A stretch of DNA of 43,610 nt from Williamsia herbipolensis. Lineage in GTDB: Bacteria; Actinomycetota; Actinomycetes; Mycobacteriales; Mycobacteriaceae. This document shows positions 1 through 43,610 of this stretch, piece by piece (position 1 is the stretch's first letter; the number at the start of each line of letters is the position of its first letter). The position numbers and the translations under genes were made by a program. The stretch covers positions 1 through 43,610 of the forward strand of contig NZ_JXYP01000033.1 in NCBI RefSeq assembly GCF_000964005.1, written 5' to 3'. The notes under the pieces were generated by a model. It did no database searches, was not told where the DNA came from, and saw only the letters and a program-made list of their open reading frames with translations.

Positions 1-501
1 CGCGCGGACCGCCGCGGCGACGATCTGGGCGAACAGCCGCCGCTTGAACGGGATCGCCGCGCCGCCGCCCTTGCGGGTCACCTTCGGCACCGGGCAGCCG
101 AAGTTCATGTCGATGTGGTCGGCGAGATCCTCGTCGACGATCATCTTCGCCGCGGCGTAGGTGTACTCGGGGTCGACGGTGTAGAGCTGCATCGACCGCG
201 GGTTCTCGTCGGGACCGAAGGTGGTCATGTGCATCGTCGACTCGTGGCGTTCGACGAGTGCGCGGGCGGTCACCATCTCGCACACGTAGAGCCCCGAGAC
301 GGTGCCGGTGCGCTCGAGTTCGAGCTCACGACACAGCGTGCGGAACGCGACGTTGGTGACGCCGGCCATCGGCGCCAGCACCACGGGACTGCCGAGCGCG
401 AAACGACCGATGGACAGGGCGGGACGGGTCGATCCCGATGCCGAAACCGCCGCACCCGAGGAATCGGGGGCGGCGGTTGCCGGATCCAGGAGGGTGGTCA
501 A
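1..501 (-). CDS. dusB: tRNA-dihydrouridine synthase, DusB-type (3' end outside window)
   Basis: This enzyme reduces uridine to dihydrouridine in tRNA D-loops with FMN and NADPH. The first 167 residues are in the window and the C-terminal part lies beyond base 1. Visible motifs are VVLAPMAGVTNVAFR, the FMN-barrel start typical of the family, and MNFGCPVPKVTRKGGG, whose Cys near residue 136 is the catalytic acid in Dus enzymes. The start taken is TTG at 501, seven bases after the stop of the upstream desaturase. No good Shine-Dalgarno sequence is seen, and the reading frame continues open upstream, so the start is uncertain. About 40 low-complexity residues precede the conserved barrel. Adjacency to desA1 matches the Rv0823c-Rv0824c order of M. 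tuberculosis (from memory). Confidence 0.9.
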   Translation of the reverse strand, partial: MTTLLDPATAAPDSSGAAVSASGSTRPALSIGRFALGSPVVLAPMAGVTNVAFRTLCRELELERTGTVSGLYVCEMVTARALVERHESTMHMTTFGPDENPRSMQLYTVDPEYTYAAAKMIVDEDLADHIDMNFGCPVPKVTRKGGGAAIPFKRRLFAQIVAAAVRA

Positions 502-508
502 GGGCTGC

Positions 509-1501
509 CTACGACGCGCGGGCCTCGCGCTTGGCCGCCTCGCGGGCCAGCGCGCGATCACGCATCTCCTCGAACTTCAGGGTGTCCTCGCCGAGCTTCT
601 CGACGAACTCGCCGAGCCGCTCGCGGTCGGCCTCGCCCTGCGCGCCGAAGTCGTCGCGGTCGAAGACGTTGAGCTTGCGGAGGATCGGGAGCACGACCTC
701 CTCGTGGTGCTGGCGCAGGTCGTAGATGCCGTGCTTGGCCATCAGCACACCGTGGCGACGGAAGTTGGGCATGCCGGCGCCGGGCATCTGGAAGTTGCAG
801 ATCACGTCGGTGATCGCGCGCATGGTCTGATCCGGCGTGAGATCCATCGCCGCGGAGACGATGTTGCGGTAGAAGATCATGTGCAGGTTCTCGTCGGCGG
901 CGATGCGCTGCAGCATCTTGTCGGCGATGGGGTCGTTGCAGGCGCGGCCGGTGTTGCGGTGGCTGACGCGGGTCGCGAGCTCCTGGAACGTGACGTACGC
1001 GACGGTGTAGAGCAGGCCCAGTTCGCCGCCGTGGGCCTCGACCTCGTCGGCGCGGTCGCCACCGACACCGACGGAGGTGAACCCGTTGGTCATGTGGATC
1101 ATGCGGGCCTCTTCGAGAGCCACGGGATCGACACCGCGGGTGACCACGAGGTAGTCGCGCATCGCAAGTCCGTGGCGGTTCTCCTCGGCGGTCCAGCGAC
1201 CCACCCAGTGGCCCCAGGCGTCGTCGGTCGAGAAGTTGTTGGCGATCTCGCGGTGGTACGAGGGGAGGTTGTCCTCGGTGAGGAGGTTGGTGATCATGGC
1301 CGCCTTGGCGACGTCACCGAGCTCGGACTGCTCCGGCGACCAGTCCTGGCCGCCGAGCATCGCGAAGTTGCTTCCCTCGTCCCACGGCACGTAGTCGTGC
1401 GGGTTCCAGTCCTTGGCCACGGCGAGGTGACGGTTGACGTTCTCCTCGGCCGCCGGCGACAGCTCCTGGAGGAGTTCGAGTTGGGTCATCTCGCGTGCCA
1501 T
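509..1501 (-). CDS. desA1: acyl-[ACP] desaturase, DesA1 type
   Basis: This is a soluble ferritin-like diiron desaturase of 330 residues that inserts a double bond into ACP-bound acyl chains. In mycobacteria DesA1 and DesA2 act in mycolic acid desaturation. The iron ligands are visible: TEDNLP with Glu76, WTAEENRHG with the ExxH pair at 107-110, and ADENLHM with the second ExxH at 204-207. The stretch SHRNTG near 180-185 is also shared with M. tuberculosis DesA1 as I recall it. The ATG at 1501 is preceded by a good ribosome site (GAGGGG). The gene is followed by dusB with no room for a separate promoter, so the two are probably cotranscribed. A palindrome upstream (1535-1556) may be its operator. 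Confidence 0.93.
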   Translation of the reverse strand: MAREMTQLELLQELSPAAEENVNRHLAVAKDWNPHDYVPWDEGSNFAMLGGQDWSPEQSELGDVAKAAMITNLLTEDNLPSYHREIANNFSTDDAWGHWVGRWTAEENRHGLAMRDYLVVTRGVDPVALEEARMIHMTNGFTSVGVGGDRADEVEAHGGELGLLYTVAYVTFQELATRVSHRNTGRACNDPIADKMLQRIAADENLHMIFYRNIVSAAMDLTPDQTMRAITDVICNFQMPGAGMPNFRRHGVLMAKHGIYDLRQHHEEVVLPILRKLNVFDRDDFGAQGEADRERLGEFVEKLGEDTLKFEEMRDRALAREAAKREARAS

Positions 1502-1534
1502 GTGTTTCAGCCCCTCTTCGACGTGCGTGGATCC

Positions 1535-1556
1535 ACTCTCAACAGTGTTTCAGAGT
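1535..1556 (-). promoter_or_regulatory. candidate operator upstream of desA1
   Basis: An interrupted palindrome lies 34-55 bases before the desA1 start. The outer arms ACTCT/AGAGT match perfectly and the inner arms AACA/TGTT match around one base, with one extra base on one side. In mycobacteria desA1 and desA2 are repressed by the TetR protein MadR through such a site. Whether this is the MadR motif is inference. Confidence 0.4.
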
Positions 1557-1638
1557 ACGGGTTCTCCCTGTGCGACCCAAGTTTCCGCAACACGGTCGTG
1601 ACGAATAACAGACACGGTCTCCCGCGGTGCGGCTGACC

Positions 1639-2145
1639 TCAGGGGAAGAAGGCGCCCGTTGTGTCGAGCCACCGCTGCGCCTCGGGGGTGATGGTGCCGC
1701 TCTCTTTCGCCCGCACACACCATGTTTTCGCGGCCTGGCCGAACTCCATCGGGTTGTAGACGTCCTCCTCGCACGACCACAGCCCGTCGCCGGCGTAGGT
1801 GAGGATCGTGATGTTCGTCGCCGACACCACCGAACCGTCCCCCGGATCGCGCATCGGGTTGTCGATCTCGCAGATCACCCGGGCCGTCGCCGGATCGGTG
1901 ACGTGCCACAGCGACGGGAACGCCACCATGTGGTTGCCCGGGAAGGTGCCCATGGTCTTCGCGATCCACGGACGGATCTGCTCGCGGCCCTTCATGGTCC
2001 CCATCGCGTGCTCGATGTAGTCGGCATCGACGGTGAACTGCTCGGCCCACGGGTTCCAGTCGCCACTCGCTGCGCACGCCTCGGTGGTCGCCTCGAATCG
2101 GGCGAACGCAGCGCTGAGTTCCTCGGCAGTGAAGCGTGCGGACAT
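1639..2145 (-). CDS. SnoaL-like / NTF2-fold protein
   Basis: This 168-residue protein looks like a small alpha+beta barrel of the NTF2/SnoaL superfamily. Helical N-terminal residues 5-25 are followed by a region of type DWNPWAEQFTVDADYIEHAMGT and then alternating strands (ARVICEIDNPMRDPG, TNITILTYAGDGLWSCEEDVYNP). Family members are hydroxylating or isomerising enzymes or binding proteins. No substrate can be assigned. The ATG at 2145 has no Shine-Dalgarno sequence. A -10-like TAGGGT lies exactly six bases before it, so the message may be leaderless. The downstream gene desA1 has its own 137-base leader, so the two are probably separate units. Confidence 0.75.
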   Translation of the reverse strand: MSARFTAEELSAAFARFEATTEACAASGDWNPWAEQFTVDADYIEHAMGTMKGREQIRPWIAKTMGTFPGNHMVAFPSLWHVTDPATARVICEIDNPMRDPGDGSVVSATNITILTYAGDGLWSCEEDVYNPMEFGQAAKTWCVRAKESGTITPEAQRWLDTTGAFFP

Positions 2146-2177
2146 GACCGCACCCTAGGCGATCAAGCGCTCGCTTG
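2146..2177 (-). promoter_or_regulatory. leaderless promoter with TetR-type palindrome
   Basis: On the minus strand, TAGGGT at 2157-2152 fits a -10 hexamer six bases before the ATG of the NTF2-like gene. Just upstream is the perfect inverted repeat CAAGCG-CT-CGCTTG (2164-2177), which would fall between -35 and -10. This is the usual position and shape of a TetR-family operator. No TetR gene is adjacent. Confidence 0.45.
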
Positions 2178-2196
2178 GTGCGCGATCGCGCCGGCG

Positions 2197-3012
2197 TCAG
2201 GCCGGGTCGAGGATGCGCTTGAGGAAGGTCTTCGTGCGGTCGTTGCTCGGTGCACCGATCACGCCGGCCGGCGCTCCGCGTTCGACGATCGCGCCACCGT
2301 CGATGAACAGCACCTGGTTGGCGACCTGCTGGGCGAAGCGGATCTCGTGGGTGACGATCACCATCGTGGTGCCCGCGGTCGCGAGGTCCTTGATCACGCC
2401 GAGGACGTCGCCGACCAACTCCGGGTCGAGCGCCGAGGTGGGCTCGTCGAACAGCACGACCGTGGGTTTCATGGCCAGTGCTCGGGCGATCCCGACGCGC
2501 TGTTGTTGTCCGCCCGAGAGTTGGTGGGGGAGTTGCTCGGCCTGCGCGGCCAGGCCGACCTGGTCGAGGAGTTCATGGGCCTCGGCGCGAGCCTGTTCGG
2601 CATCGCGCTTCTGCACGATGACCGGGCCCTCGGTGATGTTCGCCAGCACCGTCTTGTTGGGGAACAGGTTGTGCGACTGGAACACCATGCCGCTCTGCAG
2701 CCGGTAGCGCGCGAGGAGTGCGTTGTCGGCACGGCTGAACTTGCGTCCCGATCCGAGACCGGGCCGCGGCTTCCCGACAGTCGCGAAATCGACGCTCACC
2801 TCCCCGATACGGATCACGCCCGCGTCGGGGATGTCGAGGGCGTTCAACGAACGCAACATTGTCGTCTTGCCCGACCCGGACGGACCGATGATCACGGTCA
2901 CCGAACCGTGGTCGACCGTGAAGTCGTTGTCGTGCAGGACCGGGATCGTCGCACCTTTGGGTCCGCGGAACGATTTGGTCAGGCCGGTCGCCTCGATCAC
3001 GGGTGTGCTCAT
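2197..3012 (-). CDS. polar amino-acid (cystine-type) ABC transporter ATPase
   Basis: This is the 271-residue nucleotide-binding subunit of an amino-acid importer at the inner face of the membrane. Walker A is GPSGSGKT (43-50), the Q-loop Gln is 112, the signature is LSGGQQQR (165-172), Walker B is VVLFDEP (185-191) and the switch His is 222. An extra segment between Walker A and the Q-loop and the phrase ITEGPVIVQ are typical of cystine transporters such as TcyN (YecC). The start ATG at 3012 overlaps the TGA of the upstream fused binding protein/permease (ATGA), which indicates translational coupling. The same frame is open far upstream inside that gene, but that part is noise. Confidence 0.92.
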   Translation of the reverse strand: MSTPVIEATGLTKSFRGPKGATIPVLHDNDFTVDHGSVTVIIGPSGSGKTTMLRSLNALDIPDAGVIRIGEVSVDFATVGKPRPGLGSGRKFSRADNALLARYRLQSGMVFQSHNLFPNKTVLANITEGPVIVQKRDAEQARAEAHELLDQVGLAAQAEQLPHQLSGGQQQRVGIARALAMKPTVVLFDEPTSALDPELVGDVLGVIKDLATAGTTMVIVTHEIRFAQQVANQVLFIDGGAIVERGAPAGVIGAPSNDRTKTFLKRILDPA

Positions 3013-4481
3013 GTGGCCACGTACTTTCGCAGTCGGGTCTCGAGGGTGGATTGACCGAAGGACAACACCAGGCAGATCACCAGGTAGTAGGCCGCGGCGG
3101 TGCTGTAGAGCGCGAGGTAGTCGAAGCTGGCCGCCGAGGCGTTCTGGGCCTGGCGGAAGAGCTCGGTCACGAGGATCGTCGAGGCGAGCGAGGTGTCCTT
3201 CACGAGCGAGATCAGTGTGTTCGACAGCGGCGGGACCGCGGTGCGCGCCGCCTGCGGCAGGATGATGCGGCGCAGTGTCGTCGTGTAGTTCATGCCGATC
3301 GTCGACGCCGCCTCCCACTGGCCCTTGGGGATCGACTCGATCGCCGCGCGGATGATCTCCGCGGCATAGCCGCCGACGTTGAGGCTGAAGGCGACGATCG
3401 CCGCCGGGAACGGACTCACCACGATGTTCAGCTCGGGCAGCGCGTAGAAGATGATGAACAGCTGCACGAGCAGCGGGGTCCCGCGAATGATCGAGATGTA
3501 GACCTGGGCCACACCGCTGACGATCCGGCGGCTCGACATCCGGGCCAGTGCCACCCCGAGTGCGATCGCCAGACCGATGACGAAGCTGATGGCGGTCAGG
3601 GGGATGGTTCCGGTGATCGCGGACTTCAGCAGTGGCACCAGGTTGCTGCGGACCACATCCCACGAGCTCGGCGACTTCGCCGTCGCGTCGAAGTACTTCG
3701 CGTAGGTCTTGTCGAGCGTGCCCTCCTCGCGCAGCGCCGAGATCTCGGTGTTGATCGCCGGCATGAGACCGGAGTTCTTGCGGGCGGCGAATACCTGCCT
3801 GCTGACGTCGGGTGTCGTCGCCGCGATCTTCACCTTCGTGTCCCCGGTGGAGGTGAGGTAGTTCTTCGCGGTCAGCTCGTCGTTGACCGTCGCCTGTACG
3901 CGGCCCTGGTCGAGCAGTCGGATCGCGGTCGAGAACCCGTCGACCGGCTCGATCACCGCGCCGGCGGCCTTGGCGATCTCGGCGTAGTTGCTCGTCAGCG
4001 ACTGCGCCGCGGTCTTGCCGCGGAGATCGTCGACCGACCGGATCGAGGTGTCATCCGACCGGGCGATGATCACGCTCGCCGTCTGAACGTAGGGATCCGA
4101 CAGGTCGTACTTCGCGGCGCGCTCGGCGGAGTACGAGATCTGGTTGGCGATGAGATCGAAGCGTCCGGCCTCGAGGGCGGGGAACAGGCTGTCGAAATTG
4201 GCCTCCACGAATTTCACTCGCAGGCCGAGCTTCTTCGCGATGTCGGTGATGATGTCTACGTCGAAACCGGTCAGCGGCCCGGTCCCGTTCTCGTGGTAGG
4301 TGAACGGCGCGTAGGTGCCCTCGGTGCCGACGGTGAGGACCCCGGGTTCGACGGTGGTCAATGTCGGTGCGGCGTGGGCGCGGGGTGTCGACGGGCTGCC
4401 GAGCAGCAGGGTCGCGGTCGCCGCCAGCACGATCAGCGCCAGTCCGACGGCGCGCCGGAACAGCGACGGTGAGCAGGTCAT
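3009..4481 (-). CDS. fused substrate-binding protein and permease, cystine-type ABC importer
   Basis: This 490-residue protein joins two modules normally encoded apart. Residues 1-38 look like a signal or anchor (basic start, hydrophobic ALIVLAATATLLLG, then AHA). Residues about 45-275 are a family-3 solute-binding domain (GTEGTYAPFTYHE, TGFDVDIITDIAKKLG, LTSNYAEIAKAAG), closest by eye to cystine binders such as TcyJ/TcyK. Residues about 285-490 are a HisMQ-type permease with about five helices and the EAA loop region EAASTIGMNYTTTLRRIILPQA. Such fusions are known (for example Lactococcus GlnP). One fused chain plus the coupled ATPase makes a complete importer. The cystine substrate is inferred. 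Confidence 0.9.
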   Translation of the reverse strand: MTCSPSLFRRAVGLALIVLAATATLLLGSPSTPRAHAAPTLTTVEPGVLTVGTEGTYAPFTYHENGTGPLTGFDVDIITDIAKKLGLRVKFVEANFDSLFPALEAGRFDLIANQISYSAERAAKYDLSDPYVQTASVIIARSDDTSIRSVDDLRGKTAAQSLTSNYAEIAKAAGAVIEPVDGFSTAIRLLDQGRVQATVNDELTAKNYLTSTGDTKVKIAATTPDVSRQVFAARKNSGLMPAINTEISALREEGTLDKTYAKYFDATAKSPSSWDVVRSNLVPLLKSAITGTIPLTAISFVIGLAIALGVALARMSSRRIVSGVAQVYISIIRGTPLLVQLFIIFYALPELNIVVSPFPAAIVAFSLNVGGYAAEIIRAAIESIPKGQWEAASTIGMNYTTTLRRIILPQAARTAVPPLSNTLISLVKDTSLASTILVTELFRQAQNASAASFDYLALYSTAAAYYLVICLVLSFGQSTLETRLRKYVAT

Positions 4482-4500
4482 GGCTCATCCAACCACCGGT

Positions 4501-4581
4501 CGCTGCTGAAAACTGCCCCCTGAGCGTGCGCCGAGGGCATATTCCCCTCGGCCCTTCGCAGCGGGGCAGTTTTCAGCAGCG
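4501..4581. repeat. nested inverted repeat, terminator-like
   Basis: A perfect 19-base inverted repeat has arms at 4501-4519 and 4563-4581. Inside it is a second perfect hairpin, CCGAGGG (4531-4537) against CCCTCGG (4545-4551). The structure begins inside the last codons of the GH114-like gene, whose TGA lies in one arm, and ends 20 bases before the start of the ABC operon. It may end the upstream minus-strand transcript. It has no U-tract, and the arms are longer than a normal terminator needs. Confidence 0.7.
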
Positions 4582-5412
4582 CGCGTATCGGTACGCCGGG
4601 TCGCCTCGCGGGACCAGGTCGCGGTCGCGCACCACGGTCATGGCCGGGGTCGCCGACCGGGCACAGATATCGGCGACGCTGCCACGCAGATCGTCGGTGT
4701 ACTCGATGTCGAGGACTTGTCCGCCGTAGACGGCCGTGAAGGAATCGCATTCGTCGAAACGGTCGCACTCCTCGGTGACGGCGAAGTCGAAGCCGACCTC
4801 GTCGCGGCCGCGGCTCTCGAGATCGGCGGTGTTCTTCTGCGCCACGGCCAGACGCGCACGGTGGGCCCTGGTGGTGAGATCGGTCGCGAAGGCGACGGCG
4901 TCGTCGAGGGTGAACGCCCCGCGTGAGCGTGAGTACGAGTCGAGGTTGTCGAACTCGACGGCACGGAATCCCTTGCGCGCACACTCGTCGATGGTGTTCT
5001 GCTGGCGAGCGGCGGCTGCGTCGCGCTGGGCTGGCGTCGACAGGTCGAGCAGGTGTTCGTCGGGCCAGCCGGGGTCGACGAGCGGGGTCCCGTCGTCGCC
5101 GGGCACCAGCAGGTCCCGCGGCCAGTCGACGCCGGGTTGGGTCTGGAAGCCGTTGACGTAACAGATCGAGTAGGTGCCGTCGACGGGGTCGGCGGTGCTG
5201 TCGCGCTCGACGACGGTCACCCCGTCCGGCGGCGGGTACGCGCCGCCCAGTTGGTAGTCGAAGCCGCCGTCCGTCGGGGGCGGGGTGACGGCCGAGACAG
5301 CGGAGGGGGTCGAATCGATCGGTCGCTCGGCGCTGTCGTCGGAACCGCACGCGCTGAGGGTGACCAGGACGAGTACCCCCTGCAGCGCCCTCAGCGACCG
5401 GTGCTGTCCCAC
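4573..5412 (-). CDS. lipoprotein of the GH114 (endo-alpha-1,4-polygalactosaminidase-like) fold
   Basis: This is a 279-residue predicted lipoprotein. The GTG at 5412 gives a short basic start, a hydrophobic stretch and the lipobox LSAC, with the lipidated Cys near residue 22. A Thr/Pro/Ser-rich linker follows. The mature domain shows FDYQLGG near its start, ICYVNGF, and EFDNLDSYSRS with acidic residues at strand ends. These are features of the GH114 TIM-barrel family (TM1410-like), whose members cut galactosamine-containing exopolysaccharides. The start overlaps the end of the upstream hydrolase by 22 bases, so the two are one transcription unit. The reading frame stays open upstream, but that part is antisense-like noise. 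Confidence 0.72.
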   Translation of the reverse strand: MGQHRSLRALQGVLVLVTLSACGSDDSAERPIDSTPSAVSAVTPPPTDGGFDYQLGGAYPPPDGVTVVERDSTADPVDGTYSICYVNGFQTQPGVDWPRDLLVPGDDGTPLVDPGWPDEHLLDLSTPAQRDAAAARQQNTIDECARKGFRAVEFDNLDSYSRSRGAFTLDDAVAFATDLTTRAHRARLAVAQKNTADLESRGRDEVGFDFAVTEECDRFDECDSFTAVYGGQVLDIEYTDDLRGSVADICARSATPAMTVVRDRDLVPRGDPAYRYARC

Positions 5413-6347
5413 ACCGACATCAGTTCCGTGAGGATGTCGGTGGCCATGCCCAGGCCACCGAGATGACTGTCGCCGGGCATCGGGTAGAGCTTCGCGTCGG
5501 GGAGCAGATCGACGACGTGCTGTCCGTGGCGGAACGGGATGATGTGGTCTCGGTCGCCGTGCCACCAGCGCACCGGGACCGTGACGTCACCGATGCGGAA
5601 ACCCCAGTCGCGCGAGAACACGACGACGTCGGCGAACGGGGCCTCCATGCGGTGCTTGCCGCCGTTGAGCAGGTCGTCGAGGAACATCGCCTTGAACTCG
5701 GGTCGCGCCAACAGTTGCCGGTCGGCGCGGGGGGAGAGCAGCCCGTAGAGGCCGATGGCGGGGCTCGCGATGGGTCGTGCCACCCGGATGAACGAACTGA
5801 CCGTCCGCCCGATCGGGGCGCCGGCCACCTCGAGCACCCCCGCGGCGTACTTGCCCAGTCCCATCGCGCCGCCGTCGATGGCGTCGGGTCCGACCGTCGG
5901 CGCGACACCGCCGAGGACGCCGGCCACCACCACCCGCTCGGGCAGCGCGTAGGCGGTGCCGAGGGTGTACGGACCGCCGCCCGACAGGCCGATCACGGCC
6001 ATCTGGTCGACACCGAGCGCATCAGCCACGATGCGGAGGTCGTCGGCGAAACCGAGCACCGACGGATAGCGGTACGGCGTCGACGAGCCCACTCCGGGAC
6101 GGTCGAGACCGATCACCCGTACGTTGTTCTCGCCCGCCCACCGTCGGGCTTCGAGCGGGATCTGCCGCCGCGCCCCCGGGGTGCCGTGGAGCCAGATCAC
6201 CGCACGTCCGTGGGGGGAACCGAATTCGGCGAAGCCGATCCGGCGCCCCTGGCGCACGGCGACGGAACCCTCGATCTGCGGGCGGTCGATGTCGATCACC
6301 TCTCGAATATGCCACCGGCCCCGTATCGGTCGTCGGCGTTCCGCCAC
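5391..6347 (-). CDS. alpha/beta hydrolase
   Basis: This 318-residue alpha/beta-fold hydrolase has the oxyanion-region motif WLHGTPG (52-58), the dipeptide DR at 82-83, the nucleophile elbow GLSGGG with Ser122, an acid in HGDRDHIIPF and the catalytic His in GDSHLGG. The substrate is unknown; esterase or C-C hydrolase activity fits equally. The GTG at 6347 is the longest start. A GTG giving VIDIDRPQ 15 codons later is an alternative. It is transcribed away from the citrate transporter and ends inside the GH114-like lipoprotein gene, which suggests co-expression. Confidence 0.85.
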   Translation of the reverse strand: MAERRRPIRGRWHIREVIDIDRPQIEGSVAVRQGRRIGFAEFGSPHGRAVIWLHGTPGARRQIPLEARRWAGENNVRVIGLDRPGVGSSTPYRYPSVLGFADDLRIVADALGVDQMAVIGLSGGGPYTLGTAYALPERVVVAGVLGGVAPTVGPDAIDGGAMGLGKYAAGVLEVAGAPIGRTVSSFIRVARPIASPAIGLYGLLSPRADRQLLARPEFKAMFLDDLLNGGKHRMEAPFADVVVFSRDWGFRIGDVTVPVRWWHGDRDHIIPFRHGQHVVDLLPDAKLYPMPGDSHLGGLGMATDILTELMSVWDSTGR

Positions 6348-6406
6348 GGCGACACCATCCGGCCGCGCGAAATGCGCAGAACGTGCCTTACGCGCTCAAG
6401 CGTGAC

Positions 6407-6422
6407 TGTGATCTGCGTGACC
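6407..6422. promoter_or_regulatory. candidate CRP/GlxR-like site in divergent promoter region
   Basis: The sequence TGTGATCTGCGTGACC has a perfect left half of the actinobacterial CRP/GlxR motif (TGTGA-N6-TCACA) and a weak right half. It lies in the 137-base region between the alpha/beta hydrolase and the citrate transporter, about 63 bases before the transporter start. Sixteen of its central bases recur almost unchanged at 11536-11551, before a DHA2 pump gene. Confidence 0.35.
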
Positions 6423-6484
6423 CCGAGACTCCAGATGTAGCGGAGATCACTCCGCGCCAGCCCGGTGAGAAAGCGGTAGACGCC

Positions 6485-7924
6485 ATGCTCGTAGTACTCG
6501 GCCTCCTGATGGTGGTCACGTTCATGTTCCTGATCATCACCAAACGCGCCACCCCGGTGGTCGCGCTGATCCTGGTCCCCGTCGCGTTCGGTCTGTTCGC
6601 CGGCGCCGGGCTCGGCATCAGCGACATGATCAGCGACGGCATCAAGGATCTCGCGCCGACGGCCGCGATGCTGTTCTTCGCGATCGTGTTCTTCGGGATC
6701 ATGATCGATGTCGGACTGTTCGACCCGGTGGTCCGCCTCGTGGTCCGCCTCGTGCGCGACGATCCGGCCAAACTCGTTGTCGGAACAGCGGTTCTGGCCA
6801 TGATCGTGTCGCTCGACGGAGATGGGTCGACCACCTTCATCATCACCACCTCGGCGCTGCTGCCGCTGTACCTCAAGCTCGGCGTCAGCCCGGTCGTCCT
6901 CACCGTGGTCGCGGGCCTGGCCAACGGCACCATGAACATCCTCCCGTGGGGCGGGCCCACCACCCGCGCCGCCGCCGCTCTCGGCGTCTCCCCGTCGGAT
7001 GTGTTCGTCCCGATGATCCCCTCGTTGGTGGTCGGCCTGATCGTGGTCATGATCTTCAGCTACCACCTCGGCATCATGGAGCGTCGTCGCATCGGTAAGA
7101 TCGAGATCCGCGAATCCGTCCTCGCCCGTTCGGGTTCCGGCGGCGACTCCTCGGTCGCCGTCCTCGACGGCCCCGGTACCGGCAACGGCACCACCCCGCC
7201 GGCCCGGCCCTCGATGGGCACCGGCGACGGCCCCGACGACATCGACGAGACCCCCGCCCCGAACTCGGGCTTCACCGGCGGCGCACTCGACGAGAACCGC
7301 CCCACCCTGCGCCCGAAGCTGTTGTGGGTCAACGCCGGTCTCACCGTCGCCCTGCTCGCCGTGCTCGGCATGGACGTCATCTCGATCCCGGTGCTGTTCA
7401 TGATCGCCGCCGGCATCGCGCTGGTCATCAACTTCCCCCGCGTGGCCGAGCAGCAGGCCGCGATCACCCGGCACTCGTCGTCGATCGTCTCCGTGGTCGC
7501 GATGGTTCTCGCCGCGGCGGTCCTCACCGGCGTGATGTCGGGAACCGGCATGGTCGAGGCGATCGCACAGTGGCTCACCGGCGTCCTGCCGACGTTCCTT
7601 GGGCCGCACATGGCGATCGTGATCGGCGTTCTGTCGATCCCGTTCACCTTCTTCATGTCGAACGACGCGTTCTACTTCGGTGTGCTGCCGGTGCTGTCGG
7701 AGACCGCCGGCAAGTACGGGATCGATCCCTCCGAGGTCGCTCGCGCCTCCATCACCGGACAGCCGTTCCACATGCAGAGCCCGCTGGTCCCCGCGATCCT
7801 GCTGCTCGTCGCCCTGGCCGGGGTGTCGCTGGCCGACCATCACAAGAAGGTCTTGTGGCGGGCGGGCCTGGTGTCGCTGTCGATGCTCGGGGTCGGCGTC
7901 CTCGTGGGAGTCATCCCGTTCTGA
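6485..7924 (+). CDS. CitMHS-family metal-citrate:H+ symporter
   Basis: This 479-residue polytopic membrane protein belongs to the CitMHS family, which takes up citrate complexed with Mg2+ or Ca2+. Diagnostic phrases are LAPTAAMLFFAIVFFGIMIDVGLFDP, SLDGDGSTTFIIT and NGTMNILPWGGPTTRAAAALG in the first half, and FFMSNDAFYFGVLPVL and GQPFHMQSPLVPA in the second. A charged, Gly/Pro-rich cytoplasmic loop (about residues 200-275) separates the two halves. The ATG at 6485 is preceded by GAGAAAG and gives a hydrophobic first helix; an upstream in-frame start at 6383 adds only polar residues and is less likely. The next two genes encode a CitA/CitB-type system, so citrate-induced expression is likely. 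Confidence 0.92.
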   Translation: MLVVLGLLMVVTFMFLIITKRATPVVALILVPVAFGLFAGAGLGISDMISDGIKDLAPTAAMLFFAIVFFGIMIDVGLFDPVVRLVVRLVRDDPAKLVVGTAVLAMIVSLDGDGSTTFIITTSALLPLYLKLGVSPVVLTVVAGLANGTMNILPWGGPTTRAAAALGVSPSDVFVPMIPSLVVGLIVVMIFSYHLGIMERRRIGKIEIRESVLARSGSGGDSSVAVLDGPGTGNGTTPPARPSMGTGDGPDDIDETPAPNSGFTGGALDENRPTLRPKLLWVNAGLTVALLAVLGMDVISIPVLFMIAAGIALVINFPRVAEQQAAITRHSSSIVSVVAMVLAAAVLTGVMSGTGMVEAIAQWLTGVLPTFLGPHMAIVIGVLSIPFTFFMSNDAFYFGVLPVLSETAGKYGIDPSEVARASITGQPFHMQSPLVPAILLLVALAGVSLADHHKKVLWRAGLVSLSMLGVGVLVGVIPF

Positions 7925-7953
7925 TCGAGGAGATACCGAGTTCGACCAAGGTG

Positions 7954-7986
7954 GGCACCCGTCGCAGGACGGGTGCCTACCCTTTT
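7954..7986 (+). terminator. intrinsic terminator between citrate transporter and sensor kinase
   Basis: A perfect 10-bp stem GGCACCCGTC/GACGGGTGCC (7954-7963 and 7968-7977) closes a four-base loop and is followed by TTTT at 7983-7986. It lies 30 bases after the transporter stop and ends only four bases before the kinase ATG at 7990, so it also covers the place where a ribosome site would be expected. Confidence 0.8.
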
Positions 7987-7989
7987 CGG

Positions 7990-9657
7990 ATGAAGCTGCG
8001 CAACCAGGTGCTGGTGCTGCAGATCGTCGTCATCGTGCTGAGTCTCGGAGTCGGCTTCGGCGTCCTCATCTCCGGTTCCGGTGACCGCCTGCGCGACGAG
8101 TACGCCCAGCGCGCGCTCGCCATCGCGCGGTCGGTCGCCAGCGATCAACAGGTCCGCTCCGAGGTCACCCGCTACTCGCGGCTGACTCCCGGTGCGCTCG
8201 ACCCGACGCGTGCCGCCCTGGAGAACGGGCCACTCGAACAGCAGGCGCTGGCCGTCGCAGCCCGCACCGGAGCACTGTTCGTCGTGATCGCCGACGACCG
8301 CGGCATCCGCCTCGCCCACCCCGAGGTCGACAAGCTCGGACAACCGTTGTCCACCGACCCCTTCCGAGCGCTGTCGGGATCCGACGACCTCGCCACCGAA
8401 CGCGGCACCCTCGGCGAATCGGTGCGGGCGAAGACCCCGATCCGGGCGTCCGACGGCCGCATCGTCGGGCTCGTCAGTGTCGGCATCTCCACCGAACAGG
8501 TCCGGCAGGACATCCGCGGCGACATCGTCACCACCACGGCACTCGCCGCGGCCGCGTTGCTCGTCGGCATCGTCGGATCGGTGTTGCTGTCGCGACGGTG
8601 GCGTCGGCTCACCCTCGGCCTTGAACCCGACCAGCTCTCCGAGCTGGTGCGCGAGCAGGAGGCGGTGCTGCACTCGATCGGGGACGGCGTGGTGGCCGCG
8701 GATGCGCGCGGCATCGTGCGGGTCATCAACGACAGGGCGCGCGACCTTCTCGCGATCACCGGTGACGTCGGTGACCGCATCGACGACATCGGGCTCACGC
8801 CACGGGTTCTCGAGGTCGCCCACGACCCGGTCGAGACACCCCGCGCCGCGGCGGTCGGCGACCGCATCGTGTTGGTCAGCTCGCGACAGGTGCGGCGCGA
8901 CGGCCGGGACCTCGGCCTGGTGGTGTCGGTGATCGACCGCACCGACGTCGAGGGACTCACCCAGGAGGTCGCCTCGATCAAGGCGATGACCGACGCGTTG
9001 CGGGCCCAACGACACGAGTCGGCGAACCGGATCCACGTGGTGGCCGGCCTCATCCGTCAGGGCCACGCCGACGCCGCGCTCGAGTACCTCGACGAGGTCG
9101 CCGGCACCGGACGGTTCGCGATCGAGACGCCCGGGCTCGACAACGTCGCCGAACCACATCTCCGGGCGTTCCTCGACGCCAAGGCCGCCTCGGCGCGTGA
9201 GCACGGGGTGACGCTGGTGCTCGGGCCGCAGACGTGGATCGACGGGGAGCTCACCTCGCCGGTCGATGTCATCACCATCGTCGGCAACCTCGTCGACAAC
9301 GCGATCGACGCCGCGTCCACCGGTGCTCGTGAGCCGCGGACCGTCGAGGTCGAGGTGGTCGCCGACGGTGACACCGTGCACGTCACGGTGAACGACAGCG
9401 GCGACGGCATCGCGTTCGACGACCGCGACGACGTGTTTGTCGAAGGCGTCACCAGCCACCGCGACTCGACGGTCCCCGGTGGCCGCGGCATGGGTCTGGC
9501 ACTGTCACGTCAGTCGGCGCGCGGCCACGGCGGTGACGTGACCATCGGCGACCCCGGTGGTGAGGTCTCGGGGGAGAACCCGTTGGGTGGAGCGGTGATG
9601 GTGGCGCGCATACCGGGCGTGCTGCGGGCGGCGCGAACCATGTCAGGGGGAGTGTAA
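7990..9657 (+). CDS. sensor histidine kinase, CitA/DcuS family
   Basis: This 555-residue membrane sensor is probably for citrate or a similar carboxylate. Helix 1 is at about residues 8-28. An extracytoplasmic PDC-type sensor domain runs about 35-170, with RLAHPEVDKLGQPL as in CitA proteins. Helix 2 lies at about 178-198 and is followed by a PAS domain (EAVLHSIGDGVVAADARG). The phospho-acceptor is His342 in LRAQRHESANRIH, the form seen in the DcuS/CitA class. The ATPase domain has an N-box (NLVDNAID) and G-boxes (DSGDGI, GRGMGLAL). The start has no clear ribosome site because a terminator hairpin ends just before it. Its TAA overlaps the next ATG by one base. Confidence 0.92.
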   Translation: MKLRNQVLVLQIVVIVLSLGVGFGVLISGSGDRLRDEYAQRALAIARSVASDQQVRSEVTRYSRLTPGALDPTRAALENGPLEQQALAVAARTGALFVVIADDRGIRLAHPEVDKLGQPLSTDPFRALSGSDDLATERGTLGESVRAKTPIRASDGRIVGLVSVGISTEQVRQDIRGDIVTTTALAAAALLVGIVGSVLLSRRWRRLTLGLEPDQLSELVREQEAVLHSIGDGVVAADARGIVRVINDRARDLLAITGDVGDRIDDIGLTPRVLEVAHDPVETPRAAAVGDRIVLVSSRQVRRDGRDLGLVVSVIDRTDVEGLTQEVASIKAMTDALRAQRHESANRIHVVAGLIRQGHADAALEYLDEVAGTGRFAIETPGLDNVAEPHLRAFLDAKAASAREHGVTLVLGPQTWIDGELTSPVDVITIVGNLVDNAIDAASTGAREPRTVEVEVVADGDTVHVTVNDSGDGIAFDDRDDVFVEGVTSHRDSTVPGGRGMGLALSRQSARGHGGDVTIGDPGGEVSGENPLGGAVMVARIPGVLRAARTMSGGV

Positions 9658-10328
9658 TGGCGAGGACCGAGCTGTCGTTGCTGGTGGTCGACGACGACTT
9701 CCGCGTCGCGGCCCTGCACGCCTCCATCGCCGACGCGATGATCGGCTTCACCACCACCGCTCGTGTCGGGAGCGTGGCCGAGGCGCGCACCGCTCTGACC
9801 GACCATCCCGAGATCGATCTCGCCCTGGTCGACGTCCACCTGCCCGACGGATCGGGTATCGAGCTGATCCGTGAGATGCGTTGCGACGCTTTCGTGGTCA
9901 CGGCGGAAGACAGCGCCACCGCCGTGCGTCACGCGCTCACCGCCGGTGCGCTGGCCTATCTCATCAAGCCGTTCGAGAACACCGAACTCGCGCGCCGCCT
10001 CGCCGGGTACGCGCAGTACCGCAGGATCGTCGAGGCGTCGAATCTGGTCCAGTCGCAGGTGGATTCGGCGATCGCCACGATGCGCGGCGAACGGATGGCC
10101 GCACCCCGCTCGGACGAGATGTCACAGACCGAGCAGTCGATCCTGGCGGCGGTCACCGAGGCCGACGGGCCCGTGTTCGCCGACGAGATCTCGGTGTCCG
10201 TGGGCATCTCGCCGCCGACGGCGCGACGCCACCTCGCGACGCTGGTCGCCGATGGTCGTCTGTCGATGAGACTGCGGTACGGAACCACCGGCCGTCCGAA
10301 GCAGGAGTACAGGCTGCCGGAGGAGTGA
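9657..10328 (+). CDS. response regulator, CitB/DpiA family
   Basis: This 223-residue partner of the preceding kinase has a receiver domain with acidic pocket VVDDD (10-14), phospho-acceptor Asp59 in LALVDVHLPDGSG and Lys104 in YLIKPF. The C-terminal part (about 135-223) has a winged-helix output (FADEISVSVGISPPTARRHLATLVADGRL) as in CitT/DcuR regulators. The ATG overlaps the kinase stop and follows a strong AGGGGG ribosome site. It is expected to activate the citrate transporter gene upstream. Confidence 0.92.
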   Translation: MARTELSLLVVDDDFRVAALHASIADAMIGFTTTARVGSVAEARTALTDHPEIDLALVDVHLPDGSGIELIREMRCDAFVVTAEDSATAVRHALTAGALAYLIKPFENTELARRLAGYAQYRRIVEASNLVQSQVDSAIATMRGERMAAPRSDEMSQTEQSILAAVTEADGPVFADEISVSVGISPPTARRHLATLVADGRLSMRLRYGTTGRPKQEYRLPEE

Positions 10329-10391
10329 TTGCAGATGTCGCATGTTCGTATGCTTTCTCAAATGTTCCGTACAAAAGCGCGGCAGATTGGG

Positions 10392-10405
10392 ACATAATCC
10401 GCATG
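10392..10405 (+). promoter_or_regulatory. probable promoter for a leaderless message
   Basis: CATAAT at 10392-10397 fits a -10 hexamer seven bases before the GTG start at 10405. There is no Shine-Dalgarno sequence between them, so transcription may begin at the start codon itself. Confidence 0.5.
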
Positions 10406-10695
10406 TGTCCCTGATCACGCTCGGAAAGCCCTCGACGTCCGATGTCGAGGTCTGCCCGCTCTGCGAGCACCGCGTGCATCGTGACCATTCGGCCCTCATC
10501 GACCGGCCGATCCTGCGCACTCTCTACCGCTGGAATCGCGCCGTCGACGACGCTGTCGAGTGGGTGACGGACTGGCTGGCCTTCCACGGCGCCACCCACA
10601 TGTCGTGCTACTTCTGCGACGAGATCTCGGCCGGTCGCGGTTTCGGCTGGAGCGGTGAGCTCTGCGACTGCTGCCATCCCAGCCACGCGCACTAG
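10405..10695 (+). CDS. small Cys-rich hypothetical protein
   Basis: This 96-residue protein is not recognised. It has three Cys clusters: CPLC near residue 17, CYFC near 69, and CDCC near 88. The His residues around them (HRVHRDH, CCHPSHAH) suggest one or two structural zinc sites. The middle is Trp- and Arg-rich (RTLYRWNRAVDDAVEWVTDWLAF). The GTG at 10405 was chosen because a -10-like box lies seven bases upstream; an ATG at 10342 is in frame but places that box inside the gene. It follows the response regulator by 76 bases and may be independently transcribed. Confidence 0.6.
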   Translation: MSLITLGKPSTSDVEVCPLCEHRVHRDHSALIDRPILRTLYRWNRAVDDAVEWVTDWLAFHGATHMSCYFCDEISAGRGFGWSGELCDCCHPSHAH

Positions 10696-10698
10696 GGG

Positions 10699-10771
10699 TG
10701 CCCCCAGTAGGGCTCGAACCTACGACCTGCGGATTAAAAGTCCGTAGCTCTACCAACTGAGCTATAGGGGC
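10699..10771 (-). tRNA. tRNA-Lys (anticodon TTT)
   Basis: A complete 73-base cloverleaf is seen on the minus strand. It has the acceptor GCCCCTA/TGGGGGC (one G-T pair), a D-arm GCTC/GAGC, the anticodon loop CTTTTAA with TTT, and a T-arm GTAGG-TTCGAGC-CCTAC with discriminator A. CCA is not encoded. It lies four bases after the stop of the small Cys-rich gene on the other strand. Confidence 0.97.
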
Positions 10772-10815
10772 TGATGCCTGCGGCGAACCGCGGCACGGGG
10801 GAGTTTACAGACGCA

Positions 10816-11490
10816 TCAACGGGTCCGGCACCGCGCGGCCTGCGCGGCGTGGATCTGTTCATCGGTCATGGCCGGGACGGTCAGCGGGTGGCGCGTCCCG
10901 TCCGCGCGGATGCTGTCGAGCATCAGTTCGAGATAGCGACGCCAGGTGCCGGGGGCCGTCGACTGTGTGACGTCGGCGATGGCCGAGAGCATGGTGAAGA
11001 ACGCAAAAAAGTCGCCGTGCGCGATCTCCGGCCGGAGAATGCCTTCGTCGACCCCGCGTCGATGGATCTGCTCGATCAGTGACGTCATCGTTCTCTTCGC
11101 GCTCTCGATGGCCGGGGCGGTGTGATCGATACGCATCATCACCGAGGCGAGGCCGCGATCATCGGCCATCGATTCGCCGACATATGTGAACAGCGTGACC
11201 ACACCGTTCCAGGTGTCCGGGGATTCCAAGGCAGCGCTCACGCGTGCCGTGACGTCATGCAGATGCTCGACGAAAACGCCTTCGATCAGCTGATCACGGT
11301 TGTCGAAGCGGCGATACACCGTGCCCACCCCTACGCCGGCGTGAGCGGCCACGTCGTCGAGCGTCACCTCCAGCCCGCGTTCAGCAAACAGCTCCCGAGC
11401 TGCGGCGATTATCCGCATTCGGTTGCGTTCGGCGTCTGCACGCAGTGGCTTGAGGGCGGCCGTCTCTGCAGCCGAGCCGGTAGTGGTCAT
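10816..11490 (-). CDS. TetR-family repressor of the adjacent DHA2 pump
   Basis: This TetR-type regulator is 224 residues from the ATG at 11490. The N-terminal helix-turn-helix is clear (RIIAAARELFAERG, then TLDDVAAHAGVGVGTVYRRFDNRDQLIEGVF). The ligand domain follows (MMRIDHTAP, FFAFFTMLSAIADVTQ). A GTG six bases upstream is an alternative start. Neither start has a ribosome site. It is divergent from the DHA2 pump at 11594, with a candidate operator in the 103-base gap, the standard layout for a drug-responsive repressor of an efflux gene. Confidence 0.88.
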   Translation of the reverse strand: MTTTGSAAETAALKPLRADAERNRMRIIAAARELFAERGLEVTLDDVAAHAGVGVGTVYRRFDNRDQLIEGVFVEHLHDVTARVSAALESPDTWNGVVTLFTYVGESMADDRGLASVMMRIDHTAPAIESAKRTMTSLIEQIHRRGVDEGILRPEIAHGDFFAFFTMLSAIADVTQSTAPGTWRRYLELMLDSIRADGTRHPLTVPAMTDEQIHAAQAARCRTR

Positions 11491-11535
11491 ACTCACACCA
11501 TATCAACTGGAGCCTGATCCTCCGCTTAGTGCTAC

Positions 11536-11574
11536 CGTGATCTGCGTAACCGGAGGTTCTTCCTCCGCTAGATT
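11536..11574 (+). promoter_or_regulatory. DHA2 pump promoter with operator-like inverted repeat
   Basis: TAGATT (11569-11574) is a plausible -10 with a GGAGA ribosome site at 11584-11588. Directly upstream is the inverted repeat CGGAGG-TTCTT-CCTCCG (11551-11567), which would occupy the spacer between -35 and -10. Before it lies CGTGATCTGCGTAACC (11536-11551), nearly the same as the CRP-like site at 6407. Confidence 0.5.
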
Positions 11575-11593
11575 CCAGAACACGGAGAATCCC

Positions 11594-13108
11594 ATGACCA
11601 CAGTGAGCAAGGAAGTCGACCCGCAGGGTGTCGAGGAGAGCGCAGGGGACCGACACCACCGGCTCCGCTGGGTGATCCTCGGTGTCCTCGGACTCGCACA
11701 GTTGATGGTGGTGCTCGATGCCACCATCGTGAACATCGCTCTGCCGCACGCGCAGGAATCCCTCGGATTCGACAACGCCGACCGCCAGTGGATCGTCACC
11801 GCCTACGCCCTCGCGTTCGGCAGCCTGCTGTTGCTCGGTGGGCGCCTGTCGGACATCTTCGGTCGACGTAACACCTTGCTCATCGGACTCGTCGGCTTTG
11901 CTGTGATGTCTGCCGTCGGGGGCGCCGCGGTCAACTTCGACATGCTGGTGATCGCCCGCGCCGGTCAGGGCGTCTTCGGCGCGCTACTCGCGCCCGCGGC
12001 GCTGTCGTTGCTCACCACCTCTTTCGTCGACCCCAAGGAGCGCGGCACGGCGTTCGGTATCTTCGGTGCCATCGCCGGCGGCGGCGGCGCCATCGGCCTG
12101 CTGCTCGGCGGCGTGCTCACCGAATGGGCCGATTGGCGCTGGTGTCTCTACGTGAACCTCGCGATCGCCGCGATCGCGATCGTCGGTGCGCTGCTGTTCA
12201 TCGGCTCGCAGAAGGCACAGGTGCGTCCTCGCCTGGATCTGCCCGGCGTCGTGACCGTCTCGATCGCCTTGTTCTCCATCGTCTACGGTTTCTCCAACGC
12301 CGAGACCAATGGGTGGGGCGACTGGGCCACCATCACCTGGCTGATCGCGGGTGTGGTTGTCCTCGCGGTGTTCGTGTACCTGCAGTCGAAGACCGCGCAC
12401 GCACTCCTGCCCCTGCGTATCGTTCTCGACCGCACTCGAGGCGGGTCGTTCCTGATGGTGTTCATCACCGGTATCGGTATGTTCGGGATCTTCCTGTTCC
12501 TCACCTACTACCTGCAGCAGAACCTGGGCTTCAGCCCGATCAGTACCGGATTGGCGTTCCTGCCCATGATCGGCGCCCTGGTGGTCACCGCGACGTTGTC
12601 GACGTCGATATTCTTGCCGCGGTTCGGTCCGCGTTGGCTGATGACGGTCGGCATGCTCGTCGCCGCGGGTGGCATGCTCTTGCTGACACAGCTCACCGAG
12701 ACCAGCACCTACGCGGCGCACATTCTGCCCGGCCTGATCATCATGGGCCTCGGGATCGGCGCGTCGATGGCTCCCGCCATGCAGGGCGCGATCTCCGGAG
12801 TGTCGGCAGATGATGCCGGTGTCGCGTCGGCCACGGTCAACACGATGCAGCAGGTCGGCGGATCCGTCGGCACCGCATTGCTGAGCACGATCGCCTCGAG
12901 CGCTGTCACCTCGTACCTCACCGACCACGCGTCGCAGATGGCCTCGAACCCCCAGTACACCGGCCAGCTGGCCGCAGTACACAGCTACACCACAGCCTTC
13001 GGCTGGGCCGCGGGCATCTTCGCCATCGGTGGCATCATCGCGGCGGTGCTCATCCGCAGCGGCAAGCTGCCGGCGACGCCCGAGGACGCGCTCGTCGTGC
13101 ACGCCTGA
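11594..13108 (+). CDS. MFS drug efflux transporter, DHA2 (14-TM) family
   Basis: This 504-residue drug:H+ antiporter belongs to the EmrB/QacA type. About 14 hydrophobic helices are visible. Motif LDATIVNIALP lies in helix 1, QWIVTAYALAFGSLLLLGGRLSDIFGRR spans helix 2 and the A-motif loop, and RAGQGVFGALLAPAALSLL spans helix 4. The start ATG at 11594 has a GGAGA ribosome site. The divergent TetR gene upstream and the inverted repeat between them indicate ligand-induced expression. The exported compound cannot be told from sequence. Confidence 0.92.
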   Translation: MTTVSKEVDPQGVEESAGDRHHRLRWVILGVLGLAQLMVVLDATIVNIALPHAQESLGFDNADRQWIVTAYALAFGSLLLLGGRLSDIFGRRNTLLIGLVGFAVMSAVGGAAVNFDMLVIARAGQGVFGALLAPAALSLLTTSFVDPKERGTAFGIFGAIAGGGGAIGLLLGGVLTEWADWRWCLYVNLAIAAIAIVGALLFIGSQKAQVRPRLDLPGVVTVSIALFSIVYGFSNAETNGWGDWATITWLIAGVVVLAVFVYLQSKTAHALLPLRIVLDRTRGGSFLMVFITGIGMFGIFLFLTYYLQQNLGFSPISTGLAFLPMIGALVVTATLSTSIFLPRFGPRWLMTVGMLVAAGGMLLLTQLTETSTYAAHILPGLIIMGLGIGASMAPAMQGAISGVSADDAGVASATVNTMQQVGGSVGTALLSTIASSAVTSYLTDHASQMASNPQYTGQLAAVHSYTTAFGWAAGIFAIGGIIAAVLIRSGKLPATPEDALVVHA

Positions 13109-13118
13109 TCGCAGCGGG

Positions 13119-13150
13119 ACCCGGGGTTGCCGAGCTCGGCGGCCCCGGGC
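13119..13150 (+). terminator. probable terminator of the DHA2 pump gene
   Basis: The stem CCCGGGG (13120-13126) pairs with CCCCGGG (13143-13149) and encloses a second palindrome CCGAGCTCGG. There is no U-tract, which is common for actinobacterial terminators. Confidence 0.5.
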
Positions 13151-13167
13151 CCTCGCGACGAGCTGAT

Positions 13168-13197
13168 TTGAGAAATAATCGGGGAGTGTCCTAAGCT
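13168..13197 (+). promoter_or_regulatory. promoter of the tRNA cluster
   Basis: TTGAGA (13168-13173) and TAAGCT (13192-13197) are separated by 18 bases and lie 26 bases before tRNA-Glu. They fit a housekeeping sigma promoter for the three following tRNAs. Confidence 0.45.
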
Positions 13198-13222
13198 CAT
13201 CTAGCTCCCCACGGAGATACTG

Positions 13223-13295
13223 GCCCCCTTCGTTTAGCGGCCTAGGACGCCGCCCTTTCAAGGCGGTAGCGCGGGTTCGAATCCCGTAGGGGGTA
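13223..13295 (+). tRNA. tRNA-Glu (anticodon TTC)
   Basis: The cloverleaf is complete, with acceptor GCCCCCT/AGGGGGT, anticodon loop CTTTCAA (TTC), T-arm CGGG-TTCGAAT-CCCG and discriminator A. It is the first of three tRNAs in a row. Confidence 0.97.
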
Positions 13296-13356
13296 CGCTG
13301 ACTCGGCGTTCGAGGTGACAACTCGAGATACGCCGGAGCACGTGTAGTACAAGCAA

Positions 13357-13430
13357 GGCCCTGTGGCGCAGTTGGTTAGCGCGCCGCCCTGTCACGGCGG
13401 AGGTCGCGGGTTCGAGTCCCGTCAGGGTCG
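13357..13430 (+). tRNA. tRNA-Asp (anticodon GTC)
   Basis: The cloverleaf is complete, with acceptor GGCCCTG/CAGGGTC, anticodon loop CTGTCAC (GTC), T-arm GCGGG-TTCGAGT-CCCGT and discriminator G. It lies 61 bases after tRNA-Glu. Confidence 0.97.
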
Positions 13431-13496
13431 CTTTGGTTTTCTCTCGAGAAGACCGCAAGCGGCGAAGTAGCCCGGTCCACTGGGTGCAAGCCGTAC

Positions 13497-13570
13497 GGCC
13501 AGGTAGCTCAGTTGGTACGAGCGTCCGCCTGAAAAGCGGAAGGTCGTCGGTTCGATCCCGACTCTGGCCA
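13497..13570 (+). tRNA. tRNA-Phe (anticodon GAA)
   Basis: The cloverleaf is complete, with acceptor GGCCAGG/TCTGGCC, anticodon loop CTGAAAA (GAA), T-arm GTCGG-TTCGATC-CCGAC and discriminator A. Its 3' end is 41 bases from the stop of the convergent RelA/SpoT-domain gene. Confidence 0.97.
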
Positions 13571-13611
13571 CACTTCGAATTCCAGGCACACGCCATTGCT
13601 CGTCGAAATCA

Positions 13612-14565
13612 TCACTTCGGTTGACTGTCCTGCGTGAGCCGCCCGAGCCGGTAGCGGAGCTTCGGTTCACGATCCCTGTCCGAGGTCATACCGGCCGTCC
13701 GCTCGATGTGGTCGTTGCCGAACCGGGCGAGTAGGAGGTCGTCGACCAACCGCACGTGCGTGGGCGCGAACTTGTAGTCCATCGCACTGATGACGGCCTC
13801 GACGTCGGCGGCGGCGAGGAACTCGTCGAGATCCTCGCGCATGGTGATGCCGTTCGCGGCGAGCAGCGTGACGAGCCATTCGTAGGCGTTCGCGCGGGCC
13901 GGATTGATGTCGGGCATAGCAGTCGTCAGCACCTCCTGCAGGGTGCCGATCTCGATCTCCTCCGTCGCACGGGCGTGCGCGAGGTCGTTCTTGTGGAGTG
14001 TGTCGACCTCCGCGAACTGTGCGTCGGCCAGCTCGATCAGACCCGCGGCAAGCGTGAACGCGCGGTCGATGGGCGCCGAAGACGTTGTGCGCGAGCCCTT
14101 GTAGCGGATGCCATGCTCGATCTCGGCCCACGCGTGTTGCAGCACGGTGCGGATCTGCACCTCGAAGTCGAGTTCGTCGTCGGCGCGGAGGATCAGATGG
14201 GTGCCCGCGTAACCGAAGGTGCCCGCACTTTGCGTGACCGAGGTCTTGTCGACCCGCTGCCGCACGTCGAAGGTCGAGGTCAGTGCTTGTTCGACGCGAT
14301 CGATGTCGGACGTGAGGTAGGTGATCACCCGCACGCCCACCAGGTCGGTGACCTCGTGCAGCGGGTCGGTGAAGATCGGGACCCCGGACTCGTCGAGTCG
14401 GGCGAACTTACCCGCCGCGGAATCGGGCTCCTTGGTGCGCGACTGGACCGCGTGGACCGCGATGAAGGACTCCGTGAGTCGCGCCGTCACCGCACGTTCC
14501 ATCTCTGCGGTGACATCCTGGAAACGGGTGAAGTCGCGAAGATAGAGCTCGATGGCCGAGGTCAT
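13612..14565 (-). CDS. RelA/SpoT-domain nucleotide pyrophosphokinase-like protein
   Basis: This 317-residue single-domain protein has the synthetase fold of alarmone synthetases and lacks the HD hydrolase, TGS and ACT domains of long Rel enzymes. Motifs in order are SRTKEPDSAAGKFAR (42-56), VTDLVGVRVITY (72-83, the DxxGxR strand), FGYAGTH (117-123, in place of the usual GYxSxH) and FEVQIRTVLQHAWAEIEHGIRYK (134-156). The last motif contains the catalytic Glu and the EH/YK pair. A helical C-terminal half of about 160 residues follows. It resembles the M. tuberculosis Rv1366 type. It could make (p)ppGpp, or act like toxSAS enzymes that modify tRNA 3' ends. The start ATG follows GAAGGGAG. Confidence 0.85.
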   Translation of the reverse strand: MTSAIELYLRDFTRFQDVTAEMERAVTARLTESFIAVHAVQSRTKEPDSAAGKFARLDESGVPIFTDPLHEVTDLVGVRVITYLTSDIDRVEQALTSTFDVRQRVDKTSVTQSAGTFGYAGTHLILRADDELDFEVQIRTVLQHAWAEIEHGIRYKGSRTTSSAPIDRAFTLAAGLIELADAQFAEVDTLHKNDLAHARATEEIEIGTLQEVLTTAMPDINPARANAYEWLVTLLAANGITMREDLDEFLAAADVEAVISAMDYKFAPTHVRLVDDLLLARFGNDHIERTAGMTSDRDREPKLRYRLGRLTQDSQPK

Positions 14566-14655
14566 CTCCGCTCCCTTCCGCCGTGATCCCTCTCCAGGTT
14601 TGTGAACACTCTAGAAGGACTCAGCAGACTCCGAGCCCGACCCCGGCCGCGGACG

Positions 14656-14685
14656 CGTGACCGCGCTCCGCGGAGCGCGGTCACG
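14656..14685. repeat. 30-bp perfect palindrome, copy 1 of 3
   Basis: The palindrome is perfect over all 30 bases and centred between 14670 and 14671. Its core GCGCTCCGCGGAGCGC is shared with copies at 16142-16161 and 19585-19604. It lies between divergent gene starts, so it is not simply a terminator. Confidence 0.85.
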
Positions 14686-14749
14686 ACCGATTGTCGGAGG
14701 GTCTCGATACCGTCGGGTCAGTACATAACCGCATTTCATCGGGGGATTC

Positions 14750-16143
14750 ATGACGGTTACCGCTATCAGGTCGGCGCAGTGTGAGTCGGTCGATGTGTTC
14801 GACCAGTCGAGTCCGGAGGGTTTGTCAGACGATCAGCTGACCGAGCGGGTGGTCGGCTACGCCTCGCAGATCGCGGCGCTGACAGCTCGGTTTCTCGATC
14901 TTCTGCGCGAGTTCGACAATCGCGGTGTGTGGAGCGGCGAAGGAATCGCTTCCTGTGCGCACTGGTTGTCGTGGCGAACCGGTCTGTCACTGCGTGCCGC
15001 ACAGGATCACCTGCGCATCGCTCATGCCTTGGATGAGCTGCCGCAGATGCACGCTGCGTTCGCCGAGGGTCGGTTGTCGTACTCGAAGGTGCGCGCTCTG
15101 ATGCGCGTCGCCACGCCGGATCGCGAAGAGGAGCTGGTGTCGGTCGCGCTGTCGGCGACCGCGGCACAGGTCGAGAAGATCGTCCGATCGGTCAGGCACA
15201 TCGACCGAAGTGAGGATGAATCCGCAAGCGGGCACATCGAATCGAGTGCGCGGTGGCGGTGGAACGACGACGGGACGTTGGCGGTGACGATGCGACTCGC
15301 GCCGGTCGACGGTGCGCGGTTCCTCGCCGGTGTCGTGCGCAGCGAGTACGAACGGACCCGCACCGCCGATGACCCCGACCTCGCCCTCCCCGACACCGCC
15401 GGCATCACCGAGGGCGACGTTCCGCGGAACGCGACCGGAACCGATCTGTGGCGCCATGTGCCCTCGAACATCGCTGACGCGGTCGTCGCGATGGCCGACT
15501 CCATGGCGACAGTGGTATCGATGCCCGAGTTCGCGCCCGTCGCAGAGATCGTCATCCATGCCGAAACCGACGATTCCTCCACCGGGGCGCATCTCGATGC
15601 CGGACCCGCGATTTCCGAGGCCGAGGTGGATGAGGCGTCGTGCGGTGGATCGACGCGAGCCGTCGTAGGAACGCGCTCAGGTGGCAGGAACGTGGTGTTG
15701 CGGTGGGGCCGAAAACGTCGCCTCCCGACCAGAACTCTATTGCGATTGGTGTTCGAACGGGATCGCGGCTGCCGACACCCCGCATGCGGGCGAACGCGGC
15801 ACCTGCACGCACACCATGTGCGGTTCTGGCGCGACGGCGGCACCACCGATCCCGACAACCTGATCATGCTGTGCTCCACCCACCACCGCGCTCTCCACCA
15901 TGGCGAGTTCTCGATCCGGGCCCGCGGCAACCAACAGTTCTCCTTCCACCGACCCGACGGCTCGAGAATCGAGACCGCGCCACCCACACGGACCCCCGCA
16001 GCCTGGCAACCCGCCCCTGCCGTCGCTGCAGATGCGGTACAACCCGTCGGCGGTGGGCGCTCGATCTGGGCTACACCCTCGAAGTCCTCTATGCGGCCTG
16101 GGAATGGCGCCAAGGACAACATGCGCCGCCGGTCGCCGCCTGA
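14750..16143 (+). CDS. DUF222/HNH endonuclease-like protein with C-terminal frameshift
   Basis: This is a 13E12-repeat-type protein. The N-terminal DUF222 domain covers about residues 20-280 (LTERVVGYASQIAALTARF, GLSLRAAQDHLRIAHAL, FAEGRLSYSKVRALMRV). The HNH nuclease motif is near 335-375 (RDRGCRHPACG, HLHAHHVRFWRDGG, NLIMLCSTHHRALHHG). The ATG at 14750 follows GGGGG. Near 16045-16055 the expected C-terminus jumps to another frame, which reads WALDLGYTLEVLYAAWEW and stops at 16143. In the original frame the protein would run on to 16684 through sequence antisense to the next gene. The frame break may be real decay or a sequencing error. The HNH domain is intact. Confidence 0.78.
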
Positions 16144-16161
16144 CCGCGCTCCGCGGAGCGC
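16142..16161. repeat. palindromic repeat, copy 2 of 3
   Basis: The sequence GACCGCGCTCCGCGGAGCGC matches copies 1 and 3. The perfect part is 16 bases (16146-16161). It covers the end of the HNH frame and lies between two convergent genes. Confidence 0.8.
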
Positions 16162-16168
16162 AGACCTC

Positions 16169-17481
16169 TCACGTGGCCAGGCCGACGATCCTGCGATCCG
16201 AGGAGTACACCCATCCGTCGTTGTGGGAGACCATCGCTCCTCCGGAGCGGAACGTCTCCGGGTCGGGATCCAGCGCGCTGAAAGGGATCGTCCACAACGC
16301 ACTACCGCGCTTCGCGTCGAACGCCGCGAGGGCCTGTCCGTCGCCGCCGGCGACCACATCGTCGTGCGACGTGAGTGGCGCGAACTGCTGGGCCGAGGTG
16401 GTGCGCCACAGCCTCTTTCCCGAGTTGATGTCGAGACCGGTTTCGCTCTTGTCGGAGTCGCGGAGGTAGGCGACGTGTTCGGTCACGGCAGTCACGGTCC
16501 CGAACCCGTTGCCTTGCGTGGCGAGCAGATCGTCGCTGCGCCACAGCCGTTTCCCGCTGCTGCGGTCGTAGGCGGCGTCACCCATCAGCACCGGGCGGTC
16601 GGCGTCGTCATCGCGTCCGGCGTCGAGACGTTGGACGGCCGGGACCCTCGTCAATGCTCGCACCGTCGCGTCCGGTCCCCGTAGCTCCTGGCTCACCGTC
16701 CGTCTGGCCCGACGGTGCGTCGGTGGTGGCCTGTGTCAGCACGCCGCCGGTCCGGAGGGTCACGTTGGTCGCCCGGTAGTCGGTACTCCGCCAGCGCTCG
16801 GCGCCGGAATCGGCCGCGAACTGGGCGATCTGCCCGCCGATGTCCAGGAGGCCGACACCGTCGATGACGGTCAGGACCTGGTCCTCGTACACGCTCTCCC
16901 ACGCCGCGCCGAGGTCGTAAGCGTGGGTCCAGTGGGCCGACACGTCCTCGACGGTGCCCGAGGGGACACGGACGTCGTCCTCCTCGGGGCTGCCCTCGAC
17001 GATGTCCCGGACTCGATGTCGTAGGTGACGATCTCGTACTTGCCGCCACTGTTCGAGGGATAGCAGACGAGCTTGCCGCCGACGGGCGTCGAGCCGCATC
17101 CCTCGAGATCGGCGGCGGGCGACCTCCATCGCACCTGTCCGGTGTCGGGATCGATGCCGATCATGACCGCGTCGTCGAGGTGGTACCCGGACGTCGGGCT
17201 ACCGGCGAGGGTCACCAGAGTGTCCCCGGTGTCGACGAACCCGGGCGTGCCGGACCCGAACGAGGCTCCCCCGCGCGGGTCGGAGAACTGCCCGAAAGGA
17301 CGGTCGAGGTACTTCGCCGCATCGAGTGTCCACGCGACAGCGGGCGGTCCCGACCGCGATGCCGAGCCGCCGGTGTCGGAGCCGGTGTTCGTCACCCGAT
17401 GATCGTCGCGACAGTCACCGTCACGACGGCGGTGACCGCTGCGGCCGCCAACGCCCACGTCTGTCGATCGAGAGTTCTCAC
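16169..17481 (-). pseudogene. PQQ-like beta-propeller membrane protein, three frame breaks
   Basis: The gene begins at GTG 17481, overlapping the TGA of the preceding gene, with RTLDRQTWALAAAAVTAVV and so on as a single N-terminal membrane helix. It then changes frame three times. The first break is at about 17394 (…ATIIG then VTNTGSDTGG), the second at about 17008-17016 (…YDIESG then DIVEGSPEEDDV) and the third at about 16690-16720 (…DAPSGQTDG then SQELRGPDATV). The pieces together give a PQQ-propeller with repeats of the type GIDPDTGQVRWRS, FAADSGAERWRS, YDRSSGKRLWRS and LDINSGKRLWRT, facing outside the cell. It is either a recent pseudogene or an error-rich stretch. The function of such proteins in actinobacteria is not established. 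Confidence 0.75.
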
Positions 17482-18830
17482 AATTCCAGTCCCGGGGTGA
17501 GGGCGATCGATTCGAGCTCCGTTGTTGGAGAGGTCAGCGATGCCGGCGGTGCGCGCTCGTTGCTCACGGTCACGCGCGTCCCGTTGGTTCGAGTGACGAT
17601 CACCGTGTCGAGGTTCTGGGTCTGGACCACCGATCCGTCGGCCAGTGTGCGCCACGTGCCGGGGTTCGAGACCGGGTCGGGGCGCGGCTGCGGCGGCAGG
17701 GACTGCCCGCCGGTGATCGTGATCTGCCGAGCCGGTGCACCGTTCCCACCGGGAACGATGGTGCACAGCGTGCTCGAGGAACCTTCGGCGACCTGCAGTG
17801 GGGCAGGTCGTCGGCCGCCGAAGTCGATTGTCGCCAGAACTGTGTCGAGCCTGCGTGCCTGGTCGCGTGTGACCGCAGGCCCGTTCGACGTCCCGAACGA
17901 TCGGTCGCTGCAGCCCTGCGCCGGCGGGGGAGTGCCGGGGGGAACCGGGGTGCTCACACGGAGTCTCGGGTCGCCGACGATGCGAACGAGGTCGTCGATG
18001 GTCAACGGCACTGTGCTACTGCGGGTCTGCTGGGTGTTGCCGAGCGTGTCGCTGGCGTTCGCGGTGATCCGCGAGCCGTCGGTCGCGGTCGCGTCCGCGG
18101 ACCGTGTGTTCGTGCGCACCCCGTCGACCTCACGCCACGTGTCGTGGACGTCGACGATCGTGCCGTCGGGCAAAGACCGTCGGGCGTCGAGCTGTCCGGC
18201 CACGCACGGCGGGGCGGACGCCGATGTCTTCTGCACGGTGAGAAACACCGATCCGTGCGCGTCGCCGTTCGTCACCGATCCGGAGGCGATGGTCGAACCC
18301 ACCGGATCGGGGGCGGATTCGTCGAGGTCGAAGATGGGTCCGAAGACCAGAGAGCTGTCCGGGTTCGCGAAGTCGACCGTCGCGGTCGGTGGAAGCTGTT
18401 CGGCTACCGCGTTCGACATCGCTGTCGCCTTCGGGCCGCTGAACCACGGAAATCTGGGGTTGTCGTAGCTCGGGGTGCCGGACGAAAGCCTCGAGATCGC
18501 AAAGCGCTCACCGGTGCTGGGCTGCTCGACTGTGGCGCACCCGGGAATGGGTGCCTTCGCGTCGAACGGCTCCTCGACGATCGTCGGCGCTGCCGGCGCC
18601 GGTACCGCGGAGGTGCTCGCCGGTGCCGCGACAGACAGCGGTGGTTCCGGTGCCGCGGCGGGTGTCGTGTCGCCGTCGGGCCACGGGAGGACCACGCCGA
18701 TGATCACCCCGACTGCGGAGAGGGACACCGCGCACAGGCCGAGCGTCCACATACGCTGGGCGCGAGCGCGCGCCGGATCGTGTCCCATCGGGCGGGCGCG
18801 CTTGTCCTTCATGTCCGGCATGTCGTACAT
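17478..18830 (-). CDS. membrane-anchored hypothetical protein
   Basis: This 450-residue protein is not recognised. A basic N-terminus (KDKRARPMGHDPARARAQR) is followed by one membrane helix at about 27-48 and an Ala/Pro-rich linker (about 52-85). A large outside domain follows with a few Cys residues and internal similarity between two halves, each with a segment of the type GCxxxxxS…(A)R…L. A plausible role is a surface-exposed, Ser/Thr-rich domain protein. Starts at 18830, 18821 and 18812 are all possible; the first is taken. The stop overlaps the GTG of the PQQ-propeller gene, so the pair was one operon. Confidence 0.6.
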   Translation of the reverse strand: MYDMPDMKDKRARPMGHDPARARAQRMWTLGLCAVSLSAVGVIIGVVLPWPDGDTTPAAAPEPPLSVAAPASTSAVPAPAAPTIVEEPFDAKAPIPGCATVEQPSTGERFAISRLSSGTPSYDNPRFPWFSGPKATAMSNAVAEQLPPTATVDFANPDSSLVFGPIFDLDESAPDPVGSTIASGSVTNGDAHGSVFLTVQKTSASAPPCVAGQLDARRSLPDGTIVDVHDTWREVDGVRTNTRSADATATDGSRITANASDTLGNTQQTRSSTVPLTIDDLVRIVGDPRLRVSTPVPPGTPPPAQGCSDRSFGTSNGPAVTRDQARRLDTVLATIDFGGRRPAPLQVAEGSSSTLCTIVPGGNGAPARQITITGGQSLPPQPRPDPVSNPGTWRTLADGSVVQTQNLDTVIVTRTNGTRVTVSNERAPPASLTSPTTELESIALTPGLEL

Positions 18831-18836
18831 ACAGGC

Positions 18837-18849
18837 AGTAACCGTTACT
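18837..18849. repeat. 13-bp perfect inverted repeat
   Basis: AGTAAC-C-GTTACT lies 7 bases before the start of the membrane-anchored gene and covers the TAA of the gene before it. The short symmetric form would suit an operator. Confidence 0.35.
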
Positions 18850-19564
18850 TACCGGACATATCGGTCAGCGTGCAGGCGACACCCGAATGGTCGCTGAGGC
18901 GTGCATCTGCCGATTGACCAGGCCAGGTGCGGAGTCCGGTGCAGGTGAGATCGGAAGCGACGTGGTCGATCAGCGGACAATGTTCGACGTCGCCCGCCGT
19001 GTGGACGGTCCATCGGTCCATCACCTCGCCGAGTCGCGACGCGACGCGGACAGGTTGTCGAACGCGGGGGACGCGTTGGTTGAAATCCCCGGCGATCACG
19101 CTCGGAACATCTCCGTCGAAGCCCGCCAGCAGTGCATCGAGGTGGTCTAGGTTCTCCAGATGTTCGGACCACACCGAGGCATCTCCGCGCCCGGTGCTGA
19201 CGCGGGCATGGCTCCACGGAATACAGACGGCGACAACGCGAATCTGCCCCTCGGGGGTGGTGGTCAGGGCGGTGACGAGTCGTCCGGACCCGGCGCCGAT
19301 CGTGAGGCGACCGATGTCGACGAGAGGCTGACGAGACCACACCAGCACCTTGCGGCGTTCACTCTCGCGGCCGTACCCCCAGTCGTAACCACCGTCGGCG
19401 ACGTGGCCGCCCTCGGGGAGCGGCCCCCGGCGTCCCTCGGTCACGACGGGAAGATCTGCGTCGACATCGGCCAGGCGTCGACGGATCAGCTGGCCTCGTC
19501 GACTTCCGGTGGTCGCCCACGCGGTGTTCCACGTCGCGACGACGACCTCCGAGTCGCTCTGCAT
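18845..19564 (-). CDS. endonuclease/exonuclease/phosphatase-family protein
   Basis: This 239-residue protein is of the EEP fold (DNase I, exonuclease III, sphingomyelinase). The metal and catalytic motifs are in order: ATWNTAW (10-16, Asn), the acidic VTEG (Glu43), VIAGDFNQR near 156-164 (Asp/Asn), LIDHVAS near 198, and LSDHSGV near 223-229 (Asp-His pair). The substrate may be DNA, RNA or a phosphoester; it cannot be decided. No signal peptide is seen. The ATG at 19564 lies 20 bases from palindrome copy 3. It is upstream of and in line with the membrane-anchored protein and the propeller pseudogene. Confidence 0.83.
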   Translation of the reverse strand: MQSDSEVVVATWNTAWATTGSRRGQLIRRRLADVDADLPVVTEGRRGPLPEGGHVADGGYDWGYGRESERRKVLVWSRQPLVDIGRLTIGAGSGRLVTALTTTPEGQIRVVAVCIPWSHARVSTGRGDASVWSEHLENLDHLDALLAGFDGDVPSVIAGDFNQRVPRVRQPVRVASRLGEVMDRWTVHTAGDVEHCPLIDHVASDLTCTGLRTWPGQSADARLSDHSGVACTLTDMSGK

Positions 19565-19584
19565 GACGGAACCCTAGGACGCGA

Positions 19585-19604
19585 CCGCGCTCCGCGGAGC
19601 GCGG
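19585..19604. repeat. palindromic repeat, copy 3 of 3
   Basis: The 20-base palindrome CCGCGCTCCGCGGAGCGCGG is perfect and is preceded by GA as in the other copies. It lies in the 57-base gap between the divergent EEP and ABM genes. Confidence 0.8.
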
Positions 19605-19621
19605 CACGGCACCATGGAGGA

Positions 19622-19924
19622 ATGACCATCCTCGTCCTGCTCGAACTGCACCTCGATCCCGCCCAGCGTGACGCCGCGCCGGACATCATCGACGAGACCC
19701 TCGTCGCGACCCGGGCCTGGCCCGGCAACGAGGGGATCGAGGTCCATGTCGACGACGATGACCCGTGCCACGTGATGGTCGTCGAGCGATGGGCCACCAC
19801 CGCCGATCACGCTGCCTACGCGCAGTGGCGGACGACTCCCGACGGTGCAAGCCGGCTGCGGGAGATCGTCGCCGCCGCGCCGGTGAAGACCATCTGGTCG
19901 ACCACGATCCCGTTGCGCGACTGA
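19622..19924 (+). CDS. antibiotic biosynthesis monooxygenase (ABM) domain protein
   Basis: This 100-residue single-domain protein has a ferredoxin-like ABM fold: strand ILVLLELHLDP, helix ETLVATRAWPG, then GIEVHVDDDDPCHVMVVERWATTADHAAYAQW. YgiN-like quinol monooxygenases and many small regulators share this fold, and the family usually works as a dimer. GGAGG ends one base before the ATG, an unusually short spacing. The same GGAGG lies in a tiny reading frame (ATG at 19614, three codons) that ends across the start codon. Confidence 0.78.
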   Translation: MTILVLLELHLDPAQRDAAPDIIDETLVATRAWPGNEGIEVHVDDDDPCHVMVVERWATTADHAAYAQWRTTPDGASRLREIVAAAPVKTIWSTTIPLRD

Positions 19925-19934
19925 CGGCCGAGCC

Positions 19935-21539
19935 TCACGCCAGCGGCTGCTTCGCCGAATCCGACGGCTGACCCGCGACGTCGGTGGCCTGGTCATCAGA
20001 CTCGGGGTTGCCGGGATGGGCCGGGAGGAAGACGAGGGTGAGGACCGCGGCGACCGCGGTCACGCAACCGGCGACGATGCATCCGGTGGCGAAGCCGTCG
20101 ACGAATCCGGCGCGGGCGATACCGGCGAGCTGATCACCGGCTCGAGCGCCGGCCTCACCGAAACGCTCCGCGGCGATCCGCGAGGCCTCGAGCGCGGCGC
20201 CGATGGAATCGCGTGCGGGATCGGTCAGTTGGGACGGTAGCGCGAGACCGTCGAGCTTCTCCCGGTAGACCGACAGGGCGACCGATCCGATCACCGCGAC
20301 GCCCAACGTTCCCCCGAGTTCGCGCGTCGCATCGTTGACCGCCGATCCCATACCGGCCTTCTCCGGGGCGACCACGCCCATGATGGCCTCGGTCGCAGGG
20401 GCGCTGGTGAGGCCGATGCCGGCGCCGAGGAAGATCATCTGTCCGACGACCACGAGGTAACTGGTGTCGGTCCCCACCGTCGATGCCCAGACGAACGCGA
20501 CGCTGAGCGAGAGCAACCCGAACGCCACCACCAGCTTCGAGCCGATGAAGACGGCTATCCGGGGGCCGAGCAGAGCGGCCACCGCGAGCGAGCTCGCCAC
20601 CGGCAGCATGCGGAGTCCCGTCTCCAGAGCGCCGTAACCGCGAACGGACTGGAAGTACTGGGTGACCAGGAAGATGAAGCCGAACAGTGCGAAGAAGGCC
20701 GCGGTCACCGCGCCGCTCGCGGCCGTGAAGCGCATGTTGGCGAACAGGCGCACATCGAGCATCGGGTGCTCCACGCGTATCTCCTGCAGGACGAACGCTG
20801 CGAGAAGAACCGCTGCACAACCGAATCCGACAAGCGTGGCCGTCGAGGTCCATCCGTGATCCGGCGCCTCGATGATCGTGTAGACCAGGACGCCCAACGC
20901 GACGGTCGACAGAACGAGACCCACGAGATCGAGAGGGGGCGTCGACGGGTCCCGGGAATCCGGGACGAACAGGAAGGTCAGGACGATCGTCACCCCGGCC
21001 GCCACCGCGCCGAACAGCAGAATCGAGCCCCACCAGAACGATTCGAGCAAGGCCCCGCCCACGACGGGGCCGACCGCGACCGACATCCCCGTCGCGGAAC
21101 CCCAGATGCCGATGGCCATGACCCGTTCGGATCGCGCGGTGAAGACGTTGGTCAGGATCGACAGCGTGACCGGATAGACGACCGCGGCCGCCACGCCGGC
21201 CACCGCGCGCCAGGCGATCAGCATGTCGGGGGTCTGGCTCCACGCCCCCGCCAGCGAGGCGATCAACGACACGGTGAGTCCGAGGAGCAGGAAGCGTCGC
21301 CGCCCGAAGCGGTCACTCAGCGATCCGGCGGCGAGCACCAGGGCCGCGAACGCCAGGTTGAACGCATCGACGATCCACAACAGGTCGCGCGTCGTGGCGC
21401 CGAGTTCGGTCACGAGCGATGGCAACGCGATGTTGACGATCGTCGTCGAGACGTTGACGACGAACACCGCGAAACACAGTGCGATCAGCACGGCGGTCTT
21501 GTTCGTCGTCCGAACGGAAGGTCCCCCGAGGAGTTGCAT
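19935..21539 (-). CDS. MFS efflux transporter, DHA2 family
   Basis: This 534-residue transporter has about 14 helices and belongs to the DHA2 drug:H+ antiporters. It shows VNVSTTIVNIALPSLVTELG (helix 1), DLLWIVDAFNLAFAALVLAAGSLSDRFGRRR (helix 2 with A-motif) and WRAVAGVAAAVVYPVTLSIL (helix 4). The cytoplasmic tail is acidic. It is divergent from the TetR gene at 21585, with only 45 bases between, so both starts share one control region. The ATG has no ribosome site; a TAGAAC -10-like box ends six bases before it, which would give a leaderless message. It is a different subgroup from the pump at 11594. Confidence 0.92.
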   Translation of the reverse strand: MQLLGGPSVRTTNKTAVLIALCFAVFVVNVSTTIVNIALPSLVTELGATTRDLLWIVDAFNLAFAALVLAAGSLSDRFGRRRFLLLGLTVSLIASLAGAWSQTPDMLIAWRAVAGVAAAVVYPVTLSILTNVFTARSERVMAIGIWGSATGMSVAVGPVVGGALLESFWWGSILLFGAVAAGVTIVLTFLFVPDSRDPSTPPLDLVGLVLSTVALGVLVYTIIEAPDHGWTSTATLVGFGCAAVLLAAFVLQEIRVEHPMLDVRLFANMRFTAASGAVTAAFFALFGFIFLVTQYFQSVRGYGALETGLRMLPVASSLAVAALLGPRIAVFIGSKLVVAFGLLSLSVAFVWASTVGTDTSYLVVVGQMIFLGAGIGLTSAPATEAIMGVVAPEKAGMGSAVNDATRELGGTLGVAVIGSVALSVYREKLDGLALPSQLTDPARDSIGAALEASRIAAERFGEAGARAGDQLAGIARAGFVDGFATGCIVAGCVTAVAAVLTLVFLPAHPGNPESDDQATDVAGQPSDSAKQPLA

Positions 21540-21584
21540 AACGAAGTTCTATCACGGTCGCAGAGGCCGTGTCATCATTGTTTT
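21540..21584. promoter_or_regulatory. shared promoter region of DHA2 pump and TetR gene
   Basis: The 45-base gap between divergent starts contains CACGG (21553-21557) and CCGTG (21567-21571) as inverted half-sites nine bases apart. The minus-strand -10 candidate TAGAAC overlaps one half-site. This is a plausible TetR operator. Confidence 0.4.
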
Positions 21585-22304
21585 GTGACCGAACAGCCCG
21601 ACGCCGCGACCGACGCCCGGCCGCAAACCGTCCCCGAGCGACTGGTCGCCGCGACGATCGAGCTGCTGGCCCAGGTGGGTCCATCAGAGATCAAGGTGCG
21701 TCGGATCACCGAGGCCGCCGGCCTGTCGACGATCACCGTCTACCACCACTTCGGCGGCGTCGCCGAGCTGTTGAACGCCGTTGTCGCCGAGGGGTATCGG
21801 GCACTCACCGCGGCGATGGAGGACGCGGTGCGGTGCGACGACGATCCCGGTGCGCAGCTCTTCGGCATCGCTCTCTCGAATCGACATCTCGCACAGCGCA
21901 ACCCGCATCTCTACGACATGATGTTCGGGCTCTCCACGCGCGGGACGTACCGATCAGTGACGCCCGCGGCCGAGAACATGGTCGCCGAGCGGTTCGCGAC
22001 CGCCTACGACGTCCTCGCCGGGGCATGCCACCGGCTGGTCGAGACCGGCCGCATCTCGGTCACCGACGGCCACCAGGTCGCCGCCGAACTGTGGAGCTTC
22101 GTCCACGGGTTCGTGACGCTCGAGGGTGCCGGGCACTTCGCCCGCTTCGCCAACCCGGTTTTCGAGGTGCTCGCCCCGATGGCGGTCCACCAGTTCGTGG
22201 GCATGGGCGACGAGCGGGCGCGCGCCGAGACGTCGGCGGCCATCGCCCTGCGGTGGTGGAACAGCGAGGGGCCCGGCGCCTCGGGGACCTACGCGATCAC
22301 CTGA
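21585..22304 (+). CDS. TetR-family regulator of the adjacent DHA2 pump
   Basis: This TetR protein is 239 residues from the GTG at 21585. The helix-turn-helix is ERLVAATIELLAQVGPSEIKVRRITEAAGLSTITVYHHFGGVAELLNAVV, covering about residues 17-66. The C-terminal domain (HLYDMMFGLSTRGTY, AELWSFVHGFVTLEGAGHF) matches the TetR_C_33-like type. The frame is open for long upstream, antisense to the pump, but GTG at 21585 is the only start compatible with the intergenic space. It ends six bases before the stop of the convergent GGDEF gene. Confidence 0.88.
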   Translation: MTEQPDAATDARPQTVPERLVAATIELLAQVGPSEIKVRRITEAAGLSTITVYHHFGGVAELLNAVVAEGYRALTAAMEDAVRCDDDPGAQLFGIALSNRHLAQRNPHLYDMMFGLSTRGTYRSVTPAAENMVAERFATAYDVLAGACHRLVETGRISVTDGHQVAAELWSFVHGFVTLEGAGHFARFANPVFEVLAPMAVHQFVGMGDERARAETSAAIALRWWNSEGPGASGTYAIT

Positions 22305-22310
22305 CCGTCA

Positions 22311-23303
22311 TCACCGGGCGCTGTGGACGGCGGCGCGCATGCCACCGCGGCGTTTCGCGTCGTACATCAAGCGGTCGGCCTCGGTGAGGGCATGGGCGAG
22401 TGCGAACCTGTCGGCGCCCCGGAATTCGAGCGGGACGACCCCCGCACTCAGCGTGACCGACGGCCCGTCGCGTCCGACCGTGGTCAGCGGAAGTCGACCG
22501 CCCACGTCGGTGAGCGGCGTACCGCGAGAGGCGGGCATCATCAGCGTGAACTCCTCGCCGCCCGTGCGCGCCACCACTCCTCGTCCCGACGTGGCGAATC
22601 GCCGCAGTGTCATGGCGACCTCGCGGATCACCCGGTCGCCCACCACGTGGCAGTGACTGTCGTTGACCGACTTGAAGTCGTCGATGTCGAGGACCGCGAG
22701 CACCTGTGGATCGATGCCGCCGGATCGGGCCTGTTCGAGCAGGCGCTGATGCGCGTGATCGAGGCCGGCCCGGTTCAGCAGCCCCGTGAGCGGGTCGATG
22801 CGTGACCGTGCGGCGTAGACCAGCAATCGGGTCCACACGATCCGTGCACCCCACGGCGTGAGGATGGAGACCGCGAGAACGTACGCAGCCAGGTGGAGGA
22901 AAAGCCACCTGCTCGCCATCAGCAGCGTGAACTGTGCGCCCAGGACCGCGAGCAGTGCGCAGCCCACCAGACCGTTGCGGGGATCGGGGATGGCGAGCAC
23001 GACCAGTGCCGTGCCGATCTCCGCGAAGACGCCGAACAGCGTGCAGGGCAGTCGGTTCAGCATGCGGTCGGTCGCGGCCCACAGCACTCCGGTCGCGACG
23101 GCCAACACCGCGGACAGTCCCACGAGCACGCGAAGCGGTGTCGAGGTCGGTCCGATGGAGGTGTCCAGCGCGACCCACGCCGCGATGATCCCGAAGTTGG
23201 CCGATCCGAATCCCACACTCCGGCGCAGCACCCTGCCCGTGGCCGTTCCCGCGATGAGGTCGGACAGGTCCGGAACGCGATCGTCGGTGGTTCCAGGGGT
23301 CAC
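22311..23303 (-). CDS. membrane-bound diguanylate cyclase (GGDEF)
   Basis: This protein is 330 residues from the GTG at 23303. The N-terminal half has about five membrane helices (33-48, 57-77, 88-106, 112-130, 133-150). The catalytic domain starts with DPLTGLLNR (170-178) and carries DIDDFKSVNDSHCHVVGD and the active-site motif GGEEF (248-252). It should make c-di-GMP from two GTP. The inhibitory I-site (RxxD five residues before GGEEF) is absent (SGRG), so product inhibition by that route is not expected. The frame is open upstream, but the residues there are low-complexity and the GTG fits the start of the membrane part. Confidence 0.88.
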   Translation of the reverse strand: MTPGTTDDRVPDLSDLIAGTATGRVLRRSVGFGSANFGIIAAWVALDTSIGPTSTPLRVLVGLSAVLAVATGVLWAATDRMLNRLPCTLFGVFAEIGTALVVLAIPDPRNGLVGCALLAVLGAQFTLLMASRWLFLHLAAYVLAVSILTPWGARIVWTRLLVYAARSRIDPLTGLLNRAGLDHAHQRLLEQARSGGIDPQVLAVLDIDDFKSVNDSHCHVVGDRVIREVAMTLRRFATSGRGVVARTGGEEFTLMMPASRGTPLTDVGGRLPLTTVGRDGPSVTLSAGVVPLEFRGADRFALAHALTEADRLMYDAKRRGGMRAAVHSAR

Positions 23304-23436
23304 GGCGGTCCGGGTTCTCGGTGGCGCGTACTCGTAGCGGGGGCCAAAGATAACAAAGCCCGCACGTCTGCCGACACCGAATCGGCGAGACCGCGACCGG
23401 TCGATCAGACGGCCGTGATCTCGCGGTGCGCCTCGC

Positions 23437-23928
23437 TCAGCCGCCCCACACCGAACGGGCACCGGCGTCGCCGATGCGGTACACCCAGACGACCGCGCCG
23501 ACGGCGACCACCACGAGGAGGACGGCAAGTATTCCGGTGATGACGGTCTGCGAGCGCCCCCGCGTGAGGGCCGGAACGCGACCGGCGACCCAGTCGTTCT
23601 CGCGGAACCATGCACTGGTCTGGACCCACCAGAGCACGGCGAGCACGAACAGTGGGGCCGCGAAGTAAATCATCTGGTCGCCGAGTTCGGTGTGCCGCTC
23701 CAACACCGCGCTCGGCGGGGTCTTCTTCTCCAACGACTCGCCCGCGCTGGTCGCGATGGGCGTCGCGGCCAGCGCGATCGCCGCGACGATCGGTGTGACG
23801 ATGCCGAGCTTGCGTCGGGCCGCAGGCCACACGACGCCGAGGACGGCGAACACCGCGGCCAAGGGGACCATCACCACGACGATGTGCACGACGAGCGGAT
23901 GTAGGGGTAACCCGTTGACGCTGTCCAT
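23437..23928 (-). CDS. DUF2231-family membrane protein
   Basis: This 163-residue protein has four membrane helices. The start NGLPLHPLVVHIVVVMVPLAAVFAVL is the family hallmark, with His residues in helix 1; some DUF2231 proteins are thought to bind haem or take part in redox processes. The loop after helix 2 is polar (GESLEKKTPPSAVLERHTELGDQ). It sits between two GGDEF genes on the same strand, 48 bases after the PAS-GGDEF gene, so cotranscription is possible. Confidence 0.8.
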   Translation of the reverse strand: MDSVNGLPLHPLVVHIVVVMVPLAAVFAVLGVVWPAARRKLGIVTPIVAAIALAATPIATSAGESLEKKTPPSAVLERHTELGDQMIYFAAPLFVLAVLWWVQTSAWFRENDWVAGRVPALTRGRSQTVITGILAVLLVVVAVGAVVWVYRIGDAGARSVWGG

Positions 23929-23976
23929 GAGCGGCGACGGTAGCGACGCCCCGTTGAGAGGACGCTGAGAACGAAC

Positions 23977-25212
23977 CTACGAAGCGCCGGATTTGTCGGC
24001 GTACATGTGCTTGTCCGCCGCGCGCAACAGGGCGCTGTGGTCGCCGTCGGCCGACCAACTCGACCCGACCGACGCCGTGACGGTGATGGGGCCCGGCACG
24101 GAGGGAAGGCGATAGACACCGGTGACTGCGGCTTTGAGTGACGATCGATACCGCTCGATGTCGTCGTTCGAAGTCGCCGACCGAACCAGCACCACGAACT
24201 CGTCGCCGCCGATCCGACACGCCAGATCTGCGGGGTCGATGCCGTCGGCGATACGCCGCGCCACCGCGACGAGGAGTTCGTCGCCGGCGCCGTGTCCGTG
24301 GGTGTCGTTGACACGCTTGAACCCGTCGAGATCGAGGAACAGCAGGCCGAGCGGACCGGTTGTGTGGCTGTCGATCTCGGTCATGAGCAGGTGTCGGTTA
24401 CCCAGGTCCGTCAGTGCGTCGGTGACGGCGAGCCGCGCGAGTTCGTTCTCCGCCACTTTACGGCGGGTGATGTCCTGTATCTGCGCGATGATGATGCCGT
24501 CGGTGCCGGTGCCGCGCACGACGACGGCGTTGCGTTGTACCCACACCACGCTGCCGTCCTTGCGGAGATAGCGCTTCTCGGACTGGATGTGGGTTCGGCT
24601 GCCGTCGAGCAACTGGGCCAGGTGACGATCGGCGGCCGCCACGTCGTCGGGATGGGTGATGTCGCGAAACGACAGCTCCTGCAGTTCTTCTGCGGTGTAC
24701 CCGGTGAGTTCGCAGAGGGCCTGGTTCACCTGTAGCCATCGACCGTCGGTGCCGACCACCGCCTGGCCGATCGCGGCGTGGTGCATCGACGTCTCGAATA
24801 GCGAGATGGCCTCGTCGCGCTCGCGTTCGGCTTCCACTCGCCGCGAGACCTCCGCGACGTGTACGAAGAAGCCCCGCACCCGGCCGTCGACGATCTCGGG
24901 AACGTAGGTGGCCTGGGTGTGCCGCACCGTACCGTGCACGTCGATCAGCGTCCGGTCGAACTGCTGCGGTGTGCCGGCGAGTGCGGCCTCGATGTACAGC
25001 CGGTTGAGCTCGTACACCTCGGGCCCCAGGGCGTCACGGATGTGCATCCCGCGGGCCTTCTCGGGGGTCAGGCCGAAGTAGTCGACGTAGGCCTGGTTCG
25101 CAGCGAGGTTGCGTAGGTCCGCGTCCCAGTACCCGATCAACGCGGGGACGTTGTCGATGACCCGCCGCAGGATGTCGGCGTCGGAACCGGTCTCGTCCAC
25201 CTGCACCCCCAC
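23977..25212 (-). CDS. PAS-PAS-GGDEF diguanylate cyclase
   Basis: This soluble 411-residue protein has two PAS domains (about 14-125 with LIGYWDADLRNLAANQAY and about 138-252 with MHHAAIGQAVVGTDGRWLQVNQALCELTGY). A helical linker and a GGDEF domain (about 262-411, DALTDLGNR, DLDGFKRVNDTHGHGAGD) follow. The active motif GGDEF is at 335-339. The I-site would be at 326-329 and reads DPAD, so its Arg is lost. The PAS domains suggest control by a small ligand or redox state; no heme or flavin signature is obvious. The GTG at 25212 is one of three close GTG choices. Confidence 0.9.
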   Translation of the reverse strand: MGVQVDETGSDADILRRVIDNVPALIGYWDADLRNLAANQAYVDYFGLTPEKARGMHIRDALGPEVYELNRLYIEAALAGTPQQFDRTLIDVHGTVRHTQATYVPEIVDGRVRGFFVHVAEVSRRVEAERERDEAISLFETSMHHAAIGQAVVGTDGRWLQVNQALCELTGYTAEELQELSFRDITHPDDVAAADRHLAQLLDGSRTHIQSEKRYLRKDGSVVWVQRNAVVVRGTGTDGIIIAQIQDITRRKVAENELARLAVTDALTDLGNRHLLMTEIDSHTTGPLGLLFLDLDGFKRVNDTHGHGAGDELLVAVARRIADGIDPADLACRIGGDEFVVLVRSATSNDDIERYRSSLKAAVTGVYRLPSVPGPITVTASVGSSWSADGDHSALLRAADKHMYADKSGAS

Positions 25213-25280
25213 CCGTCAGCGTCGCTCGGGCGATGATCCCACAGCGCGCCGTCAGGTGGCCGAAGTGGCGAGCGCCCGCA

Positions 25281-26279
25281 TCACTCGTGCGTGATCACGA
25301 CCTTGCCGCCGCGCGCTCGGCCGGCGTCGACATAGGCGATCGCGTCGACGGTGTCGTCGAAGGAGAAGGTCGTGTCCACCACCGGGCGCAGATGTCCCGC
25401 CTCGTAGAGGGCGGCCAGTGTCGCGAGCGTGGCCCCGTCGGCGTGCATGTAGAAGAACGCGTAGGTGACGCCGTGCTTCTTCGCGGCCGCCCGTACCTTC
25501 CTGCTGAGCAACGACAGCACGAACTCGAACGGCTTGGGCGCACCGAGCTGTTTCGCGAAGCCCGCGTCGGGTGGTCCGGTCACCCCGAGGGCGAGTCCGC
25601 CCGGCTTCAGGACGGTCAGCGTTCTCATGAGGTTGTCGCCGCCGACGGCGTCGATCGCCAGGTCGTAGCCGGAGAGCACCTCGGCGAAGTCGTCCCTGCG
25701 GTAGTCGACGACATCGTCGGCACCCAGGGCCGTGACGAGATCGACCGAACTCGTCCCGGCGGTGGTCGCAACGCGCGCCCCGAGGTAGTTCGCGAGCTGG
25801 ATGACGGTGGACCCCAGGCCGCCCGCGCCGGCGTGCACCAAGACCTTCGACCCGGTTCCGACGCGACCTTTGTCGACGAGCATCTGCCATGCCGCGAGAG
25901 CCACGAGGGGTACTGCCGCTGCCTCGGCGAACGACAGGTTCGACGGTTTCAGGGCGACGTCGCGGTGATCGATCGCAATGTGTTCGGCGAACGTGCCGAT
26001 CCGCAGATCGCGAGGGCGCGAGAAGATCTCGTCGCCGACGGCGAAGCCGGTCACGGCGCTGCCGACCTCGGTCACGGTTCCGGCGACGTCGTGTCCCAGG
26101 ATCGTGGGCATCCGGTACTTCAGCAGCTGCTTGAACTCGCCGGTGCGGATGAGCGTGTCGAGCGGGTTGACGCTCGCCGCAGCCACTTTCACCAGGACGT
26201 CGTGTGGTCCCACAGTGGGCGTGGGGATCTCGGCCGCGTGGACCGGTCCCTTGTACTCGTCGATCACGAACGCCTTCAC
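25281..26279 (-). CDS. NADP-dependent quinone-type oxidoreductase (zinc-less MDR)
   Basis: This 332-residue medium-chain oxidoreductase has a GroES-like domain (1-125; ASVNPLDTLIRTG, LGHDVAGTVTEVG) and a Rossmann domain with HAGAGGLGSTVIQLA (AGAGGLG at 150-156) and GADDVVDYRRDDF. The catalytic Cys/His zinc ligands of alcohol dehydrogenases are absent, so it fits quinone or enone reductases. The start GTG overlaps the TGA of the upstream hydrolase (GTGA). It is the third gene of the SDR/hydrolase/oxidoreductase operon, which is preceded by repeated TetR-type operators. Confidence 0.9.
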   Translation of the reverse strand: MKAFVIDEYKGPVHAAEIPTPTVGPHDVLVKVAAASVNPLDTLIRTGEFKQLLKYRMPTILGHDVAGTVTEVGSAVTGFAVGDEIFSRPRDLRIGTFAEHIAIDHRDVALKPSNLSFAEAAAVPLVALAAWQMLVDKGRVGTGSKVLVHAGAGGLGSTVIQLANYLGARVATTAGTSSVDLVTALGADDVVDYRRDDFAEVLSGYDLAIDAVGGDNLMRTLTVLKPGGLALGVTGPPDAGFAKQLGAPKPFEFVLSLLSRKVRAAAKKHGVTYAFFYMHADGATLATLAALYEAGHLRPVVDTTFSFDDTVDAIAYVDAGRARGGKVVITHE

Positions 26280-27157
26280 CGGTCGTGGTCCTCTCGCGCA
26301 GAAGTGGTCAGGTGGCTCGAGACGGAGTCGCCGAGGAAGTCCAGCACCTCGGGGACGAATTCGTCGTGATACTGGAAGATGCCGCCGTGACCGGAGCGGG
26401 GATAGATGATGACTCGCGCGTCGGGGATGCGCTCGGCGAGTTCCACCGAGTGCTCACTGGCGACCATCACATCGTTGTCTCCGTTCGCGACGAGTGCGGG
26501 TTGGGTGATCACCGACAGATCGTCGGGGGTTGCCCGGCCGCCGGCCACGATCGCTCGCAACTGTGCGAGCCGCGCCTGCAGGGAGATCGTCCGGACGCGA
26601 TCGCCACGTCGCTCGGCGAGCCGGCCGAAATATGCCTCGGCCGCCTTCTTTCCCTCGGCGGTCCGCGGGAAGAACAAGAAGTGCCTGGGGTCCTTCCGAC
26701 TCAGCGCTGCCTTCAGGTAGGCGCCACCGACGATGCCGGCCATCTTGTCGATACCGCCTCCGCCTCGCGGCCCGGTACCCGTCAGCACGATCCGCCGGAC
26801 GAGTTCCGGGGCCTGCAGCGCCACGACCTGCGCCACGCCGCCACCGAGTGAGAACCCGAACAGGTCGACCTGTGTGAGACCGAGCGCGCGGATGAACGCG
26901 ATCGCATCGGCTGCCATCTGGTCGATGGTGGCGGGGACTCTTCCGCCGGATCCGCCCACACCGCGGTTGTCGAAGGCGATCACGTGGTGTGCCGAGGCGA
27001 GTCCGTCGATGATGCGGGGATCCCAGTCGTCGAGGGTGGCGGTGAAGTGGTGGAGGAACACGACCGGGACTCCGCCGGTCGGGCCGAGTTCGCGGTAGGC
27101 GAAGCGCACGCCGTGGACGTCGATGGTCACTGTGGGGGTGTCGGTCCAGGTGGTCAT
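26276..27157 (-). CDS. alpha/beta hydrolase 1 of the TetR-controlled operon
   Basis: This 293-residue alpha/beta hydrolase shows VVFLHHFTATLDDWDPR (32-48), FDNRGVGGSGG (62-72), the nucleophile elbow GFSLGGG with Ser103, a late Asp in NGDNDVMV and the catalytic His in SGHGGIFQ. It is clearly paralogous to the hydrolase at 28801-29691: the phrases FDNRGVG, HHVIAFDN and GHGGIFQ recur in the same order. The ATG overlaps the stop of the SDR gene upstream and its own stop overlaps the next GTG, so the three genes are translationally coupled. The substrate is unknown; ester, lactone or C-C bond hydrolysis all fit. Confidence 0.9.
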   Translation of the reverse strand: MTTWTDTPTVTIDVHGVRFAYRELGPTGGVPVVFLHHFTATLDDWDPRIIDGLASAHHVIAFDNRGVGGSGGRVPATIDQMAADAIAFIRALGLTQVDLFGFSLGGGVAQVVALQAPELVRRIVLTGTGPRGGGGIDKMAGIVGGAYLKAALSRKDPRHFLFFPRTAEGKKAAEAYFGRLAERRGDRVRTISLQARLAQLRAIVAGGRATPDDLSVITQPALVANGDNDVMVASEHSVELAERIPDARVIIYPRSGHGGIFQYHDEFVPEVLDFLGDSVSSHLTTSAREDHDR

Positions 27158-27876
27158 GAGGTTGCTCCGGCGGGGGTGGGGAGATCGGTGTAGAGCGATT
27201 CGATGGGGCCGCTCAACGCGGATTTCACAGAGGTGGTGAGGTCATCGCCGATGACCTCGTACCCACCCTCGGCGAGGGTGTCGTACACCGCGCCGACGAG
27301 GTCCTCGGGCCGCAGTTTCGGCCCGTGGGCGCCGGCCGCCATCGGCGTGTCGACATACCCCATGTGCACTCCGACCACGTGGACGCCATCGGGAGCGAGT
27401 TCGAGGCGTAGCGCGTTGGTCGCCGACCAGAGCGCGGCCTTCGAGGCGCTGTAGACGCCGCCGAACGCGCTCCAGCTGGCCACCGAATGCACGTCGACGA
27501 GGGCGGCGTTCTCCGCAGCTCGCAGGATCGGCGCGAAGGCCTTGGCCAGCAGGACCGGCGCGAAGAAGTTGGTCTCCATGGTCGATCGCAGGTCGGTCTC
27601 GTCGAGCTCGACGTAGCTGGCGGTGGGCGGCGTGACTCCCGCGTTGTTGATCAGGACGGACACGTCGGACGCGGCCTCAGCGGCAGCGGTCCGCGACGCG
27701 GCGTCGGTGACATCCAGCGCCAGAGGGACCACGCGGTCGTCGCTCCATTCGCGCGGAGTCCGCGCGGCCGCGTAGACCTTGCGCGCACCGCGTGCGAGGG
27801 CCTGGTGCACGAACTGCTCGCCGAGGCCGCCGTTGGCGCCGGTGATGAGCACGACCGCATGGGTCAGGTTTGTCAT
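27154..27876 (-). CDS. short-chain dehydrogenase/reductase, first gene of the operon
   Basis: This 240-residue classical SDR has the nucleotide motif TGANGGLG (13-20), NNAG (77-80), Ser in VDVHSVASWSAF and the catalytic YSASK (about 142-146). It probably oxidises or reduces a hydroxyl/keto group with NAD(P)H. The start ATG follows AGAAGAGG. On the minus strand a TACAGT -10 lies between two copies of the 18-bp operator (27909-27926 and 27957-27974). It is divergent from the TetR gene at 28054. Confidence 0.92.
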   Translation of the reverse strand: MTNLTHAVVLITGANGGLGEQFVHQALARGARKVYAAARTPREWSDDRVVPLALDVTDAASRTAAAEAASDVSVLINNAGVTPPTASYVELDETDLRSTMETNFFAPVLLAKAFAPILRAAENAALVDVHSVASWSAFGGVYSASKAALWSATNALRLELAPDGVHVVGVHMGYVDTPMAAGAHGPKLRPEDLVGAVYDTLAEGGYEVIGDDLTTSVKSALSGPIESLYTDLPTPAGATS

Positions 27877-27908
27877 GGTGAAGACCTCTTCTGGGGGTGA
27901 CCCCCGGT

Positions 27909-27926
27909 GTAAACAGATCGGTGTAC
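27909..27926. promoter_or_regulatory. operator copy 1 (SDR operon promoter)
   Basis: GTAAACAGATCGGTGTAC lies 33-50 bases before the SDR start, downstream of its -10 box (TACAGT). It is one of five copies of a near-palindrome whose best form is the copy at 29756. Confidence 0.8.
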
Positions 27927-27956
27927 TCGCTCACTGTAGATGACGGAGGCGACGAA

Positions 27957-27974
27957 GTACACCGATCTGTTTAT
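27957..27974. promoter_or_regulatory. operator copy 2 (SDR operon promoter, inverted)
   Basis: This is the reverse complement of copy 1 with one change at its edge. It begins 48 bases after copy 1, upstream of the SDR -10 box. Confidence 0.8.
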
Positions 27975-27990
27975 CGACCGGGTCGACCGC

Positions 27991-28008
27991 GTAAACAGGT
28001 CGGTGTAC
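27991..28008. promoter_or_regulatory. operator copy 3 (TetR gene side)
   Basis: GTAAACAGGTCGGTGTAC differs from copy 1 by one base and lies 46-63 bases before the TetR ATG. It overlaps a possible -10 of that gene, which suggests autoregulation. Confidence 0.8.
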
Positions 28009-28053
28009 CTTGAGTGAGACTGGCGAAGACCACGAATGAACCGGGTGAGAACC

Positions 28054-28632
28054 ATGACTTCTACGGCAACGGAAACGGGCGCCGTCCCCAGTGCCTCGTG
28101 GGGCGTGCGCGACAAGATCCTTGCCGCCGCGATGGGGCTCTTCTACGTAGAGGGGATCAACGCCACGGGCGTCGACCTGGTCGCGGAGAGGGCGGGTGTG
28201 TCGAAAAGGACTCTCTACAAATACTTTCCGAGCAAGGTCAATCTCGTCGAGCAGTATCTCACCAGCATGTTCGACATGTTCCTCGCGATGCGCGAAGCGG
28301 ATACGGCCGGTCCCCGAGAGCAGATCATGTCGTTGTTCACGGTCCCCGTCGCCGACGGGGGCCTCATGCGCGGATGTCCGTTTCACAATGCGGCGGTGGA
28401 GGCTGCGGCCGTGATGCCCGAGGTGGCGGAGTTCGTGCATCGACAGAAGGAGGCCTTCGCGACCGCGATCGTCGACCTCTGTCGTGATCTCGGTGTCGAC
28501 GACGCCGATCTGTTGGGCCGACGTATCGCCCTGGTCTACGAGGGCGCCGCCGCGCTGTCGACGTCTCTCGATGCGGTGGAGCCGTGGGCGCGCGCGCGGG
28601 CGATGGTGGAGATGCTCCTCGACCTGGAGTGA
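28054..28632 (+). CDS. TetR-family repressor, probable regulator of both hydrolase units
   Basis: This 192-residue TetR protein has the helix-turn-helix RDKILAAAMGLFYVEGINATGVDLVAERAGVSKRTLYKYFPSKVNLVEQYL (about 19-69). The C-terminal domain contains GCPFHNAAVEAAAV, a phrase of TetR proteins that respond to small acids or aldehydes. The ATG at 28054 follows GGTGAGA. The operator copies at 27909-28008 lie between it and the divergent SDR operon, and two further copies precede the hydrolase at 28801-29691. The inducer is unknown. Confidence 0.9.
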   Translation: MTSTATETGAVPSASWGVRDKILAAAMGLFYVEGINATGVDLVAERAGVSKRTLYKYFPSKVNLVEQYLTSMFDMFLAMREADTAGPREQIMSLFTVPVADGGLMRGCPFHNAAVEAAAVMPEVAEFVHRQKEAFATAIVDLCRDLGVDDADLLGRRIALVYEGAAALSTSLDAVEPWARARAMVEMLLDLE

Positions 28633-28634
28633 CA

Positions 28635-28756
28635 GGCCAGGCGGCGATCGGTGTGAGCGCGAGCAGCACCTCCGACAATCCGATCACGTGGTCGCCGTCA
28701 GCCATGATGCGGATGTCGCAGGCCCGGGAGAGTTCCGCGCCTGCGTGGCTTTCTGG
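28635..28756 (-). pseudogene. decayed enoyl-CoA hydratase (crotonase) fragment
   Basis: On the minus strand, about 40 codons read HAGAELSRACDIRIMADGDH and then VIGLSEVLLALTP. This matches the central part of crotonases (GGGxELALACDxRxAxxxAxFxLPEVxLGLxP). A stop codon (TGA at 28757-28759) precedes it, and the sequence after it loses resemblance. It fills the space between the TetR gene and the second hydrolase and has no start of its own. It is a remnant and cannot make a working enzyme. Confidence 0.6.
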
Positions 28757-28800
28757 TCATGACTTCTTTCTGTTCGAAGAGGGATGGCGGCCTTGCTCGG

Positions 28801-29691
28801 TCAGGAGTCGAGGAACTCGACCGCGGTCGCCACGAACTGGCGGTGTTCCTGGAAGATCCCGCCGTGTCCCGCGTCGGGATAGATCCGGAGTGTCGCGTTG
28901 GGGAGGCGATGCGCGAGATCGTGGGAGTTGCTGGTCGGCACCATCCGGTCGTCGTCGCCGTTGGCCACCAGAACGGGGTGCGTGATGGTGCCGAGGTCGG
29001 CTGGCGTCTGCGTGCCCCACGCGTGAATCGCGCGCAGCTGGGTGCGGAAGGTCGTCACCGTGACGGCCTTGTCCCGGTTCTCGGTGCGTTCCTTCAGCCG
29101 CGTGATGAACGCCTTCGCCTGGCTCTTTCCGTTCGCGGTACGGGTGAAGAACAGGTTCTGCTTGGGGTCCTTGCCCGTCAGCACGGCTGTGATCGAGTCG
29201 CTGTAGGACACCCGTGTCACCTTGTCGATCCCCGCGCCCCCGGCGGGGCCGGTCCCGGCGAGGATGACCCGCCGGATCAGTTCCGGTCGCTCTGCGACGA
29301 TCACCTGGGCGATGAACCCGCCCATCGAGAAGCCCAGAAGATCGACCTCGGTGAGTCCCATCGCGTCGATGAACGCGATCGCGTCGGCCGCCATGGCCTC
29401 GATGGTGTCGGGAGTGGTTCCCCCGGATGCCCCGACGCCGCGGTTGTCGAACGCGATGACGTGGTGGCCGGCGGCGATGCCGTCGATGACGCGCGGGTCC
29501 CAGTTGTCCAGGTTCGCGGCGAGGTGATGCAGGAACACCACCGGAACGCCGCCGGGACGCCCGTAGCTGCGGTACGCGAACTCGGTGTCGTCGACAGCGA
29601 TCGTGCGGGTCGGGACCACGCGCCACGATGATCCCGGGCTGGGCGCAGACGGTGATCCGGAGCGGTTGTTCTGGGATGCGTGGCCGTTCAT
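28801..29691 (-). CDS. alpha/beta hydrolase 2, paralogue under the same operators
   Basis: This protein is 296 residues from the ATG at 29691, which follows GAGGAGA. After a polar N-terminal tail (1-25) the hydrolase core shows VVFLHHLAANLDNWDPR (51-67), FDNRGVGASGG (81-91), the nucleophile elbow GFSMGGF with Ser122, NGDDDRMV and the catalytic His in AGHGGIFQ. It is paralogous to the operon hydrolase at 26276-27157. Two copies of the TetR operator flank its TACCTT -10 (29731-29736) with the same 48-base spacing as in the SDR operon promoter. It is transcribed towards the TetR gene and stops 168 bases from it. Confidence 0.9.
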   Translation of the reverse strand: MNGHASQNNRSGSPSAPSPGSSWRVVPTRTIAVDDTEFAYRSYGRPGGVPVVFLHHLAANLDNWDPRVIDGIAAGHHVIAFDNRGVGASGGTTPDTIEAMAADAIAFIDAMGLTEVDLLGFSMGGFIAQVIVAERPELIRRVILAGTGPAGGAGIDKVTRVSYSDSITAVLTGKDPKQNLFFTRTANGKSQAKAFITRLKERTENRDKAVTVTTFRTQLRAIHAWGTQTPADLGTITHPVLVANGDDDRMVPTSNSHDLAHRLPNATLRIYPDAGHGGIFQEHRQFVATAVEFLDS

Positions 29692-29707
29692 GGCGGGTCT
29701 CCTCGAG

Positions 29708-29725
29708 TAAACAGATCGGTGTACC
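29708..29725. promoter_or_regulatory. operator copy 4 (hydrolase 2 promoter)
   Basis: GTAAACAGATCGGTGTAC, identical to copy 1, lies 17-34 bases before the hydrolase 2 ATG and downstream of its -10 box. Confidence 0.8.
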
Positions 29726-29755
29726 CGCCGAAGGTAGCGCATCGATCGCCGCGTG

Positions 29756-29773
29756 TAAACAGATCTGTGTACC
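29756..29773. promoter_or_regulatory. operator copy 5 (hydrolase 2 promoter)
   Basis: GTAAACAGATCTGTGTAC is the most symmetric copy, a perfect palindrome apart from one pair. It begins 48 bases after copy 4, in the -35 region of hydrolase 2. Confidence 0.8.
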
Positions 29774-29812
29774 GCGGGCTCGTGTCAGTGATGAGCCACA
29801 GGAACCGCGTCG

Positions 29813-31240
29813 CTAACTCGTGCCGAGGTAGATCATCGCGGTGTAGAGGATCACGGCGGGTACGAGCACCGCCCAGCCGGTGATCAGGATGTTCCGGACG
29901 TTCGCCGACCGGCACAGTCCCATCACCCCGAGCATGTTCACGTTGGGGAGGGGGCCGTAGGTGTCGGCCTTCGACGAGAAGAGCAGCACCACCACCCAGA
30001 CCCCCGCGCCGATCCCGGCTGCGGCGGCCAGCTCGCCGAACACCCTGTCCACCAACACGACCTGCGCAGCCGAGGCGCCGGGGATGCCGACCCAACCGAT
30101 GAGGGCGACGGTCATCGCGAGCAGGAACGGTGACAGGTGCGCGATGTCGGTGCCGTAGGAGCCGAGCACCACCGAGAACGGGTTGATGCGGGCGATCGCG
30201 GTGAACAGCACGGCGAGGAGAAAGAACAGGACGAACAGCCACGCGAGGGCGGACGCACCCCGGAACGCACTCGCGGCGAACGCCTTCGGCGACATGCCGC
30301 CCCCGAGAGCGGTGGCCACGGCCATGAGCGGTAGCGCAATGATCGGCAACACGATGCCCGCCGTGGTGAGGGTCGCGACGACGAGGACAGCGCCGAGGGT
30401 GACGGTGAACGCGACCGCGGCCCGGCGCGCGCGACGGTCGGTCGGGGCGTCGTCGTCGGTGGCCGTCGCCACGAGTTCCTCGGGTGCGTAGTGGTCGTCG
30501 AGGTCGCGGGTACGGCGCTGCATCCACGGCACCACCAGCATCCCGACGACGAGGGACACCGCGGCGAGCGGGCCGCCGCCGTGAAGCAGATAGTGGAGAT
30601 AGCCGATGTCGGCCGCGCCCATGATCGCGATGTTGCCCGACGCGAACGGAGCGACCGCGAAACCTGCACAGCCGCCGATGAATATCGCCGACGCGGTGGC
30701 CGAGCGAGTCAGCCCGGCCCGCGCCGCGATCGGCAGCAGCACCGGCACCGCGACCGCGAGTGCGCCGGCGAGCGTCCCCAGCGCGCCCACCAGGAGCAGG
30801 CACGTCACCATGATCCCCGCCGCCACGGCGGTGGTGTTCGAGGTGCCGGCGAACCGCATGGCGGAGCCGACGATGCTCGCCGCTGCGCCGGTCGCGCGGA
30901 GGATCTCCGCGAGCGCCCCGCCGAGCAGGATCACGACACCGATGACCGTCACCTGATCGGTGGCGGCCTCGCCGGCCATGTCGAGCGCCATCCGAGCCCC
31001 GGGCAGGAGGATCAGCAGTCCCGAGACGACCGAGACGACGGTCGCCCGCAGGATCGGCATCCCCAGTGCGGCGAGGAGTCCGTAGAGCACGATCGGTCCG
31101 AACCCCCACAGCGTGGATCTCTCGACGGTCACCCCGACGACCAGACAGACGATCAGGCCCGTCGTCGCCACAAGGGTGGCAACAGGGGGCATTCGTCGCA
31201 GTTCAGACCGCGGTGTCGAGCCGGTGAGGGTGTTCTGCAC
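29813..31240 (-). CDS. ion-transporter-superfamily permease (GntP/NhaC/DcuC-like)
   Basis: This protein is 475 residues from the GTG at 31240 (ATG 31192 is an alternative) with about 11-12 membrane helices. The pattern AGALGTLAGALAVAVPVLLPIA, FAVAPFASGNIAIMGAADIGY and the late segment ADTYGPLPNVNMLGVMGL fits large H+ or Na+ symporters/antiporters of the GntP, NhaC or DcuC kind. The substrate cannot be told; a carboxylate or sugar acid is likely. A charged loop (RRTRDLDDHYAPEEL) lies mid-protein. It is upstream of and in line with hydrolase 2 but separated by two operator copies. A -10-like TATCGT just before the GTG suggests its own promoter. Confidence 0.7.
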   Translation of the reverse strand: MQNTLTGSTPRSELRRMPPVATLVATTGLIVCLVVGVTVERSTLWGFGPIVLYGLLAALGMPILRATVVSVVSGLLILLPGARMALDMAGEAATDQVTVIGVVILLGGALAEILRATGAAASIVGSAMRFAGTSNTTAVAAGIMVTCLLLVGALGTLAGALAVAVPVLLPIAARAGLTRSATASAIFIGGCAGFAVAPFASGNIAIMGAADIGYLHYLLHGGGPLAAVSLVVGMLVVPWMQRRTRDLDDHYAPEELVATATDDDAPTDRRARRAAVAFTVTLGAVLVVATLTTAGIVLPIIALPLMAVATALGGGMSPKAFAASAFRGASALAWLFVLFFLLAVLFTAIARINPFSVVLGSYGTDIAHLSPFLLAMTVALIGWVGIPGASAAQVVLVDRVFGELAAAAGIGAGVWVVVLLFSSKADTYGPLPNVNMLGVMGLCRSANVRNILITGWAVLVPAVILYTAMIYLGTS

Positions 31241-31340
31241 GCGAGGACGATATCCCCCGAATCGGTCATGGGCGTGGCAGTCGGCGTTTCCTACCAGGAA
31301 GGATCCACCGCCGACCGGCGTTGCGGAAGGGGAGATGCTT

Positions 31341-32417
31341 GTGACCCCCACCCGGATCTGGACCCCGTCGCGTGTCGTCGTGACCCGTTCGGCGTCCGAA
31401 CTGTCGCACACCGCCGAGATACTCCGGCGGTGTGAGGCCGCGGGTGTGTCCGACATCGACGTGTTGTCCGGCGACCGGCTGACCGGCCTGCGCGGTGAGT
31501 CCGAACGCGAGACGTACGCGATCGCGAAGAAGACCCTGGCCGTGGTCGTCGCGCCGCCGAGTGTGCTTCGGCCCCAACCCATCCCCCCGAGCGCCGACTG
31601 GCGGATCGACCTCGCGAAGGGCTGTCCGGCGCACTGTCAGTACTGCTATCTGGCGGGTTCGCTCTCCGGACCGCCTGTCACTCGGGTCTTCGCCAACCTC
31701 GACGAGGTGCTCGCCGGCATCGGCACGCACGCCGGTCGCGGCAGCATCACCTCGGGCACAGCCGAGCGCGGCCACGAGGGCACGACCTTCGAACTGTCCT
31801 GCTACACCGACCCCCTGGGGATCGAGCACGTGACGGGCTCGCTGGCCGAGGCCATCACGCGCGTGGGGGCGGGGGAGTACGGCGACGGCGTGTCGGTGCG
31901 GTTCACCACGAAGTTCGACGACGTCGCCGACCTCGTCGCGCTCGATCACCGTCGGCGCACCCGAGTGCGGTTGTCGGTCAACGCCGACGACATCGCGCAC
32001 CGATTCGAGGGCGGCACGGCGCGGATGCCCGCGCGCATCGACGCCCTCCGACGGCTCGCGCAGGCCGGGTATCGGGTGGGACTGACGATCGCGCCGATCA
32101 TGCCCATCCCCGGATGGCGTGAGCAGTACGCCCGCCTGCTCGCCGACGTCGCAGACGCTGTCAGCGACGTGGACGACCTCGACCTCACCGCCGAGATCAT
32201 CACCCACCGGTTCACCGCGTCGAGCAAGGACGTCCTCCTGAGCTGGTACCCCGGTACGAAGCTGGAGATGGACGAAGACCTCCGAACGGTCAAGCGCACG
32301 AAGTTCGGTGGCGCGAAATACGTCTACCCCCGCGAGACGATGTCGGAGATGAAGTCCTGGTTCACCCGCGAACTCGACGCGGTGCTGCCCCAGGCGCACC
32401 TTCTCTACTGGACATGA
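31341..32417 (+). CDS. spore photoproduct lyase-like radical SAM protein
   Basis: This 358-residue protein is of the SPL family, which repairs the thymine photoproduct 5-thyminyl-5,6-dihydrothymine in spores. The radical SAM cluster motif is CPAHCQYCY (Cys95, 99, 102). A second conserved Cys in LSCYTDPLGIEH (Cys154) matches the hydrogen-donor Cys of Bacillus SplB. The barrel continues through RLSVNADDIAH and GLTIAPIMPIPG. GTG at 31341 has a well-spaced GGGGAG; an ATG two codons earlier is also possible. The organism is not expected to sporulate, so a UV-repair or other radical function is inferred. Confidence 0.85.
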   Translation: MTPTRIWTPSRVVVTRSASELSHTAEILRRCEAAGVSDIDVLSGDRLTGLRGESERETYAIAKKTLAVVVAPPSVLRPQPIPPSADWRIDLAKGCPAHCQYCYLAGSLSGPPVTRVFANLDEVLAGIGTHAGRGSITSGTAERGHEGTTFELSCYTDPLGIEHVTGSLAEAITRVGAGEYGDGVSVRFTTKFDDVADLVALDHRRRTRVRLSVNADDIAHRFEGGTARMPARIDALRRLAQAGYRVGLTIAPIMPIPGWREQYARLLADVADAVSDVDDLDLTAEIITHRFTASSKDVLLSWYPGTKLEMDEDLRTVKRTKFGGAKYVYPRETMSEMKSWFTRELDAVLPQAHLLYWT

Positions 32418-32513
32418 CGACGACCATCGAACTCGGCGGCAACTGACGCCGAGGATCCGCGTCCGTACTGTGGACGGTGGTCCACCGGTGGGTTCAGCGA
32501 ATCAGCCCGCTCC

Positions 32514-32533
32514 CGGCGATCGGCTGATCGCCG
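32514..32533. repeat. hairpin in the leader of the SRPBCC gene
   Basis: The stem CGGCGATC (32514-32521) pairs with GATCGCCG (32526-32533) over a four-base loop, 24 bases before the ATG. A palindrome CCACCGGTGG lies at 32482-32491. It may end the upstream transcript or stabilise the leader. Confidence 0.4.
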
Positions 32534-32557
32534 ACCCACCTCTCATCGGAGTGCACC

Positions 32558-33007
32558 ATGCCCACGGTCTCACGCACCTTTACCGTCACCGCCCCGCCCG
32601 CCCGCGTCGTCGAGTACCTGTCCGACTTCGGCAACGCGCCGGAGTGGGATCCCGGCACCCAGACCTGCACCCGCAACGACGACGGTCCGATCCGCGTCGG
32701 GTCGAACTGGCACAACGAGTCCAAGATCGCCGGTGTGAGTACCGAATTGACGTACGAGCTGACGACTCTCACCGACGACACCATCGTGCTGGTCGGTACC
32801 AACGACACCGCCACCTCGACCGAGACCATCACCGTCCACCCTGACGGCAGTGGCAGTGAGGTCACCTACACCAACGAGATCGAGCTGCAGGGGATCGCCA
32901 AGATCGGCGCCCCCGCGATGAAGCTGGTCTTCGAGAAGGTCGGTGTCGACACCGAGAAGCAGCTCACCGAGGTGCTCAACGGATTGGCCGGTGCCGAGAA
33001 GGGTTGA
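32558..33007 (+). CDS. SRPBCC-family (Bet v 1-like) protein
   Basis: This 149-residue START/Bet v 1-type protein shows an N-terminal strand TVSRTFTVTAPPARVVEYLSDFGNAPEWDP, a bent beta sheet in the middle and a long C-terminal helix (PAMKLVFEKVGVDTEKQLTEVLNGL). The family binds hydrophobic ligands or acts in polyketide and coenzyme chemistry. No ligand can be assigned. The ATG at 32558 is preceded by TCGGAG. The next gene, the GAF-ANTAR regulator, starts 100 bases downstream after two hairpins. Confidence 0.8.
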   Translation: MPTVSRTFTVTAPPARVVEYLSDFGNAPEWDPGTQTCTRNDDGPIRVGSNWHNESKIAGVSTELTYELTTLTDDTIVLVGTNDTATSTETITVHPDGSGSEVTYTNEIELQGIAKIGAPAMKLVFEKVGVDTEKQLTEVLNGLAGAEKG

Positions 33008-33031
33008 TCGGGGAGACCCACCCGGTCCAAC

Positions 33032-33046
33032 GGTGGGATGCCCACC
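33032..33046 (+). terminator. short hairpin after the SRPBCC gene
   Basis: GGTGGG-ATG-CCCACC forms a 6-bp stem 24 bases after the stop codon, followed by CCCCTG with no U-tract. It is a weak terminator candidate. Confidence 0.35.
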
Positions 33047-33061
33047 CCCTGACCCGCACCG

Positions 33062-33095
33062 GTCGATACAGTTCGCTGCAGCGAGCTGTATCGAC
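33062..33095. repeat. 34-bp near-perfect inverted repeat before the ANTAR gene
   Basis: The arms GTCGATACAG (33062-33071) and CTGTATCGAC (33086-33095) are perfect. The centre TCGCTGCAGCGA is itself a palindrome. The only unpaired position in DNA becomes a U-G pair in RNA. It ends just before the AGAGG ribosome site of the GAF-ANTAR gene, so it is in the leader or promoter. Confidence 0.8.
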
Positions 33096-33107
33096 AGAGG
33101 ATGTGGG

Positions 33108-33827
33108 ATGGGCGAGGAAACGACAACGAACGTGCACGTGGCGATCGCCGAGCTCGCTCGGCGTCTGCACGCGGCGGACGATCGGCCGGCGGAGGCGGTT
33201 CTCGGCGACGTCGTCGGTGGGGCCATCGACCACGTACCGGGGGCCGAGGCCGCGAGCATCTCCATCACGCACGGCCGCAACGCGCTGACCACGGAGTTCT
33301 CCACCGATCCGCTGGCGACGCGGCACAACGAGATCCAGACCGCGCACGGTGAGGGACCCTGCCTGGCCGCTGCATGGGACGAGGCCGTGGTCCGCATCGA
33401 CGACCTCTGGGAGGACGACCGCTGGCCCGGGTATGCCGTCGACGCGCGCAGCGCGGTGCCGTTCCGGTCCATCCTGTCTTTCCGGCTCTACACCGCCGAC
33501 GAGAAGTTGGGGACGCTCACGCTGTACTCCCGCACCCCCGGCAACTTCGGCACCGACGTGGAGGAGATCGGCCTGGTGTACGCGGCCCACGTCGCCAACG
33601 CGTGGATGGCTCGGGAGCGCAAGAGCCAGTTCACCAGTGCGCTGGCCAGTCGCGACATCATCGGCCAGGCCAAGGGCATGATCATGGAGCGCTTCGGCAT
33701 CGACGCCGTGCAGGCGTTCGAGCTGCTGCGCCGACTGTCCCAGGACGGCAACATCAAACTCGCCGAGCTCGCCCGGCAACTGGTCGAGACCGATCATCCC
33801 GCCCGTGAGGAATCGTCCCGCTCCTGA
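33108..33827 (+). CDS. GAF-ANTAR antiterminator-type regulator
   Basis: This 239-residue protein has a GAF-like sensor domain (about 8-165; GEGPCLAAAWDEAVVRIDDL, SFRLYTADEKLGTLTLYSR) and a C-terminal ANTAR RNA-binding domain (about 173-228; SRDIIGQAKGMIMERFGIDAVQAFELLRRLSQDGN). ANTAR proteins bind paired RNA hairpins and prevent transcription termination. The ATG at 33108 has AGAGG seven bases before it. A strong 34-bp inverted repeat ends just upstream. The 3' end overlaps the TetR gene on the other strand by 34 bases. The signal sensed is unknown. Confidence 0.9.
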   Translation: MGEETTTNVHVAIAELARRLHAADDRPAEAVLGDVVGGAIDHVPGAEAASISITHGRNALTTEFSTDPLATRHNEIQTAHGEGPCLAAAWDEAVVRIDDLWEDDRWPGYAVDARSAVPFRSILSFRLYTADEKLGTLTLYSRTPGNFGTDVEEIGLVYAAHVANAWMARERKSQFTSALASRDIIGQAKGMIMERFGIDAVQAFELLRRLSQDGNIKLAELARQLVETDHPAREESSRS

Positions 33828-34414
33828 GTGGCGATGCCTCGCAAGGCGGTGAGCGCGGCGACACAGTGGGCGACCTCGTCGTCGATCACGACTCTGTCGG
33901 TGCGATCGGGATCCGACCACTGCAGTGCCCGGTCCTCCACGTAGGCCGTCCAGGCGTGGATCAGCGGGATCTCGGTATCGGTTGCGCCGACCGACTCGGC
34001 GATCTGCCGCGCGAAGGTGAGGCGCAGGCTCACCACGCGGTCCCCGCCGAGCGCCACCGAGGCCGTTCCGTAGACCAGCGCGAGGTAGAAGTCGCGGCGG
34101 CGCTGGATCTGTTCCAGGAACCGTCGCACGAACTGTGTCGGCGCCTCCTCGGCGGTGGCGTCCGGGTCGGGCGCGGTGTTGCGGAGAACGCGACGGGTCG
34201 CGGCCTCGATGACGGCGTCGTAGTAGGCACTCTTGCTGGGGAAGTAGTGGAAAAGCAGTCCGCGAGAGATGCCGGCCTCGGCCGCGACCGCGTCGATCGA
34301 CAATTCGTGGATCGGTCGTTCGACGAGCATGCGGAGGCCGAGCCCGAGCAGTTGACGGCGGCGGTCCTCGGGGGACATCCGGCGCCGTGAAGGTGTCGAC
34401 ACGCTATTGAGCAT
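33794..34414 (-). CDS. TetR-family repressor of the acyl-CoA dehydrogenase operon
   Basis: This 206-residue TetR protein has the helix-turn-helix RRQLLGLGLRMLVERPIHELSIDAVAAEAGISRGLLFHYFPSKSAYYDAVI, covering about 19-69. The C-terminal domain is helical. It is divergent from the acyl-CoA dehydrogenase gene, 28 bases away. A palindrome TTGAGC-ATC-GCTCAA (34407-34421) covers its own start codon and lies in front of the other gene, so it very likely represses both. A fatty acyl-CoA or related acid is a plausible inducer. Confidence 0.9.
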   Translation of the reverse strand: MLNSVSTPSRRRMSPEDRRRQLLGLGLRMLVERPIHELSIDAVAAEAGISRGLLFHYFPSKSAYYDAVIEAATRRVLRNTAPDPDATAEEAPTQFVRRFLEQIQRRRDFYLALVYGTASVALGGDRVVSLRLTFARQIAESVGATDTEIPLIHAWTAYVEDRALQWSDPDRTDRVVIDDEVAHCVAALTALRGIATQERDDSSRAG

Positions 34415-34421
34415 CGCTCAA
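34407..34421. promoter_or_regulatory. TetR operator overlapping the repressor start
   Basis: TTGAGC-ATC-GCTCAA is a perfect 15-base inverted repeat. The TetR ATG (34414) lies inside it, and the acyl-CoA dehydrogenase start is 22 bases further on. Confidence 0.65.
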
Positions 34422-34442
34422 CAAGTCGCTAGTGTGCAACCC

Positions 34443-35702
34443 ATGGACCTCAGCCACTCACCACGGGCCACCGATCTCCGCGATCGTGTCCGCTCCTTCA
34501 TCGAGACCCACATAGAGCCCGTGGAGCACGATCATCACCGGGAGATCGCCCGTCTCCGCAACGGTGGTGGCGACCCGTGGCAGCCCCTGCCCCTGATGGG
34601 CGAACTGCAGACGAAGGCGCGCGCCGAGGGATTGTGGAACCTCTTCCTGCCCGCCGGCCACGAGATGCACTACGCGGCGAAGTACGGGACCGACGGCGGC
34701 GTGGGGCTGAGCAACATCGACTACGCGCCGGTCGCCGAGGCCATGGGTCGGTCGTTCCTCGCCCCGCAGGTGTTCAACTGCAACGCCCCCGACACCGGCA
34801 ACATGGAGGTGTTGCTGCGTTACGGCACCGATGCCCAGCGCGAGGAGTGGCTCGACCCGTTGCTCGACGGCCGGATCCGCAGCGCCTTCTGTATGACCGA
34901 GCCCGATGTCGCCTCCAGCGACGCCACGACCATGGAACTCACCGCCGTCGCCGACGGCGAGGACATCATCCTCAACGGGCGCAAGTGGTGGTCGACCGGC
35001 GTGGGCAGCCCGGAATGCGAGATCCTCATCGTCATGGGCCTCACCGCCCCCGACGCCGATCGACACCACCGGCACTCGATGGTGCTGGTGCCGCGCAACA
35101 CACCGGGCGTCGAGGTGGCACGGATGCTTCCCACGATGGGCTTCTTCGACGAGCCCGGCGGCCACGGCGAGGTCACCTTCACCGACGTCCGCGTCCCGCG
35201 GGAGAACTTCATCTCCGGTCCGGGGCAGGCGTTCGAGATCGCCCAGGGACGCCTCGGTCCCGGTCGAGTGCACCACGCGATGCGGGTCGTCGGACTCGCC
35301 GAGAAGGCGCTGGAACTGGCATGTCGTCGTGGCAGCGAGCGGCTCGCCTTCGGCAAGCCGATCGTGAACCTCGGCGGCAACCGCGAGCGGATCGCCCAGG
35401 CGCGCATCGCGATCAACTCCACCCGGCTGCTCATCCTCGACGCCGCGTACAAACTCGACACCGGCGGCCCGTTCAACGCATTGAGCGAGGTCGCCCAGAT
35501 CAAGGTCGCCGCGCCGAGGATGGCGCAGGAGGTCATCGACTTCGCGATGCAGATGCACGGCGGCGCAGGCCTCTCCGACGATTTCCCGCTGGCCGCGGCC
35601 TGGACGAACGCCCGTGCCCTACGGCTCGCCGACGGTCCCGACGAGGTGCACCTCGGCATGGTCGCGCGCATCGAGCTGGGTTCGTACGGGATGAAGCGAT
35701 GA
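34443..35702 (+). CDS. acyl-CoA dehydrogenase, ACAD10/11- or LvaC-like
   Basis: This 419-residue FAD enzyme has the flavin motif AFCMTEPDVASSDATTME (about 150-168), the central barrel NGRKWWSTG and the C-terminal four-helix domain ending LRLADGPDEVHLGMVARIEL. The segment ADGPDEVH (396-403) replaces the YEGT motif that carries the usual catalytic Glu in medium-chain enzymes. The DGPDEVH form is typical of ACAD10/11 and LvaC. The ATG at 34443 was preferred over 34407, which would run through the operator. Stop and next ATG overlap (ATGA). In this operon the enzyme may remove a phosphorylated 4-hydroxyl instead of making a simple 2-enoyl-CoA. Confidence 0.9.
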   Translation: MDLSHSPRATDLRDRVRSFIETHIEPVEHDHHREIARLRNGGGDPWQPLPLMGELQTKARAEGLWNLFLPAGHEMHYAAKYGTDGGVGLSNIDYAPVAEAMGRSFLAPQVFNCNAPDTGNMEVLLRYGTDAQREEWLDPLLDGRIRSAFCMTEPDVASSDATTMELTAVADGEDIILNGRKWWSTGVGSPECEILIVMGLTAPDADRHHRHSMVLVPRNTPGVEVARMLPTMGFFDEPGGHGEVTFTDVRVPRENFISGPGQAFEIAQGRLGPGRVHHAMRVVGLAEKALELACRRGSERLAFGKPIVNLGGNRERIAQARIAINSTRLLILDAAYKLDTGGPFNALSEVAQIKVAAPRMAQEVIDFAMQMHGGAGLSDDFPLAAAWTNARALRLADGPDEVHLGMVARIELGSYGMKR

Positions 35703-36547
35703 GCCGGCGCGTCATCGTGACCGGCGGCGCCTCGGGGCTGGGTGCAGCCCTGGTGGAGCGCTTCGCCGCCCGCGGCGATCGGGTTCTCGTCACCGACCTC
35801 GCCGAGAAGTACTCGGGTCCGCAGGGCAGCACCTATCGGCGTCTCGACGTCGTCGACGCCGACGACTGGGCCGACGCCCGCGACCACGTGATGGCCACCT
35901 GGGGTGGTGTCGACATCGTCGTCAACAACGCCGGGATCGCCGCGGGCGGACGGATCGACGTGGTGACCCTCGAGGAATGGCGCCGCATCATCGACATCAA
36001 CCTGCTCGGCGTGGTCCGCGGGTGCCAGACCTTCGTCCCCGTGCTCAAGGAGCAGGCCCACAGGGATGCAGCCCAGAAGGGTTCGCCTGCAGGGCAGATC
36101 GTCAACATCGCGTCGATGGCGGGTCTCGTGCACCCGCCGGCGATGGCCTCGTACAACGTGGTGAAGGCAGGGGTGGTGGCGCTCAGCGAGACGCTGTCGT
36201 TCGAACTGGAACCGTGGGGGATCACCACCTCGGTGGTGTGCCCGTCGTTCTTCCGCACCAACCTGTCGTCGTCGCTGGCGGGCAGTGACGGGATGCTCGA
36301 CCAGATCGCGGCCCGCCTCATCGATCGCTCCGACACCGGAGCCGACGAGGTGGCCGACGCGGTGATCGCCGGCGTCGACGCCCGACGCCCGGTGATCCTC
36401 ACCGACCGCGCGGGCCGGAAAGCGTTCTTCGCGAAGCGATTCGCCCGCCCGCTCTACACTCGCCAGATGCTGGGCATGTCCCGACGCATCCACGGAGCCA
36501 CCGCATCGGCACCCGCCGCTGCCGACCACGGGGAGAACAAGCAGTGA
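35699..36547 (+). CDS. short-chain dehydrogenase, operon gene 2
   Basis: This 282-residue classical SDR shows TGGASGLG (8-15), NNAG near 78, NIASMAG, the catalytic SYNVVKAG, and a long C-terminal tail (DRAGRKAFFAKRFARPLYTRQM). The tail with basic residues is common in SDRs beside acyl-CoA dehydrogenases. It probably oxidises a hydroxyacyl intermediate or reduces a keto group. Overlaps of four bases on both sides (ATGA and GTGA) show tight coupling with the dehydrogenase before and the SDR after. Confidence 0.92.
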   Translation: MSRRVIVTGGASGLGAALVERFAARGDRVLVTDLAEKYSGPQGSTYRRLDVVDADDWADARDHVMATWGGVDIVVNNAGIAAGGRIDVVTLEEWRRIIDINLLGVVRGCQTFVPVLKEQAHRDAAQKGSPAGQIVNIASMAGLVHPPAMASYNVVKAGVVALSETLSFELEPWGITTSVVCPSFFRTNLSSSLAGSDGMLDQIAARLIDRSDTGADEVADAVIAGVDARRPVILTDRAGRKAFFAKRFARPLYTRQMLGMSRRIHGATASAPAAADHGENKQ

Positions 36548-37296
36548 GCTCGTCGATGACCACGCTCATCACCGGTGCCAGTTCGGGGCTGGGCGCGGAG
36601 ATGGCCCGCCAGTTCGCCACGCTCGGGCACGATCTCGCGCTGTGCGCGCGCCGCACCGACCGGCTCGAGGAGCTGCGTGCGGAGATCCTCGCCGCCCACC
36701 CCGGCCGTCGGATCGAGTTGGCCGCACTGGACGTCACCGATGACGCGGCGGTGTTCACCGTGTTCGATGACCTGGCCGAGCGTCTCGGCGGCATCGACCG
36801 GGTGATCGTCAACGCCGGATCGGGTTCGGGCGCGGCACTGGGGACGGGCAAGCAGCACGCGAACCGACGCACCGCGATGACCAACTTCGTGGGGGCACTC
36901 TCCCAGACCGAGGCCGCCCTCGAACTGTTCCGCGCGCAGGGACACGGACATCTGGTCATGATCTCGTCGGTGTCGGCCCTGCGTGGCATGCGCAAGGCGA
37001 TGACCACCTACGCCGCGACCAAAGCGGGTGTCGCGGCCCTTGCCGAGGGTGTGCGGTCGGAGAACATTCGCGGCGTCGACGTGTCGGTGATCTACCCCGG
37101 CTACATCCGCTCGGAGATGAACGACCACGTGGAGCAGAAGACAAAGCTCATGGTCGACACCGAGACCGGTGTGAAGGCCATGGTGTCGGCCATCGAGAAG
37201 CGCGCCCACAAGGCGTACGTCCCGACGTGGCCGTGGCTTCCGGTGTCGATGGCCTTGAAGGTGCTGCCGCTGTCGGTGGTGCGGAGAATGGTGTGA
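36544..37296 (+). CDS. short-chain dehydrogenase, operon gene 3
   Basis: This 250-residue SDR has TGASSGLG (10-17), VNAGSGSG in place of NNAG, SSVSALRGMRKAMTTYAATKAG containing the Tyr/Lys pair, and a C-terminal hydrophobic segment (PTWPWLPVSMALKVLPLSVV) that could touch the membrane. The GTG start overlaps the TGA of the previous SDR. It is a distant relative of gene 2, not a recent duplicate. Its reaction in the pathway is unknown. Confidence 0.9.
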   Translation: MSSSMTTLITGASSGLGAEMARQFATLGHDLALCARRTDRLEELRAEILAAHPGRRIELAALDVTDDAAVFTVFDDLAERLGGIDRVIVNAGSGSGAALGTGKQHANRRTAMTNFVGALSQTEAALELFRAQGHGHLVMISSVSALRGMRKAMTTYAATKAGVAALAEGVRSENIRGVDVSVIYPGYIRSEMNDHVEQKTKLMVDTETGVKAMVSAIEKRAHKAYVPTWPWLPVSMALKVLPLSVVRRMV

Positions 37297-38381
37297 CCGA
37301 CGGGCCTTCCCGCGAGGTCGCCGGCGCCCGCCCGGTCCGCGACGAGGACGCCTTCGACACCGACGCCGTCGCGGCCTGGCTGCGCGACAATGCCGGTGAT
37401 GCTTCAGGTCTCGACGTCTCCCCCGAGGTCCGGCAGTTCTCCGGCGGCGCGTCGAACCTCACCTACCTGCTGCGCTACCCCGATCAGGACCTGATCCTGC
37501 GTCGTCCGCCGGCCGGCCAGAAGGCCAGGGATGCGCACGACATGGGTCGCGAATACCGCATCCAGACGCAGCTGGCTCCGGTGTTCGCCCACGTCCCGAC
37601 GACCGTCGCGATGTGCGACGACCTGTCGGTGATCGGGTCGGAGTTCTACGTGATGGAGCGACTCGTCGGTCACATCCCCCGCCGCGAACTGGGTCTCGAC
37701 CTGGATCCCGATGAGGTTCGTACGTTGTGCACCAACGTCATCGACCTGCTCGTCGACCTGCACTCGGTCGACCCGGTGGCCGCCGGTCTCGACGGACTGA
37801 ACCGCGGCGACGGTTATGTCGGCCGGCAGGTCAGTGGCTGGTCGGATCGTTACCGGCGGGCGCGGGTGTGGAATGTCGGTTCCTTCGAGTCGGTGATGCG
37901 GTGGCTCGACGAGAACCAGCCCCCCGACAGCGGGAGTTGCCTCATCCACAACGACTTCCGGCTCGACAACGTCGTGCTGGACCCGGACGATCCGACCCAC
38001 CCGATCGGTCTGCTCGACTGGGAGATGGCGACCATCGGCGATCCCCTCATGGACCTCGGTGGGGCACTGGCCTACTGGGTGCAGGCCGACGACGGCCGGG
38101 TGTTCCGCGGGACACGGCGACAGCCGACGCATCTGCCCGGGATGATGACGCGACGTGAGGTGGTCGCGTACTACTGCGAACGCACCGGACGCACGCTCTC
38201 CGACCGCGAGTGGGCGTTCTACGAGGTCTTCGGACTGTTCCGCCTCGCGGTGATCATCGCCCAGATCTGGTACCGCTACCACCGCAAGCAGACCACCAAC
38301 CCCGCCTTCAAGCACTTCGGGAAGCTGGTCATCCTGCTCGAGTTCCGTTGTCGTCGGCTGATCAAGCAGGCCGGTCGGTGA
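37293..38381 (+). CDS. APH-fold phosphotransferase (LvaA / ACAD10-11 kinase-like)
   Basis: This 362-residue aminoglycoside-phosphotransferase-fold kinase shows SGGASNLTYLLRY (nucleotide loop, about 50-62), DLILRRPP with the ATP-binding Lys replaced by Arg-rich sequence, the catalytic loop HNDFRLDN (219-226, Asp221) and the metal motif DWEMATIGDP (242-251). This group, which includes LvaA and the N-terminal half of ACAD10/11, phosphorylates a 4-hydroxyacyl-CoA so that the partner dehydrogenase can eliminate phosphate. The GTG start overlaps the stop of the SDR. A hairpin follows the stop. Antibiotic resistance is unlikely. Confidence 0.88.
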   Translation: MTDGPSREVAGARPVRDEDAFDTDAVAAWLRDNAGDASGLDVSPEVRQFSGGASNLTYLLRYPDQDLILRRPPAGQKARDAHDMGREYRIQTQLAPVFAHVPTTVAMCDDLSVIGSEFYVMERLVGHIPRRELGLDLDPDEVRTLCTNVIDLLVDLHSVDPVAAGLDGLNRGDGYVGRQVSGWSDRYRRARVWNVGSFESVMRWLDENQPPDSGSCLIHNDFRLDNVVLDPDDPTHPIGLLDWEMATIGDPLMDLGGALAYWVQADDGRVFRGTRRQPTHLPGMMTRREVVAYYCERTGRTLSDREWAFYEVFGLFRLAVIIAQIWYRYHRKQTTNPAFKHFGKLVILLEFRCRRLIKQAGR

Positions 38382-38390
38382 CGGGAGAGT

Positions 38391-38407
38391 GCCTGGCGTA
38401 GCCAGGC
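38391..38407 (+). terminator. probable operon terminator
   Basis: GCCTGGC-GTA-GCCAGGC forms a perfect 7-bp stem 10 bases after the kinase stop, without a U-tract. Confidence 0.5.
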
Positions 38408-38485
38408 CACAGCCAGTGCGCCACGACTGTCGATCCGAAATATGCCAGCGCTCAACACTATTCACTGACATCAATCACCCACCCA

Positions 38486-38501
38486 TCGAACATATGTGCT
38501 A
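38486..38501 (+). promoter_or_regulatory. degenerate LexA (SOS) box before the DUF222/HNH gene
   Basis: TCGAAC-ATAT-GTGCTA has a perfect left half of the mycobacterial SOS box TCGAAC-N4-GTTCGA and a right half matching four of six bases. It is followed by a -10-like TAGATG (38505-38510) 30 bases before the ATG. M. tuberculosis 13E12-repeat genes such as Rv0336 and Rv0515 also carry SOS boxes. Confidence 0.5.
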
Positions 38502-38539
38502 GGCTAGATGTACAGTCACACCTGGGGAGGGGGACAGCG

Positions 38540-40000
38540 ATGAATGATCCTGAGTCGGATTACGCTGCCCTGGAACAGATTGTGGACAGAATTGCTGCCG
38601 CCGAATCCAACTCATGCGCCGACGAGACCGTCGCGGATCTCGCCATCCGCCACGAACGCATCGCCCGCCGCATGGAGTCCATCGGCAACCGCAGAATCCT
38701 CGACGTCTCCGACCGGGATGCTCACAAGACAGTCGGGTCCGTGACGGTCACCGAGTTCCTGCGCACCGAATCGCGCATCACCCACCCCAAGAAACGCCTC
38801 GACGCAATCCGATCGTTGGAACCGATGCACGCGATGACCGGCGAGAAACTGCCACCGGCGTGCCCGAACACCGCCCGCGAACTCGCGGCCGGTTCGATCG
38901 GTCCCGACCACGTCCACGCGGTACTCGACGCGATCAAGAAGATCCCGTCAGCCGTCGACACGGATCAGCGAGCGCGGGCCGAGGAAGTCCTGGCCGAATT
39001 CGCAACCACACTCACGCCCAAAGAGATCGGCGCCGCCGGGGTGCGGATCCTGGCGCACCTTGACCCGGACGGAACCCTCACCGACGACCGCGATCGAGCA
39101 CGCAACCGGAAACTGAATGTCGGGTGCCAGGACTCGCAGTTGATGTCGAAGCTGACCGCGACGTTGGATCCGATCACGCGCGCCCTGTTCGACGTCGTGT
39201 TGGCGAAGTGGGCCGCACCCGGGATGAACAACCCTGACGACGACCAATCCCCGAGAGGCGATCACGGCGACGCCGATCCGGAATTGCTCAAAGATGCCGC
39301 TGATCGGGATTGGCGCAGCCAGTCCCAACGCAACCACGACGCCTTCAAGGCCCTCTTGGACGCCGCGGTGAACGGTGGTCTCCTCGGCGGCTCACATCGT
39401 GGGTTGCCGCCCCAGATCATCGTCTCCATCACCGACGCCCAACTGCGCGAGCACGCCGGCGTCGCGCGCACTGCCGCCGGTAGCGATCTCCCGATCAGTG
39501 ACGTGATCAAGCTGGCCTCCGACGCACAGTCGCATCTCGCGGTGTTCAGCGATGTCACCAGCGAGCCACTGTTCTTCGGCCGCGGCCGGCGCCTCGCGTC
39601 GCAAGCGCAGCGGTTGATGGCCTTCTCGCAGTACAAGGGCTGCAGCAAGGATGACTGCACGACACCGTTCGCGCACACCGAGATGCACCACGCAGAGCAG
39701 GACTGGGCCGACGGTGGACTCACCGATGCGCCACACATGGCTCCGGCGTGCGGACGGCACAACCGGGCCGTCGGATCCGAACCGCATCAGTGGATCACGG
39801 AGAAGATCACTGAGGGCCCCGACAAGGGCCGCTACGGCTGGCGACGCAACACCGACCCACCCGAGAAGCTCCGCGCCAACCACCTACACCGCATCGACGA
39901 ACTCCTCGAGCGACATCGGAACCCATCCGACACCACTCCGGTGGTGGGTCGGCGATTCGACATCGCGTGGCCAGACATGGTCATCGACGACGCAGCGTGA
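38540..40000 (+). CDS. DUF222/HNH endonuclease-like (13E12-repeat family) protein
   Basis: This 486-residue protein has an N-terminal DUF222-type helical domain (about 1-300; GNRRILDVSDRDAHKTVGSVTVTEFL, GSIGPDHVHAVLDAIKKIP) and a C-terminal HNH motif (about 370-415; YKGCSKDDCTTPF, HTEMHHAEQDWADGG, APACGRHNRAVG). The His and Cys residues expected for metal and DNA cleavage are present. The ATG follows a very strong GGGGAGGGGG. It is from a different branch than the HNH gene at 14750. A possible LexA box upstream suggests damage-induced expression. Confidence 0.88.
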   Translation: MNDPESDYAALEQIVDRIAAAESNSCADETVADLAIRHERIARRMESIGNRRILDVSDRDAHKTVGSVTVTEFLRTESRITHPKKRLDAIRSLEPMHAMTGEKLPPACPNTARELAAGSIGPDHVHAVLDAIKKIPSAVDTDQRARAEEVLAEFATTLTPKEIGAAGVRILAHLDPDGTLTDDRDRARNRKLNVGCQDSQLMSKLTATLDPITRALFDVVLAKWAAPGMNNPDDDQSPRGDHGDADPELLKDAADRDWRSQSQRNHDAFKALLDAAVNGGLLGGSHRGLPPQIIVSITDAQLREHAGVARTAAGSDLPISDVIKLASDAQSHLAVFSDVTSEPLFFGRGRRLASQAQRLMAFSQYKGCSKDDCTTPFAHTEMHHAEQDWADGGLTDAPHMAPACGRHNRAVGSEPHQWITEKITEGPDKGRYGWRRNTDPPEKLRANHLHRIDELLERHRNPSDTTPVVGRRFDIAWPDMVIDDAA

Positions 40001-40015
40001 GATGTCGCCCCTGGG

Positions 40016-40423
40016 CTAGACGAGACGGCGAACGAGGTCGTCCACGCGCGCGGCGATGTCGTTGCGGATCAGCCGCATCCGCTCCATGCCCTCGATCCCG
40101 CGGGTCGACGGTTCGTCGGTGTCCCAGTTCTCGAACACCGGCCCCGGCACGGAATCGACCGTGGCTTCACGGCCCAGGGTGACGACGACGTCCATCCGCG
40201 CCAGCAGGTCGGGGTCGATGGCCCGCGGACGCTCGGCCGAGATGTCGACACCGACCTCGAGCAGTGCCTCGGCCGACTGGGCATTGACCACCGAGCCGGG
40301 TCTCGTCCCCGCCGAGTGGACGTCGACGGTCTCGCCGGCGACCTTCCGCATGAGCCCGGCCGCCATCTGCGACTTGCCGCCGTTCTTCACGCACACGAAC
40401 AGGACACTCGGCGTCGTGCTCAT
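40016..40423 (-). CDS. arsC: arsenate reductase, mycothiol-dependent type
   Basis: This 135-residue enzyme belongs to the low-molecular-weight phosphatase fold. The P-loop reads CVKNGGKSQMAAG with the catalytic Cys at 11 and Lys in place of the Arg of phosphatases. This is the form of the actinobacterial arsenate-mycothiol transferases (Corynebacterium ArsC1/ArsC2 type). The additional resolving Cys residues of thioredoxin-linked ArsC enzymes are absent, which supports mycothiol use. The acid is in ENWDTDEPS. It reduces arsenate to arsenite for export by the next gene upstream. Its ATG overlaps the acr3 TGA. Confidence 0.92.
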   Translation of the reverse strand: MSTTPSVLFVCVKNGGKSQMAAGLMRKVAGETVDVHSAGTRPGSVVNAQSAEALLEVGVDISAERPRAIDPDLLARMDVVVTLGREATVDSVPGPVFENWDTDEPSTRGIEGMERMRLIRNDIAARVDDLVRRLV

Positions 40424-41505
40424 CGCTGCGATCCCGCTGTCGTCGCGTCAGCACGGAACCGTTTCCGCAGGGCCAGCGACAGATACACCAGACCGACGAG
40501 CACGGGCACCTCGATCAACGGACCGACGACGCCGGCCAACGCCTGACCCGACGTAGCGCCGTACGTGGCGATCGCAACGGCGATGGCGAGTTCGAAGTTG
40601 TTGCCGGCCGCGGTGAACGCCAACGTGGTGGTGCGTTCGTAACCGAGTCCGATGGCCGCACCGAACGCGTATCCACCGCCCCACATGACCGCGAAGTACA
40701 CCAGCAGCGGCAGCGCGATGCGCACGACATCGATTGGGTGTGAGGTGATCTGATCGCCCTGGAGCGCGAAGAGGATCACGATCGTGAACAGCAATCCGTA
40801 CAGCGCCCACGGACCTATACGCGGGATGAACGCCCGCTCGTACCACTCGCGCCCCTTGGTCTTCTCGCCGATTCGTCGCGAGAGGTAGCCGGCAACGAGG
40901 GGGATGCCGAGGAAGATCAGCACCGATTTCGCGATCTGCCAGGCCGAGGTCGAGATCGTGGTCTGCTCCAGGCCCAGCCACCCGGGCAGCACCGACAGGT
41001 AGAACCAGCCGAGCACCGCGAACATCACGACCTGGAACACCGAGTTGATCGCCACCAGGACCGCGGCGGCCTCGCGGTCACCGCACGCGAGATCGTTCCA
41101 GATGATGACCATCGCGATGCAGCGCGCCAGACCGACGATGATCAGCCCGGTGCGGTACTCGGGCAGGTCGGGCAGGAACAACCAGGCGAGCGCGAACATC
41201 AACGCGGGACCCAGGATCCAGTTGAGGGCCAGCGAGCCGAGCAGCAGTTTCCGGTCGCCGGTCACCGAGTCGAGTCGGTCGTAGCGCACCTTCGCCAGAA
41301 CCGGGTACATCATGATCAGCAACCCGATCGCGATCGGCAGCGAGACGCCGTCGACGGAGATGGTCGACAGGGCGTCGTCGAGGCCGGGAATGCCGCGGCC
41401 CAGGAGGATGCCGCCGACCATCGCCACGCCGATCCACACCGGGAGGAAGCGGTCGAGAACCGAGAGTTTCGCGACGATCGCGGGGGAGGCCTCGACAGTG
41501 CTCAC
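40420..41505 (-). CDS. acr3: arsenite efflux permease, Acr3 family
   Basis: This 361-residue permease has ten membrane helices. Diagnostic phrases are YPVLAKVRYD (helix 2 region), GLARCIAMVIIWNDLACGD with the conserved Cys that binds arsenite, and FTAAGNNFELAIAVAIATYG. It extrudes As(III) using the proton motive force. The GTG at 41505 overlaps the arsR stop (GTGA). The order arsR-acr3-arsC, all coupled, is the usual compact arsenic operon. Confidence 0.95.
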   Translation of the reverse strand: MSTVEASPAIVAKLSVLDRFLPVWIGVAMVGGILLGRGIPGLDDALSTISVDGVSLPIAIGLLIMMYPVLAKVRYDRLDSVTGDRKLLLGSLALNWILGPALMFALAWLFLPDLPEYRTGLIIVGLARCIAMVIIWNDLACGDREAAAVLVAINSVFQVVMFAVLGWFYLSVLPGWLGLEQTTISTSAWQIAKSVLIFLGIPLVAGYLSRRIGEKTKGREWYERAFIPRIGPWALYGLLFTIVILFALQGDQITSHPIDVVRIALPLLVYFAVMWGGGYAFGAAIGLGYERTTTLAFTAAGNNFELAIAVAIATYGATSGQALAGVVGPLIEVPVLVGLVYLSLALRKRFRADATTAGSQR

Positions 41506-41864
41506 GCGGACACCGCGACTCGGCCGACGGTGTCGACGGCGGCCGACAGCTTCTCCCACGCAACGGGTATCACGCGGTAGTAGACCCAGGTGCCACGTCG
41601 TTCGCAGTCCAGGAGTCCGGCGTCGCGCAACACCCTGAGGTGGTGGGAGATCGTCGGCTGCGACAGGTCGAAGGTGTCGGAGATGTCGCAGACGCAGGCC
41701 TCGCCGTTGTCATGGCTCGCGATGAGGCTCACCAACCGCAACCGCACGGGGTCGCCGATGGCCTTGAACATCCGCGCGAGCTCGGCGGAATCGCTCTCGC
41801 TCAGCGGCTCCCGGACCAGCTGCCCGTCGCACCCGTCGGCGCCGCGCGCCTGTTGCTTCGACAT
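41502..41864 (-). CDS. arsR: ArsR-family arsenite-responsive repressor
   Basis: This 120-residue winged-helix metal sensor carries the As(III)-binding motif ACVCDI (Cys57, Cys59) and the recognition helix LSQPTISHHLRVLRDAGLLDCERRGTWVYYRV. Arsenite binding would release it from DNA. The ATG at 41864 was chosen because upstream frame is noise. No ribosome site is seen, and a CAATAT -10 lies six bases before, so the message may be leaderless. It is the first gene of the arsenic operon. Confidence 0.94.
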   Translation of the reverse strand: MSKQQARGADGCDGQLVREPLSESDSAELARMFKAIGDPVRLRLVSLIASHDNGEACVCDISDTFDLSQPTISHHLRVLRDAGLLDCERRGTWVYYRVIPVAWEKLSAAVDTVGRVAVSA

Positions 41865-41866
41865 CT

Positions 41867-41878
41867 GTCTATATTGAC
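41867..41878. promoter_or_regulatory. candidate ArsR operator/promoter
   Basis: GTCTATATTGAC is a near-perfect palindrome three bases before the arsR ATG. It covers the -10 region, as expected for autorepression. Confidence 0.5.
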
Positions 41879-42002
41879 GGCTGTCGATGCAGCGGTCAAA
41901 CCGTGGGGGGCACGCCCGTGGGTTCACCGTGACCCAGGATCGCGAACGCGGGTCGGCTGCGCTTTCACGCGGCTGGTCCGGTTGCACGGATACCATCCCG
42001 CC

Positions 42003-43484
42003 ATGGTTCCCGAACCGCAGCACAGTGCGCCGTATCTCGACGCGGTGGTCGCATACGCGTTCCGTGGTCCGGCGCGTTATCACGTCCCCGGCCACAAGGG
42101 CGGTCCCGGAGCAGATCCCGCGCTACGAAAGGCGATCGGGGTCGATGCTCTGGCGGCCGACGTCCCCCAGGACATCCACGGCATCGACATCGGGCAGTCG
42201 CCGTCGGCGTACGAACGAGCGGAGACGCTGGCGGCCAATGCGTTCGGCGCCGCCCGGTCGTTCTTCCTCACCAACGGGGCCACCCAGGGCAACCACGCCC
42301 TGTGTCTCGCGCTGGCCGGACCCGACGTCCATGTGGTCGCGCAACGCAATTCGCATGGATCGATCGTCGACGGACTGGTGCTCTCCGGAGGGATCCCGAC
42401 GTTCGTCGCGCCGGAGTACGACGAGGATCTGGGCATCGCCCACTGTGTGACGCCGGAGTCACTCGACGCGGCGCTGGCCGCGGACCCCGACGCGCAGGCG
42501 GTGTTCCTGGTGTCGCCGACCTACTACGGGATGACCGCCGACATCGCCGCACTGGCCGAGGTGGCGCACGCCCGCGACATCCCGCTCGTCGTCGATCAGT
42601 CGTGGGGGCCGCACTTCGGCTTCCACCCGGCTCTGCCGACGCCAGCGCTGGCGTCAGGAGCCGACGCCATGCTCACCAGCACACACAAGATCGCCGGCTC
42701 GTTGACCCAGAGCGCCATGCTGCACGTCGGGAACTCCGGGCGTGTCGACGCCGACGCACTGGCCCGGGTGTTGCGCCTGCTGCGCAGCACCAGCCCGTCG
42801 TCGCTGCTGATCGCCTCCCTCGACAGCGCCCGACGGCAACTGTCGATGCACGGCGAGCAGCTGCTGCACGAGACGCTCGAGGCGATCGAACTCGCCCACG
42901 CCAAACTGCGCACGATCCCGGGTGTCGACCTGGTGGACCAGCGACTGGTCGGGCGGATGGGGGTGCATGCCTACGATCCGCTGCGCATCGTGCTCGACGT
43001 CCGCGGAACCGGTTGCACCGGATACGAGATCGCCGATGAACTGCGCCGCAGCTACGACGTCCACGTCGAGCTGCCGATGCAGGCGACCATCGTGCTGGTG
43101 GTGGGACTCGGCGACTCGGCACCCGCCTTGCGGCGACTGGCCGGCGACATCGAGGAGGCGGTCACCCGTCTGGCGCGGCCGGGGGTGACGACGCGCCCCC
43201 TGTCCGCGGGGACGGGGATCTTCGGTCACGGGGTGTCGGTCTCGCCGCGCGCCGCGTTCCTGGGGGCGTCGGAGCGGGTCGCGATCGCCGACGCCATCGG
43301 CCGCATCTCCTGCGAGGCGGTCGCCGCATACCCGCCGGGGGTCCCGACGCTCCTACCCGGTGAGGAGATCACCGCCGACGCAGTCGCCTACCTCCAGCAG
43401 GTGGTCGAGGGCGGAGCACGCCTGCACGGCGCGAGCGATCCCGGCTTCGCGACCGTCGTCGTGCTCCGCTCGGCCCGGACCTAG
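42003..43484 (+). CDS. Orn/Lys/Arg decarboxylase-family PLP enzyme
   Basis: This 493-residue fold-type I PLP enzyme is of the group-III decarboxylase family. The N-terminus has YHVPGHKGG (26-34), which is diagnostic. It is followed by FLTNGATQGNHAL (88-100), the cofactor-binding Asp198 in LVVDQSWGPHFGFHP and the Schiff-base Lys229 in TSTHKIAGSL. The C-terminal domain includes EAVAAYPPGVPTLLPGE. The protein is shorter than the inducible 700-residue enzymes and lacks their wing domain, so it is of the small biosynthetic type. The amino acid used (arginine, lysine or ornithine) cannot be decided. The ATG at 42003 has a GATACC -10-like box close before it. Confidence 0.92.
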   Translation: MVPEPQHSAPYLDAVVAYAFRGPARYHVPGHKGGPGADPALRKAIGVDALAADVPQDIHGIDIGQSPSAYERAETLAANAFGAARSFFLTNGATQGNHALCLALAGPDVHVVAQRNSHGSIVDGLVLSGGIPTFVAPEYDEDLGIAHCVTPESLDAALAADPDAQAVFLVSPTYYGMTADIAALAEVAHARDIPLVVDQSWGPHFGFHPALPTPALASGADAMLTSTHKIAGSLTQSAMLHVGNSGRVDADALARVLRLLRSTSPSSLLIASLDSARRQLSMHGEQLLHETLEAIELAHAKLRTIPGVDLVDQRLVGRMGVHAYDPLRIVLDVRGTGCTGYEIADELRRSYDVHVELPMQATIVLVVGLGDSAPALRRLAGDIEEAVTRLARPGVTTRPLSAGTGIFGHGVSVSPRAAFLGASERVAIADAIGRISCEAVAAYPPGVPTLLPGEEITADAVAYLQQVVEGGARLHGASDPGFATVVVLRSART

Positions 43485-43515
43485 TTGTACTGACCCGAGA
43501 CGTTGGTCGAGTGGC

Positions 43516-43610
43516 TGTGACACGTCAATCTGAGTGATGACGCGGGAGGGCCTCCTGCGGTGGAGTGGAACTGCCTAGGTATCCGCTCGTCCCTCAGGAG
43601 GCCCTCGTGT
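43516..43610 (+). mobile_element. left end of a probable IS481-family insertion sequence (cut by window edge)
   Basis: TGTGACACGTCAATCTGAG at 43516 resembles a TGT-type terminal repeat of IS481-like elements. A strong ribosome site AGGAGG (43596-43601) is followed five bases later by GTG (43607-43609), the presumed transposase start. Only the first codon is inside the window. The family is named from memory of similar ends and leaders. Confidence 0.45.
43546..43606. repeat. inverted repeat that can mask the transposase ribosome site
   Basis: GAGGGCCTCCTG (43546-43557) pairs perfectly with CAGGAGGCCCTC (43595-43606). The second arm contains AGGAGG and ends at the base before the GTG start. 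Confidence 0.7.

Follow-up and report, generated by a model that had tools for sequence, protein, structure and literature searches.

Five copies of one 18-bp operator probably place two enzyme units of Williamsia herbipolensis under a single local TetR-family repressor

In Escherichia coli, the TetR repressor NemR, which carries a sensing cysteine (Cys106), controls the reductase NemA. The Williamsia cluster described here resembles that system, in a comparison by description, in that OYE genes lie near its relatives, but differs from it in that the cluster itself holds no OYE gene and that a sensor role for Cys108 of its repressor is only putative. In Mycobacterium tuberculosis, the Rv0078 (EthR2)-Rv0077c system employs one 21-bp operator with two staggered dimers (PMC6016246). 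Likeness to that system lies in a TetR-family repressor gene placed beside an alpha/beta hydrolase gene and in an operator situated over transcription starts. The arrangement differs in that Rv0078 is divergent from the hydrolase gene whereas tetR of our locus is divergent from a short-chain dehydrogenase/reductase gene (SDR), although in six of the seven other named Williamsia loci tetR is divergent from the hydrolase gene HYD2, as in the EthR2 type. A further difference is that the Williamsia operators are 18 bp long, are paired 46-56 bp apart, occur at several promoters and are associated with SDR and MDR enzymes. The published description of predicted TetR operators in mycobacteria reports divergent TetR genes, palindromic sites upstream and targets that are mostly enzymes (PMC4482099), and in these described features the Williamsia regulon is like the mycobacterial set.

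Judged from its sequence, the locus is a real local TetR regulon, well conserved and with neatly laid-out promoters, of a kind that is well known. This particular Williamsia regulon was not found in the open-licence literature searched, its kind being ordinary local gene control; among the matches listed, searches with operator-like strings gave no title on bacterial gene regulation, and word searches for such a regulon (open-licence papers, without supplements) gave nothing fitting.

The window, by which we mean the whole 43,610-nt stretch of DNA from the soil bacterium W. herbipolensis that was analysed, contains the following genes:

25281..26279, minus strand: MDR, medium-chain oxidoreductase, quinone/enone reductase-like
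26276..27157, minus strand: HYD1, alpha/beta hydrolase
27154..27876, minus strand: SDR, short-chain dehydrogenase/reductase, above the cut-off of NCBIfam NF006119
28054..28632, plus strand: tetR, 192-aa repressor with a TetR_N domain; residues 106-116 read RGCPFHNAAVE in every aligned protein
28801..29691, minus strand: HYD2, alpha/beta hydrolase, convergent with tetR; start taken as the ATG at 29691

SDR, HYD1 and MDR overlap by four bases each and therefore look like one operon. HYD2 shares 57% identity with HYD1 over 272 aa, and its start was set at the ATG at 29691, to which a ribosome-binding sequence (GAGGAG) and the aligned relatives point; a longer frame (to 29742) begins beyond operator 4 and reads through it. 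In the TetR protein, PF00440 (TetR_N; 59.2 bits, cut-off 24) was the sole Pfam domain found, PF21993 (the LmrA/YxaF-like TetR C-terminal domain) not being detected by the Pfam scan. Eighteen NCBIfam families match it and none reaches its cut-off, the best being MftR (43.1 bits vs 224.9); the protein falls below every curated cut-off of the named NCBIfam TetR equivalogs (RutR, KstR, MftR, AcuR and others).

Five palindromic sites overlap promoter-like sequences of tetR and of the neighbouring genes, as they do for local TetR-family repressors:

27909..27926, plus strand: operator 1, GTAAACAGATCGGTGTAC; covers the position at which the SDR-HYD1-MDR transcript is expected to start, 6 nt 3' of its -10
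27957..27974, minus strand: operator 2, ATAAACAGATCGGTGTAC; inverted, overlaps the -35 region of the SDR promoter
27991..28008, plus strand: operator 3, GTAAACAGGTCGGTGTAC; upstream of tetR, its final TAC opening a -10-like TACCTT (28006-28011)
29707..29724, plus strand: operator 4, GTAAACAGATCGGTGTAC; covers the expected start of the HYD2 transcript
29755..29772, plus strand: operator 5, GTAAACAGATCTGTGTAC; its minus-strand edge TTTAC plus one base gives a -35 TTTACA (29759-29754)

An earlier note on this DNA had reported five copies with a common core, and a pattern scan of the window found AAACAGRTCKGTGTAC as an exact match in all five. Its starts for the first three copies (27909, 27957 and 27991) are correct, while those for the last two (29708 and 29756) are one base too high; its description of the best copy as palindromic but for one pair applies to operator 5. 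At up to three mismatches the window yields nine matches, namely the five copies, three of the same sites on the opposite strand and one unrelated match inside MDR (25538), against a mean of 0.38 and a maximum of 2 in 100 dinucleotide shuffles. A genome-wide scan for the motif, one of the checks that the earlier note had put forward, left no copy besides the five at one mismatch or fewer in 4.74 Mb (4,744,957 bases): the five alone match exactly, and no place matches with one mismatch. With two mismatches there are two places, one being the reverse-strand reading of operator 5 and one, at C49:117162, falling within the coding sequence of an apparent other TetR gene. Exactly three mismatches add 76 further matches, two of them known sites on the other strand, so that the genome total at three or fewer comes to 83, compared with 16 for a backwards control pattern.

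We consider it highly likely that the TetR protein represses both enzyme units through these five operators, most of them arranged in promoter-fused pairs, that the units stem from one split ancestral operon and that a small molecule brings about release. The sites, their exclusivity at no more than one mismatch, their conservation, the promoter-like geometry, the covariation and the gene order were computed; our inferences concern binding and repression by TetR, the nature of the inducer and of the enzyme substrates, and which way the rearrangement ran. According to this model, the local repressor would bind the five 18-bp imperfect palindromes, whose half-site is about GTA[A/C]AC[A/C]GA. At each enzyme promoter, one dimer would occupy the operator that supplies the -35 with its outer end and a second dimer would lie over the start, so that RNA polymerase would be excluded from both sides of the -10; TetR thus probably blocks the polymerase at the -35 operator and at the start operator alike. 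The fifth site, at the -10 of tetR, would allow autoregulation. A small molecule, possibly sensed at a pocket around the invariant RGCPFHN, would release TetR, whereupon two alpha/beta hydrolases, the SDR and a quinone/enone-type reductase would be switched on together. All four enzyme genes would once have formed a single operon, with tetR now between HYD2 and SDR and an operator pair at each half, so that neither half would have left the control of the repressor. If an inducer is identified, the components may be of use as an orthogonal repressor-operator pair.

To assess conservation, 40 loci with TetR relatives were taken from named genomes, of which loci L015-L049, less two whose upstream DNA is missing (L038 and L041), made up with the window a footprint set of 34; weak or partial matches (L050-L054) were left out. 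A site at no more than three mismatches lies within -260 to +30 of tetR in all 34 loci (33 relatives and the window), and in 30 of them at no more than two. Control tiles from the same loci bear a site in 26 of 1320 cases at the looser and 14 of 1320 at the stricter threshold, and some of these tiles hold operators that precede other enzyme genes. Two or more sites are found upstream of tetR in 26 of the 34 loci and one site alone in the remaining 8. The relatives contain 13 further operator pairs (three mismatches or fewer) away from the tetR start, most of which precede HYD, SDR, MDR, SDR2 or DUF4345 genes.

At family level, a pattern scan at one mismatch or fewer detected the motif in 17 of 151 genomes, with one match for the backwards control. 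Nineteen of the resulting 30 motif loci (overlapping places counted apart) adjoin a TetR at least 60% identical to that of the window, 7, in as many genomes, stand beside a TetR only 25-40% identical, and 2 (L056 and L080) have no detected TetR. The remaining two of the 30 represent a single tetR-less HYD2-SDR place (L064; genome G064, C6:49289), which bears an exact operator pair and has no tetR within about 1.5 kb, the genome holding two tetR copies elsewhere; this configuration argues for action in trans. As the motif also occurs beside TetR proteins of 25-40% identity, and at two places beside none detected, a wider TetR group appears to share it. The regulon offers a clean operator code for a TetR group that is found patchily in the family. 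An alignment query, with scoring limited to 16 candidates in any one genome, returned a TetR match at E 1e-40 in 18 of 201 genomes, and the plasmid collection gave no TetR relative at E 1e-20. Among 14 divergent TetR relatives found by tblastn (33-44% identical), 7 have no upstream site at three mismatches or fewer, including one of 44% identity (L096).

Covariation was examined in an alignment of 33 TetR proteins, comprising that of the window, 31 from L015-L049 (without L017, L020, L038 and L041) and one more from L028, which has two copies. Cys108, within RGCPFHN, is invariant in all 33. Williamsia and Antrihabitans have TLYKYF or TLYKHF as recognition helix, while the other proteins have TLYQHF or near variants of it. 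An A occupies base 7 in 21 of 32 half-sites associated with a TLY-K helix vs 2 of 90 associated with TLY-Q or TLY-R (p-value 1.3e-13, which is overstated since the helix groups are clades of related sequences), and the direction of this covariation is that which direct contact predicts. The constant presence of a site upstream of tetR (34/34 loci), together with the covariation of base 7 and recognition helix, indicates that the five operators are very probably the sites of the TetR encoded at 28054-28632; the link between motif and TetR drawn in the earlier note is borne out by the same evidence.

Two other readings of the repeats were weighed against this assignment. Some other regulator might bind them, tetR being merely one of its targets; the occurrence of the motif beside more distant TetR proteins is in keeping with this idea, as is the second TetR, related to one of LmrA/YxaF type, that several mycobacterial clusters hold, but the covariation of base 7 with the helix type of the window's own TetR and the constant operator position upstream of tetR itself make it improbable. 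That the sites are a mobile or chance repeat with no regulatory role deserves almost no credence, since nothing beyond copy number was found to speak for it while none of the 100 shuffles reached the observed count and, from genus to genus, the register between site and -10-like box stays fixed; we rejected it on the shuffles, the genome exclusivity and the fixed -10 register.

Comparison of the sites with nearby promoter-like sequence, and with relatives, led to the following promoter assignments, both inferred from pattern and relatives:

27933..27961, minus strand: SDR promoter core; -35 TGTACT at 27961-27956 (3/6 to TTGACA), -10 TACAGT at 27938-27933
29731..29759, minus strand: HYD2 promoter core; -35 TTTACA at 29759-29754, -10 TACCTT at 29736-29731

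A generic sigma-70 scan of 27700-29900 found no promoter, and the calls in the window rest on comparison with the relatives. The test covered 27 operator pairs, made up of the two in the window and, from 25 relative loci, the pair that precedes tetR; some of the 27 are near copies of one another. Exactly one TAnnnT lies between the operators in every pair, at 18 nt from the upstream operator in 24 pairs and 19 nt in 3, whereas its distance to the downstream operator is variable, with a mean of 8.9 and an sd of 3.2. With shuffled spacers (2000 for each pair), a TAnnnT fell at 17-19 nt in 0.75 of 27 pairs on average and in 5 at most. Together with the next base, the five bases at the end of the upstream operator spell TTTACA or something close to it, 17-18 nt ahead of the -10; agreement with the -35 sequence TTGACA reaches at least 4/6 in 26 of the 27 pairs, a figure largely set by the operator letters and not separate evidence. 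From the fixed distance of 18-19 nt and the TTTACA-like end, the upstream operator looks fused to the -35, with the other operator over the start, and this tight operator/promoter geometry would predict transcription starts almost to the base. The SDR promoter of the window is the weakest case, its upstream operator being inverted and its -35 the poorest (3/6).

In 9 of the 27 pairs (six paired Williamsia relatives, Antrihabitans, L044 and L046, the window not among them), the same operator also ends in an opposite-strand TAnnnT, which is likely the -10 of tetR. In the window, operator 3 (GTGTAC followed by CTT) seems to take over this role and is a probable autoregulation site of tetR. The earlier note had described both enzyme promoters as sharing one plan, two operators 48 bp apart (start to start) around the -10. 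This is so for both window promoters, but the 48-bp spacing is not a conserved feature: it ranges over 46-56 bp in relatives, and what is fixed is the 18-19 nt from operator to -10. Cooperative phasing of two dimers as the cause of the 48-bp spacing is thought unlikely, because the spacing varies over 46-56 bp, a range of almost one helical turn, and the distance from operator to -10 is the only one held.

Gene order suggests how two units came to share one repressor. W. limnetica (L016) carries HYD2-SDR-HYD1-MDR as one uninterrupted run divergent from tetR, and the other six named Williamsia loci carry subsets of this run with its order kept. HYD2 adjoins tetR in six of the seven, as well as in the same-genus loci L010-L013, among which L010 and L012 repeat L015 and L018. 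The window keeps the order HYD2, SDR, HYD1, MDR on the minus strand, with tetR between the first and second genes and an operator pair of its own at each half. The two window units, which the earlier note had taken to be separate, look like the halves of one ancestral hydrolase-SDR-hydrolase-reductase operon, split in that tetR now separates its first gene from the other three; that note's proposal of one local repressor for both is probable, each half having its own operator pair. The simplest account would be that tetR and a copy of the operator-bearing promoter moved into the operon; alternatively, HYD2 may have moved over tetR. The regulon would thus show how an operon can split without escaping its repressor. 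A relic of an enoyl-CoA hydratase gene lies between tetR and HYD2 (28649-28741, minus strand; 31 residues, PF00378 at only E 0.01); it is 61% identical to the ECH of the Mycolicibacterium setense cluster and apparently marks a past rearrangement between tetR and HYD2.

Across L015-L049, 27 of 35 loci have at least one of HYD1/HYD2, SDR, MDR and SDR2 near tetR at 45% identity or more; the 8 without the main enzymes nearby are L038, L040, L041, L044 and L046-L049, L038 and L041 being truncated loci. Relatives add OYE, second SDR, DUF4345, amidase and enoyl-CoA hydratase genes, so that the gene set varies. A second TetR gene recurs beside the regulon in mycobacteria (L030 6531-7214, L024 8505-9065, L034 7505-8074 and others), and the neighbour TetR in L030 contains PF21993 (LmrA/YxaF type).

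The chemistry common to the enzyme set appears to be reduction of C=C and C=O bonds together with ester hydrolysis. The closest solved relative of MDR is 'Ripening-induced protein', which we take to be the strawberry enone reductase; that of HYD2 is the alpha/beta hydrolase 4pw0, named without function. Both hydrolases show weak similarity to enol-lactonases (best NCBIfam 83-92 bits vs cut-offs of at least 255). Unsaturated-carbonyl or ester chemistry suits the enzymes and their neighbours better than breakdown of a cyclic ketone does, and defence against xenobiotics or electrophiles seems to us somewhat likelier than growth on a ketone. As an elaboration of the preferred explanation, TetR may sense a reactive carbonyl via Cys108, with MDR and SDR (and OYE in relatives) reducing it and the hydrolases clearing esters. 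The invariance of Cys108, the relationship of MDR to 'Ripening-induced protein', the OYE-type genes near the regulon in several relatives and the alkene reductase enzyme set found with other TetR types in one Agrobacterium and one Streptomyces plasmid record are consistent with such a defence, but the window cluster has no OYE, a cysteine position by itself is weak support, and Corynebacterium glutamicum CssR has cysteines without redox activity (PMC8176726), so that we hold it as a possibility short of an even chance. The earlier note had instead favoured breakdown of an ester, lactone or cyclic ketone. A genuine catabolic route by which the cell grows on an ester, lactone or ketone would agree with the enol-lactonase similarity of the two hydrolases, with the enoyl-CoA hydratase and amidase neighbours in a mycobacterial cluster and with the hydratase relic at 28649-28741; yet the four presumably operator-controlled window enzymes include no monooxygenase, acyl-CoA ligase or thiolase, no transporter gene has an operator and the gene set differs among relatives, which leaves this reading unlikely. 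The ester or lactone part of the proposal may hold, given the two hydrolases. Its cyclic-ketone part is not supported, as no monooxygenase, the mark of Baeyer-Villiger or lactone clusters, was present among the 6 window proteins and the 20 neighbour proteins from four relative loci.

Only tentatively, and with rather less than even confidence, can these strands be drawn together into a previously undescribed, mycobacterial-type regulon whose operator is built into the core promoter. One end of the palindrome would serve as the -35 of the enzyme operon, and its opposite end would, in several Williamsia, open the opposite-strand -10 of tetR, one 18-bp site thereby gating two divergent promoters. 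In the window, this dual-use site would have been resolved into separate operators after tetR split the operon, and Cys108 would sense an electrophilic carbonyl as the signal.

HYD2-like genes were found in 74 plasmid records, 5 of which the comparison covered. Records from Agrobacterium, Streptomyces, Rhodococcus opacus 1CP and Mesorhizobium have similar enzymes beside TetR genes of other types, with an alkene reductase present in the Agrobacterium and Streptomyces records, while that of R. opacus DSM 44186 has only hydrolases, TetR and DUF4345 in common. The TetR proteins of these records lack RGCPFHN, and the best upstream match to the operator has 6-8 mismatches; a similar enzyme set accordingly recurs under different repressors. 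On the Agrobacterium plasmid pEHA105 (L111 1316-6833), SDR, alkene reductase, NADP oxidoreductase, alpha/beta hydrolase and aldo/keto reductase genes accompany a different TetR, close to a virE3 gene.

The surroundings of the window cluster include an apparent membrane protein gene, identified by eye, just upstream of HYD2 and on the same strand (29813 to about 31194, minus strand); some 40 bp separate its end from operator 5, upstream of which it lies, no operator belongs to it, and its 589-aa frame matched no Pfam or NCBIfam family at E 0.001. With this gene beside HYD2, the breakdown that the earlier note took to be uptake-independent may or may not be so. Just beyond MDR, two adjoining frames (22311-25212, minus strand) look, by eye, diguanylate cyclase-like (GGDEF type).
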